A stretch of 64,000 nucleotides of DNA from Thermoleophilaceae bacterium. Lineage in GTDB: Bacteria; Actinomycetota; Thermoleophilia; Solirubrobacterales; Thermoleophilaceae. The notes beneath the pieces are model-generated. The model worked only from the letters and a program-made list of their open reading frames with translations, ran no database searches and was not told the origin of the DNA. The translations under genes were made by a program, and so were the position numbers. This document shows positions 1 through 64,000 of this stretch, piece after piece. How positions within the stretch are numbered: position 1 is the first letter of the stretch; the number at the start of each line of letters is the position of its first letter. The stretch is from the NCBI GenBank assembly GCA_040901445.1, contig JBBDYQ010000025.1, positions 125,925 to 189,924 of the forward strand, written 5' to 3'.

Positions 1-1
1 C

Positions 2-34
2 GCCGGGACGGGGGTGGAGGGCCCCCGTCCCGGC
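2..34. terminator. GC-rich hairpin upstream of flbD
   Basis: A perfect 13-bp inverted repeat (2-14 with 22-34) encloses a 7-nt loop and ends 26 bp before the flbD start. No T-run follows. It probably ends the transcript of the gene left of the window, or insulates flbD. No promoter is recognisable in these 60 bases. Confidence 0.5.
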
Positions 35-60
35 CGCGGAACTACCGAAAGACGGAGCCG

Positions 61-270
61 ATGATCTCTCTGCAGCGCCTGGGCCACGACGGCCACGAGT
101 TCCAGCTCAACCCCGACCTGATCGTCACGGTCGAGGCGAACCCGGACAGCGTGATCACGCTCTCGACCGGTGCGAAGATCGTGGTCTCCGAGGCGCCGGA
201 CCAGGTGACGGATGCCGTGCGCGAGTGGCGTGTCGGCATTCTCGCCGCGGCCCTGAAGCGCCGGGCCTGA
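61..270 (+). CDS. flbD: FlbD-family flagellar protein
   Basis: A 69-residue protein matching the small FlbD family of flagellar operons. It opens with MISLQRLGHDGHEFQLN, then shows the family's DLI...VEANPDSVITL core and an acidic VVSEAPDQV stretch. Family members are 60-80 residues, lack signal peptides, and usually sit between flgE and motA; their biochemical role is not well established. The position just ahead of motA fits. ATG 61 is preceded by a weak purine-rich site (ACGGAG). A 90-bp gap to motA carries a possible sigma-28 promoter, so flbD may belong to the preceding hook-gene transcript. Confidence 0.88.
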   Translation: MISLQRLGHDGHEFQLNPDLIVTVEANPDSVITLSTGAKIVVSEAPDQVTDAVREWRVGILAAALKRRA

Positions 271-306
271 ATCTCGGTAGCGCGTCCAGTTCCGCCGCCG
301 GACACC

Positions 307-334
307 TGAAGTTCCTGCCCACCGCGGCCGATGA
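307..334 (+). promoter_or_regulatory. possible sigma-28 promoter for motA
   Basis: TGAAGTTC (307-314) and GCCGATGA (327-334) are separated by 12 bases. That is one base more than the 11 expected between the eight-base -35 and -10 blocks of FliA promoters. The motA start lies 26 bp downstream. It shares the TNAAG...GCCGAT pattern with five better sites in this cluster, but the longer spacer makes it the weakest of them. Confidence 0.42.
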
Positions 335-360
335 CCGGTGGGAGGCCGGAATCACGGACG

Positions 361-1182
361 ATGAAAGCTGCCACTGGAATAGGAATCGCAGCCGCCATGG
401 CGGGTCTGCTCGTCGGGGTGATCCTCGAAGGCGGGAACCCCATGGCGTTTCTCAATCTGCCCGCGGCGCTGATCGTGTTCGGCGGCACCTTCGGGGTGAC
501 CTTCGCCGCCACGTCCTTCGAGCAGATGAAGCAGATCCCCCTGCTGTTCAAGCGGGTGATGGATGACGAGCCGCGCGACCTGCAGAGCCAGGTGGACCTG
601 CTGGTGGGCTACGCGGAGCGGGCTCGCCGCGACGGGCTGCTCGCCCTCGACGACGAGATCCAGCAGCTCGACGACGAGTTCACCAAGAAGGGGCTCCAGC
701 TGGTGGTGGACGGCACCGACCCGGAGGTCGTCCGCGAGATTCTCGAGAACGAGCTGGACGGGATGGCGGCGCGCCACACGCACTCGCGCCAGCCGTTCGA
801 GAAGGCCGGCGGCTTCGCCCCGACGATGGGGATCATCGGCACCGTGATGGGCCTGGTCCACGTGCTCGAGCAGCTGGACCAGCCCGAGCTGCTCGGCCCC
901 GCCATCGCGGGCGCCTTCATGGCCACGCTCTACGGGGTCGGCGGCGCCAACGTGGTGTTCATCCCGGTGGCCAACAAGCTGAAGCAGAACTCCGGCGAGG
1001 AGCAGGAGCTGCGCACGATGACGATCGAGGGCGTCCTGGCCATCCAGGCCGGGGACAACCCGCGGATCGTGGCCGACAAGCTCGTGTCGTTCGTGCCGCC
1101 CGCCGAGCGCCGCTCCCCCGACGAGAAGCCCGGGGCCGCGGACATGGCGGCCGTGCCCGAGCCCGAAGAGGCGGCAGCCTGA
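361..1182 (+). CDS. motA: flagellar motor stator protein MotA
   Basis: A 273-residue inner-membrane stator subunit that with MotB forms the ion channel powering flagellar rotation. Two hydrophobic segments lie near the N-terminus (about residues 5-22 and 30-48), a cytoplasmic loop rich in charged residues follows, and two more segments lie around 150-205. The conserved prolines are in GGFAPTMGIIGTVMGLV and VFIPVANKLK. An upstream in-frame ATG at 331 would add ten polar residues; ATG 361 is preferred because GGGAGG precedes it and the protein then opens directly into the first membrane segment. The stop codon overlaps the motB start by one base. Confidence 0.93.
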   Translation: MKAATGIGIAAAMAGLLVGVILEGGNPMAFLNLPAALIVFGGTFGVTFAATSFEQMKQIPLLFKRVMDDEPRDLQSQVDLLVGYAERARRDGLLALDDEIQQLDDEFTKKGLQLVVDGTDPEVVREILENELDGMAARHTHSRQPFEKAGGFAPTMGIIGTVMGLVHVLEQLDQPELLGPAIAGAFMATLYGVGGANVVFIPVANKLKQNSGEEQELRTMTIEGVLAIQAGDNPRIVADKLVSFVPPAERRSPDEKPGAADMAAVPEPEEAAA

Positions 1183-2012
1183 TGAGCGCGCGGTCACGCG
1201 GCCGGCGGCGCGGAGGGCACGGGGAGGAGCACGAGGACGGCGAACGCTGGCTCCTCACCTACGCCGACATGATCACGCTGCTGATGGCGCTCTTCATCGT
1301 GATGTTCGCCATATCGAACGTGAACACGTCGAAGTTCGAGAGCCTCCAGAGCTCGCTCCAGGAGGCCTTCTCCGGCAAGATCCTCCCCGGCGGCGAGGCG
1401 ATCAGGGAGACCGGGGCCACGCAGGAGACCGAGCAGGCCCCGCCCGAGCCGCCGATCCCGGCGATCTCCGCGCTGCCCGAGCAGGAGCAGCAGACGACGC
1501 ATGACGAAGACGCCGCGCGGGAGGAGCAGGAGGACTTCGAGGAGCTCAAGCGCAAGCTCGACGAGTACGCGCGCAGGAATGGCCTGACGCGCGAACTGGA
1601 GACCGACATCGAGCGGCGCGGGCTGGTCATCCGCCTGCTCACCGACCGCGTGCTCTTCCCCAGCGGCGAGGCGGTGCTCAAGCCGCAGGCCCGCCCGATC
1701 CTAAGCCACATCGCCCGGCTGCTGGTGATCGACCGCAGGCATCCGATCGTCGTCGAAGGCCACACGGACAACCAGCCGATCCGGACGGCGATCTATCCGA
1801 GCAACTGGGAGCTCTCGGGGGCTCGCGCGTCGAGCGTCGTGCGCCACCTCATCGACCGTCGCGTGCGGCCGAGGCGGCTGGAGGCCTCCGGGTTTGCGGA
1901 CCTGCATCCGATAAACACGAACAGGACGCCAGGAGGGCGCCTGCGCAACCGGCGGGTGGAGATCGTGCTCACCCGTCTGAACCACCGAGGCCAAGGAGGG
2001 CCGTCCGAGTGA
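1182..2012 (+). CDS. motB: flagellar motor stator protein MotB
   Basis: A 276-residue stator subunit that anchors the motor to peptidoglycan. A short basic cytoplasmic tail precedes one transmembrane helix starting at TYADMITLLMALFIV; Asp29 is the expected ion-binding aspartate. An acidic linker (about 60-125) leads to an OmpA-like peptidoglycan-binding domain (about 145-270) with VEGHTDNQPI and a C-terminal NRRVEIVL. Length and layout are typical. It is translationally coupled to motA and overlaps the fliL GTG start. From sequence alone proton versus sodium coupling is not certain; tandem motAB in an actinobacterium suggests protons. Confidence 0.93.
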   Translation: MSARSRGRRRGGHGEEHEDGERWLLTYADMITLLMALFIVMFAISNVNTSKFESLQSSLQEAFSGKILPGGEAIRETGATQETEQAPPEPPIPAISALPEQEQQTTHDEDAAREEQEDFEELKRKLDEYARRNGLTRELETDIERRGLVIRLLTDRVLFPSGEAVLKPQARPILSHIARLLVIDRRHPIVVEGHTDNQPIRTAIYPSNWELSGARASSVVRHLIDRRVRPRRLEASGFADLHPINTNRTPGGRLRNRRVEIVLTRLNHRGQGGPSE

Positions 2013-2446
2013 AGAAGAAGCTGAAGATCATCATTCCGCTCGCCCTGCTCATCCTGGGCGGGGGCTACAAGATGGTGCTCGCCAAGCCGGCGGAGGTGGA
2101 GTCGAAGGTTCACGGCGAGGTGTACGTGCTGCCGAAGGAGTTCCTCATCAACCTCGCCGACGGCCAGTTCGCCAAGCTCAGCGTGGGGCTCATCCTCGAG
2201 CACGGCGCCCTGGAGGCGGCCGCGGGCGGCGGCCACGGCGCCAAGCCGCCCGAGGGCTACGGCCCGCTGCCCCAGGAGGGCCTGGTGCGCGACATCGTCA
2301 CGGACGTGCTCACGTCGAGCGACGGCGACGCCCTGATCGAGAACAAGGGCCGAACGCGGCTCAAGAAGAAGATCCTGCAGTCGATTCACAAGAAGACCGA
2401 CGTTCACGCCGAGCAGGTCCTGTTCACCGACGTCGCGGTTCAATGA
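2009..2446 (+). CDS. fliL: flagellar basal body-associated protein FliL
   Basis: A 145-residue single-pass membrane protein of the FliL family, which surrounds the stator and stabilises it under load. A basic start (KKKLK) and one hydrophobic helix (about 5-22) precede a periplasmic domain with the typical FLINLADGQFAKLSVGLILE strand and a C-terminal VLFTDVAVQ, close to the family's usual final F...VQ. The GTG start is supported by AAGGAGGG at 1993-2000 and overlaps the motB stop. A His/Gly-rich insertion (about 70-78) is local decoration. The gene ends in an ATGA overlap with fliN. Confidence 0.9.
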   Translation: MKKKLKIIIPLALLILGGGYKMVLAKPAEVESKVHGEVYVLPKEFLINLADGQFAKLSVGLILEHGALEAAAGGGHGAKPPEGYGPLPQEGLVRDIVTDVLTSSDGDALIENKGRTRLKKKILQSIHKKTDVHAEQVLFTDVAVQ

Positions 2447-2886
2447 CCGCGAAGGAGACCGACATGCACGAGGAGATCGAGTACGCGCCGCTCGAGGCCA
2501 CCCCGGTGGCCGGCGGGACCGCGGCCGACCTCGGCCGGCTCCAGGACGTGCCTGTGGAGCTCGCCGTCGAGATCGGGCGCACGCGCATGACCATCGGCGA
2601 GACGCTCGGCCTGCGGCCGGGCTCGATCGTCACGCTCAACCGGCTGGCCGGCGAGCCCGTCGACCTGCTGGTGAACGGCAAGCCGATCGCCCGCGGCGAG
2701 GTCGTGGCGATCGACGAGGAGTTCGGGCTGCGGGTGACGGATGTCGTCTCGCCCGTGCCCGCGCTCGGCGCGGCCGATGTGGCGGCCGCGGACGCCGTGC
2801 CGGCGGTCGAGGCCGCAGAGCCGGGACCGGTCGTGCCGGACCCCGTCGTGGCGCCCGAGCCGGCCGTCACGCCAGATCCCGCCTAG
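2443..2886 (+). CDS. fliN: flagellar motor switch protein FliN
   Basis: A 147-residue C-ring protein. A SpoA domain spans about residues 27-100: LQDVPVELAVEIGRTRMTIGE, LGLRPGSIVTLNRLAGEPVDL and the closing VVAIDEEFGLRVTDVV, all typical of FliN. With FliM and FliG (not in this window) it would form the switch that responds to CheY. The C-terminal 45 residues are an Ala/Pro/Val-rich tail unlike enteric FliN and probably disordered. It is the last gene of the motA-motB-fliL-fliN block; a hairpin and a sigma-28-type promoter follow. Confidence 0.88.
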   Translation: MTAKETDMHEEIEYAPLEATPVAGGTAADLGRLQDVPVELAVEIGRTRMTIGETLGLRPGSIVTLNRLAGEPVDLLVNGKPIARGEVVAIDEEFGLRVTDVVSPVPALGAADVAAADAVPAVEAAEPGPVVPDPVVAPEPAVTPDPA

Positions 2887-2899
2887 CCCAGCCCAGCCC

Positions 2900-2926
2900 T
2901 CAAGCCTCCCGGAGGCTTGCCGATCA
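2900..2926 (+). promoter_or_regulatory. sigma-28 (FliA)-type promoter
   Basis: TCAA (2900-2903), a 15-base spacer and GCCGATCA (2919-2926) match the FliA pattern, and the decapeptide-repeat gene starts 18 bp downstream at 2945. The spacer contains a perfect 8-bp inverted repeat with a single-base centre (2902-2918), which may also end the fliN transcript. Compare TCAAGCC...GCCGATCACC at 13739. Confidence 0.72.
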
Positions 2927-2944
2927 CCGGGGGCAGGTGCACAC

Positions 2945-4537
2945 ATGCTCCTGCCCTTCCGTGATCCCAAATCCCGCGAGGCCCGGCGCCGCCGGCCGCC
3001 CTACGTCCGCGTAACCGTGGCGGCCGCGTGCATGCTCGGCACGCTCGTCGTGGTCCCGCCCGCGTTCGGCGGCCCCGACGCGCTGAGCATCGCGCGGCGC
3101 GCCTACCACATCGCCAAGCGCGCCGACCGCAAGGTCAGGCATGTCGCTCGCGACGTGAACATGACCTACCGGTCGGAGATCAGGGATGACGCGATCAACT
3201 CGGAGAAGATCGCCGACGGCTCCGTCACCAGCGACGACATTCTCGACGGGACGATCGGCACGTACGACATCGGCGGGGGCGCGGTCGGGGCCGACGCCAT
3301 CGCGGACGGACACGTGGGCGCCGCCGAGATCGGGACCGGCGCCGTGGGCTCCGACGAGATCGCCGATGGCTCGATCGGCAGCCACGACATCGGTGGAGGC
3401 GCAGTCGGCGCCGCCGCCATCGCGGATGGGCACGTGGGCGCCGCCGAGATCGGGACGGGCGCCGTGGGCTCGGATGAGATCGCCGCCAGCGCGGTGGGGG
3501 GCGCGGAGCTGGCCGCCAACGCCGTGAGCTCCTCCAAGCTGCTGGACGGCTCGGTCGCCACCGGCGACCTCGCCGACGACGCCGTGACCGCCGACAAGCT
3601 CGCCGACGACGCCGTCGGCGCCGCCGCTCTCTCCGACGGCTCTGTGGGCTCGGCCGAGATCGCCGACGGCGCGATCTCCACGGCCGACCTCGCCGGCGAC
3701 GCGGTCACCGGCGCGAAGCTGCTCGACGGCACGGTGGCCGCGGCCGACCTGGCGGACGGCTCGGTGACCACCGCGAAGCTGCTCGACGGCACCGTGGGCA
3801 CCGCCGACCTGGCCGACAGCTCGGTGACCACCGCGAAGATCCTCGACGGCGCGGTGCAGACCGCCGACCTCAACGGCGGCGCCGTGACCACCGCCAAGCT
3901 CGCGGACGGCGCCGTGGACTCCGCCGCCATCTTCGACGGTGCCGTGGGCAGCGCGGATCTGCAGAACGGCGGAGTGATGACCGCGGACATCGCCGCCGCC
4001 GCCGTGGACACGGCGCAGCTCGCCAACGGGGCAGTCGAGGGTGCCCAGATCGCCGCGGGCGCCGTCGACTCGTCCGCCATCGCGGACGGCGGCATCGGGC
4101 CGGCCGACCTGGCCGGCTCGGCCGTGACGACCGCGAAGCTCGCCACGGACGCGGTCACCAGCGCGCACATCCTGAACGGCACCATCATCGGCGCCGACAT
4201 CGCCGGAGACGCCATCACCGGAGCCAAGGTTCAGGACGGAAGCCTCGGGGCCGCCGACATCGCCGCCCCCGGCGGCGGCGGCACGCTCGTGGGCTCCGCG
4301 AGCGTGGACGCGCCGGCGCTCGCCGCCGACACCTGCGCGATCGCGGGCACCAACGTGCCCGGAATCCAGGCCGGCGACCGCGTGATCCTCAACGTCGCTC
4401 CCACGCTCGAGAACGGCCTCGTGGCCCAGGCCGTGGCGGCGAGCAGCGCGAACACGCTCGACATCCGCTTCTGCAACACCACGGGCGCGCCGGTCGACGG
4501 CGCCGCCCTCAACCACTCCTACATCGTCATCCGATGA
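2945..4537 (+). CDS. decapeptide-repeat protein in flagellar cluster
   Basis: A 530-residue protein not belonging to any known flagellar family I recognise. An Arg-rich N-terminus and a hydrophobic segment (about 22-44) suggest a signal anchor or secretion signal. Residues 81-440 are 36 uninterrupted ten-residue repeats of the form DG(S/A/T)V-x-(T/S)A-(D/K)-(L/I)-(A/L), spanning 3185-4264 exactly. Such repeats probably fold as a regular beta-solenoid, as in some cell-wall or phage-fibre proteins. A Gly linker leads to a distinct 90-residue C-terminal domain with two cysteines (about 440-530). The start at 2945 directly follows the sigma-28-type promoter. The gene overlaps the next by four bases. 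Inference: an extracellular fibre or adhesin made with late flagellar genes. Confidence 0.8.
   Translation: MLLPFRDPKSREARRRRPPYVRVTVAAACMLGTLVVVPPAFGGPDALSIARRAYHIAKRADRKVRHVARDVNMTYRSEIRDDAINSEKIADGSVTSDDILDGTIGTYDIGGGAVGADAIADGHVGAAEIGTGAVGSDEIADGSIGSHDIGGGAVGAAAIADGHVGAAEIGTGAVGSDEIAASAVGGAELAANAVSSSKLLDGSVATGDLADDAVTADKLADDAVGAAALSDGSVGSAEIADGAISTADLAGDAVTGAKLLDGTVAAADLADGSVTTAKLLDGTVGTADLADSSVTTAKILDGAVQTADLNGGAVTTAKLADGAVDSAAIFDGAVGSADLQNGGVMTADIAAAAVDTAQLANGAVEGAQIAAGAVDSSAIADGGIGPADLAGSAVTTAKLATDAVTSAHILNGTIIGADIAGDAITGAKVQDGSLGAADIAAPGGGGTLVGSASVDAPALAADTCAIAGTNVPGIQAGDRVILNVAPTLENGLVAQAVAASSANTLDIRFCNTTGAPVDGAALNHSYIVIR
3185..4264 (+). repeat. 36 tandem 30-bp coding repeats
   Basis: The DNA is periodic at 30 bp across 1,080 bp, encoding 36 decapeptides without a break. 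One near-identical 150-bp block is duplicated: units 4-6 and 8-10 read GGAVGA(D/A)AIA, DGHVGAAEIG, TGAVGSDEIA in both places. That indicates recent expansion by unequal recombination. Copy number may vary between strains. Confidence 0.95.
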
Positions 4538-5109
4538 CCGCCATCGCCGCTCCAGCCCGCCTCTTCGCCCGCCGCCCGGCGGTCCTCGCCACGGCCGCCG
4601 CGGTGCTCGCGAGCGCGCTGGTGGCCGGCGCCGCGCTGCTCCTGCTCGGGGGAGGGGAGAAGGCAGGGATCCGCACGGTGGCAGCCGCCACCGGCGCCTT
4701 CGAGCTGAGCTACCCGGCCGGCTGGGAGGCCGCCGGGCCGCCCGAGCTCCTGGCCACCGAGGGGCGCCCGGACGCGCTGCTGCGCCGCTCCGACAGCCGC
4801 GGCGCTGTGACCGTGCACGAGCAGCCCCGGCTCGACGGCTCGCTTGCCGAGGTGAAGCGCGACCTCGACAGCCGGCTCGAGCGCCGGATGCCCGACGCAA
4901 AGCCCGTGGCCAGCCGCGTCGTGGCGCTGGAGACCGGCCGCGCGCTCTCCTACACCTTCGTCCGCGAGCGCGCCGGGCTCGTGCACGGCATCGTCGTGGC
5001 CCCCCTCGGCGGCCGCACGCTCATGGTCGAGACCGCGGCCCGCGGCGACGCCGCCGACGTGGCCACCCAGATCGGCGGCATCGTCCGCTCCCTGCGGCCC
5101 GGCTCATGA
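4534..5109 (+). CDS. membrane-anchored PsbP-like protein
   Basis: A 191-residue protein with an N-terminal hydrophobic segment (about 18-42) and an extracytoplasmic domain. FELSYPAGWEAAGPPELL near residue 58 and the C-terminal MVETAARGDAADVATQIGGIVRSLRP resemble the PsbP/DUF1795-like fold, which in bacteria often belongs to lipoproteins or anchored proteins of unknown role. There is no lipobox cysteine. It starts in an ATGA overlap with the decapeptide-repeat gene and ends in another with the following gene, so all three are probably co-translated. Function is unknown; the context suggests a partner or anchor for the repeat protein. Confidence 0.68.
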   Translation: MTAIAAPARLFARRPAVLATAAAVLASALVAGAALLLLGGGEKAGIRTVAAATGAFELSYPAGWEAAGPPELLATEGRPDALLRRSDSRGAVTVHEQPRLDGSLAEVKRDLDSRLERRMPDAKPVASRVVALETGRALSYTFVRERAGLVHGIVVAPLGGRTLMVETAARGDAADVATQIGGIVRSLRPGS

Positions 5110-5750
5110 TCGAGGGCGTCAACGCATCGCGCGGCGCCACGGGCGCCGACACGGGCCGCGCCGCAGCGGGCGCCGCGCCCGGCTCGGTGCCCGACTTCGG
5201 GGCGGTGATGTCGGCCGCCTCCGCCGCGGAGGAGCGCATGGAGCGCGTGCGTCGCGAGGTGCGCCCGCCGCGCGGCGAGCGCTGGGAGGTCGTGCCCGGC
5301 CGCGCGGACTACGCCGACGTGGTGAGCGGCCCGCGCAACGGCCACTTCGTGAACCTCCAGGAGGGACCGCGCCAGGGCGAGGTCTTCCATCGCATCCGCA
5401 ACGACGGGCGGGAGTTCCACGTGTACGGGGAGGGGCGCGACCGCAAGACCATCGAGGTCAAGCCGCGCGACCGCGACCCGGCCGACGTGCGCCCGCGCGA
5501 GGGAGAGACCTTCGAGGCCGTGCAGGGCCACCGCGACTACAAGCAGATCGACGGCGGCGACCGCGACGACCTCTTCATCAACACCTCCGGGAACGACCGC
5601 ACCGGCCGCGCCTTCAGCATCGACGAGCGCGACGGCCAGCGCTTCCACGTGTACGGCACGGGCGAGAACGCGCTCGAGATCCGAGTGGGCTGGCGCGACG
5701 ACGCACAGAAGCGCGAAGACGGCGACGCGCAAGAGCGCGCAGACGACTAA
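5106..5750 (+). CDS. protein with duplicated HVYG unit
   Basis: A 214-residue, highly charged protein I cannot assign to a family. There is no signal peptide or membrane helix; the first 50 residues are Ala/Gly-rich with an FGAVMSAA motif, reminiscent of the unstructured N-termini of flagellar export substrates. Two units follow (about 57-118 and 132-194). Each begins with a (R/E)GE-(R/T)-(W/F)-E-x-V pattern and a conserved (A/R)DY, and ends with (R/Q)-(E/R)-FHVYG and a short acidic I/L-E-(V/I)-R/K tail. The sigma-28-type promoter of fliO begins in its stop codon. Inference: a secreted or scaffold component made together with the repeat protein. Confidence 0.72.
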   Translation: MIEGVNASRGATGADTGRAAAGAAPGSVPDFGAVMSAASAAEERMERVRREVRPPRGERWEVVPGRADYADVVSGPRNGHFVNLQEGPRQGEVFHRIRNDGREFHVYGEGRDRKTIEVKPRDRDPADVRPREGETFEAVQGHRDYKQIDGGDRDDLFINTSGNDRTGRAFSIDERDGQRFHVYGTGENALEIRVGWRDDAQKREDGDAQERADD

Positions 5751-5774
5751 AGCCGCTCGCCCGCCTGCCGATCA
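5748..5774 (+). promoter_or_regulatory. sigma-28 (FliA)-type promoter for fliO operon
   Basis: TAAA (5748-5751), exactly 15 bases, then GCCGATCA (5767-5774), starting in the TAA stop codon of the preceding gene and ending 39 bp before the fliO ATG. Both boxes match the FliA consensus except one base of the -10. It would give the export-apparatus genes a late-class promoter in addition to any read-through. Confidence 0.8.
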
Positions 5775-5813
5775 CAGGGGCGACCCGCTTCCCTCCGTCT
5801 CGGGTCTCCCTCC

Positions 5814-6365
5814 ATGAAGCGAATCTCCGTCCCAGCCGCTGCGGCGGCCCTGTGGTGCATCCTGTGCGCGCCCGCGTTCGCGGCGGAGCGTGGGGAAAAC
5901 GCCCCGCTCGACCTCGAGCAGGCGCAGGAATCCGCTTCCGGCGGCGGCGGCGGGCTCACGCGGACGATCGTCGGCCTGGCGATCGTCATCGGCGTCATCT
6001 TCGGCCTGCACTGGGTCCTCAAGCAGGTCAAGTCCGGCCGTGAGGAGAAGGTGTCGGGTGACGGCCTCGCCTCGCTCGCCACGCTCCCGCTGGGCCCCAA
6101 CCGCGCCGTGCACGTGGTGCGCGCCGGCAACGAGGTGCTGGTGCTGGGCGCCACCGAGCACGGCATCTCCCAGCTGCGGGTCTATGGCGAGGAGGAGGCG
6201 CTCGAGGGCGGCCTGATAGCCGACCCGTCCGAGCCCGAGGTCATCGAGGCAGCTCCTGCGCGGCCGCAGCGCCGCCTGCTGCCCGCGCTCAGCCCGAACG
6301 CCACGACGAGCGCGAACGGGACGAACGTTCTCGACACGCTCCGGGGCTGGACGGTGCGCCGGTGA
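5814..6365 (+). CDS. fliO: flagellar biosynthetic protein FliO
   Basis: A 183-residue membrane protein that helps assemble the FliP ring. A cleavable-looking signal (about 1-24, ending AFAA) is followed by an acidic/Gly-rich stretch, a transmembrane helix (about 46-66, TIVGLAIVIGVIFGLHWVL) and a cytoplasmic domain with LASLATLPLGPNRAVHVVR and EVLVLGATEHGISQL, the strand pattern typical of FliO. The Pro-rich tail is variable in the family. It overlaps the fliP GTG start by four bases. Confidence 0.88.
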   Translation: MKRISVPAAAAALWCILCAPAFAAERGENAPLDLEQAQESASGGGGGLTRTIVGLAIVIGVIFGLHWVLKQVKSGREEKVSGDGLASLATLPLGPNRAVHVVRAGNEVLVLGATEHGISQLRVYGEEEALEGGLIADPSEPEVIEAAPARPQRRLLPALSPNATTSANGTNVLDTLRGWTVRR

Positions 6366-6994
6366 GCCTCGACGGCGGCAACGCCGTCCAGCTGCTGCTG
6401 CTGATCGCCGGGATCACGCTGGTCCCGGCGCTGCTGTTCACGGTCACGGGCTTCACCCGCATCCTCATCGTCCTCGGCTTCATCCGCACGGGCCTGGGCA
6501 CGCCCACCGCGCCGCCCAACCAGGTGCTGGTGGGCATCGCCTTCTTCCTCACCGTCTTCGTGATGGCGCCCACGCTGAAGGAGGTCAAGAGCGAGGCCGT
6601 GGACCCGCTCTCCAAGGGCCGGATCACGCAGGCGCAGGCGCTCGAGCGCGGGGAGAAGCCGATGCGCGAGTTCATGTTCAAGCAGACCCGCACGAAGGAC
6701 CTGGCGCTGTTCGTGGGGCTGGCGAAGCTCGACCGCCCCGAGACGCGCGCCGATGTGCCCACGTGGGTCCTCATCCCCGCCTTCATCATCAGCGAGCTGA
6801 AGACGGCGTTCCAGATCGGGTTCCTGATCTTCCTGCCATTCCTGATCATCGACCTGGTCGTGGCCTCGACGCTGATGAGCATGGGCATGATCATGCTGCC
6901 GCCCGTCTTCATCTCCCTGCCGTTCAAGATCCTCCTGTTCGTCCTCGTGGACGGCTGGAACCTGGTCACCAGAGCCCTGGTGGAGAGCTTCTGA
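6362..6994 (+). CDS. fliP: flagellar export gate protein FliP
   Basis: A 210-residue core subunit of the flagellar type III export gate (FliP5Q4R1). Typical segments are FTRILIVLGFIRTGLGTPTAP with NQVLVGIAFFLT, then METHIONINE-rich MREFMF...DLALF, and the C-terminal PAFIISELKTAFQIGFLIFLPFL. It lacks the cleavable signal and long N-terminal region of enteric FliP (about 245 residues), beginning directly with the first membrane helix. The GTG at 6362 overlaps the fliO stop and no better upstream start exists. It is followed by fliQ after 13 bases. Confidence 0.94.
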   Translation: MSLDGGNAVQLLLLIAGITLVPALLFTVTGFTRILIVLGFIRTGLGTPTAPPNQVLVGIAFFLTVFVMAPTLKEVKSEAVDPLSKGRITQAQALERGEKPMREFMFKQTRTKDLALFVGLAKLDRPETRADVPTWVLIPAFIISELKTAFQIGFLIFLPFLIIDLVVASTLMSMGMIMLPPVFISLPFKILLFVLVDGWNLVTRALVESF

Positions 6995-7007
6995 TGGGCG
7001 CGCGGGC

Positions 7008-7280
7008 ATGAACGAGGACGTCGTCGTCAAGCTCGCGATGGACGCGCTGACCCTCACGCTGAAGGTCGCGCTGCCGCTCATGCTGGCCGGCCTCGCGGTG
7101 GGCCTGATCATCAGCGTCTTCCAGGCGGTCACCCAGATCCAGGAGATGACGCTGACGTTCATCCCCAAGATCCTCGTGACCGCCGCGGTGCTGGTGATCG
7201 GCGGGCCGTGGATGCTCGACCAGCTGCTGGCCTACACCGAGGAGCTCTACAGCTCAATCCCCAACATGGTGGGCGCGTGA
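7008..7280 (+). CDS. fliQ: flagellar export gate protein FliQ
   Basis: A 90-residue protein with two transmembrane hairpin helices, the standard FliQ length. It shows the family's VGLIISVFQAVTQIQEMTL block (about 30-50) and FIPKILV...GPWML. It wraps the FliP/FliR gate. A nearby ATG at 6994 in another frame is not used. The final codons overlap the fliR GTG start by four bases, in the usual fliP-fliQ-fliR order. Confidence 0.94.
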   Translation: MNEDVVVKLAMDALTLTLKVALPLMLAGLAVGLIISVFQAVTQIQEMTLTFIPKILVTAAVLVIGGPWMLDQLLAYTEELYSSIPNMVGA

Positions 7281-8065
7281 ACGACCTGCTCGCCCAGTTC
7301 TCGGAGAGCCAGGTGGCCGGCTTCCTGCTCGTGCTGGCGCGCATCTCGCCGCTGTTCCTGCTGGCGCCGCTGTTCTCGTCCAAGATGTTCCCGCCCCGCG
7401 CGCGCGGGATCGCGGCCGTGGCCATAACCGTGGGCATCGCGCCTCTGGCCATGCGCGGTCAGGAGGTGCCCGTGGGGGCGCTGGAGCTCGGCGGGCTGAT
7501 GTTGAAGGAGATCCTCGTGGGCCTCGCCTTCGCCTTCGCGATCGCGGCGCTGTTCGCCGCGGTGCAGGTGGCGGGCTCGCTGGTGGACACCTTCACCGGC
7601 TTCGCCTTCGCGGCGATCGTCGACCCGCTCACGGGCAACCAGTCCGCGGTGATCCACAACCTCTACACGCTGATCGGGGTGGCGATCTTCGTGGCCATCG
7701 GCGGCGACGCCTGGGTGGTCCAGGGCCTGGCCCGCAGCTATGACGCCATCCCGCTCCTGGCCACGCCCGACATCGGCGCGCTGGTGGGCGGCGTGAACTC
7801 CGCGTTCGCCGCGATCTTCGTCGCGGGGGTCGAGGTGGCCGCTCCGATCGTGATCGCGCTGATCCTCACGGATGTCGCCTTCGGCCTGGTCTCGCGCGTC
7901 GTGCCGCAGCTCAACGTGTTCGCGGTCGGGTTCCCGGCCAAGATCACGGTCGGGCTGCTCATCATCGGCGTGTCGCTCCCGTTCGTCTCGGGCTGGCTCG
8001 AGAGCGAGCTCCAGACCAGCGTGCGCACGGCCCTCGACACGCTGCAGGTGGGGGTGACTGGCTGA
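7277..8065 (+). CDS. fliR: flagellar export gate protein FliR
   Basis: A 262-residue polytopic membrane protein, the single FliR subunit of the export gate. Hydrophobic helices span the whole length; recognisable blocks are VLARISPLFLLAPLFSSK, LGGLMLKEILVGLAFAF, FAAIVDPLTGNQSAVI and VLTD-like VIALILTDVAFGLVSRVVPQLNVFA. The GTG at 7277 overlaps the fliQ stop and gives the usual length; an earlier in-frame ATG at 7208 lies within fliQ and would add residues unlike FliR. It is coupled to flhB by a one-base stop/start overlap. Confidence 0.92.
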   Translation: MNDLLAQFSESQVAGFLLVLARISPLFLLAPLFSSKMFPPRARGIAAVAITVGIAPLAMRGQEVPVGALELGGLMLKEILVGLAFAFAIAALFAAVQVAGSLVDTFTGFAFAAIVDPLTGNQSAVIHNLYTLIGVAIFVAIGGDAWVVQGLARSYDAIPLLATPDIGALVGGVNSAFAAIFVAGVEVAAPIVIALILTDVAFGLVSRVVPQLNVFAVGFPAKITVGLLIIGVSLPFVSGWLESELQTSVRTALDTLQVGVTG

Positions 8066-9135
8066 TGTCGGGCGCCGCGGGCGACAAGACCGAGAAGGCG
8101 ACTCCCAAGCGCAAGCAGGACGCGCGCAAGAAGGGCCAGGTGGCCAAGAGCATGGACCTCAACGGGTCCTTCGTGCTCATCGGCGGCCTTGCCGCGATCG
8201 CAATCTGGGGCGACCACCTGGTGAGCCAGTGCGAGATCGCGATGCGCAACACGCTGGCGCTCGTGTCCACGCCCGACGTGGTCGTGCAGGAGGGCGTGGC
8301 CAAGCTCATGTTGGAGACGGGCCGGTCCGCCGCGTTCGCCGTGGCCCCGATCGCGCTGGCGTGCATGCTGGCCGGGGTGCTGGCCAGCATCGCGCAGGTG
8401 GGCTTCAAGCCCTCGGCGTTCGCGCTCAAGCCCGACCCCAAGCGTCTCAACCCGCTCCAGGGAGCCAAGAACATCTTCGGCCCGCACGCCGTCTTCGAGG
8501 CGGGCAAGAGCATCGTGAAGGTGGCCGTGGTGGGCGGCATCGCCGCGTTCGCCGTGATACCCGCGCTGCCCGAGCTCGCCGCGCTTGTGGGGATGTCCCC
8601 GCTGCAGCTCGTCGCCCAGCTCATGGACATCGTGATGGGCGTGGCCTGGCGCGCGGCGGCCGCCTACCTCGTGATCGGCATCGCGGACACCGTCTACCAG
8701 CGCTGGCGCCACGAGAAGCAGATGAAGATGACCAAGGACGAGGTCAAGCGCGAGGTCAAGGACCAGGACAAGCCGGAGGAGGTCCGCGCCGCCATCCGCC
8801 GCCGCCAGCAGCAGGCCGCGCGGGCCCGGATGATGGCCGCCGTGCCCGACGCCGACGTGGTGGTCACCAACCCCACGCACTTCTCCGTGGCGCTGAGCTA
8901 TGACGGTGAGCGGGCGGCCCCGATGGTGGTGGCCAAGGGCCAGGACCTCGTGGCTGTGGAGATCCGCCGCATCGCCGCCGAGCACGACGTTCCCGTCGTC
9001 GGTGACCCGCCCCTGGCGCGCTCGCTGCACGCCACGGTGGAGGTCGGCCAGGAAATCCCCGAGGAGCTCTACCAGGCCGTGGCCCAGCTCCTCGCATTCG
9101 TCTACCGCGTCGCCGGTAGGAAGGTGGCTGCCTGA
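8065..9135 (+). CDS. flhB: flagellar export switch protein FlhB
   Basis: A 356-residue export-gate protein that switches substrate class from rod/hook to filament. The N-terminus (GDKTEKATPKRKQDARKKGQ) is the family signature; four membrane helices follow (about 33-210). A Lys-rich linker leads to the cytoplasmic autoprotease domain. The self-cleavage motif NPTH is intact at residues 269-272, so autocleavage after the Asn is expected. The start shares a base with the fliR stop and the stop shares one with the flhA start. Confidence 0.95.
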   Translation: MSGAAGDKTEKATPKRKQDARKKGQVAKSMDLNGSFVLIGGLAAIAIWGDHLVSQCEIAMRNTLALVSTPDVVVQEGVAKLMLETGRSAAFAVAPIALACMLAGVLASIAQVGFKPSAFALKPDPKRLNPLQGAKNIFGPHAVFEAGKSIVKVAVVGGIAAFAVIPALPELAALVGMSPLQLVAQLMDIVMGVAWRAAAAYLVIGIADTVYQRWRHEKQMKMTKDEVKREVKDQDKPEEVRAAIRRRQQQAARARMMAAVPDADVVVTNPTHFSVALSYDGERAAPMVVAKGQDLVAVEIRRIAAEHDVPVVGDPPLARSLHATVEVGQEIPEELYQAVAQLLAFVYRVAGRKVAA

Positions 9136-11201
9136 TGGCCGGTGGCATGAAGTCCCTGCTCAAGCACACGGACCTGATCGCCGCGGTGGCGGTGGTGCTG
9201 GTGATCGTGATGCTGATCATCCCGCTCCCGCCGTTCCTGCTGGACCTCTTCATCACGCTCAACATCTCGGCGGGGCTCGCGATCCTCGTGGCCACGCTCT
9301 ACATGCCGCGGTCGCTGGACTTCTCCGCGTTCCCGAGCCTGCTGCTGCTCACGACGATCTTCCGGCTCGCGATCAACGTGTCGGTCACCCGCCTGATCCT
9401 GCTCGAGGGCGACGCCGGCCACGTGGTCGAGGCGTTCGGCAGCTTCGTCGTGGGCGGCAACGTGGTGGTCGGCCTGATCGTCTTCCTGATCCTCGTGGTC
9501 ATCCAGTTCGTGGTGGTCACCAACGGCGCCGGGCGCGTGGCCGAGGTGGCCGCCCGCTTCACCCTCGACGCCATGCCGGGCAAGCAGATGGCGATCGACG
9601 CCGACCTCAACGCCGGCCAGATCACCGACGAGCAGGCACGCGACCGGCGCTCGGACATCTCGCGCGAGGCGGACTTCTACGGCGCCATGGACGGCGCCTC
9701 GAAGTTCGTGAAGGGCGACGCCGTGGCCGGCATCCTCATCGTGCTCATCAACCTGATCGGCGGCATCATCGTGGGCGTCCTGCAGCAGGGGATGAGCTTC
9801 GGCGACGCCGCACACCACTTCTCGCTGCTCACCGTGGGCGACGGCCTCGCGGCACAGATTCCCGCCTTCCTCATCTCGGTGGCCACCGGCATCCTCGTGA
9901 CCCGCGCGGCGTCGGAGCGCGACCTCGGCAACGACATCGCCAACCAGCTGCTCTCGCAGAAGAAGGCGCCGCTCGTGGCCGCCGCGGTGATCTGCTCGTT
10001 CGCGCTCGTGCCCGGCCTGCCCAAGCTCCCGTTCCTGATCGTCGGCGCGATGCTCGCCACGATCGCCTGGGCGATCAAGGACGGCGCGCCGCTGCTGGTG
10101 CAGGAGGCCGCCGAGGCGGAGGCAAAGGCCAAGGCCGCGCAGGAGGCGCTGCCCCCGCCGCGCGACTCCAGCTTCGACGCGGTGGGCGTGGACCCCCTCG
10201 AGCTCTCGATCGGCTTCGGCCTCGTGCCACTCGTGGACGCCAAGGCCGGCGGGGCCCTGCTTGCGCGCGTGAGCGGCATCCGCCGCCAGATCGCGGGTGA
10301 GCTGGGCATGGTCATCCCGCCGGTGCGCATCCACGACGAGGTCGGCCTGGACTCGCACGAGTACGTGATGAAGGTGCGCGGCGGCGTCGTGGCGCGCGGC
10401 CGGGTGATGCCCGGCCATCAGCTCGCGATGGACTCGGGCGAGGCCGTGGGCCAGCTCGCCGGCGTGGCCACCACCGAGCCGGCGTTCGGGCTGCCCGCCA
10501 CCTGGGTGCCCGACGATGGACGGCCCGAGGCGGAGGCGCTCGGGTACACGGTCGTGGACGCCGAGTCCGTCATCGCCACGCACCTCACGGAGACGATCCG
10601 CTCGCACTCCGCCGAGCTGCTCACCCGGCAGGAGACGCGCAAGCTGCTCGACCAGCTCAAGGAGCACAACGCCGCCGTCGTCGACGAGGTCGTCCCGGAC
10701 GTGCTCACGCTTGGCGAGATCCAGCGCGTGCTGCAGTCGCTGCTGCGAGAGGGCGTGGCCATCCGCGACCTCGGGGCGATCGTGGAGGCGGCGGGCGACA
10801 AGGCGCGCCTGACGAGGGATCCGAGCCTGCTCGCCGAATACGCCCGCCAGGCGCTGGGCCGGACGATCGTCGCGCCGCACATGGACGCTGCGATGAAGCT
10901 TCGCGCGCTGTCGCTGGACCCGTCGGTCGAGCAGGAGGTCTCCGAGTCGATCGCGCAGACCTCGGATGGGGAGTACCTCGCCATGGAGCCCACCCGCGCC
11001 CAGGCGCTCGTCAGCGCCCTCGCCGTCTCGCTGGACGGGGCGGTGGCGCAGGGCGGGCGGCCAGTCCTTCTCTGCTCCGCGCGGGTGCGCCGCCACCTGC
11101 GGCGGCTGTGCGAGCAGAGCCTGCCGCAGCTTGCGGTGTGTTCCTACAACGAGATCGTGCCCGGGATCCGGGTCGAGACGATTGGAGTGGTGCAAGCATG
11201 A
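9135..11201 (+). CDS. flhA: flagellar export protein FlhA
   Basis: A 688-residue export-gate protein forming the nonameric ring that receives substrate-chaperone complexes. About eight membrane helices occupy residues 14-310, including the conserved SLDFSAFPSLLLLTTIFRLAINVS and GNVVVGLIVFLILV. The FHIPEP-type cytoplasmic loop contains VAARFTLDAMPGKQMAIDAD. The soluble four-subdomain C-terminus runs from about 345 to 688 with VIPPVRIHDEV and PHMDAAMKLRAL. Length and layout are normal. It overlaps flhF by four bases, as in many flagellar operons. Confidence 0.95.
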   Translation: MAGGMKSLLKHTDLIAAVAVVLVIVMLIIPLPPFLLDLFITLNISAGLAILVATLYMPRSLDFSAFPSLLLLTTIFRLAINVSVTRLILLEGDAGHVVEAFGSFVVGGNVVVGLIVFLILVVIQFVVVTNGAGRVAEVAARFTLDAMPGKQMAIDADLNAGQITDEQARDRRSDISREADFYGAMDGASKFVKGDAVAGILIVLINLIGGIIVGVLQQGMSFGDAAHHFSLLTVGDGLAAQIPAFLISVATGILVTRAASERDLGNDIANQLLSQKKAPLVAAAVICSFALVPGLPKLPFLIVGAMLATIAWAIKDGAPLLVQEAAEAEAKAKAAQEALPPPRDSSFDAVGVDPLELSIGFGLVPLVDAKAGGALLARVSGIRRQIAGELGMVIPPVRIHDEVGLDSHEYVMKVRGGVVARGRVMPGHQLAMDSGEAVGQLAGVATTEPAFGLPATWVPDDGRPEAEALGYTVVDAESVIATHLTETIRSHSAELLTRQETRKLLDQLKEHNAAVVDEVVPDVLTLGEIQRVLQSLLREGVAIRDLGAIVEAAGDKARLTRDPSLLAEYARQALGRTIVAPHMDAAMKLRALSLDPSVEQEVSESIAQTSDGEYLAMEPTRAQALVSALAVSLDGAVAQGGRPVLLCSARVRRHLRRLCEQSLPQLAVCSYNEIVPGIRVETIGVVQA

Positions 11202-12322
11202 GCACGACGACCTACCGGGGCCGCTCCCTCGAGGAGATCCTGCCCCGCATCAAGACCGAGCTCGGCCCGGACGCGATCGTCGTCCGCCAGCGCAGTGGCC
11301 TCACCGGCGGCATCGGCGGCTTCTTCCAGCGCCAGTGCGTGGAGGTGGAGGCCAAGGGCGGCAACGGGCGCATCGACGTCTATGACGAGCCGCCCGAGCC
11401 GCAGCTCACGGGGCAGCTCGAGCCCGAGCCGCAGGTGGAGCTGCGCAACGACGCCGCGACCCGCGACGGCCTGGCCTCGCCGGCCGTCAAGAAGCTCATC
11501 GAGCAGGCGCAGCCGTTCGCGGAGACGCTGCGGCACGCCGTGTCGGCGCCGCTCGTGGCCGGCCGCCGGCCGCCCGCCGAGGCAGGGGTCGTCGAGGACG
11601 AGCTCGTGGCCGCCGGGCTGCGGGCAGACATCGCGGCGAGCGCCGTCTCGGAGACCGTCTCGCACATGCTCCCGTTCGCCTCGCCCGGCGCCCTGCGCGA
11701 CCTCGTCCGCGACGCCGTGGCCCGGCGCATCCGCGTGGCCCCGAGCTGGGCGGGCGCGGGGCGCTCCCTGGCGCTGGTCGGCTCCGGCGGGTCCGGCAAG
11801 ACGTCGTGCGTCGCCCGGCTGGTGCAGGCCTACGCCGTGGGCAGCGACCTGCCGGTGGTCTGCCTCTCGCTCCGTCCCGCCGACGGCGGCTCCGCGCTGC
11901 GCTCCCAGCTGGCGGACTGGGGGGTGGAGGTCGAGGTGATGGCCAGTGCCGAGGCGGCACGCGCCCGCGTCGAGGCCGTGCGCGGCCACGCGGCCGTGGT
12001 GATCGACACGCCCGCCGTGTCCGTGAACGAGCCCGAGGAGGTGGCCGCGCTCGGACGCGAGCTCGCGCTGATCGGGCTCTACGAGGTGCACCTCGCGCTG
12101 CCCGCCACCCTCAGCGGCCCGGCCGCCCGCGAGCAGGCCCGTGCCTTCGGCGAGCTGGGCGCCTCGCGGATCGTGCTCACGCACGCCGACGAGACCGAGC
12201 ACCTGGGCCCGGTGCTGGGCCTGGCCATCGGCGAGGGGCTGCCGGTGTCCTACGTCGCGCCGGCGCCCGGACGGCTCGCGCCGGCCGACGCCCGCTCGCT
12301 GGCCCAGAGGCTGCTGCCATGA
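11198..12322 (+). CDS. flhF: FlhF-like SRP-type GTPase, degenerate motifs
   Basis: A 374-residue protein with the FlhF start (TYRGRSLEEILPRIKTELGPDAIVV), a variable middle and an SRP-type NTPase domain from about 165. The P-loop is intact (G195SGGSGKT202). Other motifs are changed: the usual DTAGR reads DTPAV (270-274) and the usual TKLDE reads THADE (328-332), so guanine recognition and switch function may be weakened. FlhF normally sets flagellar site and number, often with FlhG, which is not adjacent here. Position after flhA and overlap with the PilZ gene support the assignment. ATG 11198 is preferred over an in-frame ATG at 11108 inside flhA. Confidence 0.8.
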   Translation: MSTTTYRGRSLEEILPRIKTELGPDAIVVRQRSGLTGGIGGFFQRQCVEVEAKGGNGRIDVYDEPPEPQLTGQLEPEPQVELRNDAATRDGLASPAVKKLIEQAQPFAETLRHAVSAPLVAGRRPPAEAGVVEDELVAAGLRADIAASAVSETVSHMLPFASPGALRDLVRDAVARRIRVAPSWAGAGRSLALVGSGGSGKTSCVARLVQAYAVGSDLPVVCLSLRPADGGSALRSQLADWGVEVEVMASAEAARARVEAVRGHAAVVIDTPAVSVNEPEEVAALGRELALIGLYEVHLALPATLSGPAAREQARAFGELGASRIVLTHADETEHLGPVLGLAIGEGLPVSYVAPAPGRLAPADARSLAQRLLP

Positions 12323-12927
12323 AGGGCTTCGAGCCCGGCACCCACGTCTCGCTGCACCACCCGCAGCTCGGCCGCGTGCCCGCGCGCGTCGAGCGGGTTG
12401 ACGACGGGCGCCTGACGCTGGCGCTGTTCGTGCGCCCGGACACCCCGGTGCAGTGGCTGGAGTCCGACGAGGCCGAGATCGAGGGCGCCGGCGAGCGCGG
12501 CATGCTGCGTGCCCACGGCACCGTTACGGCGGAGGGGCAGGGCCGCGACTCGCTCGTGACCCTCGAGCTCTCCGACGCCGAGGTGGTGCAGCGCCGCGAC
12601 TTCGTGCGCGTGGACGCCACGATGCCCGTGACGGTGTGGCCTGAGCCCGACGGCGCGGCCATCGACACCTTCGCCACCAACGTGAGCGGCGCGGGCTTCG
12701 CGCTGGCCGGCCCCTCGATCCTCGAGATCGGCCGGCAGATCCGCTTCCGCCTGCGCCTGCCCGGCGACCGGCCGCCCCTGGAGGGAACGGCGCGCGTCGT
12801 GCGTGAGGGCGAGCGCGGCTCGGTGGGCTGCGCCTTCGAGGTCATCGACGAGCACGGGAGGGAGCTGATCGTGCGCTTCACCTTCGACCAGCAGCGACTC
12901 GAGCTCAAGCGGGGGACCACCTCATGA
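12319..12927 (+). CDS. PilZ-domain protein, YcgR-like
   Basis: A 202-residue protein with an N-terminal YcgR-like beta domain (about 1-88) and a C-terminal PilZ domain (about 90-195). Both cyclic-di-GMP motifs are present: RDFVR (93-97, RxxxR) and NVSGAG (121-126, N-x-S-x-x-G). Proteins of this build slow or stop flagellar rotation when cyclic di-GMP rises, so this links motility to second-messenger level. It overlaps flhF upstream (ATGA) and the next small gene downstream (ATGA), placing it firmly in the export operon. Binding of cyclic di-GMP is inferred from the motifs. Confidence 0.88.
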   Translation: MKGFEPGTHVSLHHPQLGRVPARVERVDDGRLTLALFVRPDTPVQWLESDEAEIEGAGERGMLRAHGTVTAEGQGRDSLVTLELSDAEVVQRRDFVRVDATMPVTVWPEPDGAAIDTFATNVSGAGFALAGPSILEIGRQIRFRLRLPGDRPPLEGTARVVREGERGSVGCAFEVIDEHGRELIVRFTFDQQRLELKRGTTS

Positions 12928-13298
12928 GTGGCTCCGCCCGTCAGGGCGCGCAGCGCGAGCACGTCCTGAAGCTCTCCCACCACCCGCGTGCGGCGCGTCA
13001 CATCCGCGCCGCGAAGGGCTGGGGCGGGCTTGTGGGATTCGGCGCCGTGGGGCTCCTGTCGTGGGGTGCCGGGATACCGGAGTTCGAGGTTGGGCTGCGC
13101 GCCCTCGCGGGCGGCGTGGCCGGATATGTCGTGGCCTGGACCGGCGCCGTGCACGTGTGGCGCCACCTTGCCGTGGCAGAGCTGCGCGCCGCCCAGCGGC
13201 GTGCGCTGGAGCGCCGTCGGGCGGCGGTGGAGGGCCGCCGTCCGGCGGACACCGGCGCCCAGGCCGGCGAGGCCCGGGCGGAGGCGGCGCGCGCCTGA
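12924..13298 (+). CDS. small two-helix membrane protein
   Basis: A 124-residue protein of unknown family. A basic N-terminus rich in His/Arg (about 1-30) leads to two hydrophobic segments (about 33-51 and 58-80) separated by a short loop with one acidic patch, then a Glu/Arg/Ala-rich helical tail. It starts in an ATGA overlap with the PilZ gene, so it is probably translated as part of the flagellar export operon. No motif gives a function; a motor- or basal-body-associated membrane helper is the simplest inference. Confidence 0.65.
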   Translation: MSGSARQGAQREHVLKLSHHPRAARHIRAAKGWGGLVGFGAVGLLSWGAGIPEFEVGLRALAGGVAGYVVAWTGAVHVWRHLAVAELRAAQRRALERRRAAVEGRRPADTGAQAGEARAEAARA

Positions 13299-13312
13299 GG
13301 AATGGATGAGCG

Positions 13313-13504
13313 ATGGACCCGATCCGCCCGATCGACCGCGATCTCGTGCCCCCGGTGCAGCGCATCGAGCGCCGCGCCTGGAAGGACGAGGAGGAGCGCG
13401 AGCGGGAGCGCCGGCGCCGCCGTGAACGCAATCAGCCGCCCGGCGCCGGCGACGAGCCGGACGACGACGACGAGGAGCGCCCGCGCATCGACGTGCGGGC
13501 GTAG
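13313..13504 (+). CDS. small charged protein, end of flagellar operon
   Basis: A 63-residue protein, almost entirely charged. The start MDPIRPIDRDLVPPVQRIER is followed by a Glu/Arg-rich run and an Asp/Glu-rich segment ending in RPRIDVRA. No family is recognised. It begins 14 bases after the membrane-protein stop; an overlapping frame from 13302 is the alternative, but its composition is less protein-like. It may be a cytosolic partner of the preceding membrane protein. The existence of the gene rests on position and plausible codon use only. Confidence 0.5.
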   Translation: MDPIRPIDRDLVPPVQRIERRAWKDEEERERERRRRRERNQPPGAGDEPDDDDEERPRIDVRA

Positions 13505-13574
13505 GCGCGGCCCCGGCCGCCGCTCGACCCCGCCGCCGTAGGCGCGGCCCCGGCCGCCGCTCGACCCCGCCGCC
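13501..13574. repeat. two tandem 37-bp GC-rich repeats
   Basis: Two perfect head-to-tail copies of a 37-bp unit (13501-13537 and 13538-13574) begin in the last codon and stop of the small charged gene, with a ten-base partial third copy after them. No coding role is apparent. A long hairpin follows immediately. Confidence 0.85.
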
Positions 13575-13590
13575 GCTCGACCCCCCGGCC

Positions 13591-13635
13591 GCTGTGCCGT
13601 TTCAACCCGAACTATTCGGGTCGAAACGGAACAGC
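13591..13635. terminator. 21-bp hairpin closing the flagellar operon
   Basis: An inverted repeat pairs 13591-13611 with 13615-13635 around a three-base loop, with two internal mismatches. No T-run follows, but the stem is long enough to end transcription. The bases up to 13738 hold nothing else recognisable; an in-frame GTG at 13594 inside the hairpin is unlikely to be a real start. Confidence 0.62.
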
Positions 13636-13738
13636 GAGCGCGCGCACGTTCTCTCTTTGCGCACGGCCGCCGGCTCCCATCCGGTGCACAAGGCACCACG
13701 GCGACCGGAGGTCGTCCCCGTGCACGGGCCGGGTGCCC

Positions 13739-13765
13739 TCAAGCCGGCCCTCGCCCCGCCGATCA
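13739..13765 (+). promoter_or_regulatory. sigma-28-type promoter for glycosyltransferase genes
   Basis: TCAA (13739-13742), 15 bases, GCCGATCA (13758-13765). The bases around both boxes (TCAAGCC and GCCGATCACC) repeat those at 2900. The ATG of the glycosyltransferase is at 13774, only eight bases past the -10, so the transcript would be leaderless or nearly so. Confidence 0.65.
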
Positions 13766-13773
13766 CCAAGTTG

Positions 13774-14949
13774 ATGGACGTCTCCGTCATCGTCCCCCTG
13801 CAGGGAGGCGCCGACCGTGCGCTGCGCTGCTTCGAGGCGCTCGCGGCGCTGCCGCCCGAGCCCTCCCACGAGGTCATCGTGGTGGATGACGCATCGCCCG
13901 ACCTGGCACCGCTGCTCGAGCGCCTGGGCGGCGACGTGACCGTCGTCCGCTCCGAGCGCCGCCTCGGCTTCGCCGGCGCGGCCGCGCTGGGGGCGGAGCG
14001 TGCGAAGGGCCAGATCCTCGCCCTGCTGCGCGACGGGCCGGAGATCGGCCACGGATGGCTCGCGCCGCTGGCGGCCGCGCTGGCAGACCCCGGCGTGTCG
14101 GCCGCCACCAGCGCCGCTCCGCATCCCGTGACGGCCCGCTCACTCGCCCTGCGCAGTTCCGGCGTGGCCGCGCTTTCACGCGCGGCCGGGGCGGGCGAGA
14201 CCCACGAGATGGGCGCGCTGCTGCTGGAGCTGGCCGGAGCCGGGAGGGTGGTGACCGCACCCGAGAGCACCCTGCGCGGACCCGCGCACCGTGCCCCCGC
14301 TGCGCGCCTGGAGCCGGGCACCGAGCCCGAGCTCACCATCGTCGTGCCCACGCTCGACGCCACCTCGGAGCGCCTGCGTCGCTGCGTGGCCGCGGTGCAG
14401 GCCGCCACCGGGGACGCCTACGAGATCGTGATCGTGGACAACGGGGCGCCGCCCCAGGGCTTCACGCCGCCGGTGAACGCCGGCATCCGTGCCGCGCGTG
14501 GTGAGTACGTCGTGATCATGAACGACGACGTGGAGCCGCTCGCGGGCTGGTGGCCGCCGCTGCGCGCCGCGCTGGACGGCGGCGAGGCCTGCGTCTTCCC
14601 GCTCACCGTCGGCGGCAACGAGCGGCGCGACTTCGCGCCCTGGTGCCTGGCCCTGAGCCGCGCCGCGGTCGAGCGCTTCGGCGCCGCCCCCGGCGAGTTC
14701 TACGACCCGGCGATGCGCGTGTGGTTCCAGGACACGGATCTCCACCTCCGTCTCATGGAGGCCGGCGTGCATCCGCGGCTGGTGGAGTCGTCGGAGATCC
14801 GCCACGGCCTCTCGGAGACGCTCACGAGCGACGACCCTGCGCTGCAGGCCTGGATCGAGCAGCAGGTGGCCCGCGACCGCGAGGCGTTCGACGCCAAGCA
14901 CCCCGGCGCGCCACTGCGCGTGATCGAGTTCGAGGTGACACGGGCGTGA
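13774..14949 (+). CDS. tandem-domain family 2 glycosyltransferase
   Basis: A 391-residue protein with two GT2-like (GT-A fold) halves. The first (about 1-170) has VSVIVPL and EVIVVDDASPD but no proper DxD metal motif, so it may be inactive. The second (about 187-391) has LTIVVPTLD, EIVIVDNGAPP and the metal-binding NDD at 250-252, as in rhamnosyl-type GT2 enzymes. It has no membrane segments. Its place between the export operon and flagellin, with its own late-type promoter, suggests it glycosylates flagellin. The start at 13774 is chosen because the domain begins there and the promoter lies just upstream; a longer frame reaches back to 13594. It overlaps the next gene by three bases. Confidence 0.82.
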   Translation: MDVSVIVPLQGGADRALRCFEALAALPPEPSHEVIVVDDASPDLAPLLERLGGDVTVVRSERRLGFAGAAALGAERAKGQILALLRDGPEIGHGWLAPLAAALADPGVSAATSAAPHPVTARSLALRSSGVAALSRAAGAGETHEMGALLLELAGAGRVVTAPESTLRGPAHRAPAARLEPGTEPELTIVVPTLDATSERLRRCVAAVQAATGDAYEIVIVDNGAPPQGFTPPVNAGIRAARGEYVVIMNDDVEPLAGWWPPLRAALDGGEACVFPLTVGGNERRDFAPWCLALSRAAVERFGAAPGEFYDPAMRVWFQDTDLHLRLMEAGVHPRLVESSEIRHGLSETLTSDDPALQAWIEQQVARDREAFDAKHPGAPLRVIEFEVTRA

Positions 14950-16292
14950 TCGCCTTCGCGGCGTGCGTGGCGGACGAGGAGAAGTACGCGCGCTGCGCGG
15001 TGCCCGGCCTGCAGCGCGTCGCCGAGGACGACAGCCTCGTGATGCAGGCCGGCGACCCGGCCTCGATCTTCGATGCCTACAACGAGGTGCTCGACGCGGT
15101 GCGCGGGCGCGACGACCTCGAGGCGCTCGTGCTGCTGCACGAGGACACCGAGATCCTCGATCCCGAGTTCTGCGCCAAGGTGCGCGGGCTGCTGGCGGAC
15201 GACGACGTGGCGGTGGCCGGCGTGGTGGGCGCGCGCGGCGTGCGCGGCCTCGCCTGGTGGGAGGGTCAGTGCTTCGGGCGCGTGGTCGAGACGCGCGGGG
15301 TGATCGACTTCGGCGGCGGCACGCACGAGGTCGAGACGGTGGACGGGCTGATCATGGTGCTCTCCCCCTGGGCGGTTGCCAACCTGCGCTTCGACCACGA
15401 ATGCTTCTCCGGCTTTGACGCCTACGACGCCGACATCTGCTTCCAGGCGCGCGCCGCCGGCCGCAAGGTGCTGGTGGCCCCGCTGGAGGTGGCGCACCGC
15501 CACAGCCGCGAGGGCACCGAGCGCGCCGCCTCCGACGGCGGCAGCTTTGAGCGCAACGACGCAAGGTGGCGCGCCAAGTGGCTCGACCGCGAGGCGGCCG
15601 CGTCACGGGCCGCCGGGGTGGGCGACGCCGACAAGGGCGAGAGCTACTTCGAGTTCGACCGCCCCGAGCTGCGGTCGCTCGTCCCGGCCGCCGCGCGCCG
15701 CGTGCTGGACGTGGGCTGCGGCGCGGGGGCACTGGGCGCCGCGCTCAAGCGGGAGCGCGACGTGGAGGTCATCGGCCTGGAGGGCTTCGAGGACGCCGCG
15801 GCCCGCGCCCGCGGGCGCCTGGACGGCGCACTCTGCATGGACCTCGACGGCGTGGAGGAGCTGCCGTTCGAGCGGGGCGCCTTCGACGCGATCGTGTTCG
15901 GCGACGTGCTCGAGCACCTGCGCGACCCCCACCGGCTGCTGCGGGCGCTGCGCCCGTACCTGGCCCCCGGCGGGGTCATCGTCTGCTCCATCCCCAACGT
16001 CAGGCACTGGACCGTGCTGTTCCCCCTGCTGGTCCAGGACCGCTGGCGCTACGAGGACGCCGGCCTGCTGGATCGCACGCACATCCACTTCTTCACGCTC
16101 GAGGAGATCGGCCACATGCTCGACGAGACGGGGTTCGAGGCCCGGCATGTGGGCGTGAACGACCTGGCGCCGCTGCCAGGCGAGCTCCAGCCGCTCGTGG
16201 ACCTGGCGGTGCGCTTCGGCGGCGAGCGCGCGGAGACGGCCGCGCGCCTCGGCGCGTATCAGTATCTCGTCGTCGCGGGCAGGAAGTCCTAA
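14946..16292 (+). CDS. glycosyltransferase-methyltransferase fusion
   Basis: A 448-residue two-domain enzyme. Residues 1-215 resemble a GT2-like domain of the type found in StrF-like proteins (EALVLLHEDTEILDPEFC at about 59-76; ETVDGLIMVLSPWAV; AHRHSREG). Residues 232-448 are a class I SAM methyltransferase with motif I LDVGCGAGALG (about 254-264), AIVFGDVLEHLRDP and an IPNVRHW loop. Such fusions can add and then O-methylate a sugar, so a methylated flagellin glycan is the natural inference. The GTG at 14946 overlaps the previous stop (GTGA). Its TAA stop forms the first bases of the flagellin promoter. Confidence 0.83.
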   Translation: MIAFAACVADEEKYARCAVPGLQRVAEDDSLVMQAGDPASIFDAYNEVLDAVRGRDDLEALVLLHEDTEILDPEFCAKVRGLLADDDVAVAGVVGARGVRGLAWWEGQCFGRVVETRGVIDFGGGTHEVETVDGLIMVLSPWAVANLRFDHECFSGFDAYDADICFQARAAGRKVLVAPLEVAHRHSREGTERAASDGGSFERNDARWRAKWLDREAAASRAAGVGDADKGESYFEFDRPELRSLVPAAARRVLDVGCGAGALGAALKRERDVEVIGLEGFEDAAARARGRLDGALCMDLDGVEELPFERGAFDAIVFGDVLEHLRDPHRLLRALRPYLAPGGVIVCSIPNVRHWTVLFPLLVQDRWRYEDAGLLDRTHIHFFTLEEIGHMLDETGFEARHVGVNDLAPLPGELQPLVDLAVRFGGERAETAARLGAYQYLVVAGRKS

Positions 16293-16316
16293 AGTCCTGG
16301 CGCGGGGCGCCGATTA
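16290..16316 (+). promoter_or_regulatory. sigma-28 (FliA) promoter of flagellin
   Basis: TAAAGTCC (16290-16297), 11 bases, GCCGATTA (16309-16316): a near-perfect FliA promoter. Its -35 overlaps the stop codon of the methyltransferase fusion. A start site about seven bases downstream would give a flagellin leader of about 60 nt that contains two hairpins. Confidence 0.88.
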
Positions 16317-16328
16317 CCCCGATCACAT

Positions 16329-16381
16329 AGGAAGACAAGGAGTCTTCCTGGGCCAAGCACCAATCATCAAGGAGGATGATT
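16329..16381 (+). promoter_or_regulatory. flagellin leader: two GGA-loop hairpins (CsrA-like)
   Basis: Hairpin 1 pairs 16329-16336 with 16342-16349 (8 bp, perfect) around the loop AAGGA. Hairpin 2 pairs 16362-16368 with 16375-16381 (7 bp, perfect) around AAGGAG, which is the ribosome binding site eight bases before the ATG. ACAAGGA in hairpin 1 matches the CsrA consensus core ACARGGA, and the two GGAs are 32 nt apart, suitable for bridging by one CsrA dimer. This mirrors the arrangement known for hag of Bacillus subtilis. No csrA or fliW gene is in the window. Confidence 0.72.
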
Positions 16382-16383
16382 CA

Positions 16384-17190
16384 ATGGGCCTTCGTATCCA
16401 GAACAACGTTGAGGCGTTCAACGCCCATCGTCAGCTGAACAACACGGCCAACGCGATGGCGAAGTCCATCGAGCGCCTGTCGTCCGGCTACCGCATCAAC
16501 CGCGCTGCCGACGACGCCGCCGGCCTCGCCATCAGCGAGCGGCTGCGCTCGCAGATCCGTGGCCTGGGCCAGGCCCAGCGCAACGCGCAGGACGCCGTCT
16601 CGCTCGTGCAGACGGGTGAGGGTTCGCTGCAGGAGGTTCACTCCATGCTGCAGCGCGTCCGTGAGCTGGCCGTGCAGTACAAGAACGGCTCGCTCTCGTC
16701 CAGCGACCGGACGGCCATCCAGTCGGAGGTCAACCAGCTCGCCAGCGAGGTGGAGCGGATCGGAAGCAGCGCGGAGTTCAACGGCATCAAGGTGCTGAAC
16801 GCCGCGGGCTCGGTCACCTTCCAGGTGGGTGCGAAGGACGGCGAGGTCATCACCGTCTCGACCATCAGCCTCGGTGGGACCGGCGGCGTCGACTCGGGCA
16901 CGTACTGCCTGGTGGCTGCCGACGCGATCTCGCAGATCGACGAGGCGATCGCCAACGTCAGCGCTCAGCGTGCGACGTTCGGCGCGGTGCAGAACCGCCT
17001 CGACCACACGCTCAACAACCTCGCGACCTACCAGGAGAACCTGGTGGCGTCCGAGAGCCGGATCCGGGACGTGGACATGGCCGCGGAGATGGTCACGTTC
17101 ACCAAGTACCAGATCCTGCAGCAGGCCGGCACGGCGATGCTCGCTCAGGCGAACCAGTCGTCTTCCGGTGTGCTGTCTCTCCTGGGCTAA
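16384..17190 (+). CDS. fliC: flagellin
   Basis: A 268-residue filament subunit, the minimal flagellin build. The N-terminal D0/D1 (MGLRIQNNVEAFNAHRQL, SSGYRINRAADDAAGLAI, about 1-140) and C-terminal D1/D0 (ATFGAVQNRLDHTLNNL, ending QANQSSSGVLSLLG) are intact, joined by only about 50 residues instead of D2/D3 domains. The D1 arginine patch near 90-93 matches the TLR5-recognised region of many flagellins. A cysteine at position 175 is unusual for flagellin. CGT and GTT codons are more common than in neighbours, as expected for high expression. Secretion is by the flagellar export system; there is no signal peptide. Confidence 0.95.
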   Translation: MGLRIQNNVEAFNAHRQLNNTANAMAKSIERLSSGYRINRAADDAAGLAISERLRSQIRGLGQAQRNAQDAVSLVQTGEGSLQEVHSMLQRVRELAVQYKNGSLSSSDRTAIQSEVNQLASEVERIGSSAEFNGIKVLNAAGSVTFQVGAKDGEVITVSTISLGGTGGVDSGTYCLVAADAISQIDEAIANVSAQRATFGAVQNRLDHTLNNLATYQENLVASESRIRDVDMAAEMVTFTKYQILQQAGTAMLAQANQSSSGVLSLLG

Positions 17191-17228
17191 CCCCAAGGGG
17201 AACCTCACATACACACGGGACGGAGGTG

Positions 17229-17254
17229 GACGGGCGGTCTTCGGACCGCCCGTC
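17229..17254 (+). terminator. flagellin terminator hairpin
   Basis: A perfect 11-bp GC-rich stem (17229-17239 with 17244-17254) is closed by a TTCG loop, an exceptionally stable tetraloop in RNA, 38 bp after the flagellin stop. A short T/G-rich stretch follows. It should end the abundant flagellin transcript before the next promoter at 17266. Confidence 0.82.
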
Positions 17255-17265
17255 TGCCGTTGTGC

Positions 17266-17292
17266 TCAAGGTGAGAAGGCGGCTGCCGATTC
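17266..17292 (+). promoter_or_regulatory. sigma-28-type promoter for CHAP hydrolase
   Basis: TCAA (17266-17269), 15 bases, GCCGATTC (17285-17292), placed between the flagellin terminator and the ATG at 17302. The transcript would begin only a few bases before the start codon, so it may be leaderless, as at 13739. Confidence 0.62.
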
Positions 17293-17301
17293 TCATTGGC
17301 G

Positions 17302-17892
17302 ATGAGCCTGGAGACCACCCTCGCTCGCATCGACGCCCTCGAGACGATGCTCACGCCGCGCACGCCGGCAGCGCCTGCGCCCGGGGGAGCCAGCTTCCAG
17401 AGCGTGCTTGCCGGTGCCGGCCAGGCCGCCACCACGCCTGGCCTGGCCCCCGCCGGCGCCGGGTCGGGGATCCTCGGCGCGGCACGTGGCGAGATCGGCC
17501 AGCGGGAGATGCCGCCGGGCTCCAACGACTCTCCCAGGATCGCCCAGTACCGCAGCGCGGTGCCCGGCGGGCCCGCGGGGCCGTGGTGCGCCTACTTCGT
17601 CTCCTGGGCGGCCCAGCAGGCGGGCACGCCGATCGGGGAGAACGGCCAGGGCTACGCGTCGGTCAGCCAGGTGTGGGGCTGGGCGCAGCGCACCGGCCGC
17701 GCCGTCCCCAACGGGCCCGGCGTGCAGCCGCAGCCCGGCGACCTCATCGTCTGGGGCGGGCGCCACATCGGCATCGTGGAGTCCGTGCTGCCCGACGGCC
17801 AGGTCCAGACGATCGAGGGCAACTCGTCGGACCAGGTGGCCCGGCGCACGCATCCGCCGGGCGGCGCCACGGGCTACGTGCGGATGGGGTAG
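17302..17892 (+). CDS. flagellum-linked CHAP-type peptidoglycan hydrolase
   Basis: A 196-residue protein without a signal peptide. The first 60 residues are Ala/Pro/Gly-rich with a helical start (MSLETTLARIDALETML) and an F-x-x-VL motif, the look of flagellar axial or export-substrate N-termini. Residues about 62-190 form a CHAP-like domain with Cys96 (PWCAYFV), His155 (GGRHIGIVE) and Glu172/Asn174 (IEGNSS), an intact Cys-His-acid set. It may cut peptidoglycan for rod or filament assembly, doing the job of the FlgJ or Slt enzymes of other phyla, and be exported by the flagellar system. ATG 17302 is preferred over a TTG two codons earlier. Confidence 0.78.
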   Translation: MSLETTLARIDALETMLTPRTPAAPAPGGASFQSVLAGAGQAATTPGLAPAGAGSGILGAARGEIGQREMPPGSNDSPRIAQYRSAVPGGPAGPWCAYFVSWAAQQAGTPIGENGQGYASVSQVWGWAQRTGRAVPNGPGVQPQPGDLIVWGGRHIGIVESVLPDGQVQTIEGNSSDQVARRTHPPGGATGYVRMG

Positions 17893-17914
17893 CGCACGCC
17901 GATACGCTCCGCCT

Positions 17915-18370
17915 GTGCCGCCCGACAACGCAGAGATCGTGCGCGCCCTGTGGGCGGCGATCGAGCGCGACCGCGGGACACCGTGGCCGCCGGAGGGGCC
18001 CGACGAGCTCGACCGCAAGCTGCGCCTGGACCTCTGCCACGAGCAGATCGAGATACGCAACCCGCCCGAGTTCCCGGTGGGCAACGAGTTCCACGGCCAC
18101 GGCGGGGTGCGGCAGTGGGCGGTTGAGGTCTGGGAGGTGTTCAGCGAGCTCCACCACGGGGTGGAGGAGCTCATCGAGCTCGACGACGGCGAGACCGTGG
18201 TGAGCGTGCAGCGCACCCAGGGCCGCATGCGGCACACCGACCTCAGGATGAACTTCGTCTGGGCGGTCATCTGGACGATCCGGGACGGCAAGGCGCTGCG
18301 CGCCCACGGCTACATGACGAAGGCGCAGGCGCTCGAGGCCGCCGGCGTGGCGGGCGATTCGACCACATGA
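17915..18370 (+). CDS. SnoaL-like (NTF2-fold) protein
   Basis: A 151-residue cytosolic protein with the cone-shaped SnoaL/NTF2-like pattern: an N-terminal helix (NAEIVRALWAAIERD), HGHGGVRQWAVEVWEVFSEL, then strands EELIELDDGETVVSVQR and FVWAVIWTIRDGKALRAHGY. This fold covers ketosteroid isomerase-like enzymes and many proteins of unknown function; the substrate cannot be read from the sequence. Start GTG 17915 follows the CHAP gene by 22 bases, and the domain begins just after it. The TGA stop is the first triplet of a hairpin shared with the convergent meaB gene. Confidence 0.72.
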   Translation: MPPDNAEIVRALWAAIERDRGTPWPPEGPDELDRKLRLDLCHEQIEIRNPPEFPVGNEFHGHGGVRQWAVEVWEVFSELHHGVEELIELDDGETVVSVQRTQGRMRHTDLRMNFVWAVIWTIRDGKALRAHGYMTKAQALEAAGVAGDSTT

Positions 18371-18414
18371 ACGTCCCGGAGTACCCCCTTATAGGGGGCA
18401 GTGCGGGACGTTCA
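18368..18414. terminator. bidirectional hairpin, family B
   Basis: An 11-bp perfect outer stem (18368-18378 with 18404-18414) and a 6-bp inner stem (18384-18389 with 18393-18398). Each end of the outer stem is TGAACGTCCCG, and its first three bases are the stop codon of the gene on that side: the SnoaL-like gene (+) and meaB (-). A close relative lies at 51717-51761. Confidence 0.82.
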
Positions 18415-19359
18415 ACCGGTGGCGCGGCGCTCCAGCGCGCCCACCAGCTCCGGCAGCGCGAGCGCGCCGTCCTCGTCCTCCAGCGCCGCCACGGCGGCGC
18501 GCCGGCCGCCAAGGGCGCGCAGCCCGCGCTCGCCGTGCTCGGCGGCGAACTCCGCCAGGGCGGCCAGGCGCCGCGTGCGAGCGCGGACGGCGGGGAGGTC
18601 CAAGCCGTCGCGGTGGGCGTCGAGCGCGCCGGCCAGCTCGTCCACTCCGCTCGGCGGGGGTACCGAGGACACCGCCAGCACCGGCGTCTCGCGCGAGCCC
18701 AGCGCTCGCAGCGCCTGCGATAGGTCGCGGCGGGCGCGCAGCGCGATCTTGCCCAGGTCCGCCTTGGTGACCACCAGCACGTCGGGCACCTCCATGATCC
18801 CCGCCTTGAGGAACTGGAGCGTGTCGCCCGACCCGGGTTGCACGATCACCGCGGTGGTGTCGCACAGCTCCGCGACGTCGGTCTCGGACTGGCCCACGCC
18901 CACGGTCTCCACCACCACGACGTCGAAGGCGCGCACGAGCGCCAGCGCCGCCTCGCGGGTGGGGGCGGCCAGGCCGCCCAGGAGGGTGCCGGCCGCGGTG
19001 GAGCGGATGAGGATGCCGTCGTCGGCGGGGTCGTGCTCGATGCGGGCGCGGTCGCCCAGCAGCGAGCCGCCCGAGCGCTTGGACGAGGGGTCCACGGCCA
19101 GCACTGCCACGCTGCGCCCGCGCCCGCGCCACTCCGCCACGAGCGCCGACAGCAGCAGTGACTTGCCGGCGCCGGGCGGGCCGGTGACGCCCACGAGGTG
19201 ACCCGGCGCGCCGCCGTCCCGCTCGGCCTCGGCCAGCAGTGCCGCCGCCTGCTCGCGACCCGCCGGCGAGCGGTTCTCGATCAGGTTGAGGGCGGCGGGC
19301 GCCGCGCCGCGGTCGCCGTCCGCCAGCCTGCGCCCGAGCTCCGCGCCCTCGGCCGTCAA
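18412..19359 (-). CDS. meaB: MeaB/ArgK-type GTPase, mutase chaperone
   Basis: A 315-residue G3E-family GTPase that loads and protects adenosylcobalamin-dependent acyl-CoA mutases. The N-terminal helical part is followed by the P-loop (GVTGPPGAGKS, about 57-67), VAVLAVDPSSKRSGGSLLGDR, the switch region VDVVVVETVGVGQSE-type FDVVVVETVGVGQSETDV and VVTKADLGK for guanine recognition. The C-terminal dimerisation arm is present. It overlaps the mutase gene upstream by four bases, so both are made together, and it likely serves that mutase. Its last codon and stop (GGT TGA) lie at the edge of the family B hairpin. Confidence 0.93.
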   Translation of the reverse strand: MTAEGAELGRRLADGDRGAAPAALNLIENRSPAGREQAAALLAEAERDGGAPGHLVGVTGPPGAGKSLLLSALVAEWRGRGRSVAVLAVDPSSKRSGGSLLGDRARIEHDPADDGILIRSTAAGTLLGGLAAPTREAALALVRAFDVVVVETVGVGQSETDVAELCDTTAVIVQPGSGDTLQFLKAGIMEVPDVLVVTKADLGKIALRARRDLSQALRALGSRETPVLAVSSVPPPSGVDELAGALDAHRDGLDLPAVRARTRRLAALAEFAAEHGERGLRALGGRRAAVAALEDEDGALALPELVGALERRATG

Positions 19360-21353
19360 GCGGCCGCGGCGGTGACGCCGTTGCGCTCGGCCACGAGGTC
19401 CACGACGTCGCCCATGATGCGGGTGATCTCGAAGTCCTTCGGCGTATAGACCCGCGCCACGCCGGCCGCCTGCAGAGCCTCGGCATCGGCGGCGGGGATG
19501 ATGCCGCCCACCACCACGGGAACGTCGTCGGCGCCCGCCGCGCGCAGCTCCTCCATCACGCTGGGGATGAGCTCCCGGTGCGAACCCGACAGGATCGAGA
19601 GGCCCACCACGTGCACGCCCTCCTGGACCGCCGCCTGCGCGATCCGCGAGGGGGTGAGCCGGATGCCCTCGTACACCACGTCCATGCCGGCGTCGCGCGC
19701 CCGCACGGCGATCTGCTCCGCGCCGTTGGAGTGCCCGTCCAGCCCCGGCTTGCCCACGAGGATCTTCACGCGCCGGCCCAGCGCCTCGGACACCCGCTCC
19801 ACGCGCTCGCGCAGGTCGGCGAGCGCCTCGTCGCCCTCCGGCACGGCGGCGGCATCCTGGACGCCGGTGGGTGCGCGGTACTCGCCGAACACGTCACGCA
19901 GCGCCTGAGCCCATTCTCCCGTGGTCACGCCGGCCCTGGCGGCGGCGAGGGTGGCCTCCATCACGTTCTGCGACTCGTCGCGGGCGGCCGCCGCGAGCTC
20001 CTCGATCGCCTTGGCTGCGGCGCCGGCGTCGCGCTCCGAGCGCCACGCCGCCACCGCGTCGATCTGCGACTGCTCCACCGCCGCGTCCACGGTGAGTATG
20101 CCGCCGTCCTCGCCCTCCTGCAGCGGCGAGGGCTCCGACGACGTGAAGGCGTTCTGCCCGACGACCTTGAGCTCGCCGCGCTCGATCTTGCCCACGCGCT
20201 CGCTGTGCGACTCCACGAGCTGCGTCTTCATGTAGTCCACCGCCTCCACCGCGCCGCCGTGCTCCTCGACGATGGCCATCTCGGCGCGGGCGCCCTCCAC
20301 CAGCTCCTCCACCAGCCCGTCCATGACCTTCGAGCCCTCGAATATGTCGGGGTAGTCGAGCAGGTCGGTCTCGAAGGCCAGGATCTGCTGGATGCGCAGC
20401 GACCACTGCTGGTCCCACGGGCGCGGCAGGCCGAGTGCCTCGTTCCAGGCCGGAAGCTGCAGCGCCCGGGCGCGGGCGTCGCGGCCGAGCGTGACGCCGA
20501 GCGCCTCGAGCACGATGCGGATGACGTTGTTCTCGGGCTGCGCCTCGGTGAGCCCGAGCGAGTTGACCTGCACGCCGTAGCGGAAGCGCAGCAGCTTCTC
20601 GTCGGTCACGCCGTAGCGCTCGCGCCCCAGCTCCTCCCACAGCTGCGACATGGCGCGCAGCTTGGCGTGCTCCTCGATGAAGCGGATGCCCGCGTTCACG
20701 AAGAAGGAGATACGGCCGAACACCCGCGGGAAGGTCTCCTCAGGCACGCGCGGGCGCACCTGGTCGAGCACGGCGCGGGCGGTCGAGAGCGCGTAGGCGA
20801 TCTCCTGCACCGGCGTGGCCCCCGCCTCCTGGAGGTGGTAGCTGCAGATGTTGATGGGGTTCCACCTGGGCACCTCGTCGACGGTGAAGGCGATCATGTC
20901 GGCGATCAACCGCATCGACGGCCCCGGCGGGAACGCGTAGGTGCCGCGCGAGAGGAACTCCTTGATGATGTCGTTCTGGGTGGTGCCACCGAGCGCGTGG
21001 CGGTCCACGCCGTTCTCATCCGCCACGGTCATGTAGAGCGCCAGCAGCCACGCGGCGGTGGCGTTGATCGTCATCGAGGTGTTCATCTCGTCGAGCGGGA
21101 TGCCGTCGAGGAGGCTGTGCATGTCGCCCTTGTGGGCGATGGAGACGCCGACCTTGCCCACCTCGCCGCGGGCCAGCTCGTGGTCGGGGTCGTAGCCGGT
21201 CTGCGTGGGGAGGTCGAAGGCGATCGAGAGGCCCGTCTGGCCCTTCTCGAGGTTCTTGCGGTAGAGCTCGTTCGACTCCCTGGCGGTGGAGTGGCCGGCA
21301 TAGGTGCGCATGACCCAGGGCCGGTCGCGCTCCGGCAGGCGGTGCTGACTCAT
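19356..21353 (-). CDS. ecm: ethylmalonyl-CoA mutase (MeaA type)
   Basis: A 665-residue adenosylcobalamin-dependent mutase converting ethylmalonyl-CoA to methylsuccinyl-CoA in the ethylmalonyl-CoA pathway. Residues 1-510 form the substrate barrel with RTYAGHSTARESNELYR, QTGLSIAFDLPTQTGYDPDH and EMNTSMTINATAAW, the MeaA-like versions of these blocks rather than those of methylmalonyl-CoA mutase. The C-terminal B12 domain (about 525-660) has the lower-axial-ligand motif DGHSNG. The crotonyl-CoA carboxylase/reductase at 26.7-28 kb supplies its substrate route. The alternative, a methylmalonyl-CoA mutase, is less likely on these motifs. It is divergent from the MBL hydrolase. Confidence 0.9.
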   Translation of the reverse strand: MSQHRLPERDRPWVMRTYAGHSTARESNELYRKNLEKGQTGLSIAFDLPTQTGYDPDHELARGEVGKVGVSIAHKGDMHSLLDGIPLDEMNTSMTINATAAWLLALYMTVADENGVDRHALGGTTQNDIIKEFLSRGTYAFPPGPSMRLIADMIAFTVDEVPRWNPINICSYHLQEAGATPVQEIAYALSTARAVLDQVRPRVPEETFPRVFGRISFFVNAGIRFIEEHAKLRAMSQLWEELGRERYGVTDEKLLRFRYGVQVNSLGLTEAQPENNVIRIVLEALGVTLGRDARARALQLPAWNEALGLPRPWDQQWSLRIQQILAFETDLLDYPDIFEGSKVMDGLVEELVEGARAEMAIVEEHGGAVEAVDYMKTQLVESHSERVGKIERGELKVVGQNAFTSSEPSPLQEGEDGGILTVDAAVEQSQIDAVAAWRSERDAGAAAKAIEELAAAARDESQNVMEATLAAARAGVTTGEWAQALRDVFGEYRAPTGVQDAAAVPEGDEALADLRERVERVSEALGRRVKILVGKPGLDGHSNGAEQIAVRARDAGMDVVYEGIRLTPSRIAQAAVQEGVHVVGLSILSGSHRELIPSVMEELRAAGADDVPVVVGGIIPAADAEALQAAGVARVYTPKDFEITRIMGDVVDLVAERNGVTAAAA

Positions 21354-21379
21354 GGGTCAATTGTATGGTCCTGCGGGGC

Positions 21380-22219
21380 ATGAGCCGCTCCGTGGACGTC
21401 AAGCACCTCGGGCGCGATCGGGTGATCTGCGCGTATGAGATCGACGGACTGATCGTCGATCCGGGGCCCGCCTCCTCGGTCGAGACGCTCCTGGCCGAGG
21501 TCGCCGAGCCTCGCGGCCTCCTGCTCACGCACATCCATCTCGACCACGCGGGCGCCGCCGGAGTGCTCGTGCGCCGCTTCCCGGAGATGCCGGTGTACGT
21601 GCACGAGCGCGGCGCTCCCCACCTGGTGGACCCCTCCAAGCTGCTGGCCAGCGCCACGCGCCTGTACGGCGAGGACGACATGGTGCGGCTGTGGGGCGAG
21701 GTCGCGCCGGTGCCGGAGGGCAACGTGCGTGCACTGGCCGGGGGCGAGACGGTGGAGGGGTTCCGGGTGGCGTACACGCCCGGCCATGCCTCCCACCACG
21801 TCTGCTACCTCCACGAGGCCAGCGGCCACGCCTACGTGGGCGACATGGCCGGGGTGCGCATCCCGCCGTCGGAGTTCACGATGCCGCCCACCCCCCCGCC
21901 CGACATCGACCTCGAGGCGTGGGCGTCGTCCCTGGACGTCATCGCCGCCTGGGAGCCCTCGGCGCTCTGCTTGACCCACTTCGGGCAGGTGAGGGAGGTG
22001 GGCCATCAGCTCGCGGTCGTCCGCGAGCGGCTCGGTTCGTGGGGCGATCGGGCTCGCTCGCTGGACCAGCGGGCCTTCTGCCACCACGTGGCCGAGGAGA
22101 TCCGCGCGGCCACCGACCCCGACACCGCGGCCAGCTACATCCAGGCAGCGCCCCCCGAGCAGCTCTGGGCCGGGCTGGAGCGCTACTGGCGCAAGCGGGC
22201 CGAGCGCGAGGCCGCGTGA
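21380..22219 (+). CDS. MBL-fold metal-dependent hydrolase
   Basis: A 279-residue metallo-beta-lactamase-fold enzyme. The zinc motif THIHLDHAG (H-x-H-x-D-H) is at about residues 53-61, with further ligands in YTPGHASHH, VGDMAG and the late CLTHFG. The C-terminal helical region (about 215-279) is extra and includes AFCHHVAEEI. The family covers glyoxalase II-like thioesterases and quinone hydrolases, and the substrate is unknown. ATG 21380 is preferred over ATG 21365 because GCGGGG precedes it. It shares a 26-bp divergent region with the mutase and overlaps clpS by four bases. Confidence 0.8.
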   Translation: MSRSVDVKHLGRDRVICAYEIDGLIVDPGPASSVETLLAEVAEPRGLLLTHIHLDHAGAAGVLVRRFPEMPVYVHERGAPHLVDPSKLLASATRLYGEDDMVRLWGEVAPVPEGNVRALAGGETVEGFRVAYTPGHASHHVCYLHEASGHAYVGDMAGVRIPPSEFTMPPTPPPDIDLEAWASSLDVIAAWEPSALCLTHFGQVREVGHQLAVVRERLGSWGDRARSLDQRAFCHHVAEEIRAATDPDTAASYIQAAPPEQLWAGLERYWRKRAEREAA

Positions 22220-22512
22220 CCGGGGCCCCCGGCACGCTCGAGCGCCCGCGCACGGGCGGCCCCGGCTCCGGCCTCGAGGACAACTGGCGCGTGATCGTCC
22301 TCAACGACGACCACAACACCTTCGACGGCGTGGCCGCGGCGCTGGCGCGGGTCATCCCCGGCGTGTCGCTCGACGCCGGCTACCGGCTCGCCGACCAGAT
22401 CCACAACTCCGGCCGGGCCATCGTCTGGTCAGGTCCTCGCGAGCCGGCGGAGCTGTACTGGGAGCAGCTCTCCGACGCCGGGCTCACGATGGCGCCGCTC
22501 GAGCAGGGCTGA
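22216..22512 (+). CDS. clpS: ClpS adaptor for Clp protease
   Basis: A 98-residue adaptor that delivers N-degron substrates to ClpAP/ClpCP. The flexible N-terminal tail (about 1-22) leads to the ClpS core: WRVIVLNDDHNTFDGVAAAL, ADQIHNSGRAIVWSGPREPAE and a final LSDAGLTMAPLEQ. NDDHNTF carries the residues that bind the substrate N-terminus. The start is a GTG overlapping the MBL-hydrolase stop. Its partner ATPase is elsewhere. Confidence 0.86.
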   Translation: MTGAPGTLERPRTGGPGSGLEDNWRVIVLNDDHNTFDGVAAALARVIPGVSLDAGYRLADQIHNSGRAIVWSGPREPAELYWEQLSDAGLTMAPLEQG

Positions 22513-22591
22513 GCAAAACTTCCCGCTCCACCGTCCTGCCCTGGGTACCCATACGGTGCCCAGAGCCGCACAGTCGCCAAGATTCGCCCCG

Positions 22592-22660
22592 TGCCGCCCC
22601 GTGCCGTGCCGAGCCGGGCCGAGCCGGGCCGGGCCGGGCCGCGCCGGGCCGCGCCGGCAC
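22592..22660. repeat. degenerate GCCGN pentamer tract
   Basis: About 69 bp of repeated GCCGG, GCCGA, GCCGT and GCCGC pentamers, interrupted in places. It lies in the 265-bp gap between clpS and the convergent protease gene. No gene, promoter or RNA fold is evident apart from the hairpin at 22710. Confidence 0.75.
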
Positions 22661-22709
22661 GGCCGCGCGATCGAGCCGGCGGAGAGCTCGCCGGCCCCGA
22701 GACGAACCA

Positions 22710-22747
22710 GGGCCGCGGCCCACGATGCTTCTCGTGGGTCGCGGCCC
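22710..22747. terminator. bidirectional terminator hairpin
   Basis: A 16-bp stem (22710-22725 with 22732-22747), perfect except for one G-T pair, closes on a six-base loop. It lies 30 bp past the end of the protease gene on the minus strand and also faces clpS on the plus strand, so it can end both transcripts. Confidence 0.75.
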
Positions 22748-22777
22748 GCATGTCGTGGAGGCTCGTTCGCCGAGGCG

Positions 22778-23599
22778 CTAGAGCCCCAGCCCCCCGAGCG
22801 ACGCGAGGATGCCCGGCTGGAACGGCTCGGTGCCGAGCGCAAGCTCGGCGCCCGGCAGGCCGTGCGCCTGGGCGTAGGCGAGCTCCTTGCCGAAGTCGCC
22901 GACGCCGTTGGAGCCGGCCAGCGGCGCGATCTGGACCGTGGCGAGCACGCCGAGCGCCTGTCCGTCGTCGTTCAGGAACGCGCTGCCCGAGTCACCCGGG
23001 ATGCCCGGCGTGGCTGTGTAGACGTCATAGCTCCAGCCCTCCGGCGAGACGCCGACCGTGGTGCCCTCCTTGGGGCTCAGCACAGTCGCGCCGCCGCGCA
23101 GCGAGGAGTTGCCGTAGGTGTAGACCGTCTCGCCGCTCGAGGACGTCCCGATGCCGGTGGGGCCGCCCCAGTCCGGCACGGACGGGTTGACGTTGGGCAC
23201 GTCGTCCGGGTGGATCCGCACGAGCGCGAAGTCGTTGTACTGGCAGGTCTCCGAGTCTGTCTCGCCCGCGTCCTGCATCGCGATCCACGAGTTGTAGACC
23301 ATGGTCCCCGGCTGGCTGGCCCCCTCGATCTCGACCTCGGTGCCGATCGGATGCGACCCGGAGTCGCAGCCGTCGGTCTCCGTGGCGGTGCCCGTGCCGC
23401 TGCAGTGCGCAGCCTGGCCGATGTAGACGTTGCTGCCGTCGGTGACGATGAAGTTCGAGGTGCACTGGCCGCCCTCGGTGAACGTCATGACTCCCGGATG
23501 GATGGTGGCCTCGTCGGCCGGCGCCCAGGCGGACGCGGTGGCCGGGGCGAGCGCGAACGCGCCCACCACGGCACACAGAGTGAGGATCCTGCGCTGCAT
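22778..23599 (-). CDS. secreted trypsin-like serine protease
   Basis: A 273-residue secreted S1-type protease. A signal peptide (about 1-24, ending ATASA) precedes the mature chain. The triad is visible: His in QAAHCSG (about residue 64), Asp in CQYNDFALVRI (about 122) and Ser in GIPGDSGSAFL (about 202). Two cysteine pairs are plausible. The substrate pocket cannot be deduced. It lies alone between clpS and a secreted hydrolase, both flanks having terminators or gaps, so it is probably a single-gene transcript; extracellular nutrition is a likely role. Confidence 0.85.
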   Translation of the reverse strand: MQRRILTLCAVVGAFALAPATASAWAPADEATIHPGVMTFTEGGQCTSNFIVTDGSNVYIGQAAHCSGTGTATETDGCDSGSHPIGTEVEIEGASQPGTMVYNSWIAMQDAGETDSETCQYNDFALVRIHPDDVPNVNPSVPDWGGPTGIGTSSSGETVYTYGNSSLRGGATVLSPKEGTTVGVSPEGWSYDVYTATPGIPGDSGSAFLNDDGQALGVLATVQIAPLAGSNGVGDFGKELAYAQAHGLPGAELALGTEPFQPGILASLGGLGL

Positions 23600-23675
23600 C
23601 GTTTCCTTACCTCCCGTTGGGATCTGCCGGGAGGTCCACTACCCGTCCCGGTCCGGCCCCACACCTCGGGACGGC

Positions 23676-26339
23676 TCAGGGGCGGCGGTCGAGCACGCCC
23701 AGCGCGTCGACCTCCACGCGCCCGCGGCCGACGTTCACCAGCCTCAGCTCGTGCACCCCGCCGCCGCGCACGGGAACGTCGAGGAGCACGGCGCGCGCCC
23801 GTGTGCGGCGAGCGCGGAAGCTCACGCTGTGGCGGCGCCCGTCGATCGTCACGATCGCACGCCCGCCGCGCGGGCTGCGGCGGCCCACGAGCCACACGCG
23901 CCGGCCGCGGAAGCGCAGCCGCAGCTCGTCCCCGCGGCGGGTGGAGCGGCTGATGCGTCCGCCGTAGGAATTGCGCGCCCGCGGGCGCGACCAGCGGCCG
24001 CTGTAGCGCACCGCCCGGGTGCCGCGGCGGTCGTCGAGCGGCACGACCGTGCGCGCCTGCTCCCACGGCCCGGGCACCCCGCGATGGTCCACCGCCCGCG
24101 CCCGCAGCTCGTACGTGCGCCCGTAGAAGCCGCGGAAGCGCAGGTCGCCGTCGGCCGTGCCGGCGATCGGCCGCCAATCGTGGCGCCGGGAGTTGCGCGC
24201 CTCCAGCTCGAAGCGGTCGATGCCGGTGCGCTCGCCGCTCGCCGGCTCGATCCCCACGCCGAAGAGGCGCGACCCGCCCGTGTCGCTGGCGAGCTCTGGG
24301 GCGTCCAGCCGCACCGACGGGCCCTCCGGCCGCACCGGCAGCTCCGCGGTCACCCCGTCGATCGTGAGCGTGGACGGCTGGGTGGAGAAGCGCAGGTAGG
24401 GCTCGTCGTCCTGTGTCACCTCCACGCGGATGCGGTGGCCGCTCTCGAAGCGCCAGGCGGCGCCGAACAGATCGAGCACCGTGGTCTCCTCGGGAGCGAC
24501 GCCGGTGCGCACCCCGCGGTCCACGAGCAGCGCCCGTCCGTCCGGGAAGACGTCGTAGAGCCGCGCGGCGAGCATGACGCCGCTGCCCGCGCCGGTGTGG
24601 GGCAGCGTGAGCCGCGTCGAGCCGATCAGCGTGACGTCGCCGGCGAGCGGCTCGGAGTCCCACGATGCCACGCCAGGCCCCGCCTCGTCCTCGGCCACCG
24701 CGCAGCGATTGCCGTTGAGGAGCTGGTTCACGAGCGGGTCGGCGCCGAGCGCGTGCGGGTTGGGGAGCGCCTTGAACGTGGTGGTGCGCTCGCCGCCCAG
24801 CTCGATCCGCAGCGTCTCGGGCGCGAGCTGGTCGAACGTGGGCGCCGTGAAGCGCAGCCCGGGCTCCTCTCCCGGCGTGACCGCGCTCTCGTTCGCCGGG
24901 CACACCTGCAGTGCCGCCGTGACGTCGAAGCGGGGCTCGGCCTCGTCGCGGTTCGCCGCGGGGCGGGCGTGATGGTCGAGGAAGCGGTTGAGCCGGCTCG
25001 TGACGCCCACCCGCCGCACGTCTTCCTCGCCGAAGTGGCAACGATGACGATCGTCGCCGCACAGGTCCGCCCATTCGGTGGGCTTGTTCTGCGTGAAGTG
25101 CTGGTAGTCGCCGTAGTACTCCTGAATCGGGTAGTCGCCTCCGGCCTCCGCCCTCAGCCGCTCGGCCATGCGACGGTGCTCGGGGGTGGGGAAGAGGGGG
25201 TCGGTGAACGTGCCGGCGGAGAACACCGGTACGCGCTCGCCCTCACGCACCCGCGCGAAGAACTCGTCCTGGTAGTAGGCGGAGCGATCGCGCACGAAGG
25301 CCGGCAGCGTGTTCGCCAGCGTGGAGCCGCAGAGCGGGTTCCCGGCGAACGGGTCGAGCGTGTTGAGGCAGAGGATGGCGGCGTCGATCTCCGGTCCGAA
25401 GGTGGCGTGCGAGCCGCCCACCGAGGGCAGGCCCGTCTTCCCGCTCACGTAGAGGCCCGCGATGATCGTGCGCTTGGGTGCGCCGATCGGCGAGGCCGCC
25501 GTGGAGCCGTCGGTGGCGCGCGGCTCGATCCCGTTTGGCACCAAGGACTCCACGAGGTCGGTCCAGCCGTACTTGGGGGCGGCGGCCACCAGCCGCATGT
25601 CGCGCCCGCCCGGGCTGGTCCAGGTGGGGTCGGTGAGAGCCATCCACGAGAAGCCCCCGCCGTAGGATCCGCCGGTGGCCACCACGCGCTGAGGGTCGAC
25701 GTGGAAGAACGGGTCGTCGGCGAGTTGCCCCGCGAGGTGCTGGTAGTCGTTGATCTCGTAGCGGCGCGAGTCGAGCTCGGTCCAGCCGGTCGAGCCGCGG
25801 CCCTGGCCGTCCACGAAGCCGCGGGAGGTGTAGGTGAGCACCACGTAGCCACGCGACGCGAACCAGGCGTTGGAGTAGCGCCACGCCTCGCCGCGGGCGT
25901 CGACGTCGGTCGCCTCGGAGCTGCGCTTGGAGCCGGCGCAGCAGCCGTGCATCATCACCACGAGCGGCCAGCCCTCCTCGCCGGGCGGGAACCGGCCGGC
26001 GTCAGGCATGGTCACGTCCACGTCCAGCGCCACGTCGCCGTTGGAGTCGGCACCCGAGCCCGGGTGGGCGGGAGCCTTGGCCGGCAGCCCGGCGTGGCCC
26101 TGGTAGCGCTGCGGCACGGCCACGGCGCGCGCCGCGCGCTCGTTGGGCTCCGTGCCGCCGGCATCCGGCAGCCCGTCGTCACAGAAGACGTAGGGAAGGA
26201 CGAGCCCGTCGGCGCGGTCGCCGGGCGCGGCGTCGCCGGCCTGGCAGGCGTCCTTGAGGCTCGCCAGATCGGCCGAAGCGGGCGCGGCGGACACCAGCGC
26301 GAGCACCGCGGCCCCCGCCGCGAGCAATCCCCTGCTCAT
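23676..26339 (-). CDS. secreted CocE/NonD-type alpha/beta hydrolase
   Basis: An 887-residue secreted enzyme of the X-Pro dipeptidyl-peptidase/CocE superfamily. The signal peptide ends near ASA (about 23). The hydrolase core (about 95-420) contains WPLVVMMHGCCAG, YVVLTYTSRGF and the nucleophile elbow GGSYGGGF (about residue 225). A C-terminal jelly-roll domain (DVFPDGRALLVDRGVRTG) is typical of CocE. About 280 further residues with beta-rich repeats follow, ending in RRP, perhaps a cell-wall or carbohydrate-binding module. It may cleave proline-containing peptides or esters outside the cell. A second, shorter member lies at 33718. Confidence 0.82.
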   Translation of the reverse strand: MSRGLLAAGAAVLALVSAAPASADLASLKDACQAGDAAPGDRADGLVLPYVFCDDGLPDAGGTEPNERAARAVAVPQRYQGHAGLPAKAPAHPGSGADSNGDVALDVDVTMPDAGRFPPGEEGWPLVVMMHGCCAGSKRSSEATDVDARGEAWRYSNAWFASRGYVVLTYTSRGFVDGQGRGSTGWTELDSRRYEINDYQHLAGQLADDPFFHVDPQRVVATGGSYGGGFSWMALTDPTWTSPGGRDMRLVAAAPKYGWTDLVESLVPNGIEPRATDGSTAASPIGAPKRTIIAGLYVSGKTGLPSVGGSHATFGPEIDAAILCLNTLDPFAGNPLCGSTLANTLPAFVRDRSAYYQDEFFARVREGERVPVFSAGTFTDPLFPTPEHRRMAERLRAEAGGDYPIQEYYGDYQHFTQNKPTEWADLCGDDRHRCHFGEEDVRRVGVTSRLNRFLDHHARPAANRDEAEPRFDVTAALQVCPANESAVTPGEEPGLRFTAPTFDQLAPETLRIELGGERTTTFKALPNPHALGADPLVNQLLNGNRCAVAEDEAGPGVASWDSEPLAGDVTLIGSTRLTLPHTGAGSGVMLAARLYDVFPDGRALLVDRGVRTGVAPEETTVLDLFGAAWRFESGHRIRVEVTQDDEPYLRFSTQPSTLTIDGVTAELPVRPEGPSVRLDAPELASDTGGSRLFGVGIEPASGERTGIDRFELEARNSRRHDWRPIAGTADGDLRFRGFYGRTYELRARAVDHRGVPGPWEQARTVVPLDDRRGTRAVRYSGRWSRPRARNSYGGRISRSTRRGDELRLRFRGRRVWLVGRRSPRGGRAIVTIDGRRHSVSFRARRTRARAVLLDVPVRGGGVHELRLVNVGRGRVEVDALGVLDRRP

Positions 26340-26382
26340 GCGCCCAGCCTAGAGCGGCGGGCGCCGGCCGGTCGCAGTCCGG

Positions 26383-26712
26383 CTACGCCTCGACGCCCTG
26401 GCTCTCGAGGCTGCCCATGCCCGCGATCACGTGGTACTCGGGCAGCACCGGCACCTGGAACAGGCCCGCCGCCTCGGTGCGGGCGGCGGCGATCTCCTCG
26501 GAGTACCAGTAGCGCTCGAAGTCGAGCTTGGTGTCGAAGTAGGCCAGTTGCATGAAGTCGAGCATCCCCTCCTTCGAGCGGAAGAACGCCCAGCCGTGCG
26601 CGCCGTAGCGCAGCGTGGCCTCGGCGCAGGGCAGCCAGATCTCCTCGAAGCGGTCCCCCCGGAACGGGTTGGCCACCCAGGGGATGACCACGACGCCGTT
26701 GGGCACCGCCAC
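26383..26712 (-). CDS. small protein coupled to ccr
   Basis: A 109-residue cytosolic protein that I cannot place firmly. It has aromatic-rich strands (VVVIPWVANPFRGDRFEEIW, YGAHGWAFFRS, FMQLAYFDTKLDFERYWYSEE) compatible with a dimeric alpha-beta barrel, as in antibiotic monooxygenase-like proteins. The GTG start shares one base with the TAG stop of the crotonyl-CoA carboxylase/reductase gene, so the two are translationally coupled. A role in binding or proofreading acyl-CoA chemistry is only an inference from the coupling. Confidence 0.68.
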   Translation of the reverse strand: MAVPNGVVVIPWVANPFRGDRFEEIWLPCAEATLRYGAHGWAFFRSKEGMLDFMQLAYFDTKLDFERYWYSEEIAAARTEAAGLFQVPVLPEYHVIAGMGSLESQGVEA

Positions 26713-27968
26713 TAGCCGCCCACCTCCGCGCGGATCGCGCCCGGGCCGTCCGCGTCCTTGCCGGCGCCCTCTTCCTCGGCTCCCACGAGGATCGAGATCT
26801 TGCCCGCGTGCTTGTTCTCGCGCATGAGCTGGTGCGCCTCGGCCACGCCGTCGAAGCCCATGGTGCGCCACAGCACCGGGCGGATGAGGCCCTGCTCGAT
26901 GAGCTGGTTGGCCTTCATGGCCTGGTACGCGTTGGCGAAGTGCGACCCGAGGATCTGCTTCTGGCGCATCCACAGGTAGCGCACGTCGAAGTCGAGGTTG
27001 TAGCCCGACGTGGCACCGCAGATGACCACCTTGCCGAACGGCTTGACCACGAACACCGAGGTGGGGAACGTGGCCTGGCCGACGTGCTCGAAGACGATGT
27101 CGGGAGCGTCGCCGAGGATCTCCTTCACGCGCTTGGAGAACGCGCGCGAGACCTTGAAGCGCTCCTTCTCCTCGTCGGGCGACTCGCCGCCCTTGCGCAT
27201 CATCCCCGCGTACTCGCTGCGGTCGATGTAGTCCACGCCGCCCAGCGACTTGAACAGCTCGCCCTTCTCGGCGGAGGACACCACGCCCACGGCCTGCGCG
27301 CCGGCCGCCTTGCAGAGCTGTGTGGCGAACACGCCCAGCCCGCCCGCGGCGCCCCAGATGAGCACCTTGTGGCCGGCCTGGATCTGGCACTGGTCGATGA
27401 GCATGCGGTAGGCGGTGAAGTACGTGAGCCCGTAGGAGGCGGCCTCCTCCCAGGCGAGGTTCTTCGGCTTGGGCAGCAGCTGCTGCGCCTGGACCTTGGT
27501 GAACTGCGCGAACGAGCCCCAGGTGGTCTCGTAGCCCCAGATCTTCTGGCTGGGCGCTGCCAGCGGGTCGAGGCCGTGGACCTCGATGTCCTCGTAGGAG
27601 GCCTGGTTGCAGTGGATGACCACCTCGTCGCCCGGCTTCCACTGGGTCACGCCCTCGCCGACCTTCCACACGAGGCCCGAGGCGTCGGAGCCGCCGATGT
27701 GGTGGCCGTACTCGGGATGGTCGCCGTAGCCGAAGACAGACACGGGCTTTCCGAGCGCGGCCCACACGTTGTTGAAGTTCACGCCCGCCGCCATCACGCG
27801 CACGATGACCTCGAAGGCGCCCGGCTCGGGCACCTCGATCTCCTCGACCTGGAAGGCGTCCGTCGGCTCGCCCTCGCGCTCCTGCCTGATGACCCACGCG
27901 GCCATCGTGTCGGGGAGCGTGCCCGGCTCCACATCGAGCTGCGCTACCTGGCTGACGTCCACTGCCAC
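26712..27968 (-). CDS. ccr: crotonyl-CoA carboxylase/reductase
   Basis: A 418-residue NADPH-dependent enzyme of the medium-chain reductase family that reductively carboxylates crotonyl-CoA to ethylmalonyl-CoA, the key step of the ethylmalonyl-CoA pathway. Typical blocks are MAAGVNFNNVWAALGKPVSVF, HHIGGSDASGLVWKVGEGV, WGYETTWGSFAQF and the NADPH site WGAAGGLGVFA. The gap between substrate loop and HVGQATFPTSVFVVKPFGKV is as in Ccr rather than simple quinone reductases. It starts with GTG. Other pathway genes here are ecm and meaB (18.4-21.4 kb); mesaconyl-CoA enzymes are not in the window. Confidence 0.92.
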   Translation of the reverse strand: MAVDVSQVAQLDVEPGTLPDTMAAWVIRQEREGEPTDAFQVEEIEVPEPGAFEVIVRVMAAGVNFNNVWAALGKPVSVFGYGDHPEYGHHIGGSDASGLVWKVGEGVTQWKPGDEVVIHCNQASYEDIEVHGLDPLAAPSQKIWGYETTWGSFAQFTKVQAQQLLPKPKNLAWEEAASYGLTYFTAYRMLIDQCQIQAGHKVLIWGAAGGLGVFATQLCKAAGAQAVGVVSSAEKGELFKSLGGVDYIDRSEYAGMMRKGGESPDEEKERFKVSRAFSKRVKEILGDAPDIVFEHVGQATFPTSVFVVKPFGKVVICGATSGYNLDFDVRYLWMRQKQILGSHFANAYQAMKANQLIEQGLIRPVLWRTMGFDGVAEAHQLMRENKHAGKISILVGAEEEGAGKDADGPGAIRAEVGG

Positions 27969-27990
27969 TTGCCATCGACCTCGCTTAGGT

Positions 27991-29511
27991 TCAGTTCGTC
28001 GGGGACGGGATCGTATCCAGGCGATAGAGCTCGCCGTACTTCGCCGCCAGGTAGCGGCTGAGCGGGGCCGGGTCCAGCGGCCCGCCGGTCACGCGCTCGA
28101 TCGTCTCCGCCGGCGTGTACTTCGCGCCGTGGCGGTAGAGGTGCTCGCGCAGCCACTCGCCGAGCGCCGCGCAGTCGCCCTGCGCCAGCTCGGCGTCGAG
28201 GCCGGGCAGGTCCTCGCGGGCGCGCTCCCACACCTGCAGCGCGACCACGTTGCCGAGCGCGTAGGTGGGGAAGTAGCCGAACAGCCCGGCCGCCCAGTGC
28301 ACGTCCTGGAGCACGCCACGGGCGTCGTCGGGCACCTCCACCCCCAGCAGGCGGCGCATCCCCGCGTTCCACGCCTCCGGCAGGTCGGCCACGGCGAGGT
28401 CGCCGGAGATCAGCTCGCGTTCGAGCTCGAAGCGCAGGACCACGTGCAGGGAGTAGGTGACCTCGTCGGCCTCCACCCGGATGAGCGACGGGCTCACCGA
28501 GTTGAGCGAGCGGTAGAGGCCGTCCGCGTCCACGTCCGCCAGCGCCTCGGGGAACGCCTCCGCGAGCAGGCCGTGGAGGTAGCCAACGAACGGCCGGCCG
28601 CGGCCCACGACGTTCTCCCACAGCCGGCTCTGCGACTCGTCGAGCGCCATCGATGGCGAGCTGCCCAGCGGCGTGCGCCGCAGCGCGGGGTCGATGCCCT
28701 GCGCGTAGAGCCCGTGGCCCGTCTCGTGCAGCGCGGCGAGCACGGACTGGAGGTGGTCCTCGTCATAGCGGGTGGTGATGCGCACGTCGCCGGCGCCGAC
28801 CGGAGCCGAGAAGGGGTGGGCGGAGTCGTCGAGTCGCCAGGCCTGCTCGTTCCAGCCCAGCCGCCCCACGACCTCTCGCACGAGCGCCTGCTGGCGCTCG
28901 AGGGCGAAGGGGCCCGTGAGGCCCGGCGGGGTCGCGTCCCGCCCGGCGATGGCCGCGGCGAGCGGGACGAGGGCCTCGCGCAGATCGGCGAAGACCGCGG
29001 CCACCTCGGCGCCGGTCATGCCCTCCTCGTAGTCGTCGAGGAGCGCGTCGTAGGGCTCGGCGGCGTCGCCGAAGCAGGCCGCGTACTCCTGCGCCAGCGC
29101 GACGTTGCGCTCGAGCGCCGGGCGCAGCGCCGCGAAGTCGGACGCGTCGCGGGCCGCCTGCCAGGCCCGCTGCCCGAGCGACTCCGCGCGAGCCAGCTCG
29201 CCGGCGAGCTCGGCGGGCACGCGGCGGGCCTTCTCGTGGCGGCGGCGCGCCACGCGAACGAGGCTGGCGTCGTCGGAGTCGGGCGGGAGCGAGCCCTCGT
29301 GCTCGCGCAGCGACTCGAGCAGCTCGCCCAGCGCGGGGTCGGTGAAGCGCTCGTGCGCGAGCCGGCGCACCGTGGCCGTGGCCTCTGCGCGCGCCGCGGC
29401 TCCGCCGGCGGGCATCGTCGTCTCCTGGTCCCAGTCGAGCAGGGTGGCGGCCGAGCCTAGGTCCGATACCTCGCCAAGCCGCTCGCGGAGCTGTGTCAGG
29501 GCGTCCTGCAC
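27991..29511 (-). CDS. M32 carboxypeptidase (Taq type)
   Basis: A 506-residue, nearly all-helical metallocarboxypeptidase. The zinc motif is ALHETGHGLYAQG (HExxH, about residue 262), with the family's DWDQETTMPAGG near the N-terminus, MALDESQSRLWENVVGR (about 285-300, containing the third zinc ligand Glu) and RIEADEVTY-like IRVEADEVTYSLH. There is no signal peptide, so it acts in the cytosol on peptides. The start is GTG. The gene lies between ccr (22 bp downstream) and the MFS exporter gene, with all three transcribed leftward but without overlaps. Confidence 0.9.
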   Translation of the reverse strand: MQDALTQLRERLGEVSDLGSAATLLDWDQETTMPAGGAAARAEATATVRRLAHERFTDPALGELLESLREHEGSLPPDSDDASLVRVARRRHEKARRVPAELAGELARAESLGQRAWQAARDASDFAALRPALERNVALAQEYAACFGDAAEPYDALLDDYEEGMTGAEVAAVFADLREALVPLAAAIAGRDATPPGLTGPFALERQQALVREVVGRLGWNEQAWRLDDSAHPFSAPVGAGDVRITTRYDEDHLQSVLAALHETGHGLYAQGIDPALRRTPLGSSPSMALDESQSRLWENVVGRGRPFVGYLHGLLAEAFPEALADVDADGLYRSLNSVSPSLIRVEADEVTYSLHVVLRFELERELISGDLAVADLPEAWNAGMRRLLGVEVPDDARGVLQDVHWAAGLFGYFPTYALGNVVALQVWERAREDLPGLDAELAQGDCAALGEWLREHLYRHGAKYTPAETIERVTGGPLDPAPLSRYLAAKYGELYRLDTIPSPTN

Positions 29512-29543
29512 GCGCGCTTACGTTACGCGCCCGGCAGCCTCGG

Positions 29544-31115
29544 CTACACGCTGACGGCCTCGGCCTCCGCCGCGGCCTCGGGCCGCAGCGCCGGATCGGG
29601 CATCCGCGCGGGCAGCCGGGAGCCGATCAGCACCATGGCCGCCACCGCTCCGGCGGCGGCCACGGCGGTGGAGAGCGCGAGCGAGGTGGTGAGGGCATCG
29701 ATGAACGCCTCGCGCACCGCCCGCACGACCTCCGGCGGCGCCCCCGCCGCGGCGTTCACGCCCGAGCCGATGTTCGCGGCGAGCGCCTCGCGCTCGGCCT
29801 CCGAGACGCCGGTGCCCGCGAGCGCCTCGTCGAGGCGGTGGTGGCTCACCGACTGGAACAGCGCGCCGATGGCCGCAACGCCGAAGGTGCCGCCCACCAT
29901 CCGGCTCATCGACAGCACGCCCGAGGCCACCCCCGCCTTGCTGGCGTCCACCGCGTTCATGGCGGCCGTGGACATGGGGGACATCGTGAGCCCCATGCCG
30001 AGTCCCATGAGGATGAAGGAGGGCAGCAGCAGGCCATAGCCCGTGTCGACCGTGATGTGCGTCTGGATGAAGAGCGCCGTGGCGGTGAGCAGGAGGCCGG
30101 CCACGATCAGCGGGCGCGGCCCGATGCGGTCCGACAGCCGACCGGCGATGGGCGCGGCCACCATGATCACTAACGTGGACGGGAGGAAGCGGATGCCGGC
30201 CTCCAGCGCGTCGTAGCCGAGGATCGTCTGCATGTAGATCGCGGTGAAGAAGAACATCGCGAGCATCGCGAACGAGACGACGAACGCCACGACGTTGGCG
30301 CCCAGGAACGTGCGCGAGCGGAAGAACTCGAACTGCACCATCGGCACGCGCACCCGCGCCTCCGTGACGGCGAACGCGCCGAGGCCCAGCACGGCGACGG
30401 CCAGCAGCGCGACGATCTCGGGCGACCCCCAGCCCCAGGCGTTCCCCTCCACCAGCGCGAGCACGAGCGCGGTGAGGCCGGCCGACAGCGTGACGATGCC
30501 GGTGAAGTCCACCTTTCGCTCGATCGTCTCGTCGCGCGACTCGCGCGTGGCGAAGAGCGTGACCGCCACGGCACCGATGGCCACGGGGATGTTGAGGAAG
30601 AAGATCGCCCGCCAGGAGACGTACTCCGTGAGCGCGCCCCCCACCACCGGGCCGATGGCGAGCGCGAGCGCGGAGACGCCCGCCCACGTGCCGATGGCCT
30701 TGCCCCGCTCCTCGGGCGGAAAGGCGTTCGTGATGATCGAGAGGGTGCCGGGCATCATGAACGCGGCGCCGACGCCCTGGAGCGCGCGGCCGGCCACGAG
30801 CCAGCCCTGCGTGGGGGCGAGGCCGATGGCCGCGCTCGACGCCGCGAAGGCCACCACGCCGACGAGGAACATGCGGCGGCGCCCGAAGATGTCGCCCAGC
30901 CGGCCGCCCGTGACGAGCAGCACGGCGAACGTGAGCGTGTAGGCGTTGACCGTCCACTCGAGGCCCGCGAGCGACGCGCCCAGGTCCTCCTGGATCGAGG
31001 GCAGCGCGACGTTCACGACCGTGTTGTCGAGCATCACCATGAACAGGGCGAAGCACATGGCCGCGAGCGTCCACCAGCGCCTGTTGCCCTCGTTGAGGCG
31101 CAGGCGGTCGGTCAT
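29544..31115 (-). CDS. MFS multidrug efflux transporter, DHA2/EmrB type
   Basis: A 523-residue, 14-helix major facilitator of the drug:H+ antiporter-2 group. Motif A appears as GGRLGDIFGRRRMFLVG, motif C-like residues as AIGPVVGGALTEYVSWRAIFFLNIPV, and the N-terminal FMVMLDNTVVNVALP is the family hallmark. The last 60 residues hold an extra helix and a charged tail. Its start overlaps the stop of a marR gene by four bases, so it is probably the exporter controlled by that regulator. Substrates cannot be inferred. Confidence 0.9.
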   Translation of the reverse strand: MTDRLRLNEGNRRWWTLAAMCFALFMVMLDNTVVNVALPSIQEDLGASLAGLEWTVNAYTLTFAVLLVTGGRLGDIFGRRRMFLVGVVAFAASSAAIGLAPTQGWLVAGRALQGVGAAFMMPGTLSIITNAFPPEERGKAIGTWAGVSALALAIGPVVGGALTEYVSWRAIFFLNIPVAIGAVAVTLFATRESRDETIERKVDFTGIVTLSAGLTALVLALVEGNAWGWGSPEIVALLAVAVLGLGAFAVTEARVRVPMVQFEFFRSRTFLGANVVAFVVSFAMLAMFFFTAIYMQTILGYDALEAGIRFLPSTLVIMVAAPIAGRLSDRIGPRPLIVAGLLLTATALFIQTHITVDTGYGLLLPSFILMGLGMGLTMSPMSTAAMNAVDASKAGVASGVLSMSRMVGGTFGVAAIGALFQSVSHHRLDEALAGTGVSEAEREALAANIGSGVNAAAGAPPEVVRAVREAFIDALTTSLALSTAVAAAGAVAAMVLIGSRLPARMPDPALRPEAAAEAEAVSV

Positions 31116-31564
31116 CCGATCTCCTCACGCCGGCTGAGCAGCTCGAGTGCCTTGTCGAGGGCCCCGCGCTCGCGCGGGTCGAGCCCGGCGACGAACTCGT
31201 CGAGGCCCGCGAAGCGAAGCTGGACGAGGTCCTGCGCGAGCCTGCGCCCCTTGGCGCTGAGCGCCACGCGCTTCATGCGGCGATCGTCGGGGTCCTCGGT
31301 GCGCTTGACCAGGCCGCGCTGAACCAGGCCGTCAACCGCGCGGCTCACGGCCGGGAGGGAGAGCGCCAGGTGGTCGCCCGCCTCCTTGAGGGGGACCTCG
31401 CCGGCGTCCGACAGGACGTTGAGGAGCTTGACCTGGCTCAGCGAGAGCTCCAGGTCGTCGAGCGCCTGGAGGAAGTCGCGTCCGCACGTGGTCATGACGT
31501 AGCGGACGAAGGCGGCGAGCCGCTGGGTGGTGTCAGCTTGCGCGGGCGCAGTGGTTGCTTGCAT
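31112..31564 (-). CDS. MarR-family transcriptional regulator
   Basis: A 150-residue winged-helix regulator. The helix-turn-helix region reads VPLKEAGDHLALSLPAVSRAVDGLVQRGLV (about 58-87), followed by the wing EDPDDRRMKRVALSAKGR. N- and C-terminal helices form the dimer interface. A perfect 16-bp palindrome overlaps its start codon and is the probable site of autorepression; the ligand would be an exporter substrate or phenolic compound. It is cotranscribed with the MFS gene. Confidence 0.9.
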   Translation of the reverse strand: MQATTAPAQADTTQRLAAFVRYVMTTCGRDFLQALDDLELSLSQVKLLNVLSDAGEVPLKEAGDHLALSLPAVSRAVDGLVQRGLVKRTEDPDDRRMKRVALSAKGRRLAQDLVQLRFAGLDEFVAGLDPRERGALDKALELLSRREEIG

Positions 31565-31573
31565 GCATGCAAG
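31558..31573. promoter_or_regulatory. perfect palindrome over the marR start codon
   Basis: CTTGCATGCATGCAAG is a perfect 16-bp palindrome covering the ATG of the marR gene (31562-31564). Size and symmetry suit a MarR dimer. Binding here would block its own transcription or translation and that of the exporter. Confidence 0.6.
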
Positions 31574-31586
31574 TGTTACACCGGCG

Positions 31587-32204
31587 TCAACCCCCGGGAA
31601 GGGCTCGGCTCACGAGCTCGCACACGGGTGTGCGCAGCGCCCTCAGGCCGTCCACGTCGCCCGCCGCGAGCTTGGCGGTGACCATCGAGCTGACCGCGGC
31701 CACCAGGGCCTCCACGGCAAAGCGCTCGGTGGCGTCCCGCGGGCCCAGCAGCCGCGACAGCCGCTCGACGAAGCGAGCCTGTGCCTCCGCGCGCCGCGCG
31801 AGCGCCGCCGGGCCCGCCGCGTAGACCTCCAGCAGGAACAGCCGGGCGAACGCGGGCTCGGCGGCGAGCGCGTCGAGATAGGCGCCGATGGCGCGATCGA
31901 AGCGTTCGAGCCGGTCGCCGCCCTCCGCCGGTGTGGCGGGCATGCCGGCCAGCACGAGCTCGACGGCGGTCTCGTACGCCGTCATGAAGCAGTCGGCCTT
32001 GGAGGAGAACTGCTCGTAGAAGGTCTCGCGCGACACGCCCGCGGAACGCAGCACGTCGGCCACGCTCGTCTGCGCGTAGCCCTTCTCGGCCATCGTCTCG
32101 GCCAGCGCCCGGAGCAGCCGGCTGCGCTGGGAGCCCACGACTTCGTCGCGGGTGAGACCGTGGCGCCCGCGGGGGAGGCGCTGCCCCGCCGGCGGGCTGC
32201 TCAT
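31587..32204 (-). CDS. TetR-family transcriptional regulator
   Basis: A 205-residue regulator. The N-terminal helix-turn-helix reads LLRALAETMAEKGYAQTSVADVLRSAGVSRETFYEQFSSKADCF (about 28-72), classic TetR; the remainder is an alpha-helical ligand and dimer domain. It is the last gene of a three-gene operon (CMD, SDR, TetR) joined by ATGA overlaps, so it probably represses its own operon and the divergent hydrolase through the inverted repeat at 33694. The ligand is unknown. Confidence 0.87.
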   Translation of the reverse strand: MSSPPAGQRLPRGRHGLTRDEVVGSQRSRLLRALAETMAEKGYAQTSVADVLRSAGVSRETFYEQFSSKADCFMTAYETAVELVLAGMPATPAEGGDRLERFDRAIGAYLDALAAEPAFARLFLLEVYAAGPAALARRAEAQARFVERLSRLLGPRDATERFAVEALVAAVSSMVTAKLAAGDVDGLRALRTPVCELVSRALPGG

Positions 32205-33058
32205 ACGCGTTCCCGCTGCTCCGTGGTGAACGGCGCCTCCTCGGTGCGCGCGATCTCGAGCGCCCTGACCAGGTTCCTGCGCACGACACGCTCGATGAGA
32301 GGCTGGACGAGCATGCGCAGCGGCAGGACGGCGGCCCCCCAGCCGGGCGAGGTGATCCGCCGCGAGCGGCGCCGGATGCCGCGCTCGATCGCGTCGATGG
32401 CGGGCTCGACGGGCGCCACGGGCAGGTGGCCGTGGCCGCCCACCGGCATCAGCGCGGCAGCCTTGGTGGCGAAGCCCCGCGAGGTCATGTCGGTGTCGAG
32501 CTCGGCGTAGTAGGCCACGCCCACGCGCGCCCCCGAGGGGCGCAGCTCGATGCGCAGCGTGTTGCCGAGCGCCTCGACCGCGGCCTTGGACGCGCTGTAG
32601 GCCCCCATCAGCGGGCCGTGGAGCGCGGCCGCCAGCGACGCCGTGAGCAGCACGTAGCCGCCGGGGTGCGACACGTGCGGGCCGGCCGCCCGCGCGAGGT
32701 AGTAGGTGCCGAGCAGGTTGACCGCGATGGTCTGCTCGAAGATCCGGGGGTCACCGCCCACGAGCGGGAGCTGGGCGCCGATGCCGGCGTTGGCCATGGC
32801 CACGTCCAGGCCGCCCAGCGCCTCGACGGCGGAGGCCACGGCCGTGTCCACCTGCTCGCGGTCGGCCACGTCGCACTCGAACCAGGGCGCGTCGCCGCAG
32901 CTTGCCGCCACATCGGCCATCAGCTCCGGCTCGATGCCCATGAGCGCCACGCGCGCCCCGCCCTCGTGAAGGCGCTTGGCGGTGAGGGCCCCGATGCCGC
33001 GGGCGGCTCCGGTGATCAGGACGCGGCGGCCCTCGAGGGGGGTCTCGGTGCGGCTCAT
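32201..33058 (-). CDS. short-chain dehydrogenase/reductase
   Basis: A 285-residue classical-type SDR with an extended C-terminus. The cofactor motif is TGAARGIG (about 15-22), the NAG motif is ANAGIGAQ, and the catalytic Ser is in LLTASLAAAL with Tyr and Lys in YSASK. Residues after about 215 (RRSRRITSPGWGAAVLPLRML) form a hydrophobic tail that may touch the membrane, as in many actinobacterial SDRs of the steroid or mycolate type. The start at 33058 overlaps the CMD stop. A longer reading upstream runs antisense through that gene and is not real. Confidence 0.87.
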   Translation of the reverse strand: MSRTETPLEGRRVLITGAARGIGALTAKRLHEGGARVALMGIEPELMADVAASCGDAPWFECDVADREQVDTAVASAVEALGGLDVAMANAGIGAQLPLVGGDPRIFEQTIAVNLLGTYYLARAAGPHVSHPGGYVLLTASLAAALHGPLMGAYSASKAAVEALGNTLRIELRPSGARVGVAYYAELDTDMTSRGFATKAAALMPVGGHGHLPVAPVEPAIDAIERGIRRRSRRITSPGWGAAVLPLRMLVQPLIERVVRRNLVRALEIARTEEAPFTTEQRERV

Positions 33059-33693
33059 CTGCTGCTCCTTCCCGCGCCGCTGCGGCGCCGTGCGATCGTG
33101 TGGAGCAGCCGCATGGCCCGCGGCTGCGAGCCCAGCGGCGCCGCGTCGGGCTGCACCGCGAGGGCGTTGAGGGTCATGGCGAGCATCTCGTAGTGGCCCA
33201 CGAGCATGCAGACCTCGATCAGCTCGGCGTCGGAGAGCCCGAGCCCGCGCAGCGAGGCCCACACGGGGTTGGAGATCGTGCGCTCGGCGTGCAGCTCGTC
33301 GGCTGCGCGCAGCAGCACCTCCCGGCGCGGTGACCAGCCGGGCGCGCCGGGCCCGCCGCGCACGCGCTCGATCTCCTCCCGGGTCAGCCCGGCGTCGGCG
33401 CCGAGGCGCTCGTGGTGATGCCACTCGTACTCGCAGCCGCAGTTGTGTGCCACGCGCAGGATCAGCAGCTCGCTGTCCTCCCTCGGGAGGAGCCCGCCGG
33501 GCATGAGCCTCCCGGCGAAGCGCAGCCACGGCCGGAAGAGGCCGCGGTGGCGGCCGAGCGTGGTGAAGATGTTGGGCGGCCCGCCGCCGGTGGCGGCCCC
33601 CAGCACGCGTGCGATGCCGGCGTTCAGCCGCCCGGTGTCGGCGTGCGAGCCCGGTGCGATGCGAGGGCTGCTCACGTGCGGTAGCGTACCCAT
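33055..33693 (-). CDS. carboxymuconolactone decarboxylase-family protein
   Basis: A 212-residue AhpD/CMD-like protein. It carries HNCGCEYEWHHHE (about 118-130), the CMD pattern of a Cys-containing helix followed by His, although spacing C-G-C differs from the C-x-x-C of AhpD. NPVWASLRGLGLSDAELIEVCMLVGHYEMLAM is the typical C-terminal half. Members act as peroxidase partners or decarboxylases; here, in an operon with an SDR and TetR regulator, a catabolic step is likely. ATG 33693 is chosen because the family fold starts soon after it, and the operator lies immediately upstream. Confidence 0.82.
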   Translation of the reverse strand: MGTLPHVSSPRIAPGSHADTGRLNAGIARVLGAATGGGPPNIFTTLGRHRGLFRPWLRFAGRLMPGGLLPREDSELLILRVAHNCGCEYEWHHHERLGADAGLTREEIERVRGGPGAPGWSPRREVLLRAADELHAERTISNPVWASLRGLGLSDAELIEVCMLVGHYEMLAMTLNALAVQPDAAPLGSQPRAMRLLHTIARRRSGAGRSSR

Positions 33694-33715
33694 TTGCGAA
33701 CGTAGCTGTTCGTAA
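33694..33715. promoter_or_regulatory. probable TetR operator between divergent starts
   Basis: TTGCGAAC (33694-33701), six bases, GTTCGTAA (33708-33715): an inverted repeat with one mismatch that fills the 24-bp gap between two divergent ATGs (33693 minus, 33718 plus). The TetR gene at the end of the leftward operon is the likely binder. There is no room for two ribosome binding sites, so both messages are probably leaderless. Confidence 0.65.
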
Positions 33716-33717
33716 AC

Positions 33718-35433
33718 ATGGGCAGCAGGGCACGAAACACGCTCGTTCTCCTCGTCGCGGTCGCCGCGGTGGCCCTGCCCGCGCCGGCGGCACGCGCGGC
33801 CCAGGTCACCCAGGACCTGCGCTTCACCGCGTCCGACGGCGTCTCCCTGCACGCCGCCGTCGGCGGCGAGGGCTCACTGGCCCCGCGGCCGCTGATCGTG
33901 GAGTTCAGCCCCTACGCGCCGGCGTGCTGCGTCTCCTACGCGGGCCCGGACTACAACTACGTCCAGGTGCACATCCGCGGCACGGGACGCAGCGACGGCG
34001 GCTTCGACACCCTCGGCGAGCGCACGCAATCGGACGTCGCCGAGTTCCTCGAGTGGGCCTGCGCGCAACCCTGGAGCGATGGGCGAATCGGGCTCTATGG
34101 GGCCTCGGCCAGCGCCATCGCGGTCTACCACAGCCTCCACCGCGAGTTGCCCTGCGTGGAGACCGCGGTGCTCTGGGCCGGCACGCACGAGCTCTACCGC
34201 GACCTGCTGTATGCGGGTGGAGTCCCCAACGTCGGGCCCGCCGCGGGCGTGGCCGCGCTCATCCTGGGGATGTACGCCGGCGGGCTGCCCGACCGTCTGC
34301 AGCGCGACCCGGCGTCGGTCCCCGAGAACCTGAACGGAGCGGTTGGCACGGTCACGGGCTACCTCGGCCACCCGACGATCGACTCCTACTGGCGCGAGCG
34401 CCAGGTGCGCGGCGACGCCAACGATCTGCCGATCCTCATGGTCACCGGCTTCTTCGACGTGGAGTCGCGCGGGCCGTTCGAGGCGTTCCGCGAGCTGCGC
34501 GGCGACGGCGCGCACCTGATGGTGATCGGGGCGCACGACGGCGTCCCGGCGGGTACGGGCGGCGAGGCGGGCGAGCGCCGGCGCTGGTACGACCGCCACC
34601 TGCGCGGCATCGCCAACGGCATCGAGGACGAGCCGCGCGTGAAGCTCTGGCTGGCCGACGGCGATCGCGAGGACCTGCTGGCGGGCAGCTTCGTGCGCGC
34701 CGACGGCGACGACTGGCCGATCCCCGGCACGGGCTGGGAGGCCCTGGCGCTCGGCCCCGGAGGCTCGCTGGGGCTCGACCCGCCGGAGGCCTCCACGACG
34801 CAGGCCTACCCGGCGCTCCCGTCGCTGCCCTTCAGCACCGACCCGCACACCACGGCGACCCTCTTCGGCTTCGGCACGCCCGAGTTCTCGGGCAACGCGC
34901 TGGCCAACGCGTTCCCCGCCCTGACCGAGATGGGGATCGTGGAGTCGCTCGGCCTCTCGTTCAGCACCGAGCCGCTGCGCGAGGACGTGCTCTCAGCGGG
35001 GCCGGCGAGCCTCGAGCTGCGGCTGGCGAGCACCGCCCCGGAGACCGACATCTACGCCGTGCTCTCCGACGTCTGGCCTGACGGCAGCGCGCACCCGGTG
35101 GCCACGGGGCGCCTGCGCAGCTCGTTCCCGGAGATCGACCCCGCCCGCTCGCTCACCGACCCGGAGACCGGCGCGATCGTCCAGCCCTACGGACGCTTCG
35201 AGCGCAAGACGCCCGCTGCGCCGGGGCAGGAGCGCCTCTACCACGTCGAGTTCTGGCCGGTCGGCAACCGGTTCAAGCGCGGCCATCGGCTGCGGCTGCA
35301 CGTGATCGGCGCGTCCGCGTACCACCTGCCGGGCGTCCCGGCGATCAACACCGTGCGCGTGGGCGGCCCCGGGGGATCACGGCTGCTGCTGCCCGTGCTG
35401 CCGGGCAGCGACCTGGGCGCCGCCCTGCCCTAG
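33718..35433 (+). CDS. secreted CocE/NonD-type hydrolase
   Basis: A 571-residue enzyme with a signal peptide (about 1-27, ending ARA). The core has VQVHIRGTGRSDGGFD and the nucleophile loop IGLYGASASAIAVYH (about residue 125), with the late acid and base in VTGFFDVES and VIGAHDG. The C-terminal jelly-roll (ELRLASTAPETDIYAVLSDVWPDG) marks the CocE/PepX-C family. It acts outside the cell on esters or acyl amino acids. It is divergent from the CMD-SDR-TetR operon, sharing the operator region, so regulation by the TetR protein is likely. It converges on the next gene with a four-base overlap. Confidence 0.87.
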   Translation: MGSRARNTLVLLVAVAAVALPAPAARAAQVTQDLRFTASDGVSLHAAVGGEGSLAPRPLIVEFSPYAPACCVSYAGPDYNYVQVHIRGTGRSDGGFDTLGERTQSDVAEFLEWACAQPWSDGRIGLYGASASAIAVYHSLHRELPCVETAVLWAGTHELYRDLLYAGGVPNVGPAAGVAALILGMYAGGLPDRLQRDPASVPENLNGAVGTVTGYLGHPTIDSYWRERQVRGDANDLPILMVTGFFDVESRGPFEAFRELRGDGAHLMVIGAHDGVPAGTGGEAGERRRWYDRHLRGIANGIEDEPRVKLWLADGDREDLLAGSFVRADGDDWPIPGTGWEALALGPGGSLGLDPPEASTTQAYPALPSLPFSTDPHTTATLFGFGTPEFSGNALANAFPALTEMGIVESLGLSFSTEPLREDVLSAGPASLELRLASTAPETDIYAVLSDVWPDGSAHPVATGRLRSSFPEIDPARSLTDPETGAIVQPYGRFERKTPAAPGQERLYHVEFWPVGNRFKRGHRLRLHVIGASAYHLPGVPAINTVRVGGPGGSRLLLPVLPGSDLGAALP

Positions 35434-36320
35434 ACGGCACGCGGAAGCAGCCTGGTGAGCTCGGCGAGCATCTGCGCGGGGTGTTCGAAGACGTCGTCCC
35501 AGGTGTAGCGGCGGTGCTGGTCGCCTCTGGCGTGGGCTTCGCGTTCTCGCTTGCGGTCCTGTTCCCAGGCGTGGCGGGTGTTGTGGTAGCGGTAGGAGTC
35601 GAGCTCGACGGTGAGCTTCTGCTCTGGCCAGCGGCAGTCGACGCGTTTGCTGCCGGCGGGTTTGTTGGTGTGGGCGGGGAGGGGGAGGCCGGCTTCGCGA
35701 AGGCGTGCCAGGAACTTGCGTTCCAGGGCACTCAGCGAGACGTGGATGTCCCCGCCCATGATGCGTTTGAGCTTGCCGGCGCCGGGCGCGTTGGGCCTGC
35801 GGTCCAGCACGCTCTGGACGTGCCGCGGGGTGGTCTTGTAGCGGACGCCCGCCTCGTGGCAGGCGAGGGCCAGGTCGTCCTCGTCGAGGTCGGCGGCGAT
35901 GTCTGCCAGCGTGCGCGCCACCGTGGTGATCGGGATCCCAGTGACCGTCATGCGCTCGATGCGGCCCGACCGGCGCGTCCGGACGCCCTTGACCCGCCGC
36001 TGTGAGGGCGCCGTGACCTCGGGCAGTGGTGGAGGGCGCTTGATCAGCCCGAGCAGATACGCCGCCGCCAGCCCGCTCAACACCGCGCCCGGACCGCACG
36101 CCTTCACCGCCGCCATGTAGCGCGCCCGCACGCCGGGCGCTCGGTGCCCCACCCTGTAGACGCCGGGGAACTCGCGGATCAGCGCGCCCCTGCGCACCCG
36201 GCGCCGTATCTGGTCGCGGCTCATGCCGGCTTCGAGCAGCTCTGCCCGGGTGACCACACCCTCCGCGCGGCCCGCCAATCGCGCGATTCTCTGCTCCACC
36301 GTGGTCGATCGGGTGCGCAT
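35430..36320 (-). CDS. AbiEi-like N-terminus with DUF559-type nuclease domain
   Basis: A 296-residue protein of a type common in actinobacteria. The N-terminal part (about 15-80) is a winged-helix domain like that of AbiEi antitoxins: GVVTRAELLEAGMSRDQIRRRVRRGALIREFPGVYRVG. The C-terminal part resembles DUF559/Vsr-like nucleases: VDCRWPEQKLTVELDSYRYHNT, then EQDRKREREA and YTWDDVFEHP. These proteins are often annotated as lone type IV antitoxins; no AbiEii toxin is adjacent, so a toxin-antitoxin role is unproven. Start 36320 is chosen; an in-frame extension to 36425 runs through a 21-bp tandem repeat and adds MHPGPRR units. Confidence 0.75.
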   Translation of the reverse strand: MRTRSTTVEQRIARLAGRAEGVVTRAELLEAGMSRDQIRRRVRRGALIREFPGVYRVGHRAPGVRARYMAAVKACGPGAVLSGLAAAYLLGLIKRPPPLPEVTAPSQRRVKGVRTRRSGRIERMTVTGIPITTVARTLADIAADLDEDDLALACHEAGVRYKTTPRHVQSVLDRRPNAPGAGKLKRIMGGDIHVSLSALERKFLARLREAGLPLPAHTNKPAGSKRVDCRWPEQKLTVELDSYRYHNTRHAWEQDRKREREAHARGDQHRRYTWDDVFEHPAQMLAELTRLLPRAV

Positions 36321-36369
36321 ACGACCCCCAAAGCACCACAGTGACCGAATTCGCCCCCCGGAGGCCGGC

Positions 36370-36432
36370 GGGCCCGGATGCATCCGCCGCGGGCCCGGAT
36401 GCATCCGCCGCGGGCCCGGATGCATCCGCCGC
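36370..36432. repeat. three perfect 21-bp tandem repeats
   Basis: Three identical 21-bp units (36370-36390, 36391-36411, 36412-36432), each with the palindrome ATGCAT, lie between the AbiEi/DUF559-like gene and the end of the next minus-strand gene. Read on the minus strand they form open repeats of MHPGPRR. Copy number may vary. Confidence 0.9.
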
Positions 36433-36437
36433 GGGCG

Positions 36438-36938
36438 CTACTCGATCTCGAAGCTGCGCCGGTCCACCACGCGGAAGCGCTCGCGGCGGGGGTCCCAGCG
36501 CAGCTCGGTCTCGCGCTCGGCCGACGGGCAGCAGAGGTCGTCGCCCGGCTCATGGGCGGGGACGCGGTAGATCACGTTGCCGCTGCGCACCCGGGCGGTG
36601 GCGCGGTAGAGGCGCTGGTTGCGGTACACCAGCTCGAGGTCCTCGCCGTCGCCCGCGCTGAACACGAACAGCGCGATGCGCCCCGCCGAGCCGCCGGAGT
36701 GCACGAGCACCACGGCGTCCGAGCGGCCCTCGCCCGTCACGTCGGCGAACGTGATGCGCCGGTCCACGAAGCCGCCCTTGCGCAGCCGGGTCCTGACGTC
36801 GCGCGCGATGCCGCGCGAGTCCAGCAGCCGCTCGCGGAAGAGCTCCTGCGCCTGGGTGGGCTCGCCCGACGCGGCGCCGGCCACCAGGCCGGCGCCGAGA
36901 GCGGCGGCGGCGAGAGCGGCGACAGCTGCGCGCTTCAT
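36438..36938 (-). CDS. secreted LppP/LprE-like protein
   Basis: A 166-residue exported protein. The signal peptide (about 1-25) is followed by ITFADVTGEGRSDAVVLVHSGG, an acidic loop like those of VCBS/FG-GAP repeats, and a cysteine pair in PGDDLCCPSAERETEL. The pattern recalls mycobacterial LppP/LprE lipoproteins, but there is no lipobox and the similarity is judged by eye. Function is unknown. It lies four bases after the stop of the following lipoprotein gene, so the two are probably one transcript. Confidence 0.62.
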   Translation of the reverse strand: MKRAAVAALAAAALGAGLVAGAASGEPTQAQELFRERLLDSRGIARDVRTRLRKGGFVDRRITFADVTGEGRSDAVVLVHSGGSAGRIALFVFSAGDGEDLELVYRNQRLYRATARVRSGNVIYRVPAHEPGDDLCCPSAERETELRWDPRRERFRVVDRRSFEIE

Positions 36939-36942
36939 CGCG

Positions 36943-37380
36943 CTACGGAAGCAGCAGCTCGTCGGACGCGCTGTCGCGCGGCTCGCCGATGACGAGCGTG
37001 GCGGGCCGGATCTCTTCGCTCACGGCCTGGCTCGAGCCGGCCTGGACCGTGTACTGCCCGGGCGGGAGCGCCTTCTGGATCGACGCCGTGTCCTCGGGGT
37101 TGATCGGGCCCACGCGCTCGCGCAGCCCCTCACCCTCCAGCGTGACCGTGTGGGCGTCCGGCGTCTGGTTGGACACCGTGATGACCACCGGCCCGGCGCC
37201 GACGCGGTTCGGTGACACCGTGACGCGCTCCGGCGTGATGACGCCGGTGAGCTGCAGCGGAACCGGCGGCCTGGGCTCGTTCTCGAAGTCGTCGTCGCCG
37301 CAGCCTGCGCCGACGAGGACCACGCCGCTCAGGATGAGAGCCGCCGCGCGGGTCCTACGCGTCTTGGAAAGTCCACTCAT
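36943..37380 (-). CDS. small lipoprotein
   Basis: A 145-residue lipoprotein. The lipobox is VLVGAGC (Cys at about 27) followed by an acidic GDDDFENE spacer. The mature domain (about 45-135) has alternating strands, VVITVSNQTPDAHTVTLEGEG and KALPPGQYTVQAGSS, consistent with a cupredoxin- or Ig-like beta-sandwich. No copper-ligand set is evident. The start at ATG 37380 gives a standard signal; a longer reading to 37518 is antisense to the neighbouring gene. Function is unknown. Confidence 0.75.
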   Translation of the reverse strand: MSGLSKTRRTRAAALILSGVVLVGAGCGDDDFENEPRPPVPLQLTGVITPERVTVSPNRVGAGPVVITVSNQTPDAHTVTLEGEGLRERVGPINPEDTASIQKALPPGQYTVQAGSSQAVSEEIRPATLVIGEPRDSASDELLLP

Positions 37381-37396
37381 CCCTCGGGCGCGAACC

Positions 37397-38386
37397 CTAA
37401 CCGAACCAGACGGACGTGCGCGAGGCGACGAGCCGGTTGACCTCGCGCTGGATGCGGCCGCGAACGTCTTCGGCGATGGCCTGCACGAGTCCGACGTCGT
37501 CGGCGTCCTCGGGTCCATAGGCGTCCAGCATGATCGGCTCCAGGAAGCGGATCTTGAACTTGGCGGGCAGGTACATGAGCCCGGCGGCGAGCCCGAAATG
37601 CGGGAACGCGTGGTTCACGGGGAAGTAGATGAGGCCGGTGAGTCGCTGCAGCGCGCGCACGTGGGCGAAGATCGGCATGGCCTCCTCGGCGCCGATCACG
37701 GCCACCGGGACGATGGGCACCTGGGCCCTGAGTGCCGTCTTCACGAAGCCGCCGCGGCCGAAGCGGCGCAGCTTGTAGCGCTGCCAGTAGAGCTTGCGCG
37801 AACCCTTCTGGCCCTCGGGGAATACGAGCGCCAGCCGGCCCTCGTCGCCGAGCAGCCGCTGCGCGTTGGCGGGATGCGCGGCCACGAGCCCGATCTTGTT
37901 CGTGAGCATCCCGACCCCGGGGTAGCCCTTGAACCAGTGCTCGCCGAGCATGTACAGCGGGCGGGGGCGCGGATGCTCGTGGCGGATGGTCTGCATGATC
38001 ATCGGCCCGTCGGGGGGAAGCGCGCCCGAATGGTTGGACACGAGCAGCGCGCCGCTGTCGGAGGGCACGTTCTCAACTCCGCGCTGCTCCACCCGGAACC
38101 AGTAGCGGTAGTAGAAGTCGAGCAGGGGCTGCATGAGGTCGAAGACGCGCTCGGAACGCCCCCAGTCGTCGAGCGCGCGGCCGCGCTCCTCGGAGGGGAT
38201 GAGCCGGCGCAGCTCGCGCTCGTCGGGCTGAGGGAGCTCGCGCTCGGGCTCGGCGCGCTCCAGCGGCGGCAGCCCGAGCAAGTCCTCGCGCGGGTCGAAC
38301 TCCGGCTCGGGCGCGAGCGGACCGCCGAGCAGCGGGCTGTCGCTGCTCAGGGTGCCCCGTGCTGAAGGCGTTCGGCGCCGGCTCAC
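37397..38386 (-). CDS. PlsC-like acyltransferase
   Basis: A 329-residue glycerolipid-type acyltransferase. An acidic N-terminal extension (about 1-90) precedes the domain. Motif I is NHSGALPPDG (NHxxxxxD, about 118), motif III is FPEGQKGSRKLYW (about 192), and a hydrophobic block YMLGEHWFKGYPGVGML lies between. The pattern is that of enzymes acylating lysophosphatidate or related acceptors at the membrane. The long N-terminus and QKGSRKLY make it close to the actinobacterial group often annotated as diacylglycerol/1-acylglycerol acyltransferases. It is 16 bp upstream of the lipoprotein gene. Confidence 0.82.
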   Translation of the reverse strand: MSRRRTPSARGTLSSDSPLLGGPLAPEPEFDPREDLLGLPPLERAEPERELPQPDERELRRLIPSEERGRALDDWGRSERVFDLMQPLLDFYYRYWFRVEQRGVENVPSDSGALLVSNHSGALPPDGPMIMQTIRHEHPRPRPLYMLGEHWFKGYPGVGMLTNKIGLVAAHPANAQRLLGDEGRLALVFPEGQKGSRKLYWQRYKLRRFGRGGFVKTALRAQVPIVPVAVIGAEEAMPIFAHVRALQRLTGLIYFPVNHAFPHFGLAAGLMYLPAKFKIRFLEPIMLDAYGPEDADDVGLVQAIAEDVRGRIQREVNRLVASRTSVWFG

Positions 38387-38433
38387 ACGCCCAGCCTAGA
38401 CCCGCCGGCGGCCGCGCGAGTGCCGGCTTCGGA

Positions 38434-41133
38434 TCACAGCTCCCAGTCCATCGGGGTCTCCGGCTCGTAGGCGCACCACGTCCCCGTCCGCACCGCGTTG
38501 CGCAGATGGCGAGCGAGCGCTGGGTGCTCCGCCTCGATCTTGCGCACGGCGTTGCGGATGCGCCAGGCGACGGCGGTGCGGGCGCGCTCGGCTGGGTCGC
38601 CTGTCCGGCGCACACGGCCGCCGAGGCCGTACGCGGACTCGAGCGCTGCGGCGATCGCGCCCAGCTCGTTCTGGGCGCGCTCGGCCCTCACCGGATCGTG
38701 CGCGCGCCGCGCGTCCTCGATCTCGGAGCGCAGCTCCTCGATGCGCGCCCTGTACTCGTCACGCGCGCGGGCGTCCATGACCTCGCCGAGGTCGCCGCCG
38801 GTGGGCGCCGGGCCCGCCTCGCCCGCAAGCTCCAGGCAGTGGACCTCCCGCCCCGGCGCCGCCAGCAGCGCCGCGATGTCGGTGAGGCCCTTGAGGTGGG
38901 GGAGGCGCACCGTGGCGTCCCTGTAGGCGAGCGTCCAGAGGTCGCCGTCGCGGCGGAAGACCGCGCCCGCGCCGGGGGCGGGAGCGGCATCCGGCGGCGC
39001 CTGGTCGGCCCCCGCGGCCAGCCGCTCGACGGCCAGGGCGGCGAGCGAGTCGAGCGTCCCGGCCCGCTCGCCGTCGGTGACCGCGCCCGAGCGGGCTCCG
39101 TCCACCAGCCCGCGCTCCAGCGGCGGCACCGCACGCGCCCCGGGCGCGCCGTCGGCGGCCGCCAGCAGCCGCGCGGCGACGTCGCGCTGGCCCTGTGCCG
39201 CGAGCGCGACTGCCGCCGAGCGCAGCGCGTCCCACATCTGCGCGCGGTCCCCGGCGCGCCGGAAGTGGTCGAGCGCGGCGCCGATCAGCTCGACCGCCCG
39301 GTCGTGCTCTCCCTCCAGCGCAGCCACGACGCCGAGTTGCCGCAGGCTCACCCCGATCGTGAGCGGGAAGTCCACCGAGCGGGCGGTGGCGAGGCTTTTC
39401 TCGAAGCGGGCGCGGGCGCCCGCGGTGTCGCCGGAGTGGAGGAGGATCGTGCCGAGGATGTAGCCGGTCCAGCCGCACATGTGCGGGCTTCCGGCCTCCT
39501 CCGCGCGCGCCAGGATCGCGGCCGCCAGTTCCGTGCCCGCCTCGGATTCGCCGATTGCGGCGAGCGCCTGGGCGCGGAGCACCGACATCTCGAGCGCCAC
39601 GTAGGTCGCACCCTGGGCCTGGGCCAGCTCCGAGCACTCGGTGAGCAGGCGCGCCGCCGCCTCCACGTCGGGATCGAAGTGGTAGGCCTCGAGTGCCAGC
39701 GCCCGGCGCGCGATGAGCGCGGGCGCGCCGTCCTCCTCGAGCTCGATCGCGGCGAGGGCGCGCTCGCGGGCGAGGTCGGGCCTGCCCAGCACGAAATGGC
39801 CGGTGGCGGCCACGCCGAGCGCCGACGCGCCGAGGGGGTGCGCCGCGCAGTCCCAGCGCGCCAGCGCCTGCTCCGCGAGCTCGGTGACCTCGGCCGCGGC
39901 CACGGAGTGCACCACCACCCACAGCGGCCGCAGCAGCCGGAGCGCGCGGTCAGGCGCCCCGTCATTTGCCAGGCACCAGCGAAGCGCCGCCATCGGCTCG
40001 CCGAACTCCGACAGGCTGGAGAAGCCGATGCCGTCCCACGACCACGACAGCGACGTCGTCACGGTCATCCGGTCCGCCCAATCCGCGCAGCGGTCTGCGT
40101 GATGCTCGCGCAGCGGCTCGAGCTCCCCGCGCTCTGAGAGTCGCTCACGGGCGTACCCGCGCAGGGTCTCGAGCATCCCGTACAGCGTCCGGCCCGGCGC
40201 ATCGCGGGTCGTGACCAGCGAGCGGTCCACGAGCGCGTCGAGCAGGTCGAGCACCTCGCCGTCGCCGATCGGCGCGGCGCCGCAGATCTCCTCCACGGCG
40301 ACAGCGCCGGCGCCCGACGAGAACACGCCCATGCGGTCGAACAGGAGCCGCTCGCCCTCGGACAGAAGCCCGTACGACCAGTCCACGGCGGCCCGCAGGC
40401 TCGCGTGACGGCGGTCGGCGGTGCCCTTGCGGCGGGTGAGCAGCGAGAAGCGCTCCTCCAGGCGGTCGGCGATCTCACCCGGGCTCATCGAGCGCGAGCG
40501 CGCCGCGGCCAGCTCGAGGGCGAGCGGAAGGCCGTCCACGCCCCGGCACAGGCGCGCGACGTCAGCGGCGTTGTGGTCGTCCAGCCGGAAACCGTCACGG
40601 ACGGCCGCGGCACGCGCCGCGAACAGGCGGGCGGCGTGGGAGCCGGTGACGCCCCGCAGCGTGTCGTCGCCGGGGAGCCCGAGCGGCTCCAGCAGCAGCA
40701 CGTGCTCGCCGGGGGCCCCGAGCGTCTCCCTGCTGGTGGCCAGCACCCGGGCGGCCGCGGACGCCGCCAGCGCGGCGATCTCCGCCGCGGCCTCCGTCAC
40801 GTGCTCACAGTTGTCGAGCACGAGCAGCAGCTCGCGGTCGGCCAGCAGCTCGGCGAGCCTCTCGGCTGCGTCCTCCCGAGTGACGTCGCGGGCGCCCAGC
40901 GCCGCCGCGGCCGCGAGAGCCACGTCACCTCCGGGCTCCAGGACGGTCAGGTCCACCCACTTCACGCCATCGGCCAGCTCGGGCGCCAGGCTCTCCGCCG
41001 CGTCGCGGGCGAGCGTGGTCTTCCCGACGCCACCCGGCCCAGTGAGGGTGACCACCGGGGCAGCGCGCACGAGCTCCGCCAGCCGGGCCGACTCGCGCTC
41101 GCGCCCGATAAGTCTGTTCCCCCCTTCACCCAC
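38434..41133 (-). CDS. AfsR/LuxR-type NB-ARC ATPase regulator
   Basis: An approximately 899-residue signal-transduction ATPase. The NTPase part has P-loop TLTGPGGVGKTTLARD (about 32-46), Walker B LLLVLDNCEHV (about 103-113) and the NB-ARC SREPL-like ATSRETL plus GLPLALELAAARSR. Helical TPR-like repeats occupy about 390-700. The C-terminus (about 745-790, LWTLAYRDATVRLPHLKGLTDIAALLAAP) resembles the winged-helix-like module at the end of many actinobacterial predictors of this class, followed by a helical tail. There is no LuxR DNA-binding domain, so it may act on a partner. The start is uncertain: GTG 41133 is taken, since upstream codons run into a hairpin element. Confidence 0.78.
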   Translation of the reverse strand: MGEGGNRLIGRERESARLAELVRAAPVVTLTGPGGVGKTTLARDAAESLAPELADGVKWVDLTVLEPGGDVALAAAAALGARDVTREDAAERLAELLADRELLLVLDNCEHVTEAAAEIAALAASAAARVLATSRETLGAPGEHVLLLEPLGLPGDDTLRGVTGSHAARLFAARAAAVRDGFRLDDHNAADVARLCRGVDGLPLALELAAARSRSMSPGEIADRLEERFSLLTRRKGTADRRHASLRAAVDWSYGLLSEGERLLFDRMGVFSSGAGAVAVEEICGAAPIGDGEVLDLLDALVDRSLVTTRDAPGRTLYGMLETLRGYARERLSERGELEPLREHHADRCADWADRMTVTTSLSWSWDGIGFSSLSEFGEPMAALRWCLANDGAPDRALRLLRPLWVVVHSVAAAEVTELAEQALARWDCAAHPLGASALGVAATGHFVLGRPDLARERALAAIELEEDGAPALIARRALALEAYHFDPDVEAAARLLTECSELAQAQGATYVALEMSVLRAQALAAIGESEAGTELAAAILARAEEAGSPHMCGWTGYILGTILLHSGDTAGARARFEKSLATARSVDFPLTIGVSLRQLGVVAALEGEHDRAVELIGAALDHFRRAGDRAQMWDALRSAAVALAAQGQRDVAARLLAAADGAPGARAVPPLERGLVDGARSGAVTDGERAGTLDSLAALAVERLAAGADQAPPDAAPAPGAGAVFRRDGDLWTLAYRDATVRLPHLKGLTDIAALLAAPGREVHCLELAGEAGPAPTGGDLGEVMDARARDEYRARIEELRSEIEDARRAHDPVRAERAQNELGAIAAALESAYGLGGRVRRTGDPAERARTAVAWRIRNAVRKIEAEHPALARHLRNAVRTGTWCAYEPETPMDWEL

Positions 41134-41172
41134 CTGGGTCAAGCCTACGCCCGCGGTGAGCCGCGGAGCCGC

Positions 41173-41240
41173 GGGGTCAGGTCTTGCAATGCAACAGGTG
41201 CCTTCGGCACGAGTTCTGTTGCATTGCAAGACCTGACCCC
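41173..41240. repeat. hairpin element, family A, copy 1
   Basis: A perfect 25-bp stem (41173-41197 with 41216-41240) starts with GGGGTCAGGTCTTGCAATGC. The loop holds a second hairpin, GTGCC-TTC-GGCAC, and the bulge GAGTT. It lies between the divergent regulator and hydrolase genes. Copies 2-4 keep this plan with other arm sequences. Confidence 0.9.
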
Positions 41241-41249
41241 GTTTCGGGT

Positions 41250-41266
41250 GCCTCACGATGTGAGGC
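41250..41266. promoter_or_regulatory. palindrome before alpha/beta hydrolase gene
   Basis: GCCTCAC and GTGAGGC face each other around GAT (41250-41266), just after the family A hairpin and 21 bp before the hydrolase ATG. The symmetric CCTCAC/GTGAGG core is a plausible operator for a dimeric regulator. No binder is assigned. Confidence 0.42.
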
Positions 41267-41287
41267 GCCCCCTCACGCCTTGGGGGC

Positions 41288-42094
41288 ATGATCGAAATCA
41301 CCACTCCAACCTGGCTCTGGCACACCGAGCGCGGGACCGGGCCGGATGTCCTGCTCATCGGCGGCCTGGGGGACTCCCACGCCGCCTGGCAGGCCCAGCT
41401 CGACGCGCTCTCGGACCGTTACCGGCTGATCGCGCCCGATAACCGCGGCGCGGGCCGCACGCCGCTCCCTCCCGACGGGGTGACCTTTCCCGCGGCGGCC
41501 GACGACGCCGCGGCGCTGCTGCGCGACCTCGGTGTCGAGAGCGCCCACGTGGCCGGCTTCTCCGGCGGCGGGGCCATCGCGCAGGAGGTTGCGCTCCGGC
41601 ATCCCGGCCTGGTCTCCAGCCTGGTGCTCGTGAGCACCTGGTGCCGTCCGGACGAGTACTGCCGGCGGATGGTCCGCAGCTGGATCACCGCGGCCGCGAC
41701 GGCCCAGGACGAGCGCGAGCTGCTGTCGGCGTTCTACCTCTGGATCTACACGCGCCGCGCCCACGAGGACGGCAGTGTGGACCGCTTCGTCGACGAGGTG
41801 CTCGCCGACCAGCATCCCCAGACTCCCGAGGCCTTCGTGGCGTGGGCCGAGGCGTCCCTCGAGCACGACACCGCCGACCGGCTGGGGGCGATCGACGTTC
41901 CCGCGCTGGTGATCGCCGGTGACGAGGACATCGCGATCCCGCCGCGCTTCTCCCAGGAGATCGCGGCGCGGGTGCCCGACGCCCGGCTGGTGGTCCTGCC
42001 CGGCGAGGCGCATCAGCCCTTCCAGGAGTCGCCCGAGCGCTTCAACGACCTCGTGGACGGCTTCTGGCGCGAGGTCGAGGGGAGGCGGTCGTGA
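41288..42094 (+). CDS. alpha/beta hydrolase
   Basis: A 268-residue cytosolic enzyme of the alpha/beta-hydrolase fold. The oxyanion-hole loop is LLIGGLGDSHAAW, the nucleophile elbow is VAGFSGGGAIAQE (about residue 95), the acid Asp is in VIAGDEDIAIPP (about 214) and the His in LPGEAHQPF (about 242). Close relatives include 3-oxoadipate enol-lactonase-like and ester hydrolases; the substrate is not identifiable. It is coupled to the following small gene, and the operon probably extends to the methyltransferase. Confidence 0.85.
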   Translation: MIEITTPTWLWHTERGTGPDVLLIGGLGDSHAAWQAQLDALSDRYRLIAPDNRGAGRTPLPPDGVTFPAAADDAAALLRDLGVESAHVAGFSGGGAIAQEVALRHPGLVSSLVLVSTWCRPDEYCRRMVRSWITAAATAQDERELLSAFYLWIYTRRAHEDGSVDRFVDEVLADQHPQTPEAFVAWAEASLEHDTADRLGAIDVPALVIAGDEDIAIPPRFSQEIAARVPDARLVVLPGEAHQPFQESPERFNDLVDGFWREVEGRRS

Positions 42095-42429
42095 TGCGCC
42101 GCGCAGCTCTCGCAGTCGCCCTCGCGGCTGCCGCCGCCGTCCCCGCAAGCGCACACGCCATGGACTATCGCCTGGTGGCCGACGCGCGCGGCGCCGAGGC
42201 GGGCGTGGGCCAGATGGCCGTGCTCGCGGTGGCTCCCGACGGCGAGGTCGTGGCCACGTTCCGCGTGGCCAAGGCCACGCTGCGCGGCGAGGCCGGCCGG
42301 CGCCTGGCGCTGGTCCTGCGCCGGCGGTCGCTCGTGGAGCTCCGCCAGCCGTTTCACCCTCCGGCGGAGCCCGAGCCCGACGTGCACCTGATCGACCTGC
42401 CCCTGTTCGACCTGCTTCCGAAGGAGTGA
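42094..42429 (+). CDS. small exported protein
   Basis: A 111-residue protein with a signal peptide (about 1-23, ending SAHA) and a mature domain of about 88 residues: strands around DYRLVADARGAEAG, VLAVAPDGEVVATFRVAKATL and a late LVELRQPFHPP. No family is recognised. The ATG at 42094 uses the last base of the hydrolase stop (a GTG at 42091 is an alternative), so it is translationally coupled. Function is unknown. Confidence 0.68.
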   Translation: MRRAALAVALAAAAAVPASAHAMDYRLVADARGAEAGVGQMAVLAVAPDGEVVATFRVAKATLRGEAGRRLALVLRRRSLVELRQPFHPPAEPEPDVHLIDLPLFDLLPKE

Positions 42430-42436
42430 CGACCAC

Positions 42437-43522
42437 ATGACTACCGAGACCATTCCCACGGCCACCGCGGACGCCCTGATGGAGCGGGTGTTCGGCGCGT
42501 CGATCGCCGCGATGGACCTCGCGACGATCCACATCGGCCGCGAGCTGGGCCTCTACCAGACGCTGCGCGACGCCGGCGCCCTCAGCTCGGCCACGCTGGC
42601 AGCCATGACCGGCACCGACGAGCGCTACGTGCGCGAGTGGCTGGAGCACCAGGCGGTGTCGGAGATCCTCGAGGCGGAGGAGGGCGCGGTCGATCCCGAG
42701 CGGCGCCGCTTCTCGCTCCCCGCCGGGCATGCCGAGGCGCTGCTCGACCACACGAGCCCGAGCTCGGTGGGCCCGCTGGCACAGTTCGTGGTGGGCGAGA
42801 TCGTCCCGATCGAGCAGCTCATCGCGGCCTTCCGCAGCGGCGAGGGCGTGCCGTATGACGCCTATCCGATCTGCCGCGAGGGCCAGGCCGAGGTCAACCG
42901 CCCGCTGTTCGTGCACGAGCTGGCGTCGTGGATCGAGGCGCTGGGCGAGCAGCACGAGGCGTTCTCCGCCCGCGGCGGCCGGGTGGCCGACGTGGCCTGC
43001 GGCTCCGGCTGGTCGTCGATCGAGCTGGCGCGGGCCTACCCGCGCGTGCACGTGGACGGCTACGACCTCGACGCTCCGTCGATCGCGATGGCGAATGACA
43101 ACCTGGCCGGCAGCGGGCTCGCGGACCGCGTGCGCTTCCTCGCCGCGGACGCGGCCGACGCCGCGCCCGGCGTGCGCTACGACCTCGTGACGATCTTCGA
43201 GGCGGTGCACGACCTGGCGCGGCCGGTGGAGGTGCTGGAGTCGGCGCGGCGGATGCTCGCTCCCGGCGGCGTGGTGCTGGTGGCCGACGAGAAGGTGGCG
43301 CACGAGTTCGAGGCCCCCGGCGACGACGTGGAGCGGCTGATGTACGGCTACAGCGTGCTGTTCTGCCTGCCCACGAGCCGCGAGGAGCAGCCCTCTGCCG
43401 CCACCGGCACGGCCATGCGCCCGCACACGATGGAGGGCTACGCCGAGGCCGCCGGCTTCTCCCGCACCGACGTGCTCGACATCGACAACGACATCTGGCG
43501 CTTCTACCGCCTGGTGCCGTAG
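42437..43522 (+). CDS. SAM-dependent methyltransferase with winged helix
   Basis: A 361-residue class I methyltransferase. The N-terminal half (about 10-100) is a winged-helix dimer domain of the O-methyltransferase or Rv2258c type: TIHIGRELGLYQTLRDAGALSSATLAAMTGTDERYVREWL. SAM motif I is VADVACGSGWSSIELA (about 182-197), then VDGYDLDAPSI and FEAVHDLARPVEVL. C-terminal PHTMEGYAEAAGFSRTDVL closes the fold. The acceptor is unknown. The start lies seven bases after the small exported gene, so the three genes probably form an operon. Confidence 0.85.
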   Translation: MTTETIPTATADALMERVFGASIAAMDLATIHIGRELGLYQTLRDAGALSSATLAAMTGTDERYVREWLEHQAVSEILEAEEGAVDPERRRFSLPAGHAEALLDHTSPSSVGPLAQFVVGEIVPIEQLIAAFRSGEGVPYDAYPICREGQAEVNRPLFVHELASWIEALGEQHEAFSARGGRVADVACGSGWSSIELARAYPRVHVDGYDLDAPSIAMANDNLAGSGLADRVRFLAADAADAAPGVRYDLVTIFEAVHDLARPVEVLESARRMLAPGGVVLVADEKVAHEFEAPGDDVERLMYGYSVLFCLPTSREEQPSAATGTAMRPHTMEGYAEAAGFSRTDVLDIDNDIWRFYRLVP

Positions 43523-43541
43523 CGGGCGGACCTCGCCGGAG

Positions 43542-46100
43542 CTACCCGCCGCAGGCACGCACGTCCAGCGTGCCGCGGCGGGTGGTGAAGGTCGCGCGCA
43601 GGACCTGCGTGGCGGCGTCCCAGTCGAACGGCAGCGGCTGGCCTCCCAGCGTCACCGTGCAGGGCTCGAACGGCCCCTTCAGCGTCGCGAGCGATGCCTG
43701 CAGCTCGTAGCTGCGCTCGCGCTTGCCGCCCACCCGCAGGGTCCAGCGGCCGCCCCTGGCGTGCTCGCGGGACGCCAGGTGCTCGCCGTTGCCCATCCCC
43801 GCGCGCCGGGCGCCGCGCGGGAACGCCAGCAGGCGCATGTTGTCCGCGCGGTCGGAGGCCTGGACCAGTCCCGCGAGGTCGCCCACGCCCGACAGCGTGT
43901 CCACGTCGGGCGGGAGCATCGGGATCACGGCGCCGGCGCGCACGAGCAGCGGCATCTCGGCCAGCGGGGCCGGGAGGCTCACGCGGCCGCCGCCGGGCAG
44001 CAGCTCGGCGGCTCCCAGCTCGAGGCCGCCGCTGGTCTCGTCGTAGCCCGCGGAGCGCCAGAGGTCCACCCAGGGCCCGCTCGGCAGGTGGAAGGCGCGC
44101 GAGCGCGCCCCCGGCTCGACCACCGGGGCGGCCAGCAGGTCACGGCCGAACAGCAGCTCGGTCTGGGAGCGCACGGCCTGAGGATCGTCGGGGAAGGCCA
44201 GCGCGAGGTGGCGGCTCACGGGCAGCCCGCTGCGCTGGTACGCCTCGCCCGCTGCGGCGATGTAGGGCTGGAGCTGGGTGCGCAGCTTGGCCCAGCGGCG
44301 GAAGACGGGCAGCACCGCGGGGTCCCAGACCTCGGCGCGGTCGCCCTCGAGCCCCGGCAGGGCATAGCCGTCCTGCTGGGTGCGCATGATCCCGTTGACC
44401 GCGCCGAACTGGAGCCAGCGGATCTGCAGCTCGGCATCCGTTCGCGGGTTCACCACCGCGTGGAAGCCGCCGATGTCGGTGCCCCACCAGGCGATGCCCG
44501 ACAGGCCCATCGACAGCGCCTGGTGCACCGCCGCGCAGAGGCCGTCGGAGCAGCTCCAGTCCTCGGTCGGGTCACCGCCCCAGACGGCGCGGGCGCACGG
44601 CTGCACCCCGTGCCAGCCGGAGCGGATGAACACCGCCGGGGCGCGCTCGCCCGTGTGCTCGGTGGAGGCGCAGTGGTAGAGCACGGGGTAGGGGTTGTGC
44701 ATCTGCGTGCCGCGCTCGCCGTTGGCGAACACGGCGTTCGTGGGCGTGTACTCGCCGAAGTCCTCCATCCAGCCGTCGTAGCCGTGCTCGATGGCCTCGT
44801 CGAGCAGGCCGCCGTAGAACGCGCCGGCCTCCGGATGGCTGAAATCGATCTCGGAGATCAGCTTGTCCGCCGTGAACGGGTTGGAGAGCAGGTAGGGCTC
44901 GCCGCTCGGGTCCTTCACCAGCAGGCCGCGGCGCTCGGCCTCGTCGTGCACTCGCGTGTACTCGCGGCACACGTGCGGGTTGAAGTACGTGGTGATCCGG
45001 TAGCCCAGGCCGTGGTAGCGGGCCACGCGGTCGCGCTCGCGCTGCTCGTTGCCCACCTGCGACCCGCAGGGCAGGTAGTGCGTGTAGGTCTGCGCCACGC
45101 TGGCGGGCACGTCCTGCTCGCGGAAGCGCTCCTCCCAGCCGTCGCCGAACTGCACCCACGGCCCGAGCATCCAGGAGGCCGGCTCGGGTTGGCGGCCCAC
45201 CTTCTCGGAGTAGCGGCGCAGCACGTCCGCGGGGTCGGGCCCGGCGTAGACCTCGAAGCGGAAGCGGCTGCTCTCGGCCTGCGCCTGCCAGGCGCGGTCG
45301 GTGTGGTTGCGCAGGTTGAAGGCCGAGCGCTCCGGCTGGTCGAGCAGCACGCCGAAGCCGCGGGTGGACACGAGCCAGGGGATGGGGAAGTTCGTGGCGG
45401 TGGGCCCGCTGGGGAAGGTGAACTCGGGCACGAGCGGGCGCAGCAGCGGCTCGGCGACGCCGGACGAGAAGGGCCCCTCCTCGGACCAGTTGAAGACGTG
45501 GTTGCCCGTCTGGTCGACGGCGTTGGAGCGTTCGCCGAAGCCCAGGTAGCGCTCGCTCCCCACTGCTTCGAACGCGCTGCCCGACACCGACGCGTGCTCT
45601 GCCAGCGGCCCGGTCACACGCGACTCGACCGCCGCGATCCCGTCGCCGGTGCGCTCGACGTCGATGGCCAGGCGGTGCCCGAGCGGGTCATCGGTGGCGG
45701 CCTCGAGGGTGAGACCGTCCTCCGTGCGCTCGGCGCTGAGGAGGCGGGTGGCATGGAACCACACCGTCTCCACCTCGAGCGCGCGGTAGACGCCGAAGAC
45801 CGCGTTGTTGAAGATCGGCATGCGCAGGTCGAACGAGAAGCCGAGCGTGCCGTAGCGCGCGTGCAGGTCACCCGGCTCGCCGGGGGCCCCGGCGAGGGTG
45901 CGCAGCACGTCGCCGTCGGCAACGTCCACGAACTCCACCTGGAAGGGCTCCGGCTGCACGCGCACCGTGAGCGCGCCGGCGTCGAGCTCCAGCGGCTCTG
46001 CGGCGACCGCGGGTCCCGCGCAGATGCAGGCGACTGCCGCCAATGCGAGCGCGGCGGCCGTGGCGAGCCTCCCCTGATACATCAAGGCCGAGTATGTCAC
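43542..46100 (-). CDS. secreted GH31 glycoside hydrolase
   Basis: An 852-residue GH31 enzyme with an N-terminal signal (ending near AVAA). Residues 40-330 form the beta-sandwich, and the barrel (about 330-700) has the nucleophile in YDGWMEDFGEYTPTN and the acid/base in AVWGGDPTEDWSCSDGL; the C-terminal region is beta-rich. The WMEDFGEY and late WWGTDIGGF resemble the YihQ sulfoquinovosidase group as much as alpha-glucosidases, so the substrate (alpha-glucoside or sulfoquinovoside) is open. GTG 46100 has an AAGGGG site upstream; an ATG at 46082 is an alternative start. Confidence 0.85.
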   Translation of the reverse strand: MTYSALMYQGRLATAAALALAAVACICAGPAVAAEPLELDAGALTVRVQPEPFQVEFVDVADGDVLRTLAGAPGEPGDLHARYGTLGFSFDLRMPIFNNAVFGVYRALEVETVWFHATRLLSAERTEDGLTLEAATDDPLGHRLAIDVERTGDGIAAVESRVTGPLAEHASVSGSAFEAVGSERYLGFGERSNAVDQTGNHVFNWSEEGPFSSGVAEPLLRPLVPEFTFPSGPTATNFPIPWLVSTRGFGVLLDQPERSAFNLRNHTDRAWQAQAESSRFRFEVYAGPDPADVLRRYSEKVGRQPEPASWMLGPWVQFGDGWEERFREQDVPASVAQTYTHYLPCGSQVGNEQRERDRVARYHGLGYRITTYFNPHVCREYTRVHDEAERRGLLVKDPSGEPYLLSNPFTADKLISEIDFSHPEAGAFYGGLLDEAIEHGYDGWMEDFGEYTPTNAVFANGERGTQMHNPYPVLYHCASTEHTGERAPAVFIRSGWHGVQPCARAVWGGDPTEDWSCSDGLCAAVHQALSMGLSGIAWWGTDIGGFHAVVNPRTDAELQIRWLQFGAVNGIMRTQQDGYALPGLEGDRAEVWDPAVLPVFRRWAKLRTQLQPYIAAAGEAYQRSGLPVSRHLALAFPDDPQAVRSQTELLFGRDLLAAPVVEPGARSRAFHLPSGPWVDLWRSAGYDETSGGLELGAAELLPGGGRVSLPAPLAEMPLLVRAGAVIPMLPPDVDTLSGVGDLAGLVQASDRADNMRLLAFPRGARRAGMGNGEHLASREHARGGRWTLRVGGKRERSYELQASLATLKGPFEPCTVTLGGQPLPFDWDAATQVLRATFTTRRGTLDVRACGG

Positions 46101-46127
46101 GGGGATCCCCTTTGGCCGTGCAGGGCC

Positions 46128-46199
46128 ACCGGGGTCGGGTCATGTCCTGCACCGGGAGCTTCGCTCGAGTTCCGTTGCAGGACATGACCCGACCCCGGT
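46128..46199. repeat. hairpin element, family A, copy 2
   Basis: A 24-bp perfect stem (46128-46151 with 46176-46199) with GGGGTCGGGTCATGTCCTGC at its base; the internal hairpin is GAGC-TTC-GCTC with the bulge GAGTT. Arms differ from copy 1 but remain fully complementary. It lies downstream of copy 3, between the GH31 gene and the YgfZ gene. Confidence 0.9.
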
Positions 46200-46228
46200 T
46201 GCGTCGATCTGGACTACGCCCACCGTCG

Positions 46229-46300
46229 GGGGTGTCAGGTGCTGCGCTGCAACGGAACTCGTGCCGAAGGCACCCGGTGCAGCGCAGCACCTGACACCCC
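46229..46300. repeat. hairpin element, family A, copy 3
   Basis: A 23-bp perfect stem (46229-46251 with 46278-46300) starting GGGGTGTCAGGTGCTGCGCT, with the inner hairpin GTGCC-GAA-GGCAC and the bulge AACTC, the same loop as copy 1 in the other orientation. It ends 25 bp from the ygfZ stop, so it can terminate that transcript. Confidence 0.9.
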
Positions 46301-46324
46301 GGCGCGCGCCCCGGGCCAAGACCG

Positions 46325-47245
46325 TCAGCCAGAGACGAACGGCGGGTCCACGACGGTGGCGGTTGCGCCTTCATCGCCCGCCGCAAGCTCGTCACCCGGG
46401 CCCGCCTCGCGCCTCACCAGGGCGAGTGCGATCGGGCCATGCAGCGGGGAGACCGAGACGGAGCCCACGCGGCCCACGGGCTTCTCTCCCAACCGCAGCT
46501 CCGTGCCTCGCTCGACCTCCTCGGACAGCCGCAGGCCGCGCAGGTGGCGGTTGGGCTTGCCCCTCCAGTGCAGCCTGGCCACGGTCTCCTGGCCCACGTA
46601 GCAGCCCTTCTCGAAGTCCACCGCGCGCTCGTTCACGCCCGCCTCCTGCGGGATCGTGTCACCGTCCATGTCGTAGCCCAGCCGCGGGCGGCCGGACTCG
46701 ATGCGCAGGCACTCGGCCACCGCCTCGTCCACCTCGGGAACGCCGAGAGTCTCGCGCACGCCGGCGGCGTCGTCCGCCTCGCAGATCACGTCCACCCCGA
46801 GGTGGGTGGCCACGTAGCGCCCGTGCTCGCCGCTCACGTGGGCGTGCTCGGTGGCCGGCGGGGCGGCGTCGAGTGCGTCGCGCGCCGCCGGCCCCACCAG
46901 CGAGAGGATGACCATCCGCTCTGTCACGTCCTCGTGCTCCACCGCGCGGCCGATGGCGTAGGTCTCCACCGTCCAGCGCGCCGGCACCAGGCCGATCGGC
47001 TCAGTGTCGATCCAGAATCCGTCGTCGGTGCGCAGGATGCGCATGTCGGTGCGGAACTTGCCCTTGTGGGTGAGGATCGCGGCGTAGCAGCCCTCCCCGG
47101 GGGAGAGACGCTCCACGTCGTTGGTGACCTGGCCCTGGAGGAAGTCCGCAGCCTCGGCACCGCGCACGACCAGCTTGCCCCGCGCCGAGCGGTCCACGAG
47201 CCCGGCGGCCGTCGTGAGCAGGTCGTAGTCGGCGGTGGCGATCAC
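46325..47245 (-). CDS. ygfZ: folate-binding YgfZ/IBA57-like protein
   Basis: A 306-residue protein of the YgfZ/GcvT-like family, which uses tetrahydrofolate in Fe-S cluster maintenance. The signature KGCYVGQE is present (about residue 208-215), along with DRSARGKLVVRGAEAADFLQGQVTNDV near the N-terminus and FVRREAGPG-type LVRREAGPGDEL at the C-terminus. The GTG at 47245 gives a normal start (VIATADYDLLTTAAGLVDRS). It is divergent from the multicopper oxidase gene, with the DtxR-like box between them. Longer upstream readings are antisense to that gene. Confidence 0.88.
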   Translation of the reverse strand: MIATADYDLLTTAAGLVDRSARGKLVVRGAEAADFLQGQVTNDVERLSPGEGCYAAILTHKGKFRTDMRILRTDDGFWIDTEPIGLVPARWTVETYAIGRAVEHEDVTERMVILSLVGPAARDALDAAPPATEHAHVSGEHGRYVATHLGVDVICEADDAAGVRETLGVPEVDEAVAECLRIESGRPRLGYDMDGDTIPQEAGVNERAVDFEKGCYVGQETVARLHWRGKPNRHLRGLRLSEEVERGTELRLGEKPVGRVGSVSVSPLHGPIALALVRREAGPGDELAAGDEGATATVVDPPFVSG

Positions 47246-47278
47246 GTGCCCGATTCTACGAACCTCTTGCTCCTGGCA

Positions 47279-47294
47279 TTTAGACAGGCCTAAA
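47279..47294. promoter_or_regulatory. DtxR-like operator of the oxidase-ZIP operon
   Basis: TTTAGACAGGCCTAAA (47279-47294) is an imperfect palindrome, TTTAG...CTAAA, resembling DtxR/IdeR boxes (TTAGG...CCTAA). It ends 20 bp before the oxidase ATG at 47315, and the third gene of the operon encodes a DtxR-family regulator. It is one of very few A/T-rich palindromes in the window. Confidence 0.68.
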
Positions 47295-47314
47295 ACATGC
47301 TTCAATGGGGATGG

Positions 47315-48343
47315 ATGAAGAAGATAAGCCGACGCAAGCTCCTCACCGGGGGATCGCTGGCCGCGGCCGTCCCCATGGTCCATGCGCTCGTGCCCCACCG
47401 CGGGGTCCATGACGCTCTCGGCGCCGAGCCCGGGCACGCGGCGACCGGGCACGCCCACCCGCGCTCGTTCCACGTCGGCGCCGTGGGCAGCGTGGACCCG
47501 CGCGTGAACGGCTTCGACCCCCACGCGATCCTGCGCGACTTCGACCGCGGCACCGTCCGCCGCGAGGGCGGGCGCACCGTGCGCGAGTGGGAGATCGTGG
47601 CGGAGGACAAGGAGATCGAGGTCGCGCCCGGCGTGAAGTACGCCGCTTGGACCTACAACGGCCGCGTGCCCGGGCCCACGCTGCGGGCCACCGAGGGCGA
47701 GCTCCTGCGCATCCGCTTCGTCAACGGTTCGGAGCACCCGCACACGATGCACTTCCACGGCATCCACACGGCCGAGCACGACGGCGTGCCGGGCATCGGC
47801 CCGGGCGATATCCAGCCCGGCGGCTCCACCGTCTACGAGTTCGAGGCCGAGCCGTTCGGCATCCACCTCTACCACTGCCACTCGACCCCGCTGGCCGACC
47901 ACATCGCCAAGGGCCTCTACGGCATGTTCATCGTCGATCCCGCCGAGGGCCGGCCCGAGGCCGACGAGCTGGTGCTCGTGCAGAACGGCTTCGACACGAA
48001 CTTCGACCGCTCGAACGAGATCTACGCGGTCAACACGGTCGCCTTCGCCTACATGGAGCGCCCGATCCGCGTCAAGCGCGACGAGCTCGTGCGGATCTAC
48101 CTCCTCAACATCCTCGAGTTCGACCTCGTCAACTCGTTCCACATCCACGCCAACTTCTTCAACCGCTTCCCGACCGGCACGTCGCGCGAGCCCACCGAGC
48201 TCACCGACACGATCGTGCAGGGCCAGGGCCAGCGCGACATCCTCGAGCTGCGCTTCCCCTACACCGGGAAGTACATGTTCCACGCGCATGTGAGCGAGTT
48301 CGCCGAGTTGGGCTGGATGGGCTTCTTCGAGGTCGTCGACTGA
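47315..48343 (+). CDS. Tat-exported two-domain multicopper oxidase
   Basis: A 342-residue oxidase. A twin-arginine signal (KKISRRKLLTGGSLAA, about 2-18) points to folded export. Cupredoxin domain 1 has HTMHFHGIHTAEH and the type 1 copper region LYHCHSTPLADHIAKGLYGMF (about 187-207); domain 2 has FHIHANFFNRF and YMFHAHVSEFAEL. Two-domain size and copper set fit small laccases or nitrite-reductase-like oxidases; the second type 1 site seems to be lacking Cys. Periplasmic metal oxidation or copper tolerance is likely, given the ZIP transporter next to it. ATG 47315 is chosen over 47297 for the ribosome binding site and the Tat motif. Confidence 0.87.
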   Translation: MKKISRRKLLTGGSLAAAVPMVHALVPHRGVHDALGAEPGHAATGHAHPRSFHVGAVGSVDPRVNGFDPHAILRDFDRGTVRREGGRTVREWEIVAEDKEIEVAPGVKYAAWTYNGRVPGPTLRATEGELLRIRFVNGSEHPHTMHFHGIHTAEHDGVPGIGPGDIQPGGSTVYEFEAEPFGIHLYHCHSTPLADHIAKGLYGMFIVDPAEGRPEADELVLVQNGFDTNFDRSNEIYAVNTVAFAYMERPIRVKRDELVRIYLLNILEFDLVNSFHIHANFFNRFPTGTSREPTELTDTIVQGQGQRDILELRFPYTGKYMFHAHVSEFAELGWMGFFEVVD

Positions 48344-49542
48344 TGGAGCCCACGGCTACGACTGCGGCACCCGGCGTCCGCCGCATGCCGGCGTGGCTCG
48401 CGGGGCTCTTGCCGCTCGGCGTGCTGGCGGTCGCCATCGTGGCGTTCGTGCTGCTCGACGCGCCCGGCCTCGAGCGCAGCGGCGTGCCGGTGGAGGACGT
48501 CGCGGTGGAGCGCACGGAGCTTCATCCCGGCGAGATCGAGCTGCAACTGCGCAACGTCGGGCCGGACACGGTCACGATCGCGCAGGCGATCGTCAACGAC
48601 GCATTCGTGCCCTTCGAGACAGACGATCCGGAGCTCGGCCGGCTCGAGGCGTCCACGGTGGACATCCCCTTCCCGTGGATCGAGGGCGAGGCATACGAGG
48701 TCGCTCTGCTCACGGCCACGGGCGGCGCCATCGCCGCGCCGATCGAGGTGGCGGCCGAGACGCCCGGGGCCGACGTGGGCTTCTACGGGCTCATGGCGCT
48801 CATCGGCCTGTACGTGGGCATCATCCCCGTGGCCATCGGCATGCTCTGGCTGCCGTGGATCCGCCGCATCGACCCGCGCTGGATCCGCTTCCTGCTCGCG
48901 CTCACGGTCGGGCTGCTCGCGTTCCTCGGGATCGACGCGCTGCTCGAGGGCACCGAGATCGCCGCAACCGGCGCGGAGGCGTTCGGCGGGGCGGGACTGG
49001 TGTGGCTCGGCGCGCTCGTCGCCTACCTGGCCCTGGCGGGCATCGACTCGGGCATGCGCGCCCGCGAGCGGCGCGCTCGTGCCGCCGGTGCCGGCGGCTT
49101 CACGCTCGCCCTGCTCGTGGCCGTGGGCATCGGCCTGCACAACCTCGGCGAGGGGCTGGCGATCGGCTCGGCCTACGCGGTGGGCTCGCTCGCGCTCGGC
49201 GCCTCGCTCATCGTGGGCTTCGCGCTCCACAACACCACCGAGGGCCTGGCCATCGTCGCGCCCGTGGCCGAGCGCGCGCCGCCCCTGCGCCGGCTTGCCC
49301 TGCTCGGCCTCGTGGCCGGCGCCCCGGCCATCGTCGGCGCGTGGATCGGCGCGTCGGCGTTCAACGCCGGCCTGGCCGCGTTCCTCTTCGGCCTCGGGGC
49401 CGGCGCCATCGCACAGGTGGTGGTGCAGATCGCTCCGTCGCTGCGCGACACCGCCGGGAGGCTGTTCAACCCGCTCGCGGTGGGCGGCCTGCTCACCGGC
49501 CTCGCGCTCATGTACGCCACCGGCCTGCTCATCAGCGTATGA
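48343..49542 (+). CDS. ZIP-family metal transporter with N-terminal domain
   Basis: A 399-residue membrane protein. After a first helix (about 21-43) come about 95 extracytoplasmic residues with beta-rich sequence (VERTELHPGEIELQLRNVGPDTVTI). Then about seven or eight helices form the transporter. The ZIP metal sites are GIGLHNLGEGLAIG (about 264) and VGFALHNTTEGLAIV (about 289), each with HN..EG. Metal uptake (Mn, Fe or Zn) is expected. The extra N-terminal domain is not a usual ZIP feature and may be a metal relay with the oxidase. The start overlaps the oxidase stop, and the stop overlaps the regulator start. Confidence 0.86.
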   Translation: MEPTATTAAPGVRRMPAWLAGLLPLGVLAVAIVAFVLLDAPGLERSGVPVEDVAVERTELHPGEIELQLRNVGPDTVTIAQAIVNDAFVPFETDDPELGRLEASTVDIPFPWIEGEAYEVALLTATGGAIAAPIEVAAETPGADVGFYGLMALIGLYVGIIPVAIGMLWLPWIRRIDPRWIRFLLALTVGLLAFLGIDALLEGTEIAATGAEAFGGAGLVWLGALVAYLALAGIDSGMRARERRARAAGAGGFTLALLVAVGIGLHNLGEGLAIGSAYAVGSLALGASLIVGFALHNTTEGLAIVAPVAERAPPLRRLALLGLVAGAPAIVGAWIGASAFNAGLAAFLFGLGAGAIAQVVVQIAPSLRDTAGRLFNPLAVGGLLTGLALMYATGLLISV

Positions 49543-50210
49543 CCATGGCCGGCGCCACATCCCACGCGGTCCAGGACTACACCAAGGCCATCTACTCGCT
49601 CGAGCGGCGCAGCGGCTCGGCGGTGTCCACCAACGCCCTCGCCGAGCGGCTCGGGGTGTCGCCGGCGTCGGCCTCGGCCATGGTCAAGCGCCTGGACGCC
49701 ATCGGCATGGTCCGTCACGAGCCCTACCGTGGCGTCCGGCTCACCACGAAGGGCATGCGCGTGGCGCTGGAGGTGCTGCGCCACCACCGGCTGCTGGAGG
49801 CCTACCTCGCCGAGGAGCTGGGCATGCCCTGGGACCGCGTGCACAAGGAGGCCGAGGTGCTCGAGCATGTGCTGTCGGAGGAGCTCGAGCAGCTGATCTC
49901 CGAGAAGCTCGGCCATCCCACCCACGATCCGCACGGCGACCCGATCCCCACCGCCGAGGGCGAGATCGACGAGCCCGACACCCGCGCGCTCGACGAGCTC
50001 GAGCCGGGGGCGAACGCCGTCTTCGTCCGGGTGTCCGACCAGGACCCGGACATGCTGCGCTACCTGAGCGAGAGGGGCATCGCGCCCGGGGTGCGGGTGC
50101 AGGTGCTGGGCCGCGAGCCGTTCGGCGGTCCGGTGCGCGTGCGCGTCAAGGGGCGGGAGCACCCGCTGGGCTCGGAGCTGGCGCGCGCGATGCGGGTCGA
50201 GCCGGACTGA
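49539..50210 (+). CDS. DtxR-family metalloregulator (MntR/IdeR type)
   Basis: A 223-residue regulator. A winged helix (about 5-65: SVSTNALAERLGVSPASASAMVKRL) is followed by the dimer and metal domain (about 70-140) with HRLLEAYLAEELGMPWDRVHKEAEVLEHVL, then a FeoA-like SH3 domain (about 150-220). At the position of DtxR Cys102 the sequence has Glu (EAEVLEH), as in MntR, while the residue equivalent to MntR Glu11 appears to be Lys. The metal may be Mn or Fe. It is the last gene of the oxidase-ZIP operon and probably binds the box at 47279. It has the ATGA overlap with zip. Confidence 0.86.
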   Translation: MTMAGATSHAVQDYTKAIYSLERRSGSAVSTNALAERLGVSPASASAMVKRLDAIGMVRHEPYRGVRLTTKGMRVALEVLRHHRLLEAYLAEELGMPWDRVHKEAEVLEHVLSEELEQLISEKLGHPTHDPHGDPIPTAEGEIDEPDTRALDELEPGANAVFVRVSDQDPDMLRYLSERGIAPGVRVQVLGREPFGGPVRVRVKGREHPLGSELARAMRVEPD

Positions 50211-50305
50211 CCACGCGCGCACCCGCAAGCAGCGCGTTGAGCGGTCCGGGGAGGCGGGGTCCGGGCGGGGAGCGCTCCACGCCGGGAGGATAAGCTGCGG
50301 TTCGC

Positions 50306-50668
50306 ATGGCCCTCGCCGAGGACTTCTCGCAGATCGTGGACGCGCTCCCGCCGGACTGGACCGATCTCGAGCTGGACCTGCGCATCCACGACGAGCCGCG
50401 CTACGTGGAGGCCGCCACGCTGCTCTCCCAGATCAACGCCCAGGGCTACTCCAAGCACGACTGGCACTGGCGGCTGCGAGTGGCCCACACCTTCGGCCAC
50501 GCCGCCGCTCCCGAGACGGTGCGCGGCACGCTCGCGCTGCTTGACGATCAGGGCATCGAGGGCGAGCTGGCACTGCGCGAGGCGCGCTCGGGGCGGGTGG
50601 AGGTCGTGCAGATGTGGGGTCTGCCCGAGTCCATGCGCCAGGAGTTCCGCCACCGCCGGGCACAGTAG
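50306..50668 (+). CDS. hypothetical protein
   Basis: A 120-residue cytosolic, acidic protein. It has regularly spaced aromatic residues (LPPDWTDLELDLRI, HDWHWRLRVAHTFGH) and a C-terminal GRVEVVQMWGLPESMRQEF. No family is recognised. It is preceded by 95 non-coding bases and lies 2 bases before the next gene, so the two are probably cotranscribed. Confidence 0.68.
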   Translation: MALAEDFSQIVDALPPDWTDLELDLRIHDEPRYVEAATLLSQINAQGYSKHDWHWRLRVAHTFGHAAAPETVRGTLALLDDQGIEGELALREARSGRVEVVQMWGLPESMRQEFRHRRAQ

Positions 50669-50670
50669 CC

Positions 50671-50979
50671 GTGGCGCGCGTGGCGGTGGTCTGCCCCGAC
50701 CTGCTGTTCGGCTCCCGGGTGGAGGGGATGCTGCGGGCCGGCGGCCACGAAATCGTGCGCCCGGGTGAGCCCGCCGACGCCGCGGTGGTGGACCTGACCG
50801 ACGACGCGGAAGCGCGGATCGCCGGCGCCCCGTCCGGCATGCCGCGGCTGGCGTTCTATTCCCACGTCGAGCACGACGTGCGGCTGCGGGCGCAGGAGGC
50901 GGGCTTCGAGCTCGTGGTCCCGCGCTCGCGGATGGCCCGGGAGGGAGCGGCGCTCGTGGACCGGCTGCTGGCGTCGTGA
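50671..50979 (+). CDS. response-receiver-like protein
   Basis: A 102-residue protein with a Rossmann-like alternation: VARVAVVCPDLLFGSRVEGML, AAVVDLTDDAEARI, LAFYSHVEHDVRLRA and LVVPRSRM. This resembles a shortened receiver domain; the phospho-acceptor Asp could be in VVDLTDD, but conserved Thr and Lys are not obvious. A response-regulator decoy or a simple binding domain are both possible. GTG 50671 is chosen, and it ends in a GTGA overlap with the SDR gene. Confidence 0.6.
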   Translation: MARVAVVCPDLLFGSRVEGMLRAGGHEIVRPGEPADAAVVDLTDDAEARIAGAPSGMPRLAFYSHVEHDVRLRAQEAGFELVVPRSRMAREGAALVDRLLAS

Positions 50980-51701
50980 GGACCGCGCTCGTCACCGGGG
51001 CCTCCAGCGGCATCGGCGAGGCCACCGCCCGGCGCCTCGACCGCGACGGCTGGCGCGTGATCGTCGTCGCGCGCCGGGCAGATCGCCTCGAGCGGCTCGC
51101 GGACGAGCTTTCGGATGCCGTCGCGCTGCCGCTGGACCTGACCGCGGACGATGCCCCGGGGCGTGCCGCCGAGGCCGTGGGCGCACGCCTCGACCTGCTC
51201 GTGAACAACGCCGGCGCCTCCTGGCGCGCCTCGTTCGAGGAGGGTGGCTGGGAGAACGTGCGGCGCACGATGGAGGTCAACTTCGACGCCGTGGTGCGGT
51301 TGACCGAGGCGCTGCTGCCGGCCCTGCGCGCCTCCGCGCCCAGCGCGCTGGTCAACGTCTCGTCGATCGCGGGCCGCGTGGCGCGCGCTCGCAGCGGCGC
51401 CTACAACGCCTCGAAGTTCGCGCTGGCCGGGTGGAGCGACGCGCTGCGGCCGGAGGAGAAGCGCCACGGCGTGCACGTGGGGCTGGTGCTGCCCGGGTTC
51501 GTGTCCACCGAGGGCTTCCCACAGTCCGAGCTCACCGGCAGCGCGCGCACCCGCTGGATGGTGTCGACGCCGGAGAAGGTCGCGGACGCCATCGTGCGCG
51601 CGGCGGACGGCAAGGCGGAGGTCTCCGTGCCGAGGCCGTGGGGCCTGATGCCGCGCGTGCGCTACCTGGCGCCCGGGGTGTTCCGGCGCGCGGCCGGGTA
51701 G
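50976..51701 (+). CDS. short-chain dehydrogenase/reductase
   Basis: A 241-residue classical SDR. The NADP motif is TGASSGIG (about 7-14) followed by ARRADRLERL, which favours NADPH. LLVNNAGASW, NVSSIAGR with the catalytic Ser, and YNASK with Tyr and Lys are intact. It resembles oxidoreductases acting on acyl or sugar substrates. The start is GTG overlapping the previous stop. The gene is followed by a family B hairpin and converges with a lipoprotein gene. Confidence 0.88.
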   Translation: MRTALVTGASSGIGEATARRLDRDGWRVIVVARRADRLERLADELSDAVALPLDLTADDAPGRAAEAVGARLDLLVNNAGASWRASFEEGGWENVRRTMEVNFDAVVRLTEALLPALRASAPSALVNVSSIAGRVARARSGAYNASKFALAGWSDALRPEEKRHGVHVGLVLPGFVSTEGFPQSELTGSARTRWMVSTPEKVADAIVRAADGKAEVSVPRPWGLMPRVRYLAPGVFRRAAG

Positions 51702-51716
51702 CCCGCCCCACACATC

Positions 51717-51761
51717 GAACGTCCCGGAACCCCCCGTCCAGGGGGGGCTTCCGGGACGTTC
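51717..51761. terminator. bidirectional hairpin, family B, second copy
   Basis: A 13-bp outer stem (51717-51729 with 51749-51761) carries GAACGTCCCGG as in the copy at 18368, with an inner C6/G6 stem. The minus-strand lipoprotein gene ends GGT TGA exactly at the element edge, as meaB does. It separates two convergent genes and can stop both transcripts. Confidence 0.82.
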
Positions 51762-52722
51762 AACCCTCTTTGCCCGCCAGGCCGAGCTCGAACGCCTCGT
51801 CCAGGTCGGGGCGCTCCTCGAGGATGCCGAAGCGCACGTCCCAGTCGGCCCACTCCTCGAGCGCGGAGCGGTCGAGCCGCAGGGGCGGGGTCTGGAGGGG
51901 CGCGACAGCCTCCACCTGGGCGCGCACGAGCGCGGAGTCGCCGCCCCCCGCCTCGACGATGTCGCGCACCGCGGCCTCCGGGTCCTCCAGCACGTCCTCC
52001 GTGCCGTCCGCGAGCGCCCTGACCACGCCCTCGACCATCTCGCGCCGCTGCTCGAGCGTCTCGCGCGTGACCACCAGCACGACCTCGGGGTAGGGCGGGG
52101 CGCCGTGGTCGTCCACGCGGAACTCGCTCGTCTCCACGCCGCGCTCCCTGAGGACCACGCCCTCCGCGTTCCAGAACATCGGCGCGGCGGCGACCGTCCC
52201 CTCGATCAGGCTTGCCACCGCGGCGAAGCCGATCGTGACCTGGCGGATCTCGCCGTAGTCGCCGCCGTCGTCCTCCACCACCGCGCGCAGCACAGCGGGG
52301 TCCGAGGGAAGGCCGGACACGCCCACGGTCTTCCCCTCCAGATCGCGCGGGCGCGCGATGTCCCCCCGGGCGATGATGGCCGCCAGCGGGCGCTGGACGA
52401 GCGCGCCCACGCCAACGACATCGGCGCCGCGCTCGCGCGCCAGGCCGAGGTCGTGGATGTCGAGGATGGCCACGTCGGCGCGTCCCGAGGCCAGCAGGCG
52501 CAGCGAGTCGGGGGCGGACCCGGGCGGGCGGATCGTGATGTCCACACCGTGGTCGGCGTCGAGGCCCTCGCGCACGGCGGCGTAGACCGGGGCGTGCACC
52601 GCGTTGGGCGTGAAGTCCAGGCCCAGCGTCACCCGCTCGGCCGCGTCCGAGGCGCCGTCGTCACCGCAGCCGGCCAGTGCCAACGCAGCGACCGCCGGAA
52701 ATAGGGGGAGGAGGCGCCGCAT
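51760..52722 (-). CDS. NMT1/THI5-like substrate-binding lipoprotein
   Basis: A 320-residue lipoprotein with lipobox ALALAGC (Cys about 19). The two-lobed binding protein starts with VTLGLDFTPNAVHAPVYAA, the typical NMT1/THI5 or SsuA opening, and includes DLEGKTVGVSGLPSDPAVLRAV and APMFWNAEGVVLRERG. Relatives bind pyrimidine (thiamine precursor), taurine or sulfonate; the ligand here cannot be fixed. No ABC permease or ATPase is adjacent, so it must work with components elsewhere or act alone. Confidence 0.82.
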   Translation of the reverse strand: MRRLLPLFPAVAALALAGCGDDGASDAAERVTLGLDFTPNAVHAPVYAAVREGLDADHGVDITIRPPGSAPDSLRLLASGRADVAILDIHDLGLARERGADVVGVGALVQRPLAAIIARGDIARPRDLEGKTVGVSGLPSDPAVLRAVVEDDGGDYGEIRQVTIGFAAVASLIEGTVAAAPMFWNAEGVVLRERGVETSEFRVDDHGAPPYPEVVLVVTRETLEQRREMVEGVVRALADGTEDVLEDPEAAVRDIVEAGGGDSALVRAQVEAVAPLQTPPLRLDRSALEEWADWDVRFGILEERPDLDEAFELGLAGKEG

Positions 52723-52801
52723 CGGCCGCGAACCCTAGTTCCGACCGCGCCTGGGGGTAGGTTGCGGCCGCTCTCTTACCATCGCATCAGGAGGCTCAGA
52801 C

Positions 52802-53560
52802 GTGCAAGACCGCGGACCTGCCGCATACGTAGCCGAGTTCATCGGCACGTTCATGCTCGTGTTCATGATCACGGCGGTGGTGTCGCTCTACGTGGTGCCG
52901 CCGTCGCCGCAGGTGCCCGTGCAGCCGTTCATCGACTTCTCGGTGATCGGGCTCGTGCACGTGTTCGTGCTGTTCCTGATCGTCCAGACGCTCGCCATCG
53001 TCTCGGGCGCCCACGTCAACCCGGCGGTCACCGTCGCCTTCATGGCGATCCGGCGGATCAAGCCGCCGGACGCGGCGATCTACATCGTGGTCCAGCTCGC
53101 CGGCGGCATCCTCGGCGCGCTGCTCACCAAGGCGCTCCTCAGCGACGAGGGCGAGGCCGTCAACTACGGCGCCACGCTGGTGTCGGACCGCCTGGAGGGC
53201 GACATCTTCCCCGGCATGATCGCCGAGCTGGTCGGCACGTTCTTCCTCGTCTGGGCATACGTGGGCGTGCTGGCGAACCCTGCGGGGCTGCGCGAGTGGG
53301 CGGGCCTGGTCATCGGCGGCACGCTGGGCCTGGTCGTCATGGTCTTCGCACCGCTGACGGGCGCCGGCGTCAACCCGGCCCGCAGCTTCGGTCCGGCGCT
53401 CGTCTCGGGCGAGTTCGGCGGCGCGGGGGACTTCATCGTCGTCTACGTCCTCGGCCCGGTCATCGGCGCGCTGCTGGCGGCGGGAATCTACTTCTACATG
53501 TTCATCCTGCCCGGGCACCGAGGCGCCCGGGGCACCGAGGGCACGGAGCCCGTGGGCTAG
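52802..53560 (+). CDS. aquaporin/MIP-family channel
   Basis: A 252-residue channel of the aquaporin family with six helices. Both half-helix motifs are present: HVNPAVT (about 77-83) and GVNPARS (about 193-199). Pore selectivity (water or glycerol) is not determined by the visible residues. A Gly/Arg-rich tail (HRGARGTEGTEP) is unusual. The start is GTG with an AGGAGG site at 52790. The gap of 79 bp to the divergent lipoprotein gene must hold both promoters. A hairpin separates it from convergent katG. Confidence 0.9.
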   Translation: MQDRGPAAYVAEFIGTFMLVFMITAVVSLYVVPPSPQVPVQPFIDFSVIGLVHVFVLFLIVQTLAIVSGAHVNPAVTVAFMAIRRIKPPDAAIYIVVQLAGGILGALLTKALLSDEGEAVNYGATLVSDRLEGDIFPGMIAELVGTFFLVWAYVGVLANPAGLREWAGLVIGGTLGLVVMVFAPLTGAGVNPARSFGPALVSGEFGGAGDFIVVYVLGPVIGALLAAGIYFYMFILPGHRGARGTEGTEPVG

Positions 53561-53576
53561 CGCGAAAGCCGTCGCA

Positions 53577-53610
53577 AGGCGGCGCCTGCGTGGCCAGGCA
53601 GGCGCCGCTT
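53577..53610. terminator. bidirectional terminator hairpin
   Basis: A 13-bp stem (53577-53589 with 53598-53610), GC-rich with one G-T pair, encloses an eight-base loop between the convergent aquaporin and katG genes, three bases from the katG stop. It serves both transcripts. Confidence 0.8.
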
Positions 53611-53612
53611 GC

Positions 53613-58156
<4,544 letters not shown>

Positions 58157-58160
<4 letters not shown>

Positions 58161-58900
58161 CGGAAGAGGTCCTCCTCGCGGGCGCGCCGCAGCGCGGAGG
58201 CGCCGGGCCCGTCCTCGTGATCCACGTAGCGCTCAAGCCCGCGCACCAGCACGGCGGGCTCGCCGGAGTCCTTGGCGCGCGCGAGGTCGGCGGCCGCGGC
58301 CACCGCGTCGGCCACGGCGATTGCGGTGGCGCGCAGCTCGCGGCCCTCGCGGTCGCGGCGGCCGCGCCAGTCGTCGAGCACGGCCAGCCCCGCGGCGCCG
58401 ATCGCCACGTCCACCTGGCCCAGCCGCCAGGCCCGGCCGAAGCTGTCGGCGATCACGACGGCCGGCAGCACACCCCGCGCCGCGCCCACCGCCGCGCGCA
58501 CCCGCCGCGCCGAGGCATCGGGGTCCTCGGGCAGCAGCACCGCGAGGCCGTCGGCCACGTTGGACTGGTCCACGCCGGCGTTCGCGCACACAAGTCCGGT
58601 GTGCGTCTCGCAGATCAGCACGCCGCGCTCGGCGCGCAGCAGCTCCCGCGTCTCGTCGAGCACCACCTGCAGGAGCCGCGCGTCCTTGCCGTGCTCGGCC
58701 GCGAGCGCGTGGGCACGCTCGCCCGGCTCCACGTCCGCGAGCGCGCGAACTCGCCCCTCCATCTTCGACACCACCTTGTGGGAGACCACGAGCACGTCAT
58801 CGGAGGCCATGTCCGGTGGTGCCGCGCCGGCCAGCTCGGCACCCAGGTCGTCTCCGGGCCGCAGCTCCGGCAGCCCGGGGAGGGGGAGGAGCGAGATCAA
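58157..58900 (-). CDS. cofE: F420-0:gamma-glutamyl ligase CofE
   Basis: A 247-residue enzyme adding glutamates to F420-0 with GTP. Landmarks are LLPLPGLPELRPGDDL, VLVVSHKVVSKMEGR, GLVCANAGVDQSNV and DSFGRAWRLGQVDVAIG, all of the CofE family. It lacks the C-terminal nitroreductase-like half of mycobacterial FbiB (about 450 residues), so dehydro-F420 reduction must be separate or done elsewhere. The start is TTG, overlapping the cofC stop (TTGA). It runs in the operon cofD-cofC-cofE. Confidence 0.92.
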
Positions 58901-59574
58901 GCGCCGACGGCGATGCGGCAGCGCTGCAGCTGGGCCAGCGCCCCGCGGGTGGACGGCGCCGAGCCCCGGCGCGACTCCAGCACGGCGGCGAGCTCAGCCA
59001 GGTCGTCCGGCGTGTCGATGTCGTGGACGAGCGAGGGGAGGGGCTCCACGACGTGGCTGAGCCCGGCCGCGCGTGCGGCCTCGACGTGGCGCTCGCGGCT
59101 CCCCGGGCCGAAGCTCGGCTCGAAGCAGCCGGGAGGCGCGATGAGCAGCCCGTTCGTCCCGGTGCCGTGGCGGTCGGGGACGATGGCCACGGCCACGTCG
59201 GCCGCGGCGGAGCGCTCGAGCAGGCCGGCCAGTTCAGCGGCGTCCAGCAGCGGCGCGTCACCGGGCACGAGCAGCACCCGCTCGTAGCCGATGGCCAGCG
59301 CGTGCCGGATGCCGAGCATGGCCGCGGCCGAGTGCCCCGCGTGGGCGCTGTCCGCGATCACGTGGACGCGCTCGAGCGCCGCAGCGGCCTCGGCCTTGTC
59401 GTCGCTCGTGACCACCGCCACGGCCTCGAGTCCCGGGACGTGTCGAAGCGCGGCGAGCACGTCCGAGAACATGGCCTGGGCCAGGGCCTGCCGGGAGCCG
59501 CTGCCGAGCACGCCGGAGAGGCGCTGCTTGGCCGCGTCGAAGCTCTTGATCGGCAGGATGGCCAGGGTGCGCAT
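58897..59574 (-). CDS. cofC: CofC/FbiD phosphoenolpyruvate (phospholactate) guanylyltransferase
   Basis: A 225-residue nucleotidyltransferase of F420 synthesis that makes the activated GDP-linked three-carbon unit. It opens with the family's ILPIKSFDAAKQRLSGVLG (about 5-23) and has VLLVPGDAPLLDAAELA and NGLLIAPPGCFEPSFGPGS. In actinobacteria the substrate is phosphoenolpyruvate; phospholactate is the alternative in archaea. Start ATG is at 59574, with 45 bases to cofD upstream. It is coupled to cofE by a four-base overlap. Confidence 0.92.
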   Translation of the reverse strand: MRTLAILPIKSFDAAKQRLSGVLGSGSRQALAQAMFSDVLAALRHVPGLEAVAVVTSDDKAEAAAALERVHVIADSAHAGHSAAAMLGIRHALAIGYERVLLVPGDAPLLDAAELAGLLERSAAADVAVAIVPDRHGTGTNGLLIAPPGCFEPSFGPGSRERHVEAARAAGLSHVVEPLPSLVHDIDTPDDLAELAAVLESRRGSAPSTRGALAQLQRCRIAVGA

Positions 59575-59619
59575 GGCGCTGGTGGCGATGCTACCGGCGG
59601 CGGCCGTTCCGGCCGTTCC

Positions 59620-60522
59620 TCAGCTCCTCAAGGAGGCCGCAAAGTCCAGGGTGAACGCCGCCACGCGCCGGCGGGCCTCGGCGGAGTCCATCAGCGTGTC
59701 GGTCTGCGCCAGGCGCACTCCTTCGGCCGGCTCGTCCGCGACCACGCCGTCGAGCAGGTCGCCGTAGTGGCCGGCGATCCCCTCGGCGCTCTGCCCGATC
59801 CCCGCCCAGGCGCAGAACGCCTCCGTGGGCCCCTTCACCGCGCGGCCGTCCACGAACGGGCTCACCGCCACCACCGGCGCGCGCGCCTCGGCCAGCGCGT
59901 CGCGCATGCCCGGCACGGCGAGGATCGGCCCGATCGAGATCACGGGGTTGGAGGGGCCGATGACGATCGCGTCGGCCGCGCCGATGGCCTGGCGCACCTC
60001 GGGGCTCACGCGCGCCTGGCCGATGCCGTGCACGTCCACGCCCTCGATCTCGCCCTGGGCGCGGTCCACGATCATGAACTCCTGGAACGGGCGCCACAGG
60101 CCGTCGCGCTTCACGTGCGTGCGCACGGGCTGGTCGCACATCGGCAGCACGGCGGCCCCCACCCCCAGTGCGCGCACCACCGCGCCGTGGGCCACCGTGA
60201 GGCGCTCGCCGTCGCGCAGCAGCTCCGTGCGGATGAGGCACATGGCCAGGTCGCGGTCCCCCAGACGGAACCAGGCGGGGCGGCCGGCGGCCTCGAGCGC
60301 CGCCATCACCTCCCACGTGTCGTCCTCGATCCCGTATCCGCGCGCCTCGTCGATGTTGCCCGCCAGCCAGTACGCGATGAGGTCGGGGTCGGGTGAGACA
60401 TGGACGCCGTGGGCCTCGACGTCGTCGGCTGTGTTCGCGATCACCGTGACGTCGCCCGCGACGTCCGCCAGCCCGCGCGCGAGCTTGGCCCCGCCGGTGC
60501 CACCGGCGAGGACGACTACCAC
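59620..60522 (-). CDS. cofD: CofD/FbiA phospholactate transferase
   Basis: A 300-residue transferase joining the activated three-carbon unit to FO, giving F420-0 or its dehydro form. The start MVVVLAGGTGGAKLARGLADV is the family signature, followed by VIANTADDVEAHGVHVSPDPDLIAYWLAG and GPSNPVISIGPILAVPGM. Length is typical. The start is GTG and overlaps the end of the F420-reductase gene by seven bases, so the four genes are one transcription unit running leftward. Confidence 0.94.
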   Translation of the reverse strand: MVVVLAGGTGGAKLARGLADVAGDVTVIANTADDVEAHGVHVSPDPDLIAYWLAGNIDEARGYGIEDDTWEVMAALEAAGRPAWFRLGDRDLAMCLIRTELLRDGERLTVAHGAVVRALGVGAAVLPMCDQPVRTHVKRDGLWRPFQEFMIVDRAQGEIEGVDVHGIGQARVSPEVRQAIGAADAIVIGPSNPVISIGPILAVPGMRDALAEARAPVVAVSPFVDGRAVKGPTEAFCAWAGIGQSAEGIAGHYGDLLDGVVADEPAEGVRLAQTDTLMDSAEARRRVAAFTLDFAASLRS

Positions 60523-61199
60523 TTGGGCTCGGGGATGCCGGTGAGCTTGATCCCGGCGTGAACCTTGTTGCGCACGTTCACCGAGATCAGCAGCGGGGTG
60601 AGGCCCTCGACCAGGCGGGCCGTCTCGAGCGTGCCGCAGTTGATCGGCCGCAGGCCGGGAATCCGTCGCACCAGCTCGGCGAGCTCGCGCTTGGCGTCCC
60701 GCGAGTCGCCGGTGATCAGGACGTCCTCGTCGAGCTCGTGGCCGAGGTCCTTCAGCACGTCGGCGGCGAGCGTGTGGAAGGCGCTGACCACCTTCACGTC
60801 GTCGGGCACCATCTCCTGCGCCTGCTCGCCCGCGGAGCCCTGCGGCACGCCGAGAAGCCGCGTGGCCTTGCCGGACACGGCCGCGGCCAGGGGGACCGTG
60901 GCGTCGACCAGGATCTGGCCGGGCTGGAGCACGTCCTTGAGGTTGGTGAGGTTCTCGGACTGGGCGCGGAACGGCACCGAGAGGATCACGAGCGGGCCGC
61001 GCGTGGCCGCCTCCTCGTTGGCCAGGCCGTCGACCCTGCCGCCGGGCACCAGCTCCCGCGCGCGGGCGGCGGCCTCCTCGGCGCGCCCCGCGTCGCGCGA
61101 GCCGATGATCACGGGCACACCGGCCTGGGCCAGCCGCAGTGCAAGGCCGAAGCCCAGCGCGCCGGTGGCGCCGACGATCGGGACGGGCTGCTCGTCCAT
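60516..61199 (-). CDS. npdG: F420:NADP oxidoreductase (Fno/NpdG)
   Basis: A 227-residue Rossmann-fold enzyme transferring hydride between F420 and NADP. The N-terminal VPIVGATGALGFGLALRLAQAG binds NADP, IIGSRDAGRAEEAA favours the phosphate, and VISVPFRAQSENL-type ILSVPFRAQSENL plus FHTLAADVLKDL belong to the family. The first gene of the cofD-cofC-cofE operon, so it ties F420 redox state to the NADP pool. It is divergent from the SDR gene at 61236 with 36 bp between. Confidence 0.93.
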   Translation of the reverse strand: MDEQPVPIVGATGALGFGLALRLAQAGVPVIIGSRDAGRAEEAAARARELVPGGRVDGLANEEAATRGPLVILSVPFRAQSENLTNLKDVLQPGQILVDATVPLAAAVSGKATRLLGVPQGSAGEQAQEMVPDDVKVVSAFHTLAADVLKDLGHELDEDVLITGDSRDAKRELAELVRRIPGLRPINCGTLETARLVEGLTPLLISVNVRNKVHAGIKLTGIPEPKW

Positions 61200-61235
61200 A
61201 ACGGCGGCGGACCCTACCGACTAGGCTGCCCGGCG

Positions 61236-61955
61236 ATGAGACTCGAGGGACGGACCGCGCTCGTCACCGGCGGCGCGAGCGGCATCGGCGCAGCAACCTG
61301 CCGCCGCCTGGCCGCCGAGGGCGCGCAGGTCATCGTGGCCGACGTCAACACCGAGCTCGCGGCCGAGGTCGCCGGCGAGGTCGACGGCGAGGCCCGCGAG
61401 CTGGACGTCACCGCGCCGGGCACGATCGACGGGCCGATCGACATCCTCGTCAACAACGCGGGCACGGACCGCTTCGGCTTCTTCACCAAGACCGACCCGT
61501 CCGACTGGGACGTGGTGCTGGGCGTGAACCTGCGCGGCGTTCTGGCGGTCACGCACGTGGTGCTGCCCGGCATGCAGGAGCGCGGGCGGGGCCGGATCGT
61601 GAACGTGGCGTCGGAGGCCGGACGGGTGGGGTCGCAGGGCTCGGCCGCGTACTCCGCGGCCAAGGCCGGGGTCATCGGCTTCACCAAGGCCATCGCGCGC
61701 GAGTCCGCCCGCTACGGCATCACCTGCAACGCCGTGGCGCCGGGCCCGATCGAGACGCCCCTGCTCATGCAGGCGCCCGAGCAGCTCGGCGAGCTCGGCG
61801 AGCGACTGGTGAAGGGGATGGTGGGCGCTACGGCGATGGGCCGCATGGGGCAGCCCGACGAGGTGGCCGCGGCCATCGCGTTCCTCGCCTCCGACGACGC
61901 CTCCTACGTCACTGGCCAGACGCTCAACGTGAGCGGCGGCCTGAGCATGTGGTGA
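61236..61955 (+). CDS. short-chain dehydrogenase/reductase (FabG-like)
   Basis: A 239-residue classical SDR. TGGASGIG (about 11-18) binds the cofactor; VADVNTELA after the second strand suggests NAD(H). LVNNAGTDR, NVASEAGR and YSAAK are intact, and the C-terminus ends SYVTGQTLNVSGGLSMW, typical of FabG-type enzymes. The substrate may be a 3-hydroxyacyl-CoA, given the acyl-CoA genes that follow. It overlaps the HMG-CoA lyase start. Confidence 0.9.
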   Translation: MRLEGRTALVTGGASGIGAATCRRLAAEGAQVIVADVNTELAAEVAGEVDGEARELDVTAPGTIDGPIDILVNNAGTDRFGFFTKTDPSDWDVVLGVNLRGVLAVTHVVLPGMQERGRGRIVNVASEAGRVGSQGSAAYSAAKAGVIGFTKAIARESARYGITCNAVAPGPIETPLLMQAPEQLGELGERLVKGMVGATAMGRMGQPDEVAAAIAFLASDDASYVTGQTLNVSGGLSMW

Positions 61956-62860
61956 TGGCCGGCGCGGTCTCGATCCGCGAGGTCGGCCCGCGCGACGGCT
62001 TCCAGAACGAGCCGGAGGTCATCGCAACCGAGGCGAAGGTGCGGCTGATCGACATGCTCGCGAGCACCGGGGTGCGGCGGCTCGAGCTCACGAGCTTCGT
62101 GCGAGCGGACGTGATCCCGCAGCTCGCCGATGCCGAGGAGGTGCTGCGTGGCGTGGACATGCCGGATGGCGTGGCCCGGTCGGTGCTGATCCCCAACGAG
62201 AAGGGGCTCGACAACGCACTCCGGCTGCGCGAGGCCTTCGATGAGGTCAACCTCTTCCTCTCCGCCACCGAGACGCACAACCGGAAGAACGTGAACCGCT
62301 CGGTGGAGGAGTCGCTGTCGGGGCTCGAGAAGGTCATCGAGCGCGCGCGGGGCGAGGGGCTGCGCTGCGAGGGGGTGATCTCGGTGAGCTTCGGCTGTCC
62401 CTACGAGGGGCAGGTGCCCCCCGAGCGGGTGTTCGGGATCGCCGAGCGGCTGGTGTCCGCCGGGTGTGAGGAGATCGCGTTCGGCGACACCACCGGCATG
62501 GCCAACCCGCGCCAGGTGCGCGAGTTCTTCGATGCGGCGCTCGGGACGCTCGGGAGCGTGGAGCTCACGGCCCACTTCCACAACACGCGTGGCCAGGGCC
62601 TGGCCAACGTCGTGAGCGCGCTGGAGGCGGGCATCCGCTCCTTCGAGTCGTCCTTCGGCGAGCTCGGGGGCTGCCCGGTGCCGAAGGGGGCGACGGGCAA
62701 CATCGCCAGCGAGGACCTCGTCTCGATGCTCCACGAGATGGGGTTCGAGACCGGCATCGATCTCGAGAAGCTGCTCGCGTGCGCCCGCGAGGTGCAGGAG
62801 GTGCTCGGCCGTCCGCTGGGCAGCCACCTGCTCACGGCGGGCCCGGTGGACTGGCGCTAG
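61955..62860 (+). CDS. hydroxymethylglutaryl-CoA lyase
   Basis: A 301-residue TIM-barrel lyase cleaving 3-hydroxy-3-methylglutaryl-CoA (or a near analogue) to acetyl-CoA and acetoacetate. VREVGPRDGFQNEP-type IREVGPRDGFQNEPEVI near the N-terminus binds the metal and acyl group; ELTSFVRADVIPQLADAEE, SVSFGCPYEG and ELTAHFHNTRGQGLANV follow; GGCPVPKGATGNIASED (about 224-240) contains the catalytic Cys loop. Leucine breakdown is the usual role. ATG 61955 shares a base with the SDR stop. Confidence 0.92.
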   Translation: MAGAVSIREVGPRDGFQNEPEVIATEAKVRLIDMLASTGVRRLELTSFVRADVIPQLADAEEVLRGVDMPDGVARSVLIPNEKGLDNALRLREAFDEVNLFLSATETHNRKNVNRSVEESLSGLEKVIERARGEGLRCEGVISVSFGCPYEGQVPPERVFGIAERLVSAGCEEIAFGDTTGMANPRQVREFFDAALGTLGSVELTAHFHNTRGQGLANVVSALEAGIRSFESSFGELGGCPVPKGATGNIASEDLVSMLHEMGFETGIDLEKLLACAREVQEVLGRPLGSHLLTAGPVDWR

Positions 62861-63636
62861 CGCCCGGCGAAGTCCGGCTGGCGCTTCTCGAAGAAGGCGC
62901 GCGAGCCCTCGGCGAAGTCCTCGCTGGCGGCGAGCTGCGCCTGCACGGTGACCTCGTGCTCCAGCGTGGAGGCGAGCGCGGGCTTGGCGGCGTGGTCGAG
63001 CACGCGCTTGGCCAGGCCCACCGCGCGCGGCGCACAGGCCAACAGCTCGTTCGCGAGAGCCTCGGTGGCGGCGTCGAGCTCGTCCGCCGGCGCGATCCGG
63101 TTGGCGAAGCCGATCCGGTGCGCCTCGCGGCCGTCGACGACCTTCCCGGTCATGATCAGCTCCTTGGCGTTGCCCAGGCCCACGATCGACGGCAGGCGCG
63201 AGCAGCCGCCGACGTCGGGGATCAGCCCAACGCGTACCTCCATGATCCCGAGGAGCGCGTCCTCGGCCACGACGCGCATGTCGGCGGCGCAGGCAAGCTC
63301 GAACGCGCCGCCCAGGCAGCCGCCGTGGATCTGGGCGATCGTGGCCTTGGGCATCTCCTCGAGCAGGTTCCAGATGTGCAGGATGGGGCGGCGGAACTCG
63401 CGCAGCCGGCCGGGGTCCTCCGACAGCGACTTGAGGTCACCCACGTCCATGCCGGAGGAGAACATCGGGCCGTCGCCGCGCAGCACCACGACGCGCACGT
63501 GGTCGTCGTGGGCGGCGGCCTCGAAGGCCTCGCCGAGCGCGCGCACGACGTCCTCACTCAGCGCGTTCCGCTTCTCGGCGCGCTGCATCACGATGTGACG
63601 GACGGCCCCGCGGTCCTCTGTGCCCACCAGTCCCAT
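62857..63636 (-). CDS. enoyl-CoA hydratase/isomerase
   Basis: A 259-residue crotonase-fold enzyme. The oxyanion-hole blocks are DGPMFSSGMDVGDL (about 55-68) and IHGGCLGGAFELACAADMRV (about 100-120); the general acid-base region is ILGIMEVRVGLIPDVGGCSRLPSI with one clear Glu and an Asp at the second position, suggesting an isomerase or hydratase variant. It converges on the lyase gene with a four-base overlap and is divergent from the dehydrogenase gene. Beta-oxidation or leucine breakdown fits the context. Confidence 0.88.
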   Translation of the reverse strand: MGLVGTEDRGAVRHIVMQRAEKRNALSEDVVRALGEAFEAAAHDDHVRVVVLRGDGPMFSSGMDVGDLKSLSEDPGRLREFRRPILHIWNLLEEMPKATIAQIHGGCLGGAFELACAADMRVVAEDALLGIMEVRVGLIPDVGGCSRLPSIVGLGNAKELIMTGKVVDGREAHRIGFANRIAPADELDAATEALANELLACAPRAVGLAKRVLDHAAKPALASTLEHEVTVQAQLAASEDFAEGSRAFFEKRQPDFAGR

Positions 63637-63669
63637 ATAACTCCCCTCGCTCGAGAATCAGGAGGCTAT

Positions 63670-64000
63670 ATGGAGATCAAGAAGGTGGGAGTGCTGGGAG
63701 CCGGGCTCATGGGGCACGGCATCGCCCAGGTGGCTGCGCAGGCCGGTTACGACGTCGTGCTGCGGGAGGTGGACGACGACCGGCTCGCCAATGGCATCGG
63801 CCGGATCGAGAAGCAGCTCGCCCGCGCGGTGGAGAAGGGCAAGGCCGAGCAGGCCGACGCCGACGCCGTCCGCGGCCGCATCCAGGGCACGACCGACTAC
63901 GCGGACCTCGCCGACTGCGACCTCGTGATCGAGGCGATCACCGAGGACATCGCGCTCAAGCTCGAGATGTGGCGCGAGCTGGACGGCATCGTCAAGGACG
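63670..64000 (+). CDS. 3-hydroxyacyl-CoA dehydrogenase (truncated by window end)
   Basis: The first 110 residues of a 3-hydroxybutyryl-CoA dehydrogenase-like protein; the right edge cuts it. The Rossmann motif VGVLGAGLMGHGIAQVAAQAGYDVVLREVD, then TTDYADLADCDLVIEAITEDIALKLEMW are textbook. The full protein is normally about 285 residues. It is preceded by AGGAGG four bases before the ATG. Its substrate acetoacetyl-CoA links it to the crotonyl-CoA made for Ccr. Confidence 0.9.
   Translation, partial: MEIKKVGVLGAGLMGHGIAQVAAQAGYDVVLREVDDDRLANGIGRIEKQLARAVEKGKAEQADADAVRGRIQGTTDYADLADCDLVIEAITEDIALKLEMWRELDGIVKD

What the first reader, a model, noticed from the sequence alone, without database searches (positions are those of the whole stretch)
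16290..16386. Flagellin leader with two GGA-loop hairpins, layout of CsrA/FliW control
Between a near-perfect FliA promoter and the flagellin ATG lie two perfect hairpins (8 and 7 bp), each with AAGGA in the loop; the second loop is the ribosome binding site. CsrA binds GGA in hairpin loops, and ACAAGGA in the first matches its consensus core. The two GGAs are 32 nt apart, in the range for bridging by one dimer, as known for hag in Bacillus subtilis. I know of no established case of this control in actinobacteria. The prediction needs csrA and fliW in the genome.
Basis: partly seen in the sequence, partly recalled or inferred. Interest (0 to 1): 0.85.

Follow-up and report, generated by a model that had tools for sequence, protein, structure and literature searches.

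The report
CsrA/FliW-type flagellin leader in an actinobacterium
The message for this actinobacterium's flagellum protein starts with two conserved RNA hairpins that look like docking sites for the brake protein CsrA, and its release factor FliW is encoded nearby, so a flagellin control known from Bacillus and Campylobacter very probably also operates in Actinobacteria.

Summary
Between a FliA-type promoter (16290-16316) and the flagellin ATG (16384) lie two perfect hairpins, 8 and 7 bp, each with AAGGA in its loop. The GGAs are 32 nt apart and the second loop carries the Shine-Dalgarno. Shuffles give such a pair once in 60,000.

Both refutation tests failed to refute. The genome holds fliW and two csrA genes. 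flgL, fliW, csrA1 and a second flagellin lie about 24 kb left of the window, and fliA is close by. In 66 leaders of the order the first hairpin is kept through compensatory changes around an almost fixed ANGGA loop. The second hairpin's arms also match better than permuted arms.

A covariance model hit 87 places in 399 genomes of the class, all at flagellin starts. It hit 70 of 80 flagellins not next to fliW-csrA and 0 of 28 directly behind fliW-csrA.

csrA1 carries the FliW-contact residues V51/N55; the stand-alone csrA2 has R55. Similar leaders occur elsewhere in the phylum.

Best reading: CsrA1 binds both hairpins and blocks flagellin translation, and FliW relieves it. Binding is untested. 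A further helix pairing the leader with the start region is tentative. It is a new member of a known kind.

The parts
16290..16316 (+). FliA (sigma-28)-type promoter: TAAAGTCC, 11-nt spacer, GCCGATTA; its first three bases are the stop codon of the upstream gene
   Evidence: GCCGAT is in the consensus of 66 leaders; fliA gene at C25:108268-108945 of the same genome
16329..16349 (+). Hairpin 1 (BS1): 8-bp stem, loop AAGGA (16337-16341), proposed high-affinity CsrA site
   Evidence: RNAalifold finds it unaided on 66 leaders; compensatory changes in 6 of 7 pairs
16362..16381 (+). Hairpin 2 (BS2): 7-bp stem, loop AAGGAG (16369-16374) holding the Shine-Dalgarno, proposed second CsrA site that blocks the ribosome
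   Evidence: arm permutation test z = 7.6, 0 of 10,000
16351..16354 (+). 5' strand (GGCC) of a tentative outer helix that pairs with codons 2-3 and encloses hairpin 2
   Evidence: pair probability 0.74; spacer/start-region complementarity across relatives
16387..16390 (+). 3' strand (GGCC, directly after the ATG) of the tentative outer helix
   Evidence: codon 2-3 synonymous bias
16384..17190 (+). Flagellin gene (268 aa) under this leader

Best explanation
This is the 5' leader of a flagellin mRNA under CsrA/FliW control of the Bacillus hag / Campylobacter flaA kind, in a Thermoleophilia actinobacterium. FliA-type promoter activity makes the mRNA. A CsrA dimer, most likely CsrA1 encoded next to fliW, binds the ANGGA loop of hairpin 1, bridges about 32 nt to the Shine-Dalgarno loop of hairpin 2, and blocks ribosome binding. 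When flagellin is exported, free FliW binds CsrA1 and releases the block; when flagellin accumulates it occupies FliW and the block returns. Shown here: the hairpins, their conservation and covariation, their restriction to flagellin starts, the presence and linkage of csrA1 and fliW, and the FliW-contact residues. Inferred from the known systems: RNA binding, bridging, translational block, FliW antagonism and flagellin feedback. The second flagellin, just behind fliW-csrA1, lacks the hairpins and probably escapes this control.
For: csrA x2 and fliW x1 in the genome, in the order flgL-fliW-csrA1-flagellin2. Hairpin 1 in 66 leaders: 95.2% of cells paired, 6 of 7 pairs with double-sided change, covariation score 0.454 against 0.177 shuffled and at most 0.091 slid. 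Loop A-N-G-G-A: A, G, G, A each in 65-66 of 66 rows while stem positions vary. Hairpin 2 arms: z = 7.6 for 64 leaders and 5.7 for 24 distinct left arms. GGA-GGA spacing 21-43 nt in 64 leaders, all inside the published 10-63 nt bridging range (PMC7652899). Covariance model R1: 87 hits with E below 1e-4, all at flagellin starts; 70 of 80 non-adjacent against 0 of 28 fliW-csrA-adjacent flagellins. fliW and flagellin co-occur: 77 genomes with both, 8 with flagellin only, 4 with fliW only, 310 with neither. CsrA1 has R44, V51 and N55; V51/N55 are FliW-contact residues (PMC7829508). FliW resembles the FliW of the solved FliW-CsrA complex 5dmb.
Against: No binding, footprint or mutant data. CsrA1 has V at position 4 where the reviewed CsrA has L4 (conservative). 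SELEX sites mostly had four or fewer contiguous stem pairs, so an 8-bp stem may not be optimal (PMC7652899). Co-occurrence with fliW follows flagella and is therefore not independent evidence. The fliW-linked flagellin lacks the hairpins, so only part of the flagellin pool would be controlled.
Confidence: 0.84

Rival explanations
1. The stand-alone CsrA2 (contig C2, 77 aa), not CsrA1, is the main repressor of this leader, so FliW would not control it directly.
For: CsrA2 has the RNA-binding residues L4 and R44 and is intact; it is in the same genome.
Against: CsrA2-type genes occur in many genomes of the class without FliW or flagellin: 184 of 399 have CsrA, 81 have FliW. The leader tracks flagellin and fliW. 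Genus g32 genomes G052, G198, G211 and G393 have one detected csrA and keep the leader; in G052 that csrA lies beside fliW and has N55 (L031).
Confidence: 0.08
2. The hairpins act without CsrA: hairpin 1 protects the 5' end of an abundant mRNA, and hairpin 2 tunes initiation by holding the Shine-Dalgarno.
For: Both are stable hairpins; stabilising 5' hairpins and structured ribosome binding sites are common (general knowledge).
Against: Pure stability would not fix the loop: ANGGA is almost invariant while stem bases change. The paralogous flagellin behind fliW-csrA in the same genomes lacks hairpin 1.
Confidence: 0.06
3. Conservation by descent of a promoter-leader block without function of the hairpins.
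For: All hits sit ahead of related flagellins within one class.
Against: Compensatory changes in both stems, retention across several families, and GGA-loop hairpins in other classes of the phylum.
Confidence: 0.02

Closest known systems
Campylobacter jejuni flaA leader (CsrA-FliW; PMC4894983)
   Same: Two stem-loops with ANGGA in the loops, the second covering the ribosome binding site, supported by compensatory changes; sigma-28 promoter; fliW in the genome.
   Different: 21 nt between GGAs instead of 32; a third GGA as codon 2, absent here; binding and repression shown there, not here. Here a second flagellin without hairpins lies beside fliW-csrA.
Bacillus subtilis hag leader (CsrA-FliW-Hag)
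   Same: Two CsrA sites, the second over the Shine-Dalgarno (PMC7652899, PMC8523840); fliW next to csrA.
   Different: Here the hairpin-bearing flagellin is about 40 kb from fliW-csrA, the flagellin beside fliW-csrA lacks the hairpins, and a second csrA without N55 exists.
Clostridioides difficile fliC leader (PMC8523840)
   Same: Predicted BS1 TGACAAGGATGT resembles AGACAAGGAGTC here; BS2 contains the AAGGAGG Shine-Dalgarno-like sequence.
   Different: Different phylum; the sites there were predicted, with genetic support for FliW and CsrA.

Membership tests
CsrA/FliW-controlled flagellin leader (hag/flaA type) | Two GGA sites in hairpin loops of the flagellin 5' leader | tested here: met
   conserved in relatives
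CsrA/FliW-controlled flagellin leader (hag/flaA type) | Second site overlaps the Shine-Dalgarno | tested here: met
   loop AAGGAG 16369-16374, ATG 16384
CsrA/FliW-controlled flagellin leader (hag/flaA type) | Site spacing compatible with one CsrA dimer (10-63 nt) | tested here: met
   32 nt here, 21-43 nt in 64 leaders; range from PMC7652899
CsrA/FliW-controlled flagellin leader (hag/flaA type) | csrA and fliW in the same genome | tested here: met
CsrA/FliW-controlled flagellin leader (hag/flaA type) | CsrA of the FliW-binding kind (V/I51, N55, extended C-terminus) | tested here: met
   CsrA1 has V51 and N55 and 74 residues; residues from PMC7829508. CsrA2 has R55
CsrA/FliW-controlled flagellin leader (hag/flaA type) | CsrA binds the leader and represses translation | not testable with these tools
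   needs gel shift, footprint, reporter
CsrA/FliW-controlled flagellin leader (hag/flaA type) | FliW antagonises CsrA and is itself bound by flagellin | not testable with these tools
   needs binding assays or genetics
Known Rfam RNA family | Match to any of 4227 covariance models | tested here: not met
   no match on the leader loci searched; only one unrelated sub-threshold hit elsewhere

The most novel reading that the evidence does not exclude
In Thermoleophilia the CsrA/FliW leader is a three-helix switch: hairpin 1, the Shine-Dalgarno hairpin, and an outer helix pairing the leader with the first codons (GGGA with UCCC in most relatives, GGCC with GGCC in the window, GGGC with GCCC or GCCC with GGGC elsewhere), which constrains synonymous codons 2-3. 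In addition the flagellins are divided between one pool under CsrA and a hairpin-less flagellin encoded directly behind fliW-csrA that escapes it.
Probability: 0.4. Interest if true: 0.6.

Novelty: new member of a known kind. Interest (0 to 1): 0.46.

Why it matters
CsrA/FliW control of flagellin is known from Bacillota and Campylobacterota; no actinobacterial case was found in the library searched. The evidence points to the same leader architecture across Thermoleophilia and in flagellin leaders of several other lineages of the phylum, which suggests the control is old in Actinomycetota. It gives a concrete, testable RNA target and candidate FliW-dependent CsrA proteins in a phylum where post-transcriptional control by CsrA is hardly studied, and it points to an unexplained stand-alone CsrA in genomes without flagellin.

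Tried and rejected
Rfam: no family fits. A first regular-expression sorting of flagellins into csrA-adjacent and others had errors (the window's own leader landed in the csrA group); five leaders were moved by hand and the main comparison was redone from fliW coordinates, but the codon comparison still rests on the hand-corrected sorting. Idea that only one flagellin class keeps a C-terminal FliW-binding motif: no clear difference between the classes, dropped; the published FliW-flagellin residues were not read (one search failed). Idea that the conserved GGGAC behind hairpin 1 is a third GGA site: not favoured, because it is absent in the window and in Solirubrobacter while complementarity to the start region tends to persist. 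RNAalifold on the whole MSL set with coding sequence gave no usable structure because spacers differ; the outer helix appeared only in the short-spacer subset. FliA-type promoter in the 3-kb loci around flagellin 2: none found by pattern.

Full report
OBSERVATION. A FliA-type promoter TAAAGTCC-N11-GCCGATTA spans 16290-16316. Two perfect hairpins follow: 16329-16349 (8 bp, loop AAGGA) and 16362-16381 (7 bp, loop AAGGAG with the Shine-Dalgarno). The flagellin ATG is at 16384. The GGAs start at 16339 and 16371, 32 nt apart. RNAfold returns these two hairpins, and with coding sequence added both loops stay unpaired with probability about 1. Such a pair arises once in 60,000 dinucleotide shuffles and occurs once in the whole window. 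The transcription start was not determined; about 16322-16326 is inferred from the promoter.

GENOME CONTEXT. The window is part of a 3.54-Mb genome of class Thermoleophilia (the nearest named loci are Thermoleophilaceae and Solirubrobacterales). It holds one fliW (C25:102294-102644, minus) and two csrA genes (C25:102057-102212, minus; C2:191779-191934, minus). On the minus strand the order is a gene ending like flgK, flgL, fliW, csrA1, flagellin 2. The window flagellin is about 40 kb away at C25:142308. A FliA homologue lies at C25:108268-108945. CsrA1 (74 aa) has R44, V51 and N55; V51 and N55 are the FliW-contact residues defined in C. jejuni and N55 also in B. subtilis (PMC7829508). CsrA2 has L4, R44, I51 and R55. 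Every fliW-linked CsrA of the class whose aligned sequence reached residue 55 has N55; so do two from other actinobacteria (L215, L216). Some stand-alone CsrA proteins also have N55 (L205-L207), so the residue does not separate the two kinds perfectly. FliW matches the solved FliW 5dmb/5dmd/5jak and CsrA1 matches solved CsrA chains.

CONSERVATION. Flagellin leaders were collected from relatives. In 66 leaders of the order (alignment A1), RNAalifold, given no structure, returns hairpin 1 alone, 7 pairs, 6 with compensatory changes. Counting: 95.2% of cells paired, 55 double-changed cells, covariation score 0.454 against 0.177 in shuffles and 0.041-0.091 in slid versions. The loop A-N-G-G-A is fixed in 65-66 of 66 rows at the four named positions. 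Hairpin 2 varies in loop length, so it was tested by permuting right arms among genomes with a fixed 5-nt loop: z = 7.6 for 64 leaders and 5.7 for 24 distinct left arms, no permutation of 10,000 reaching the observed value. Arms such as CATC/GATG, TCTC/GAGA, CGTC/GACG, CGAC/GTCG and TAAC/GTTA replace each other. These permutations do not model the tree; the reduction to distinct arms limits but does not remove relatedness.

SPECIFICITY. The covariance model R1 was run on 399 genomes of the class. 87 matches had E below 1e-4, and the next was 1.5e-3. 71 of the 87 end at a listed flagellin start, and the other 16 were fetched and all precede a flagellin. The own genome has one match, this leader. 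Of flagellins not downstream of fliW-csrA in the order, 70 of 80 have a match; of 28 directly downstream of fliW-csrA, none. By eye one of these 28 (G063, L166, outside the order) carries a GGA-loop hairpin too far diverged for the model. Flagellin and fliW co-occur (77 both, 8 flagellin only, 4 fliW only, 310 neither), but this follows the flagellum and is weak as independent evidence. One flagellated genome of the order that is 97% complete lacks fliW (G050), and its flagellin also lacks the hairpins (L018); one case only.

BEYOND THE CLASS. Leaders from other actinobacterial lineages, read and folded, also show GGA-loop hairpins ahead of the flagellin (for example L229 GGGGAGCC-ACGGAT-GGCTCCCC, L231, L238) and in several cases a Shine-Dalgarno hairpin (L250; also L230, which is in the same class but another order). 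Not every leader fits (L239, L244, L251). Nesterenkonia, Arthrobacter and Paeniglutamicibacter genomes contain both fliW and csrA. This part was inspected, not tested statistically.

MECHANISM. By analogy with hag and flaA: CsrA1 binds hairpin 1, bridges to hairpin 2 and blocks the ribosome; FliW frees the message. The spacing fits (10-63 nt, PMC7652899; 21-43 nt in relatives). In C. jejuni the same two-hairpin leader was shown to be bound and repressed (PMC4894983). No step of binding or regulation was tested here.

TENTATIVE THIRD HELIX. In most relatives a GGGAC behind hairpin 1 is complementary to the start region AU-GUCCC. The complement of codon 2 plus one base is in the spacer for 60 of 71 MSL leaders. 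When codon 2 differs, the spacer often differs too: GGCC in the window and three others, GGGC in three of six MAL leaders, GCCC opposite GGGC in many Solirubrobacter leaders. Own pairs exceed swapped pairs (67 against 43 +/- 3), but relatedness inflates this and there are clear exceptions. RNAfold gives probability 0.74 for the window's helix, and RNAalifold finds the helix in the short-spacer subset only. Codon 2 is TCC in 62 of 68 serine cases against 26% in the rest of these genes; codon 3 is CTT in 79 of 95 leucine cases against 3%. CTT is also raised in the csrA-adjacent group (8 of 24), and its last bases lie outside the proposed helix, so a general start-region effect explains at least part of it.

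NOVELTY. The paper library contains no described CsrA/FliW control in Actinobacteria. The actinobacterial flagella survey mentions CsrA and FliW once each, in the list of genes searched (PMC10746217). [quoted passage not shown] Subscription papers are largely not held. I file it as a new member of a known kind.

Noticed in passing
genome contig C2:191779-191934 (L001 1423-1656): A second, stand-alone CsrA (77 aa, R55). In the class 184 of 399 genomes have CsrA but only 81 have FliW, so CsrA without FliW or flagellin is common in these actinobacteria; its targets and antagonist are unknown.
   Followed up: partly
window 2899, 5747, 13738 (+ strand): Further FliA-type promoter matches (CTCAAG/CTAAAG ... 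GCCGATCA): ahead of a secreted repeat protein, ahead of a fliO-like gene, and ahead of a glycosyltransferase-like gene.
   Followed up: no
window about 2942-4537 (+ strand): Predicted secreted protein built of short repeats (like DGSVGSAEIADGAISTADLAGDAV), behind a FliA-type promoter inside the flagellar cluster; possibly a surface or filament-associated protein.
   Followed up: no
window 13594-16292 (+ strand): Glycosyltransferase-like and methyltransferase-like genes directly upstream of the flagellin; possible flagellin glycosylation.
   Followed up: no
codons 2-3 of hairpin-class flagellins; window 16387-16392: Codon 3 is CTT in 79 of 95 leucine cases although CTT is 3% of leucine codons in the rest of these genes; the cause is not fully explained by the proposed helix.
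   Followed up: partly
L061, L069, L071, L072 (Solirubrobacter, Conexibacter): Arrays of several tandem flagellin genes, many with their own copy of the leader; Solirubrobacter deserti (L061), with such an array, is described as non-motile (PMC10722151).
   Followed up: no

What the first reader, a model, noticed from the sequence alone, without database searches (positions are those of the whole stretch)
33691..33720. Operator filling a 24-bp gap between divergent start codons
ATGs at 33693 (minus) and 33718 (plus) are separated only by TTGCGAAC-N6-GTTCGTAA. Ribosome binding sites do not fit, so both messages must be leaderless or start codons lie elsewhere. A TetR protein encoded in the leftward operon would silence both sides by binding one site.
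Basis: partly seen in the sequence, partly recalled or inferred. Interest (0 to 1): 0.5.

Follow-up and report, generated by a model that had tools for sequence, protein, structure and literature searches.

The report
TetR repressor site controlling secreted esterase
A short mirror-image DNA sequence between two oppositely read gene groups is very probably the landing site of a repressor protein encoded next door, and the same site sits in front of the same genes in related soil bacteria; it is a well-supported but fairly ordinary switch with one unusual promoter detail.

Summary
The palindrome is real: TTTGCGAAC-GTAGCT-GTTCGTAAA, window 33693-33716. It is very probably the operator of the TetR protein encoded in the leftward operon (CMD-SDR-TetR). 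At up to 3 mismatches it occurs at one other place in this 3.5 Mb genome, in front of a second CocE/NonD hydrolase gene. Elsewhere its core precedes the same genes: 32 of 32 SDR-TetR operons (mostly Nocardia), and CocE orthologues in 6 of the 9 other genomes of the order that have one; in a seventh it heads a CMD-SDR-CocE operon. At 51 of 57 hand-listed gene sides the site is followed by TANNNT and, 5-8 nt on, a start codon: a leaderless promoter.

A -10 inside the operator could still serve ATG 33693. The right side does not fit: nothing but one base lies between operator and ATG 33718. Its best -10, TAGCGT 33682-33687, overlaps the left one (TAGCGTA), suggesting one bidirectional promoter shut by one TetR dimer. 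TetR binding, transcription starts and inducer are inferred, not shown. New member of a known kind.

The parts
33693..33716 (.). operator TTTGCGAACGTAGCTGTTCGTAAA, proposed TetR binding site
33683..33688 (-). -10 of the leftward promoter, TACGCT, 7 nt before GTG 33675
   Evidence: fits the layout of 51 of 57 listed sides; score 8.49
33682..33687 (+). candidate -10 of the rightward promoter, TAGCGT, overlapping the leftward one as TAGCGTA (33682-33688)
   Evidence: best-scoring position on the plus strand between 33640 and 33717; inferred
33055..33675 (-).
   Evidence: PF02627 51.2 bits against cut-off 23; conservation begins after this codon
32201..33058 (-). short-chain dehydrogenase/reductase gene
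   Evidence: PF00106 135.2 bits against 26.6
31587..32204 (-). TetR-family regulator gene, proposed repressor
   Evidence: PF00440 46 bits against 24
33718..35433 (+). CocE/NonD-family hydrolase gene, N-terminus looks like a signal peptide (by eye)
   Evidence: TIGR00976 158.4 bits against 66.3; S130, D247, H273 invariant in 10 orthologues

Best explanation
Window 33693-33716 is the operator of the TetR-family protein encoded at 31587-32204. A TetR dimer bound there represses its own operon (CMD-SDR-tetR, leftward) and the CocE/NonD hydrolase gene (rightward). The leftward promoter has TACGCT (33688-33683) as -10 and makes a leaderless message starting at GTG 33675; the operator covers about -17 to -41 of it. 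The rightward message most likely starts near 33694 from the overlapping TAGCGT (33682-33687), so the same dimer covers its start and first 23 nt or so. A small molecule, perhaps made from the hydrolase's substrate, would release TetR and induce all four genes. Shown by sequence: conservation of the operator, gene content, layout of the left promoter. Inferred: binding, repression, start sites, the right promoter, the inducer.
For: Only two places in the genome at up to 3 mismatches, both just before CocE-family genes. 32 of 32 SDR-TetR operons carry the site at 11 of 14 or better, 30 of 32 at 12 or better, against 105 and 13 of 2593 control windows. CocE orthologues in 6 of 9 other order genomes have it directly upstream, in most of them far from tetR; in G451 one site separates tetR from CMD-SDR-CocE. 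GCGAACANNNNTGTTCGY is found in 8 of 19 order genomes with a close TetR and 3 of 159 scanned others (Fisher 4.9e-7). Layout operator-TANNNT-N5-8-start at 51 of 57 listed sides, 48 of them opening a frame of 100 aa or more.
Against: No binding, expression or start-site data. 9 of 19 TetR neighbourhoods fetched from the class sample show no site near tetR, CMD or SDR, and only 3 of 42 TetR genes without SDR or CMD before them have one. 8 of the 19 places found lie beside none of the four gene types at recognisable identity. G450 has the site before CocE but only a 45% TetR match. The window's site lacks one consensus base (one search does not match it). The right gene lacks the usual -10, as do 5 of 9 CocE sides. 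For the left start, TACGTT in the operator plus 5 nt to ATG 33693 scores slightly higher than TACGCT (8.93 against 8.49).
Confidence: 0.85

Rival explanations
1. Operator of the same TetR, but the right gene has its own promoter and is not driven by the overlapping -10; for example a weak -10 in the operator core, or a start site further up inside the CMD gene.
For: In relatives CocE has its own -10 between operator and ATG in 3 of 6 cases, with GAGGCT in a fourth. In G451 and G269 the two divergent promoters have separate -10 elements.
Against: No such -10 lies between operator and ATG 33718 here; TAGCTG at 33703 is not among the six best plus-strand positions, TAGCGT 33682 is the best.
Confidence: 0.45
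2. The left gene starts at the reader's ATG 33693, leaderless from TACGTT (33704-33699) inside the operator.
For: TACGTT scores 8.93 and lies 5 nt before ATG 33693. One other side of 57 (L041) also has an in-operator TANNNT leading to a long frame.
Against: 51 of 57 sides put the -10 after the operator; the first six codons are not conserved and L039 and L187 begin at the GTG.
Confidence: 0.17
3. The site belongs to another regulator of G000, for example LexA (half-site CGAAC) or another TetR, not to the TetR of this operon.
For: The half-site resembles the Gram-positive SOS box (recalled); G000 has 6 further TetR matches at E <= 1e-15.
Against: Spacing is 6, not the 4 of the SOS box (recalled); a search for TCGAAC-N4-GTTCGA returns other places, not this one. 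The site travels with SDR-TetR operons and with genomes that have this TetR.
Confidence: 0.08
4. The palindrome is a chance inverted repeat without function.
For: 48 stretches in the 64 kb have equal 9+6+9 symmetry.
Against: The sequence recurs before the same genes across genera and only twice in the genome.
Confidence: 0.02

Closest known systems
KstR regulon of mycobacteria (PMC1995591, passages)
   Same: Actinobacterial TetR-type repressor that controls itself and unlinked genes through a palindrome with AAC/GTT half-sites close to the -10, often between divergent genes.
   Different: KstR site is TAGAAC-N2-GTTCTA (TnnAACnnGTTnnA); here GCGAAC-N6-GTTCGY. Targets here are CMD, SDR and CocE/NonD hydrolases.
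AcrR at the PacrA/acrR bidirectional promoter of E. coli (PMC12825309, abstract and passages)
   Same: TetR-family auto-repressor acting at a bidirectional promoter that serves its own gene and a divergent operon.
   Different: There the promoter is shown by experiment; here the shared -10 is read from sequence, the left message is leaderless, and tetR is the third gene of its operon.
Leaderless TANNNT promoters of Actinobacteria (PMC3160421 and PMC3898074, passages)
   Same: Left promoter: TANNNT whose first T lies 13 bp before the start codon.
   Different: Here it is coupled to a fixed operator position. TGN stands before the -10 in 38 of 51 fitting sides, most of them Nocardia, against 7% of TANNNT promoters in M. 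tuberculosis; the window has GGG.

Membership tests
TetR-family autoregulated repressor system | TetR_N DNA-binding domain above the curated cut-off | tested here: met
   PF00440 46 bits against 24
TetR-family autoregulated repressor system | palindromic operator in front of its own operon, conserved in relatives | tested here: met
   32 of 32 SDR-TetR operons; but 9 of 19 class-sample neighbourhoods without a site
TetR-family autoregulated repressor system | binding of the protein to the operator and release by a ligand | not testable with these tools
   no binding data
Leaderless gene (CMD side) | TANNNT about 12 bp before the start codon | tested here: met
   TACGCT, first T 13 bp before GTG 33675
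Leaderless gene (CocE side) | TANNNT about 12 bp before the start codon | tested here: not met
   no TANNNT in place before ATG 33718
Bidirectional promoter | -11A and -7T reciprocally paired, nominal starts 18 bp apart | tested here: met
   TAGCGTA 33682-33688; nominal starts 33676 and 33694. Any TANNNT has the paired A and T; only T33682 is extra
Bidirectional promoter | two mapped transcription starts | not testable with these tools
   no RNA data
KstR regulon | site TnnAACnnGTTnnA | tested here: not met
   spacing between AAC and GTT is 6
LexA SOS box | CGAAC-N4-GTTCG (recalled) | tested here: not met
   spacing 6; not returned
CocE/NonD hydrolase | family profile above the curated cut-off and conserved Ser, Asp, His | tested here: met
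   TIGR00976 158.4 against 66.3; S130, D247, H273 invariant in 10 (triad role recalled)

The most novel reading that the evidence does not exclude
One seven-base symmetric -10 (TAGCGTA, 33682-33688) fires both ways, giving a leaderless CMD-SDR-tetR message and a CocE message whose leader of about 24 nt is almost exactly the operator, so that a single TetR dimer blocks the upstream promoter region in one direction and the start site in the other. The window would have lost the separate CocE -10 that three of six relatives keep between operator and ATG (a fourth has GAGGCT).
Probability: 0.35. Interest if true: 0.55.

Novelty: new member of a known kind. Interest (0 to 1): 0.38.

Why it matters
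It turns an isolated palindrome into a testable regulon: a TetR clade with an LPRGxHxLxR signature near the N-terminus, an operator consensus GCGAACA-N4-TGTTCGY, and a target set (CMD, SDR, CocE/NonD hydrolases) seen from Solirubrobacterales to Nocardia with a recurrent operator/-10/start-codon spacing. It corrects a likely start codon and offers a compact test case for repression of a bidirectional promoter with a leaderless side. Ten paper searches were made in a library of open PubMed Central papers (two of them, 50 and 80, returned nothing); none of the titles and abstract openings listed describes this regulon. Most subscription papers are not in that library.

Tried and rejected
LexA SOS box and KstR site: set aside on spacing. 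RNA hairpin in the CocE leader: folding 33693-33745 gave z = -1.13 and a structure that does not pair the two arms; not pursued. Sigma-70-type scan of 33400-34000: 0 promoters, 0 terminators. The loose pattern GCGAACN6GTTCGY matches 125 of 232 order genomes and is uninformative; RCGAACN6GTTCGY at up to 1 mismatch gives 33 forward places in the own genome against 10 for the control, too noisy to extend the regulon. The G369 match lies inside an open reading frame and is taken as chance. G370 carries six copies of CGAACACCGC/GCGGTGTTCG type, taken as a repeat. Solved structures: the TetR profile has only weak hits (best 4e-14), no help for the ligand. No structure was predicted.

Mended on checking: an earlier count of 3 of 165 for genomes without a close TetR wrongly included six genomes that one search had not sampled; it is 3 of 159, Fisher 4.9e-7. 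In-operator -10 elements and the length of the frames opened were tested only then.

Full report
OBSERVATION. The symmetric unit is 24 bp (33693-33716). Equal symmetry occurs 48 times in the 64 kb, so symmetry alone says little. The sequence is rare: once in the window at up to 3 mismatches (shuffle mean 0.01), two places in 3.54 Mb. With R/Y at inner positions and up to one mismatch, 2 of 399 genomes of a class sample match: this one, and G369, whose site lies inside an open reading frame.

GENES. Leftward: CMD-family protein, SDR, TetR, neighbours overlapping by 4 bp; then MarR and a DHA2-type transporter. Rightward: CocE/NonD-family hydrolase whose N-terminus looks like a signal peptide by eye. 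The second genomic site (C25:2169-2192) ends 13 nt before an ATG that opens another CocE-family protein, about 30% identical to the first.

THE SITE IN OTHER GENOMES. TetR matches at E <= 1e-15 occur in 126 of 399 class genomes. I fetched the neighbourhoods of 19 of the listed TetR matches, plus the G369 region. 10 of 19 have a site scoring 11 or more of 14 just before tetR, CMD or SDR; 9 of 19 do not. One search found 371 relatives among named genomes and kept the best 80, some on contigs also. Where an SDR gene immediately precedes tetR, 32 of 32 have a site scoring at least 11, 30 of 32 at least 12; control windows of the same loci: 105 and 13 of 2593. Other classes at 12 or more: CMD-TetR 1 of 4, SDR-CMD-TetR 0 of 1 (its contig begins there), SDR-SDR-CMD-TetR 1 of 1, TetR with neither before it 3 of 42. 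Two loci of that last class, L082 and L097, have the site before a CMD gene elsewhere in the locus, and L110 has one further upstream. So the site goes with the target genes rather than with every relative of this TetR. Most of the 32 are Nocardia and not independent.

CocE. Orthologues at E <= 1e-60 occur in 10 of 232 order genomes, this one included. Of the 9 others, 6 (L151, L152, L153, L154, L156, L157) have a site scoring 11-14 directly upstream of CocE; L157 scores 11 and is weak alone. In five of these six genomes a close TetR lies elsewhere (in G056 on the same contig, about 10 kb away); in G450 the best TetR match is 45% (3e-29; an 82% complete draft). In G451 one site separates tetR from a CMD-SDR-CocE operon. 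G012 and G027 have CocE close to CMD without a site, and only distant TetR matches (3e-9, 9e-13). G005 has a further site beside a distant CocE-family gene (27%).

ASSOCIATION. GCGAACANNNNTGTTCGY, exact, occurs in 12 of 232 order genomes. Taking E <= 5e-45 as a close TetR, it is present in 8 of 19 such genomes and in 3 of 159 scanned others (Fisher 4.9e-7). Left out: 54 genomes not scanned for TetR, one of which (G433) has the site beside a 48% TetR with CMD and SDR. The genomes are related, so the probability is indicative. Of the 19 places found, 11 lie beside tetR, CMD, SDR or CocE (one of these CocE-like at 27%), 8 beside other genes. This genome's own site lacks one consensus base and does not match the exact pattern.

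PROMOTER LAYOUT. Of 57 operator-gene sides listed by hand because a site had been seen there (35 SDR, 9 CocE, 7 TetR, 6 CMD), 51 have TANNNT within 16 nt of the operator and ATG or GTG 5-8 nt after it; shuffling the downstream bases gives 0.61. In 48 of the 51 that codon opens a frame of 100 aa or more; in L112, L121 and L125 it opens 14, 14 and 8 codons. Exceptions to the layout: the window's right side, L047 (TetR), and CocE in L152, L156, L157 and L002; CocE sides fit in 4 of 9. Sites of a few TetR-only loci (such as L103, L105, L116) and those first seen were not in the list. The layout is the leaderless one of Actinobacteria (PMC3160421, PMC3898074; passages).

LEFT SIDE. It fits: operator-TGGG-TACGCT-ACCGCAC-GTG 33675. 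Conservation of CMD begins after that GTG, and L039 and L187 start at GTG. Against it: TACGTT at 33704-33699, inside the operator, lies 5 nt before ATG 33693 and scores 8.93 against 8.49 for TACGCT. Among the 57 sides such an in-operator -10 leading to a long frame is found at two, this one and L041.

RIGHT SIDE. One base lies between operator and ATG 33718. Relatives' CocE genes start 14-17 nt after the operator in four of six cases, three of them with TANNNT and one with GAGGCT between. The best -10 on the plus strand from 33640 to 33717 is TAGCGT 33682-33687. It overlaps the left -10 as TAGCGTA, one of two TANNNTA in 64 kb. By the geometry of bidirectional promoters (PMC10268837, passages) nominal starts are 33676 and 33694, 18 bp apart. 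Caution: any TANNNT is half symmetric, and only T33682 is extra. Among the 51 fitting sides only the window's has A after the hexamer. AcrR at PacrA/acrR is a precedent for a TetR-family repressor at a bidirectional promoter (PMC12825309, abstract and passages).

FUNCTION. S130, D247 and H273 are invariant in 10 CocE orthologues, so an active hydrolase is likely. SDR and the CMD-family protein suggest further use of a released product; substrate and inducer are unknown and this step is inference.

VERDICT. A conserved TetR operator with a well-predicted leaderless promoter on the left and a possible shared promoter on the right: new member of a known kind.

Noticed in passing
window 36368-36436: Tandem array of a 21-bp unit, 3.3 perfect copies, at the start of an ORF (35430-36425, minus) with AbiEi_4 and below-cut-off REase_MTES_1575 matches; the real start of that gene may lie further in.
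   Followed up: no
window 29544-31564, minus strand: MarR regulator and DHA2-type MFS transporter genes overlap by 4 bp and begin 22 bp after tetR, so they may be co-transcribed with CMD-SDR-tetR.
   Followed up: no
window 29511-29525: The only other TANNNTA of the window; on the minus strand TAACGT lies 8 nt before GTG 29511, the start of a 506-aa ORF, a possible further leaderless gene.
   Followed up: no
L041, L043, L050 (upstream of tetR): Two operator copies about 19 bp apart in tandem before tetR in three genomes of one genus.
   Followed up: partly
L112, L121, L125 (Nocardia): The leaderless start codon after the operator opens only 14, 14 and 8 codons ahead of the SDR gene, like a small upstream reading frame.
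   Followed up: partly
L180 / G216:C347:4675: A consensus site beside a long ORF that looks to the eye like a secreted penicillin-acylase-type protein, a possible further target (family name recalled, not searched).
   Followed up: no
L244 / G005:C120:9388: A consensus site between a distant CocE-family gene (27%) and a divergent gene with TACACT 8 nt before its ATG.
   Followed up: partly
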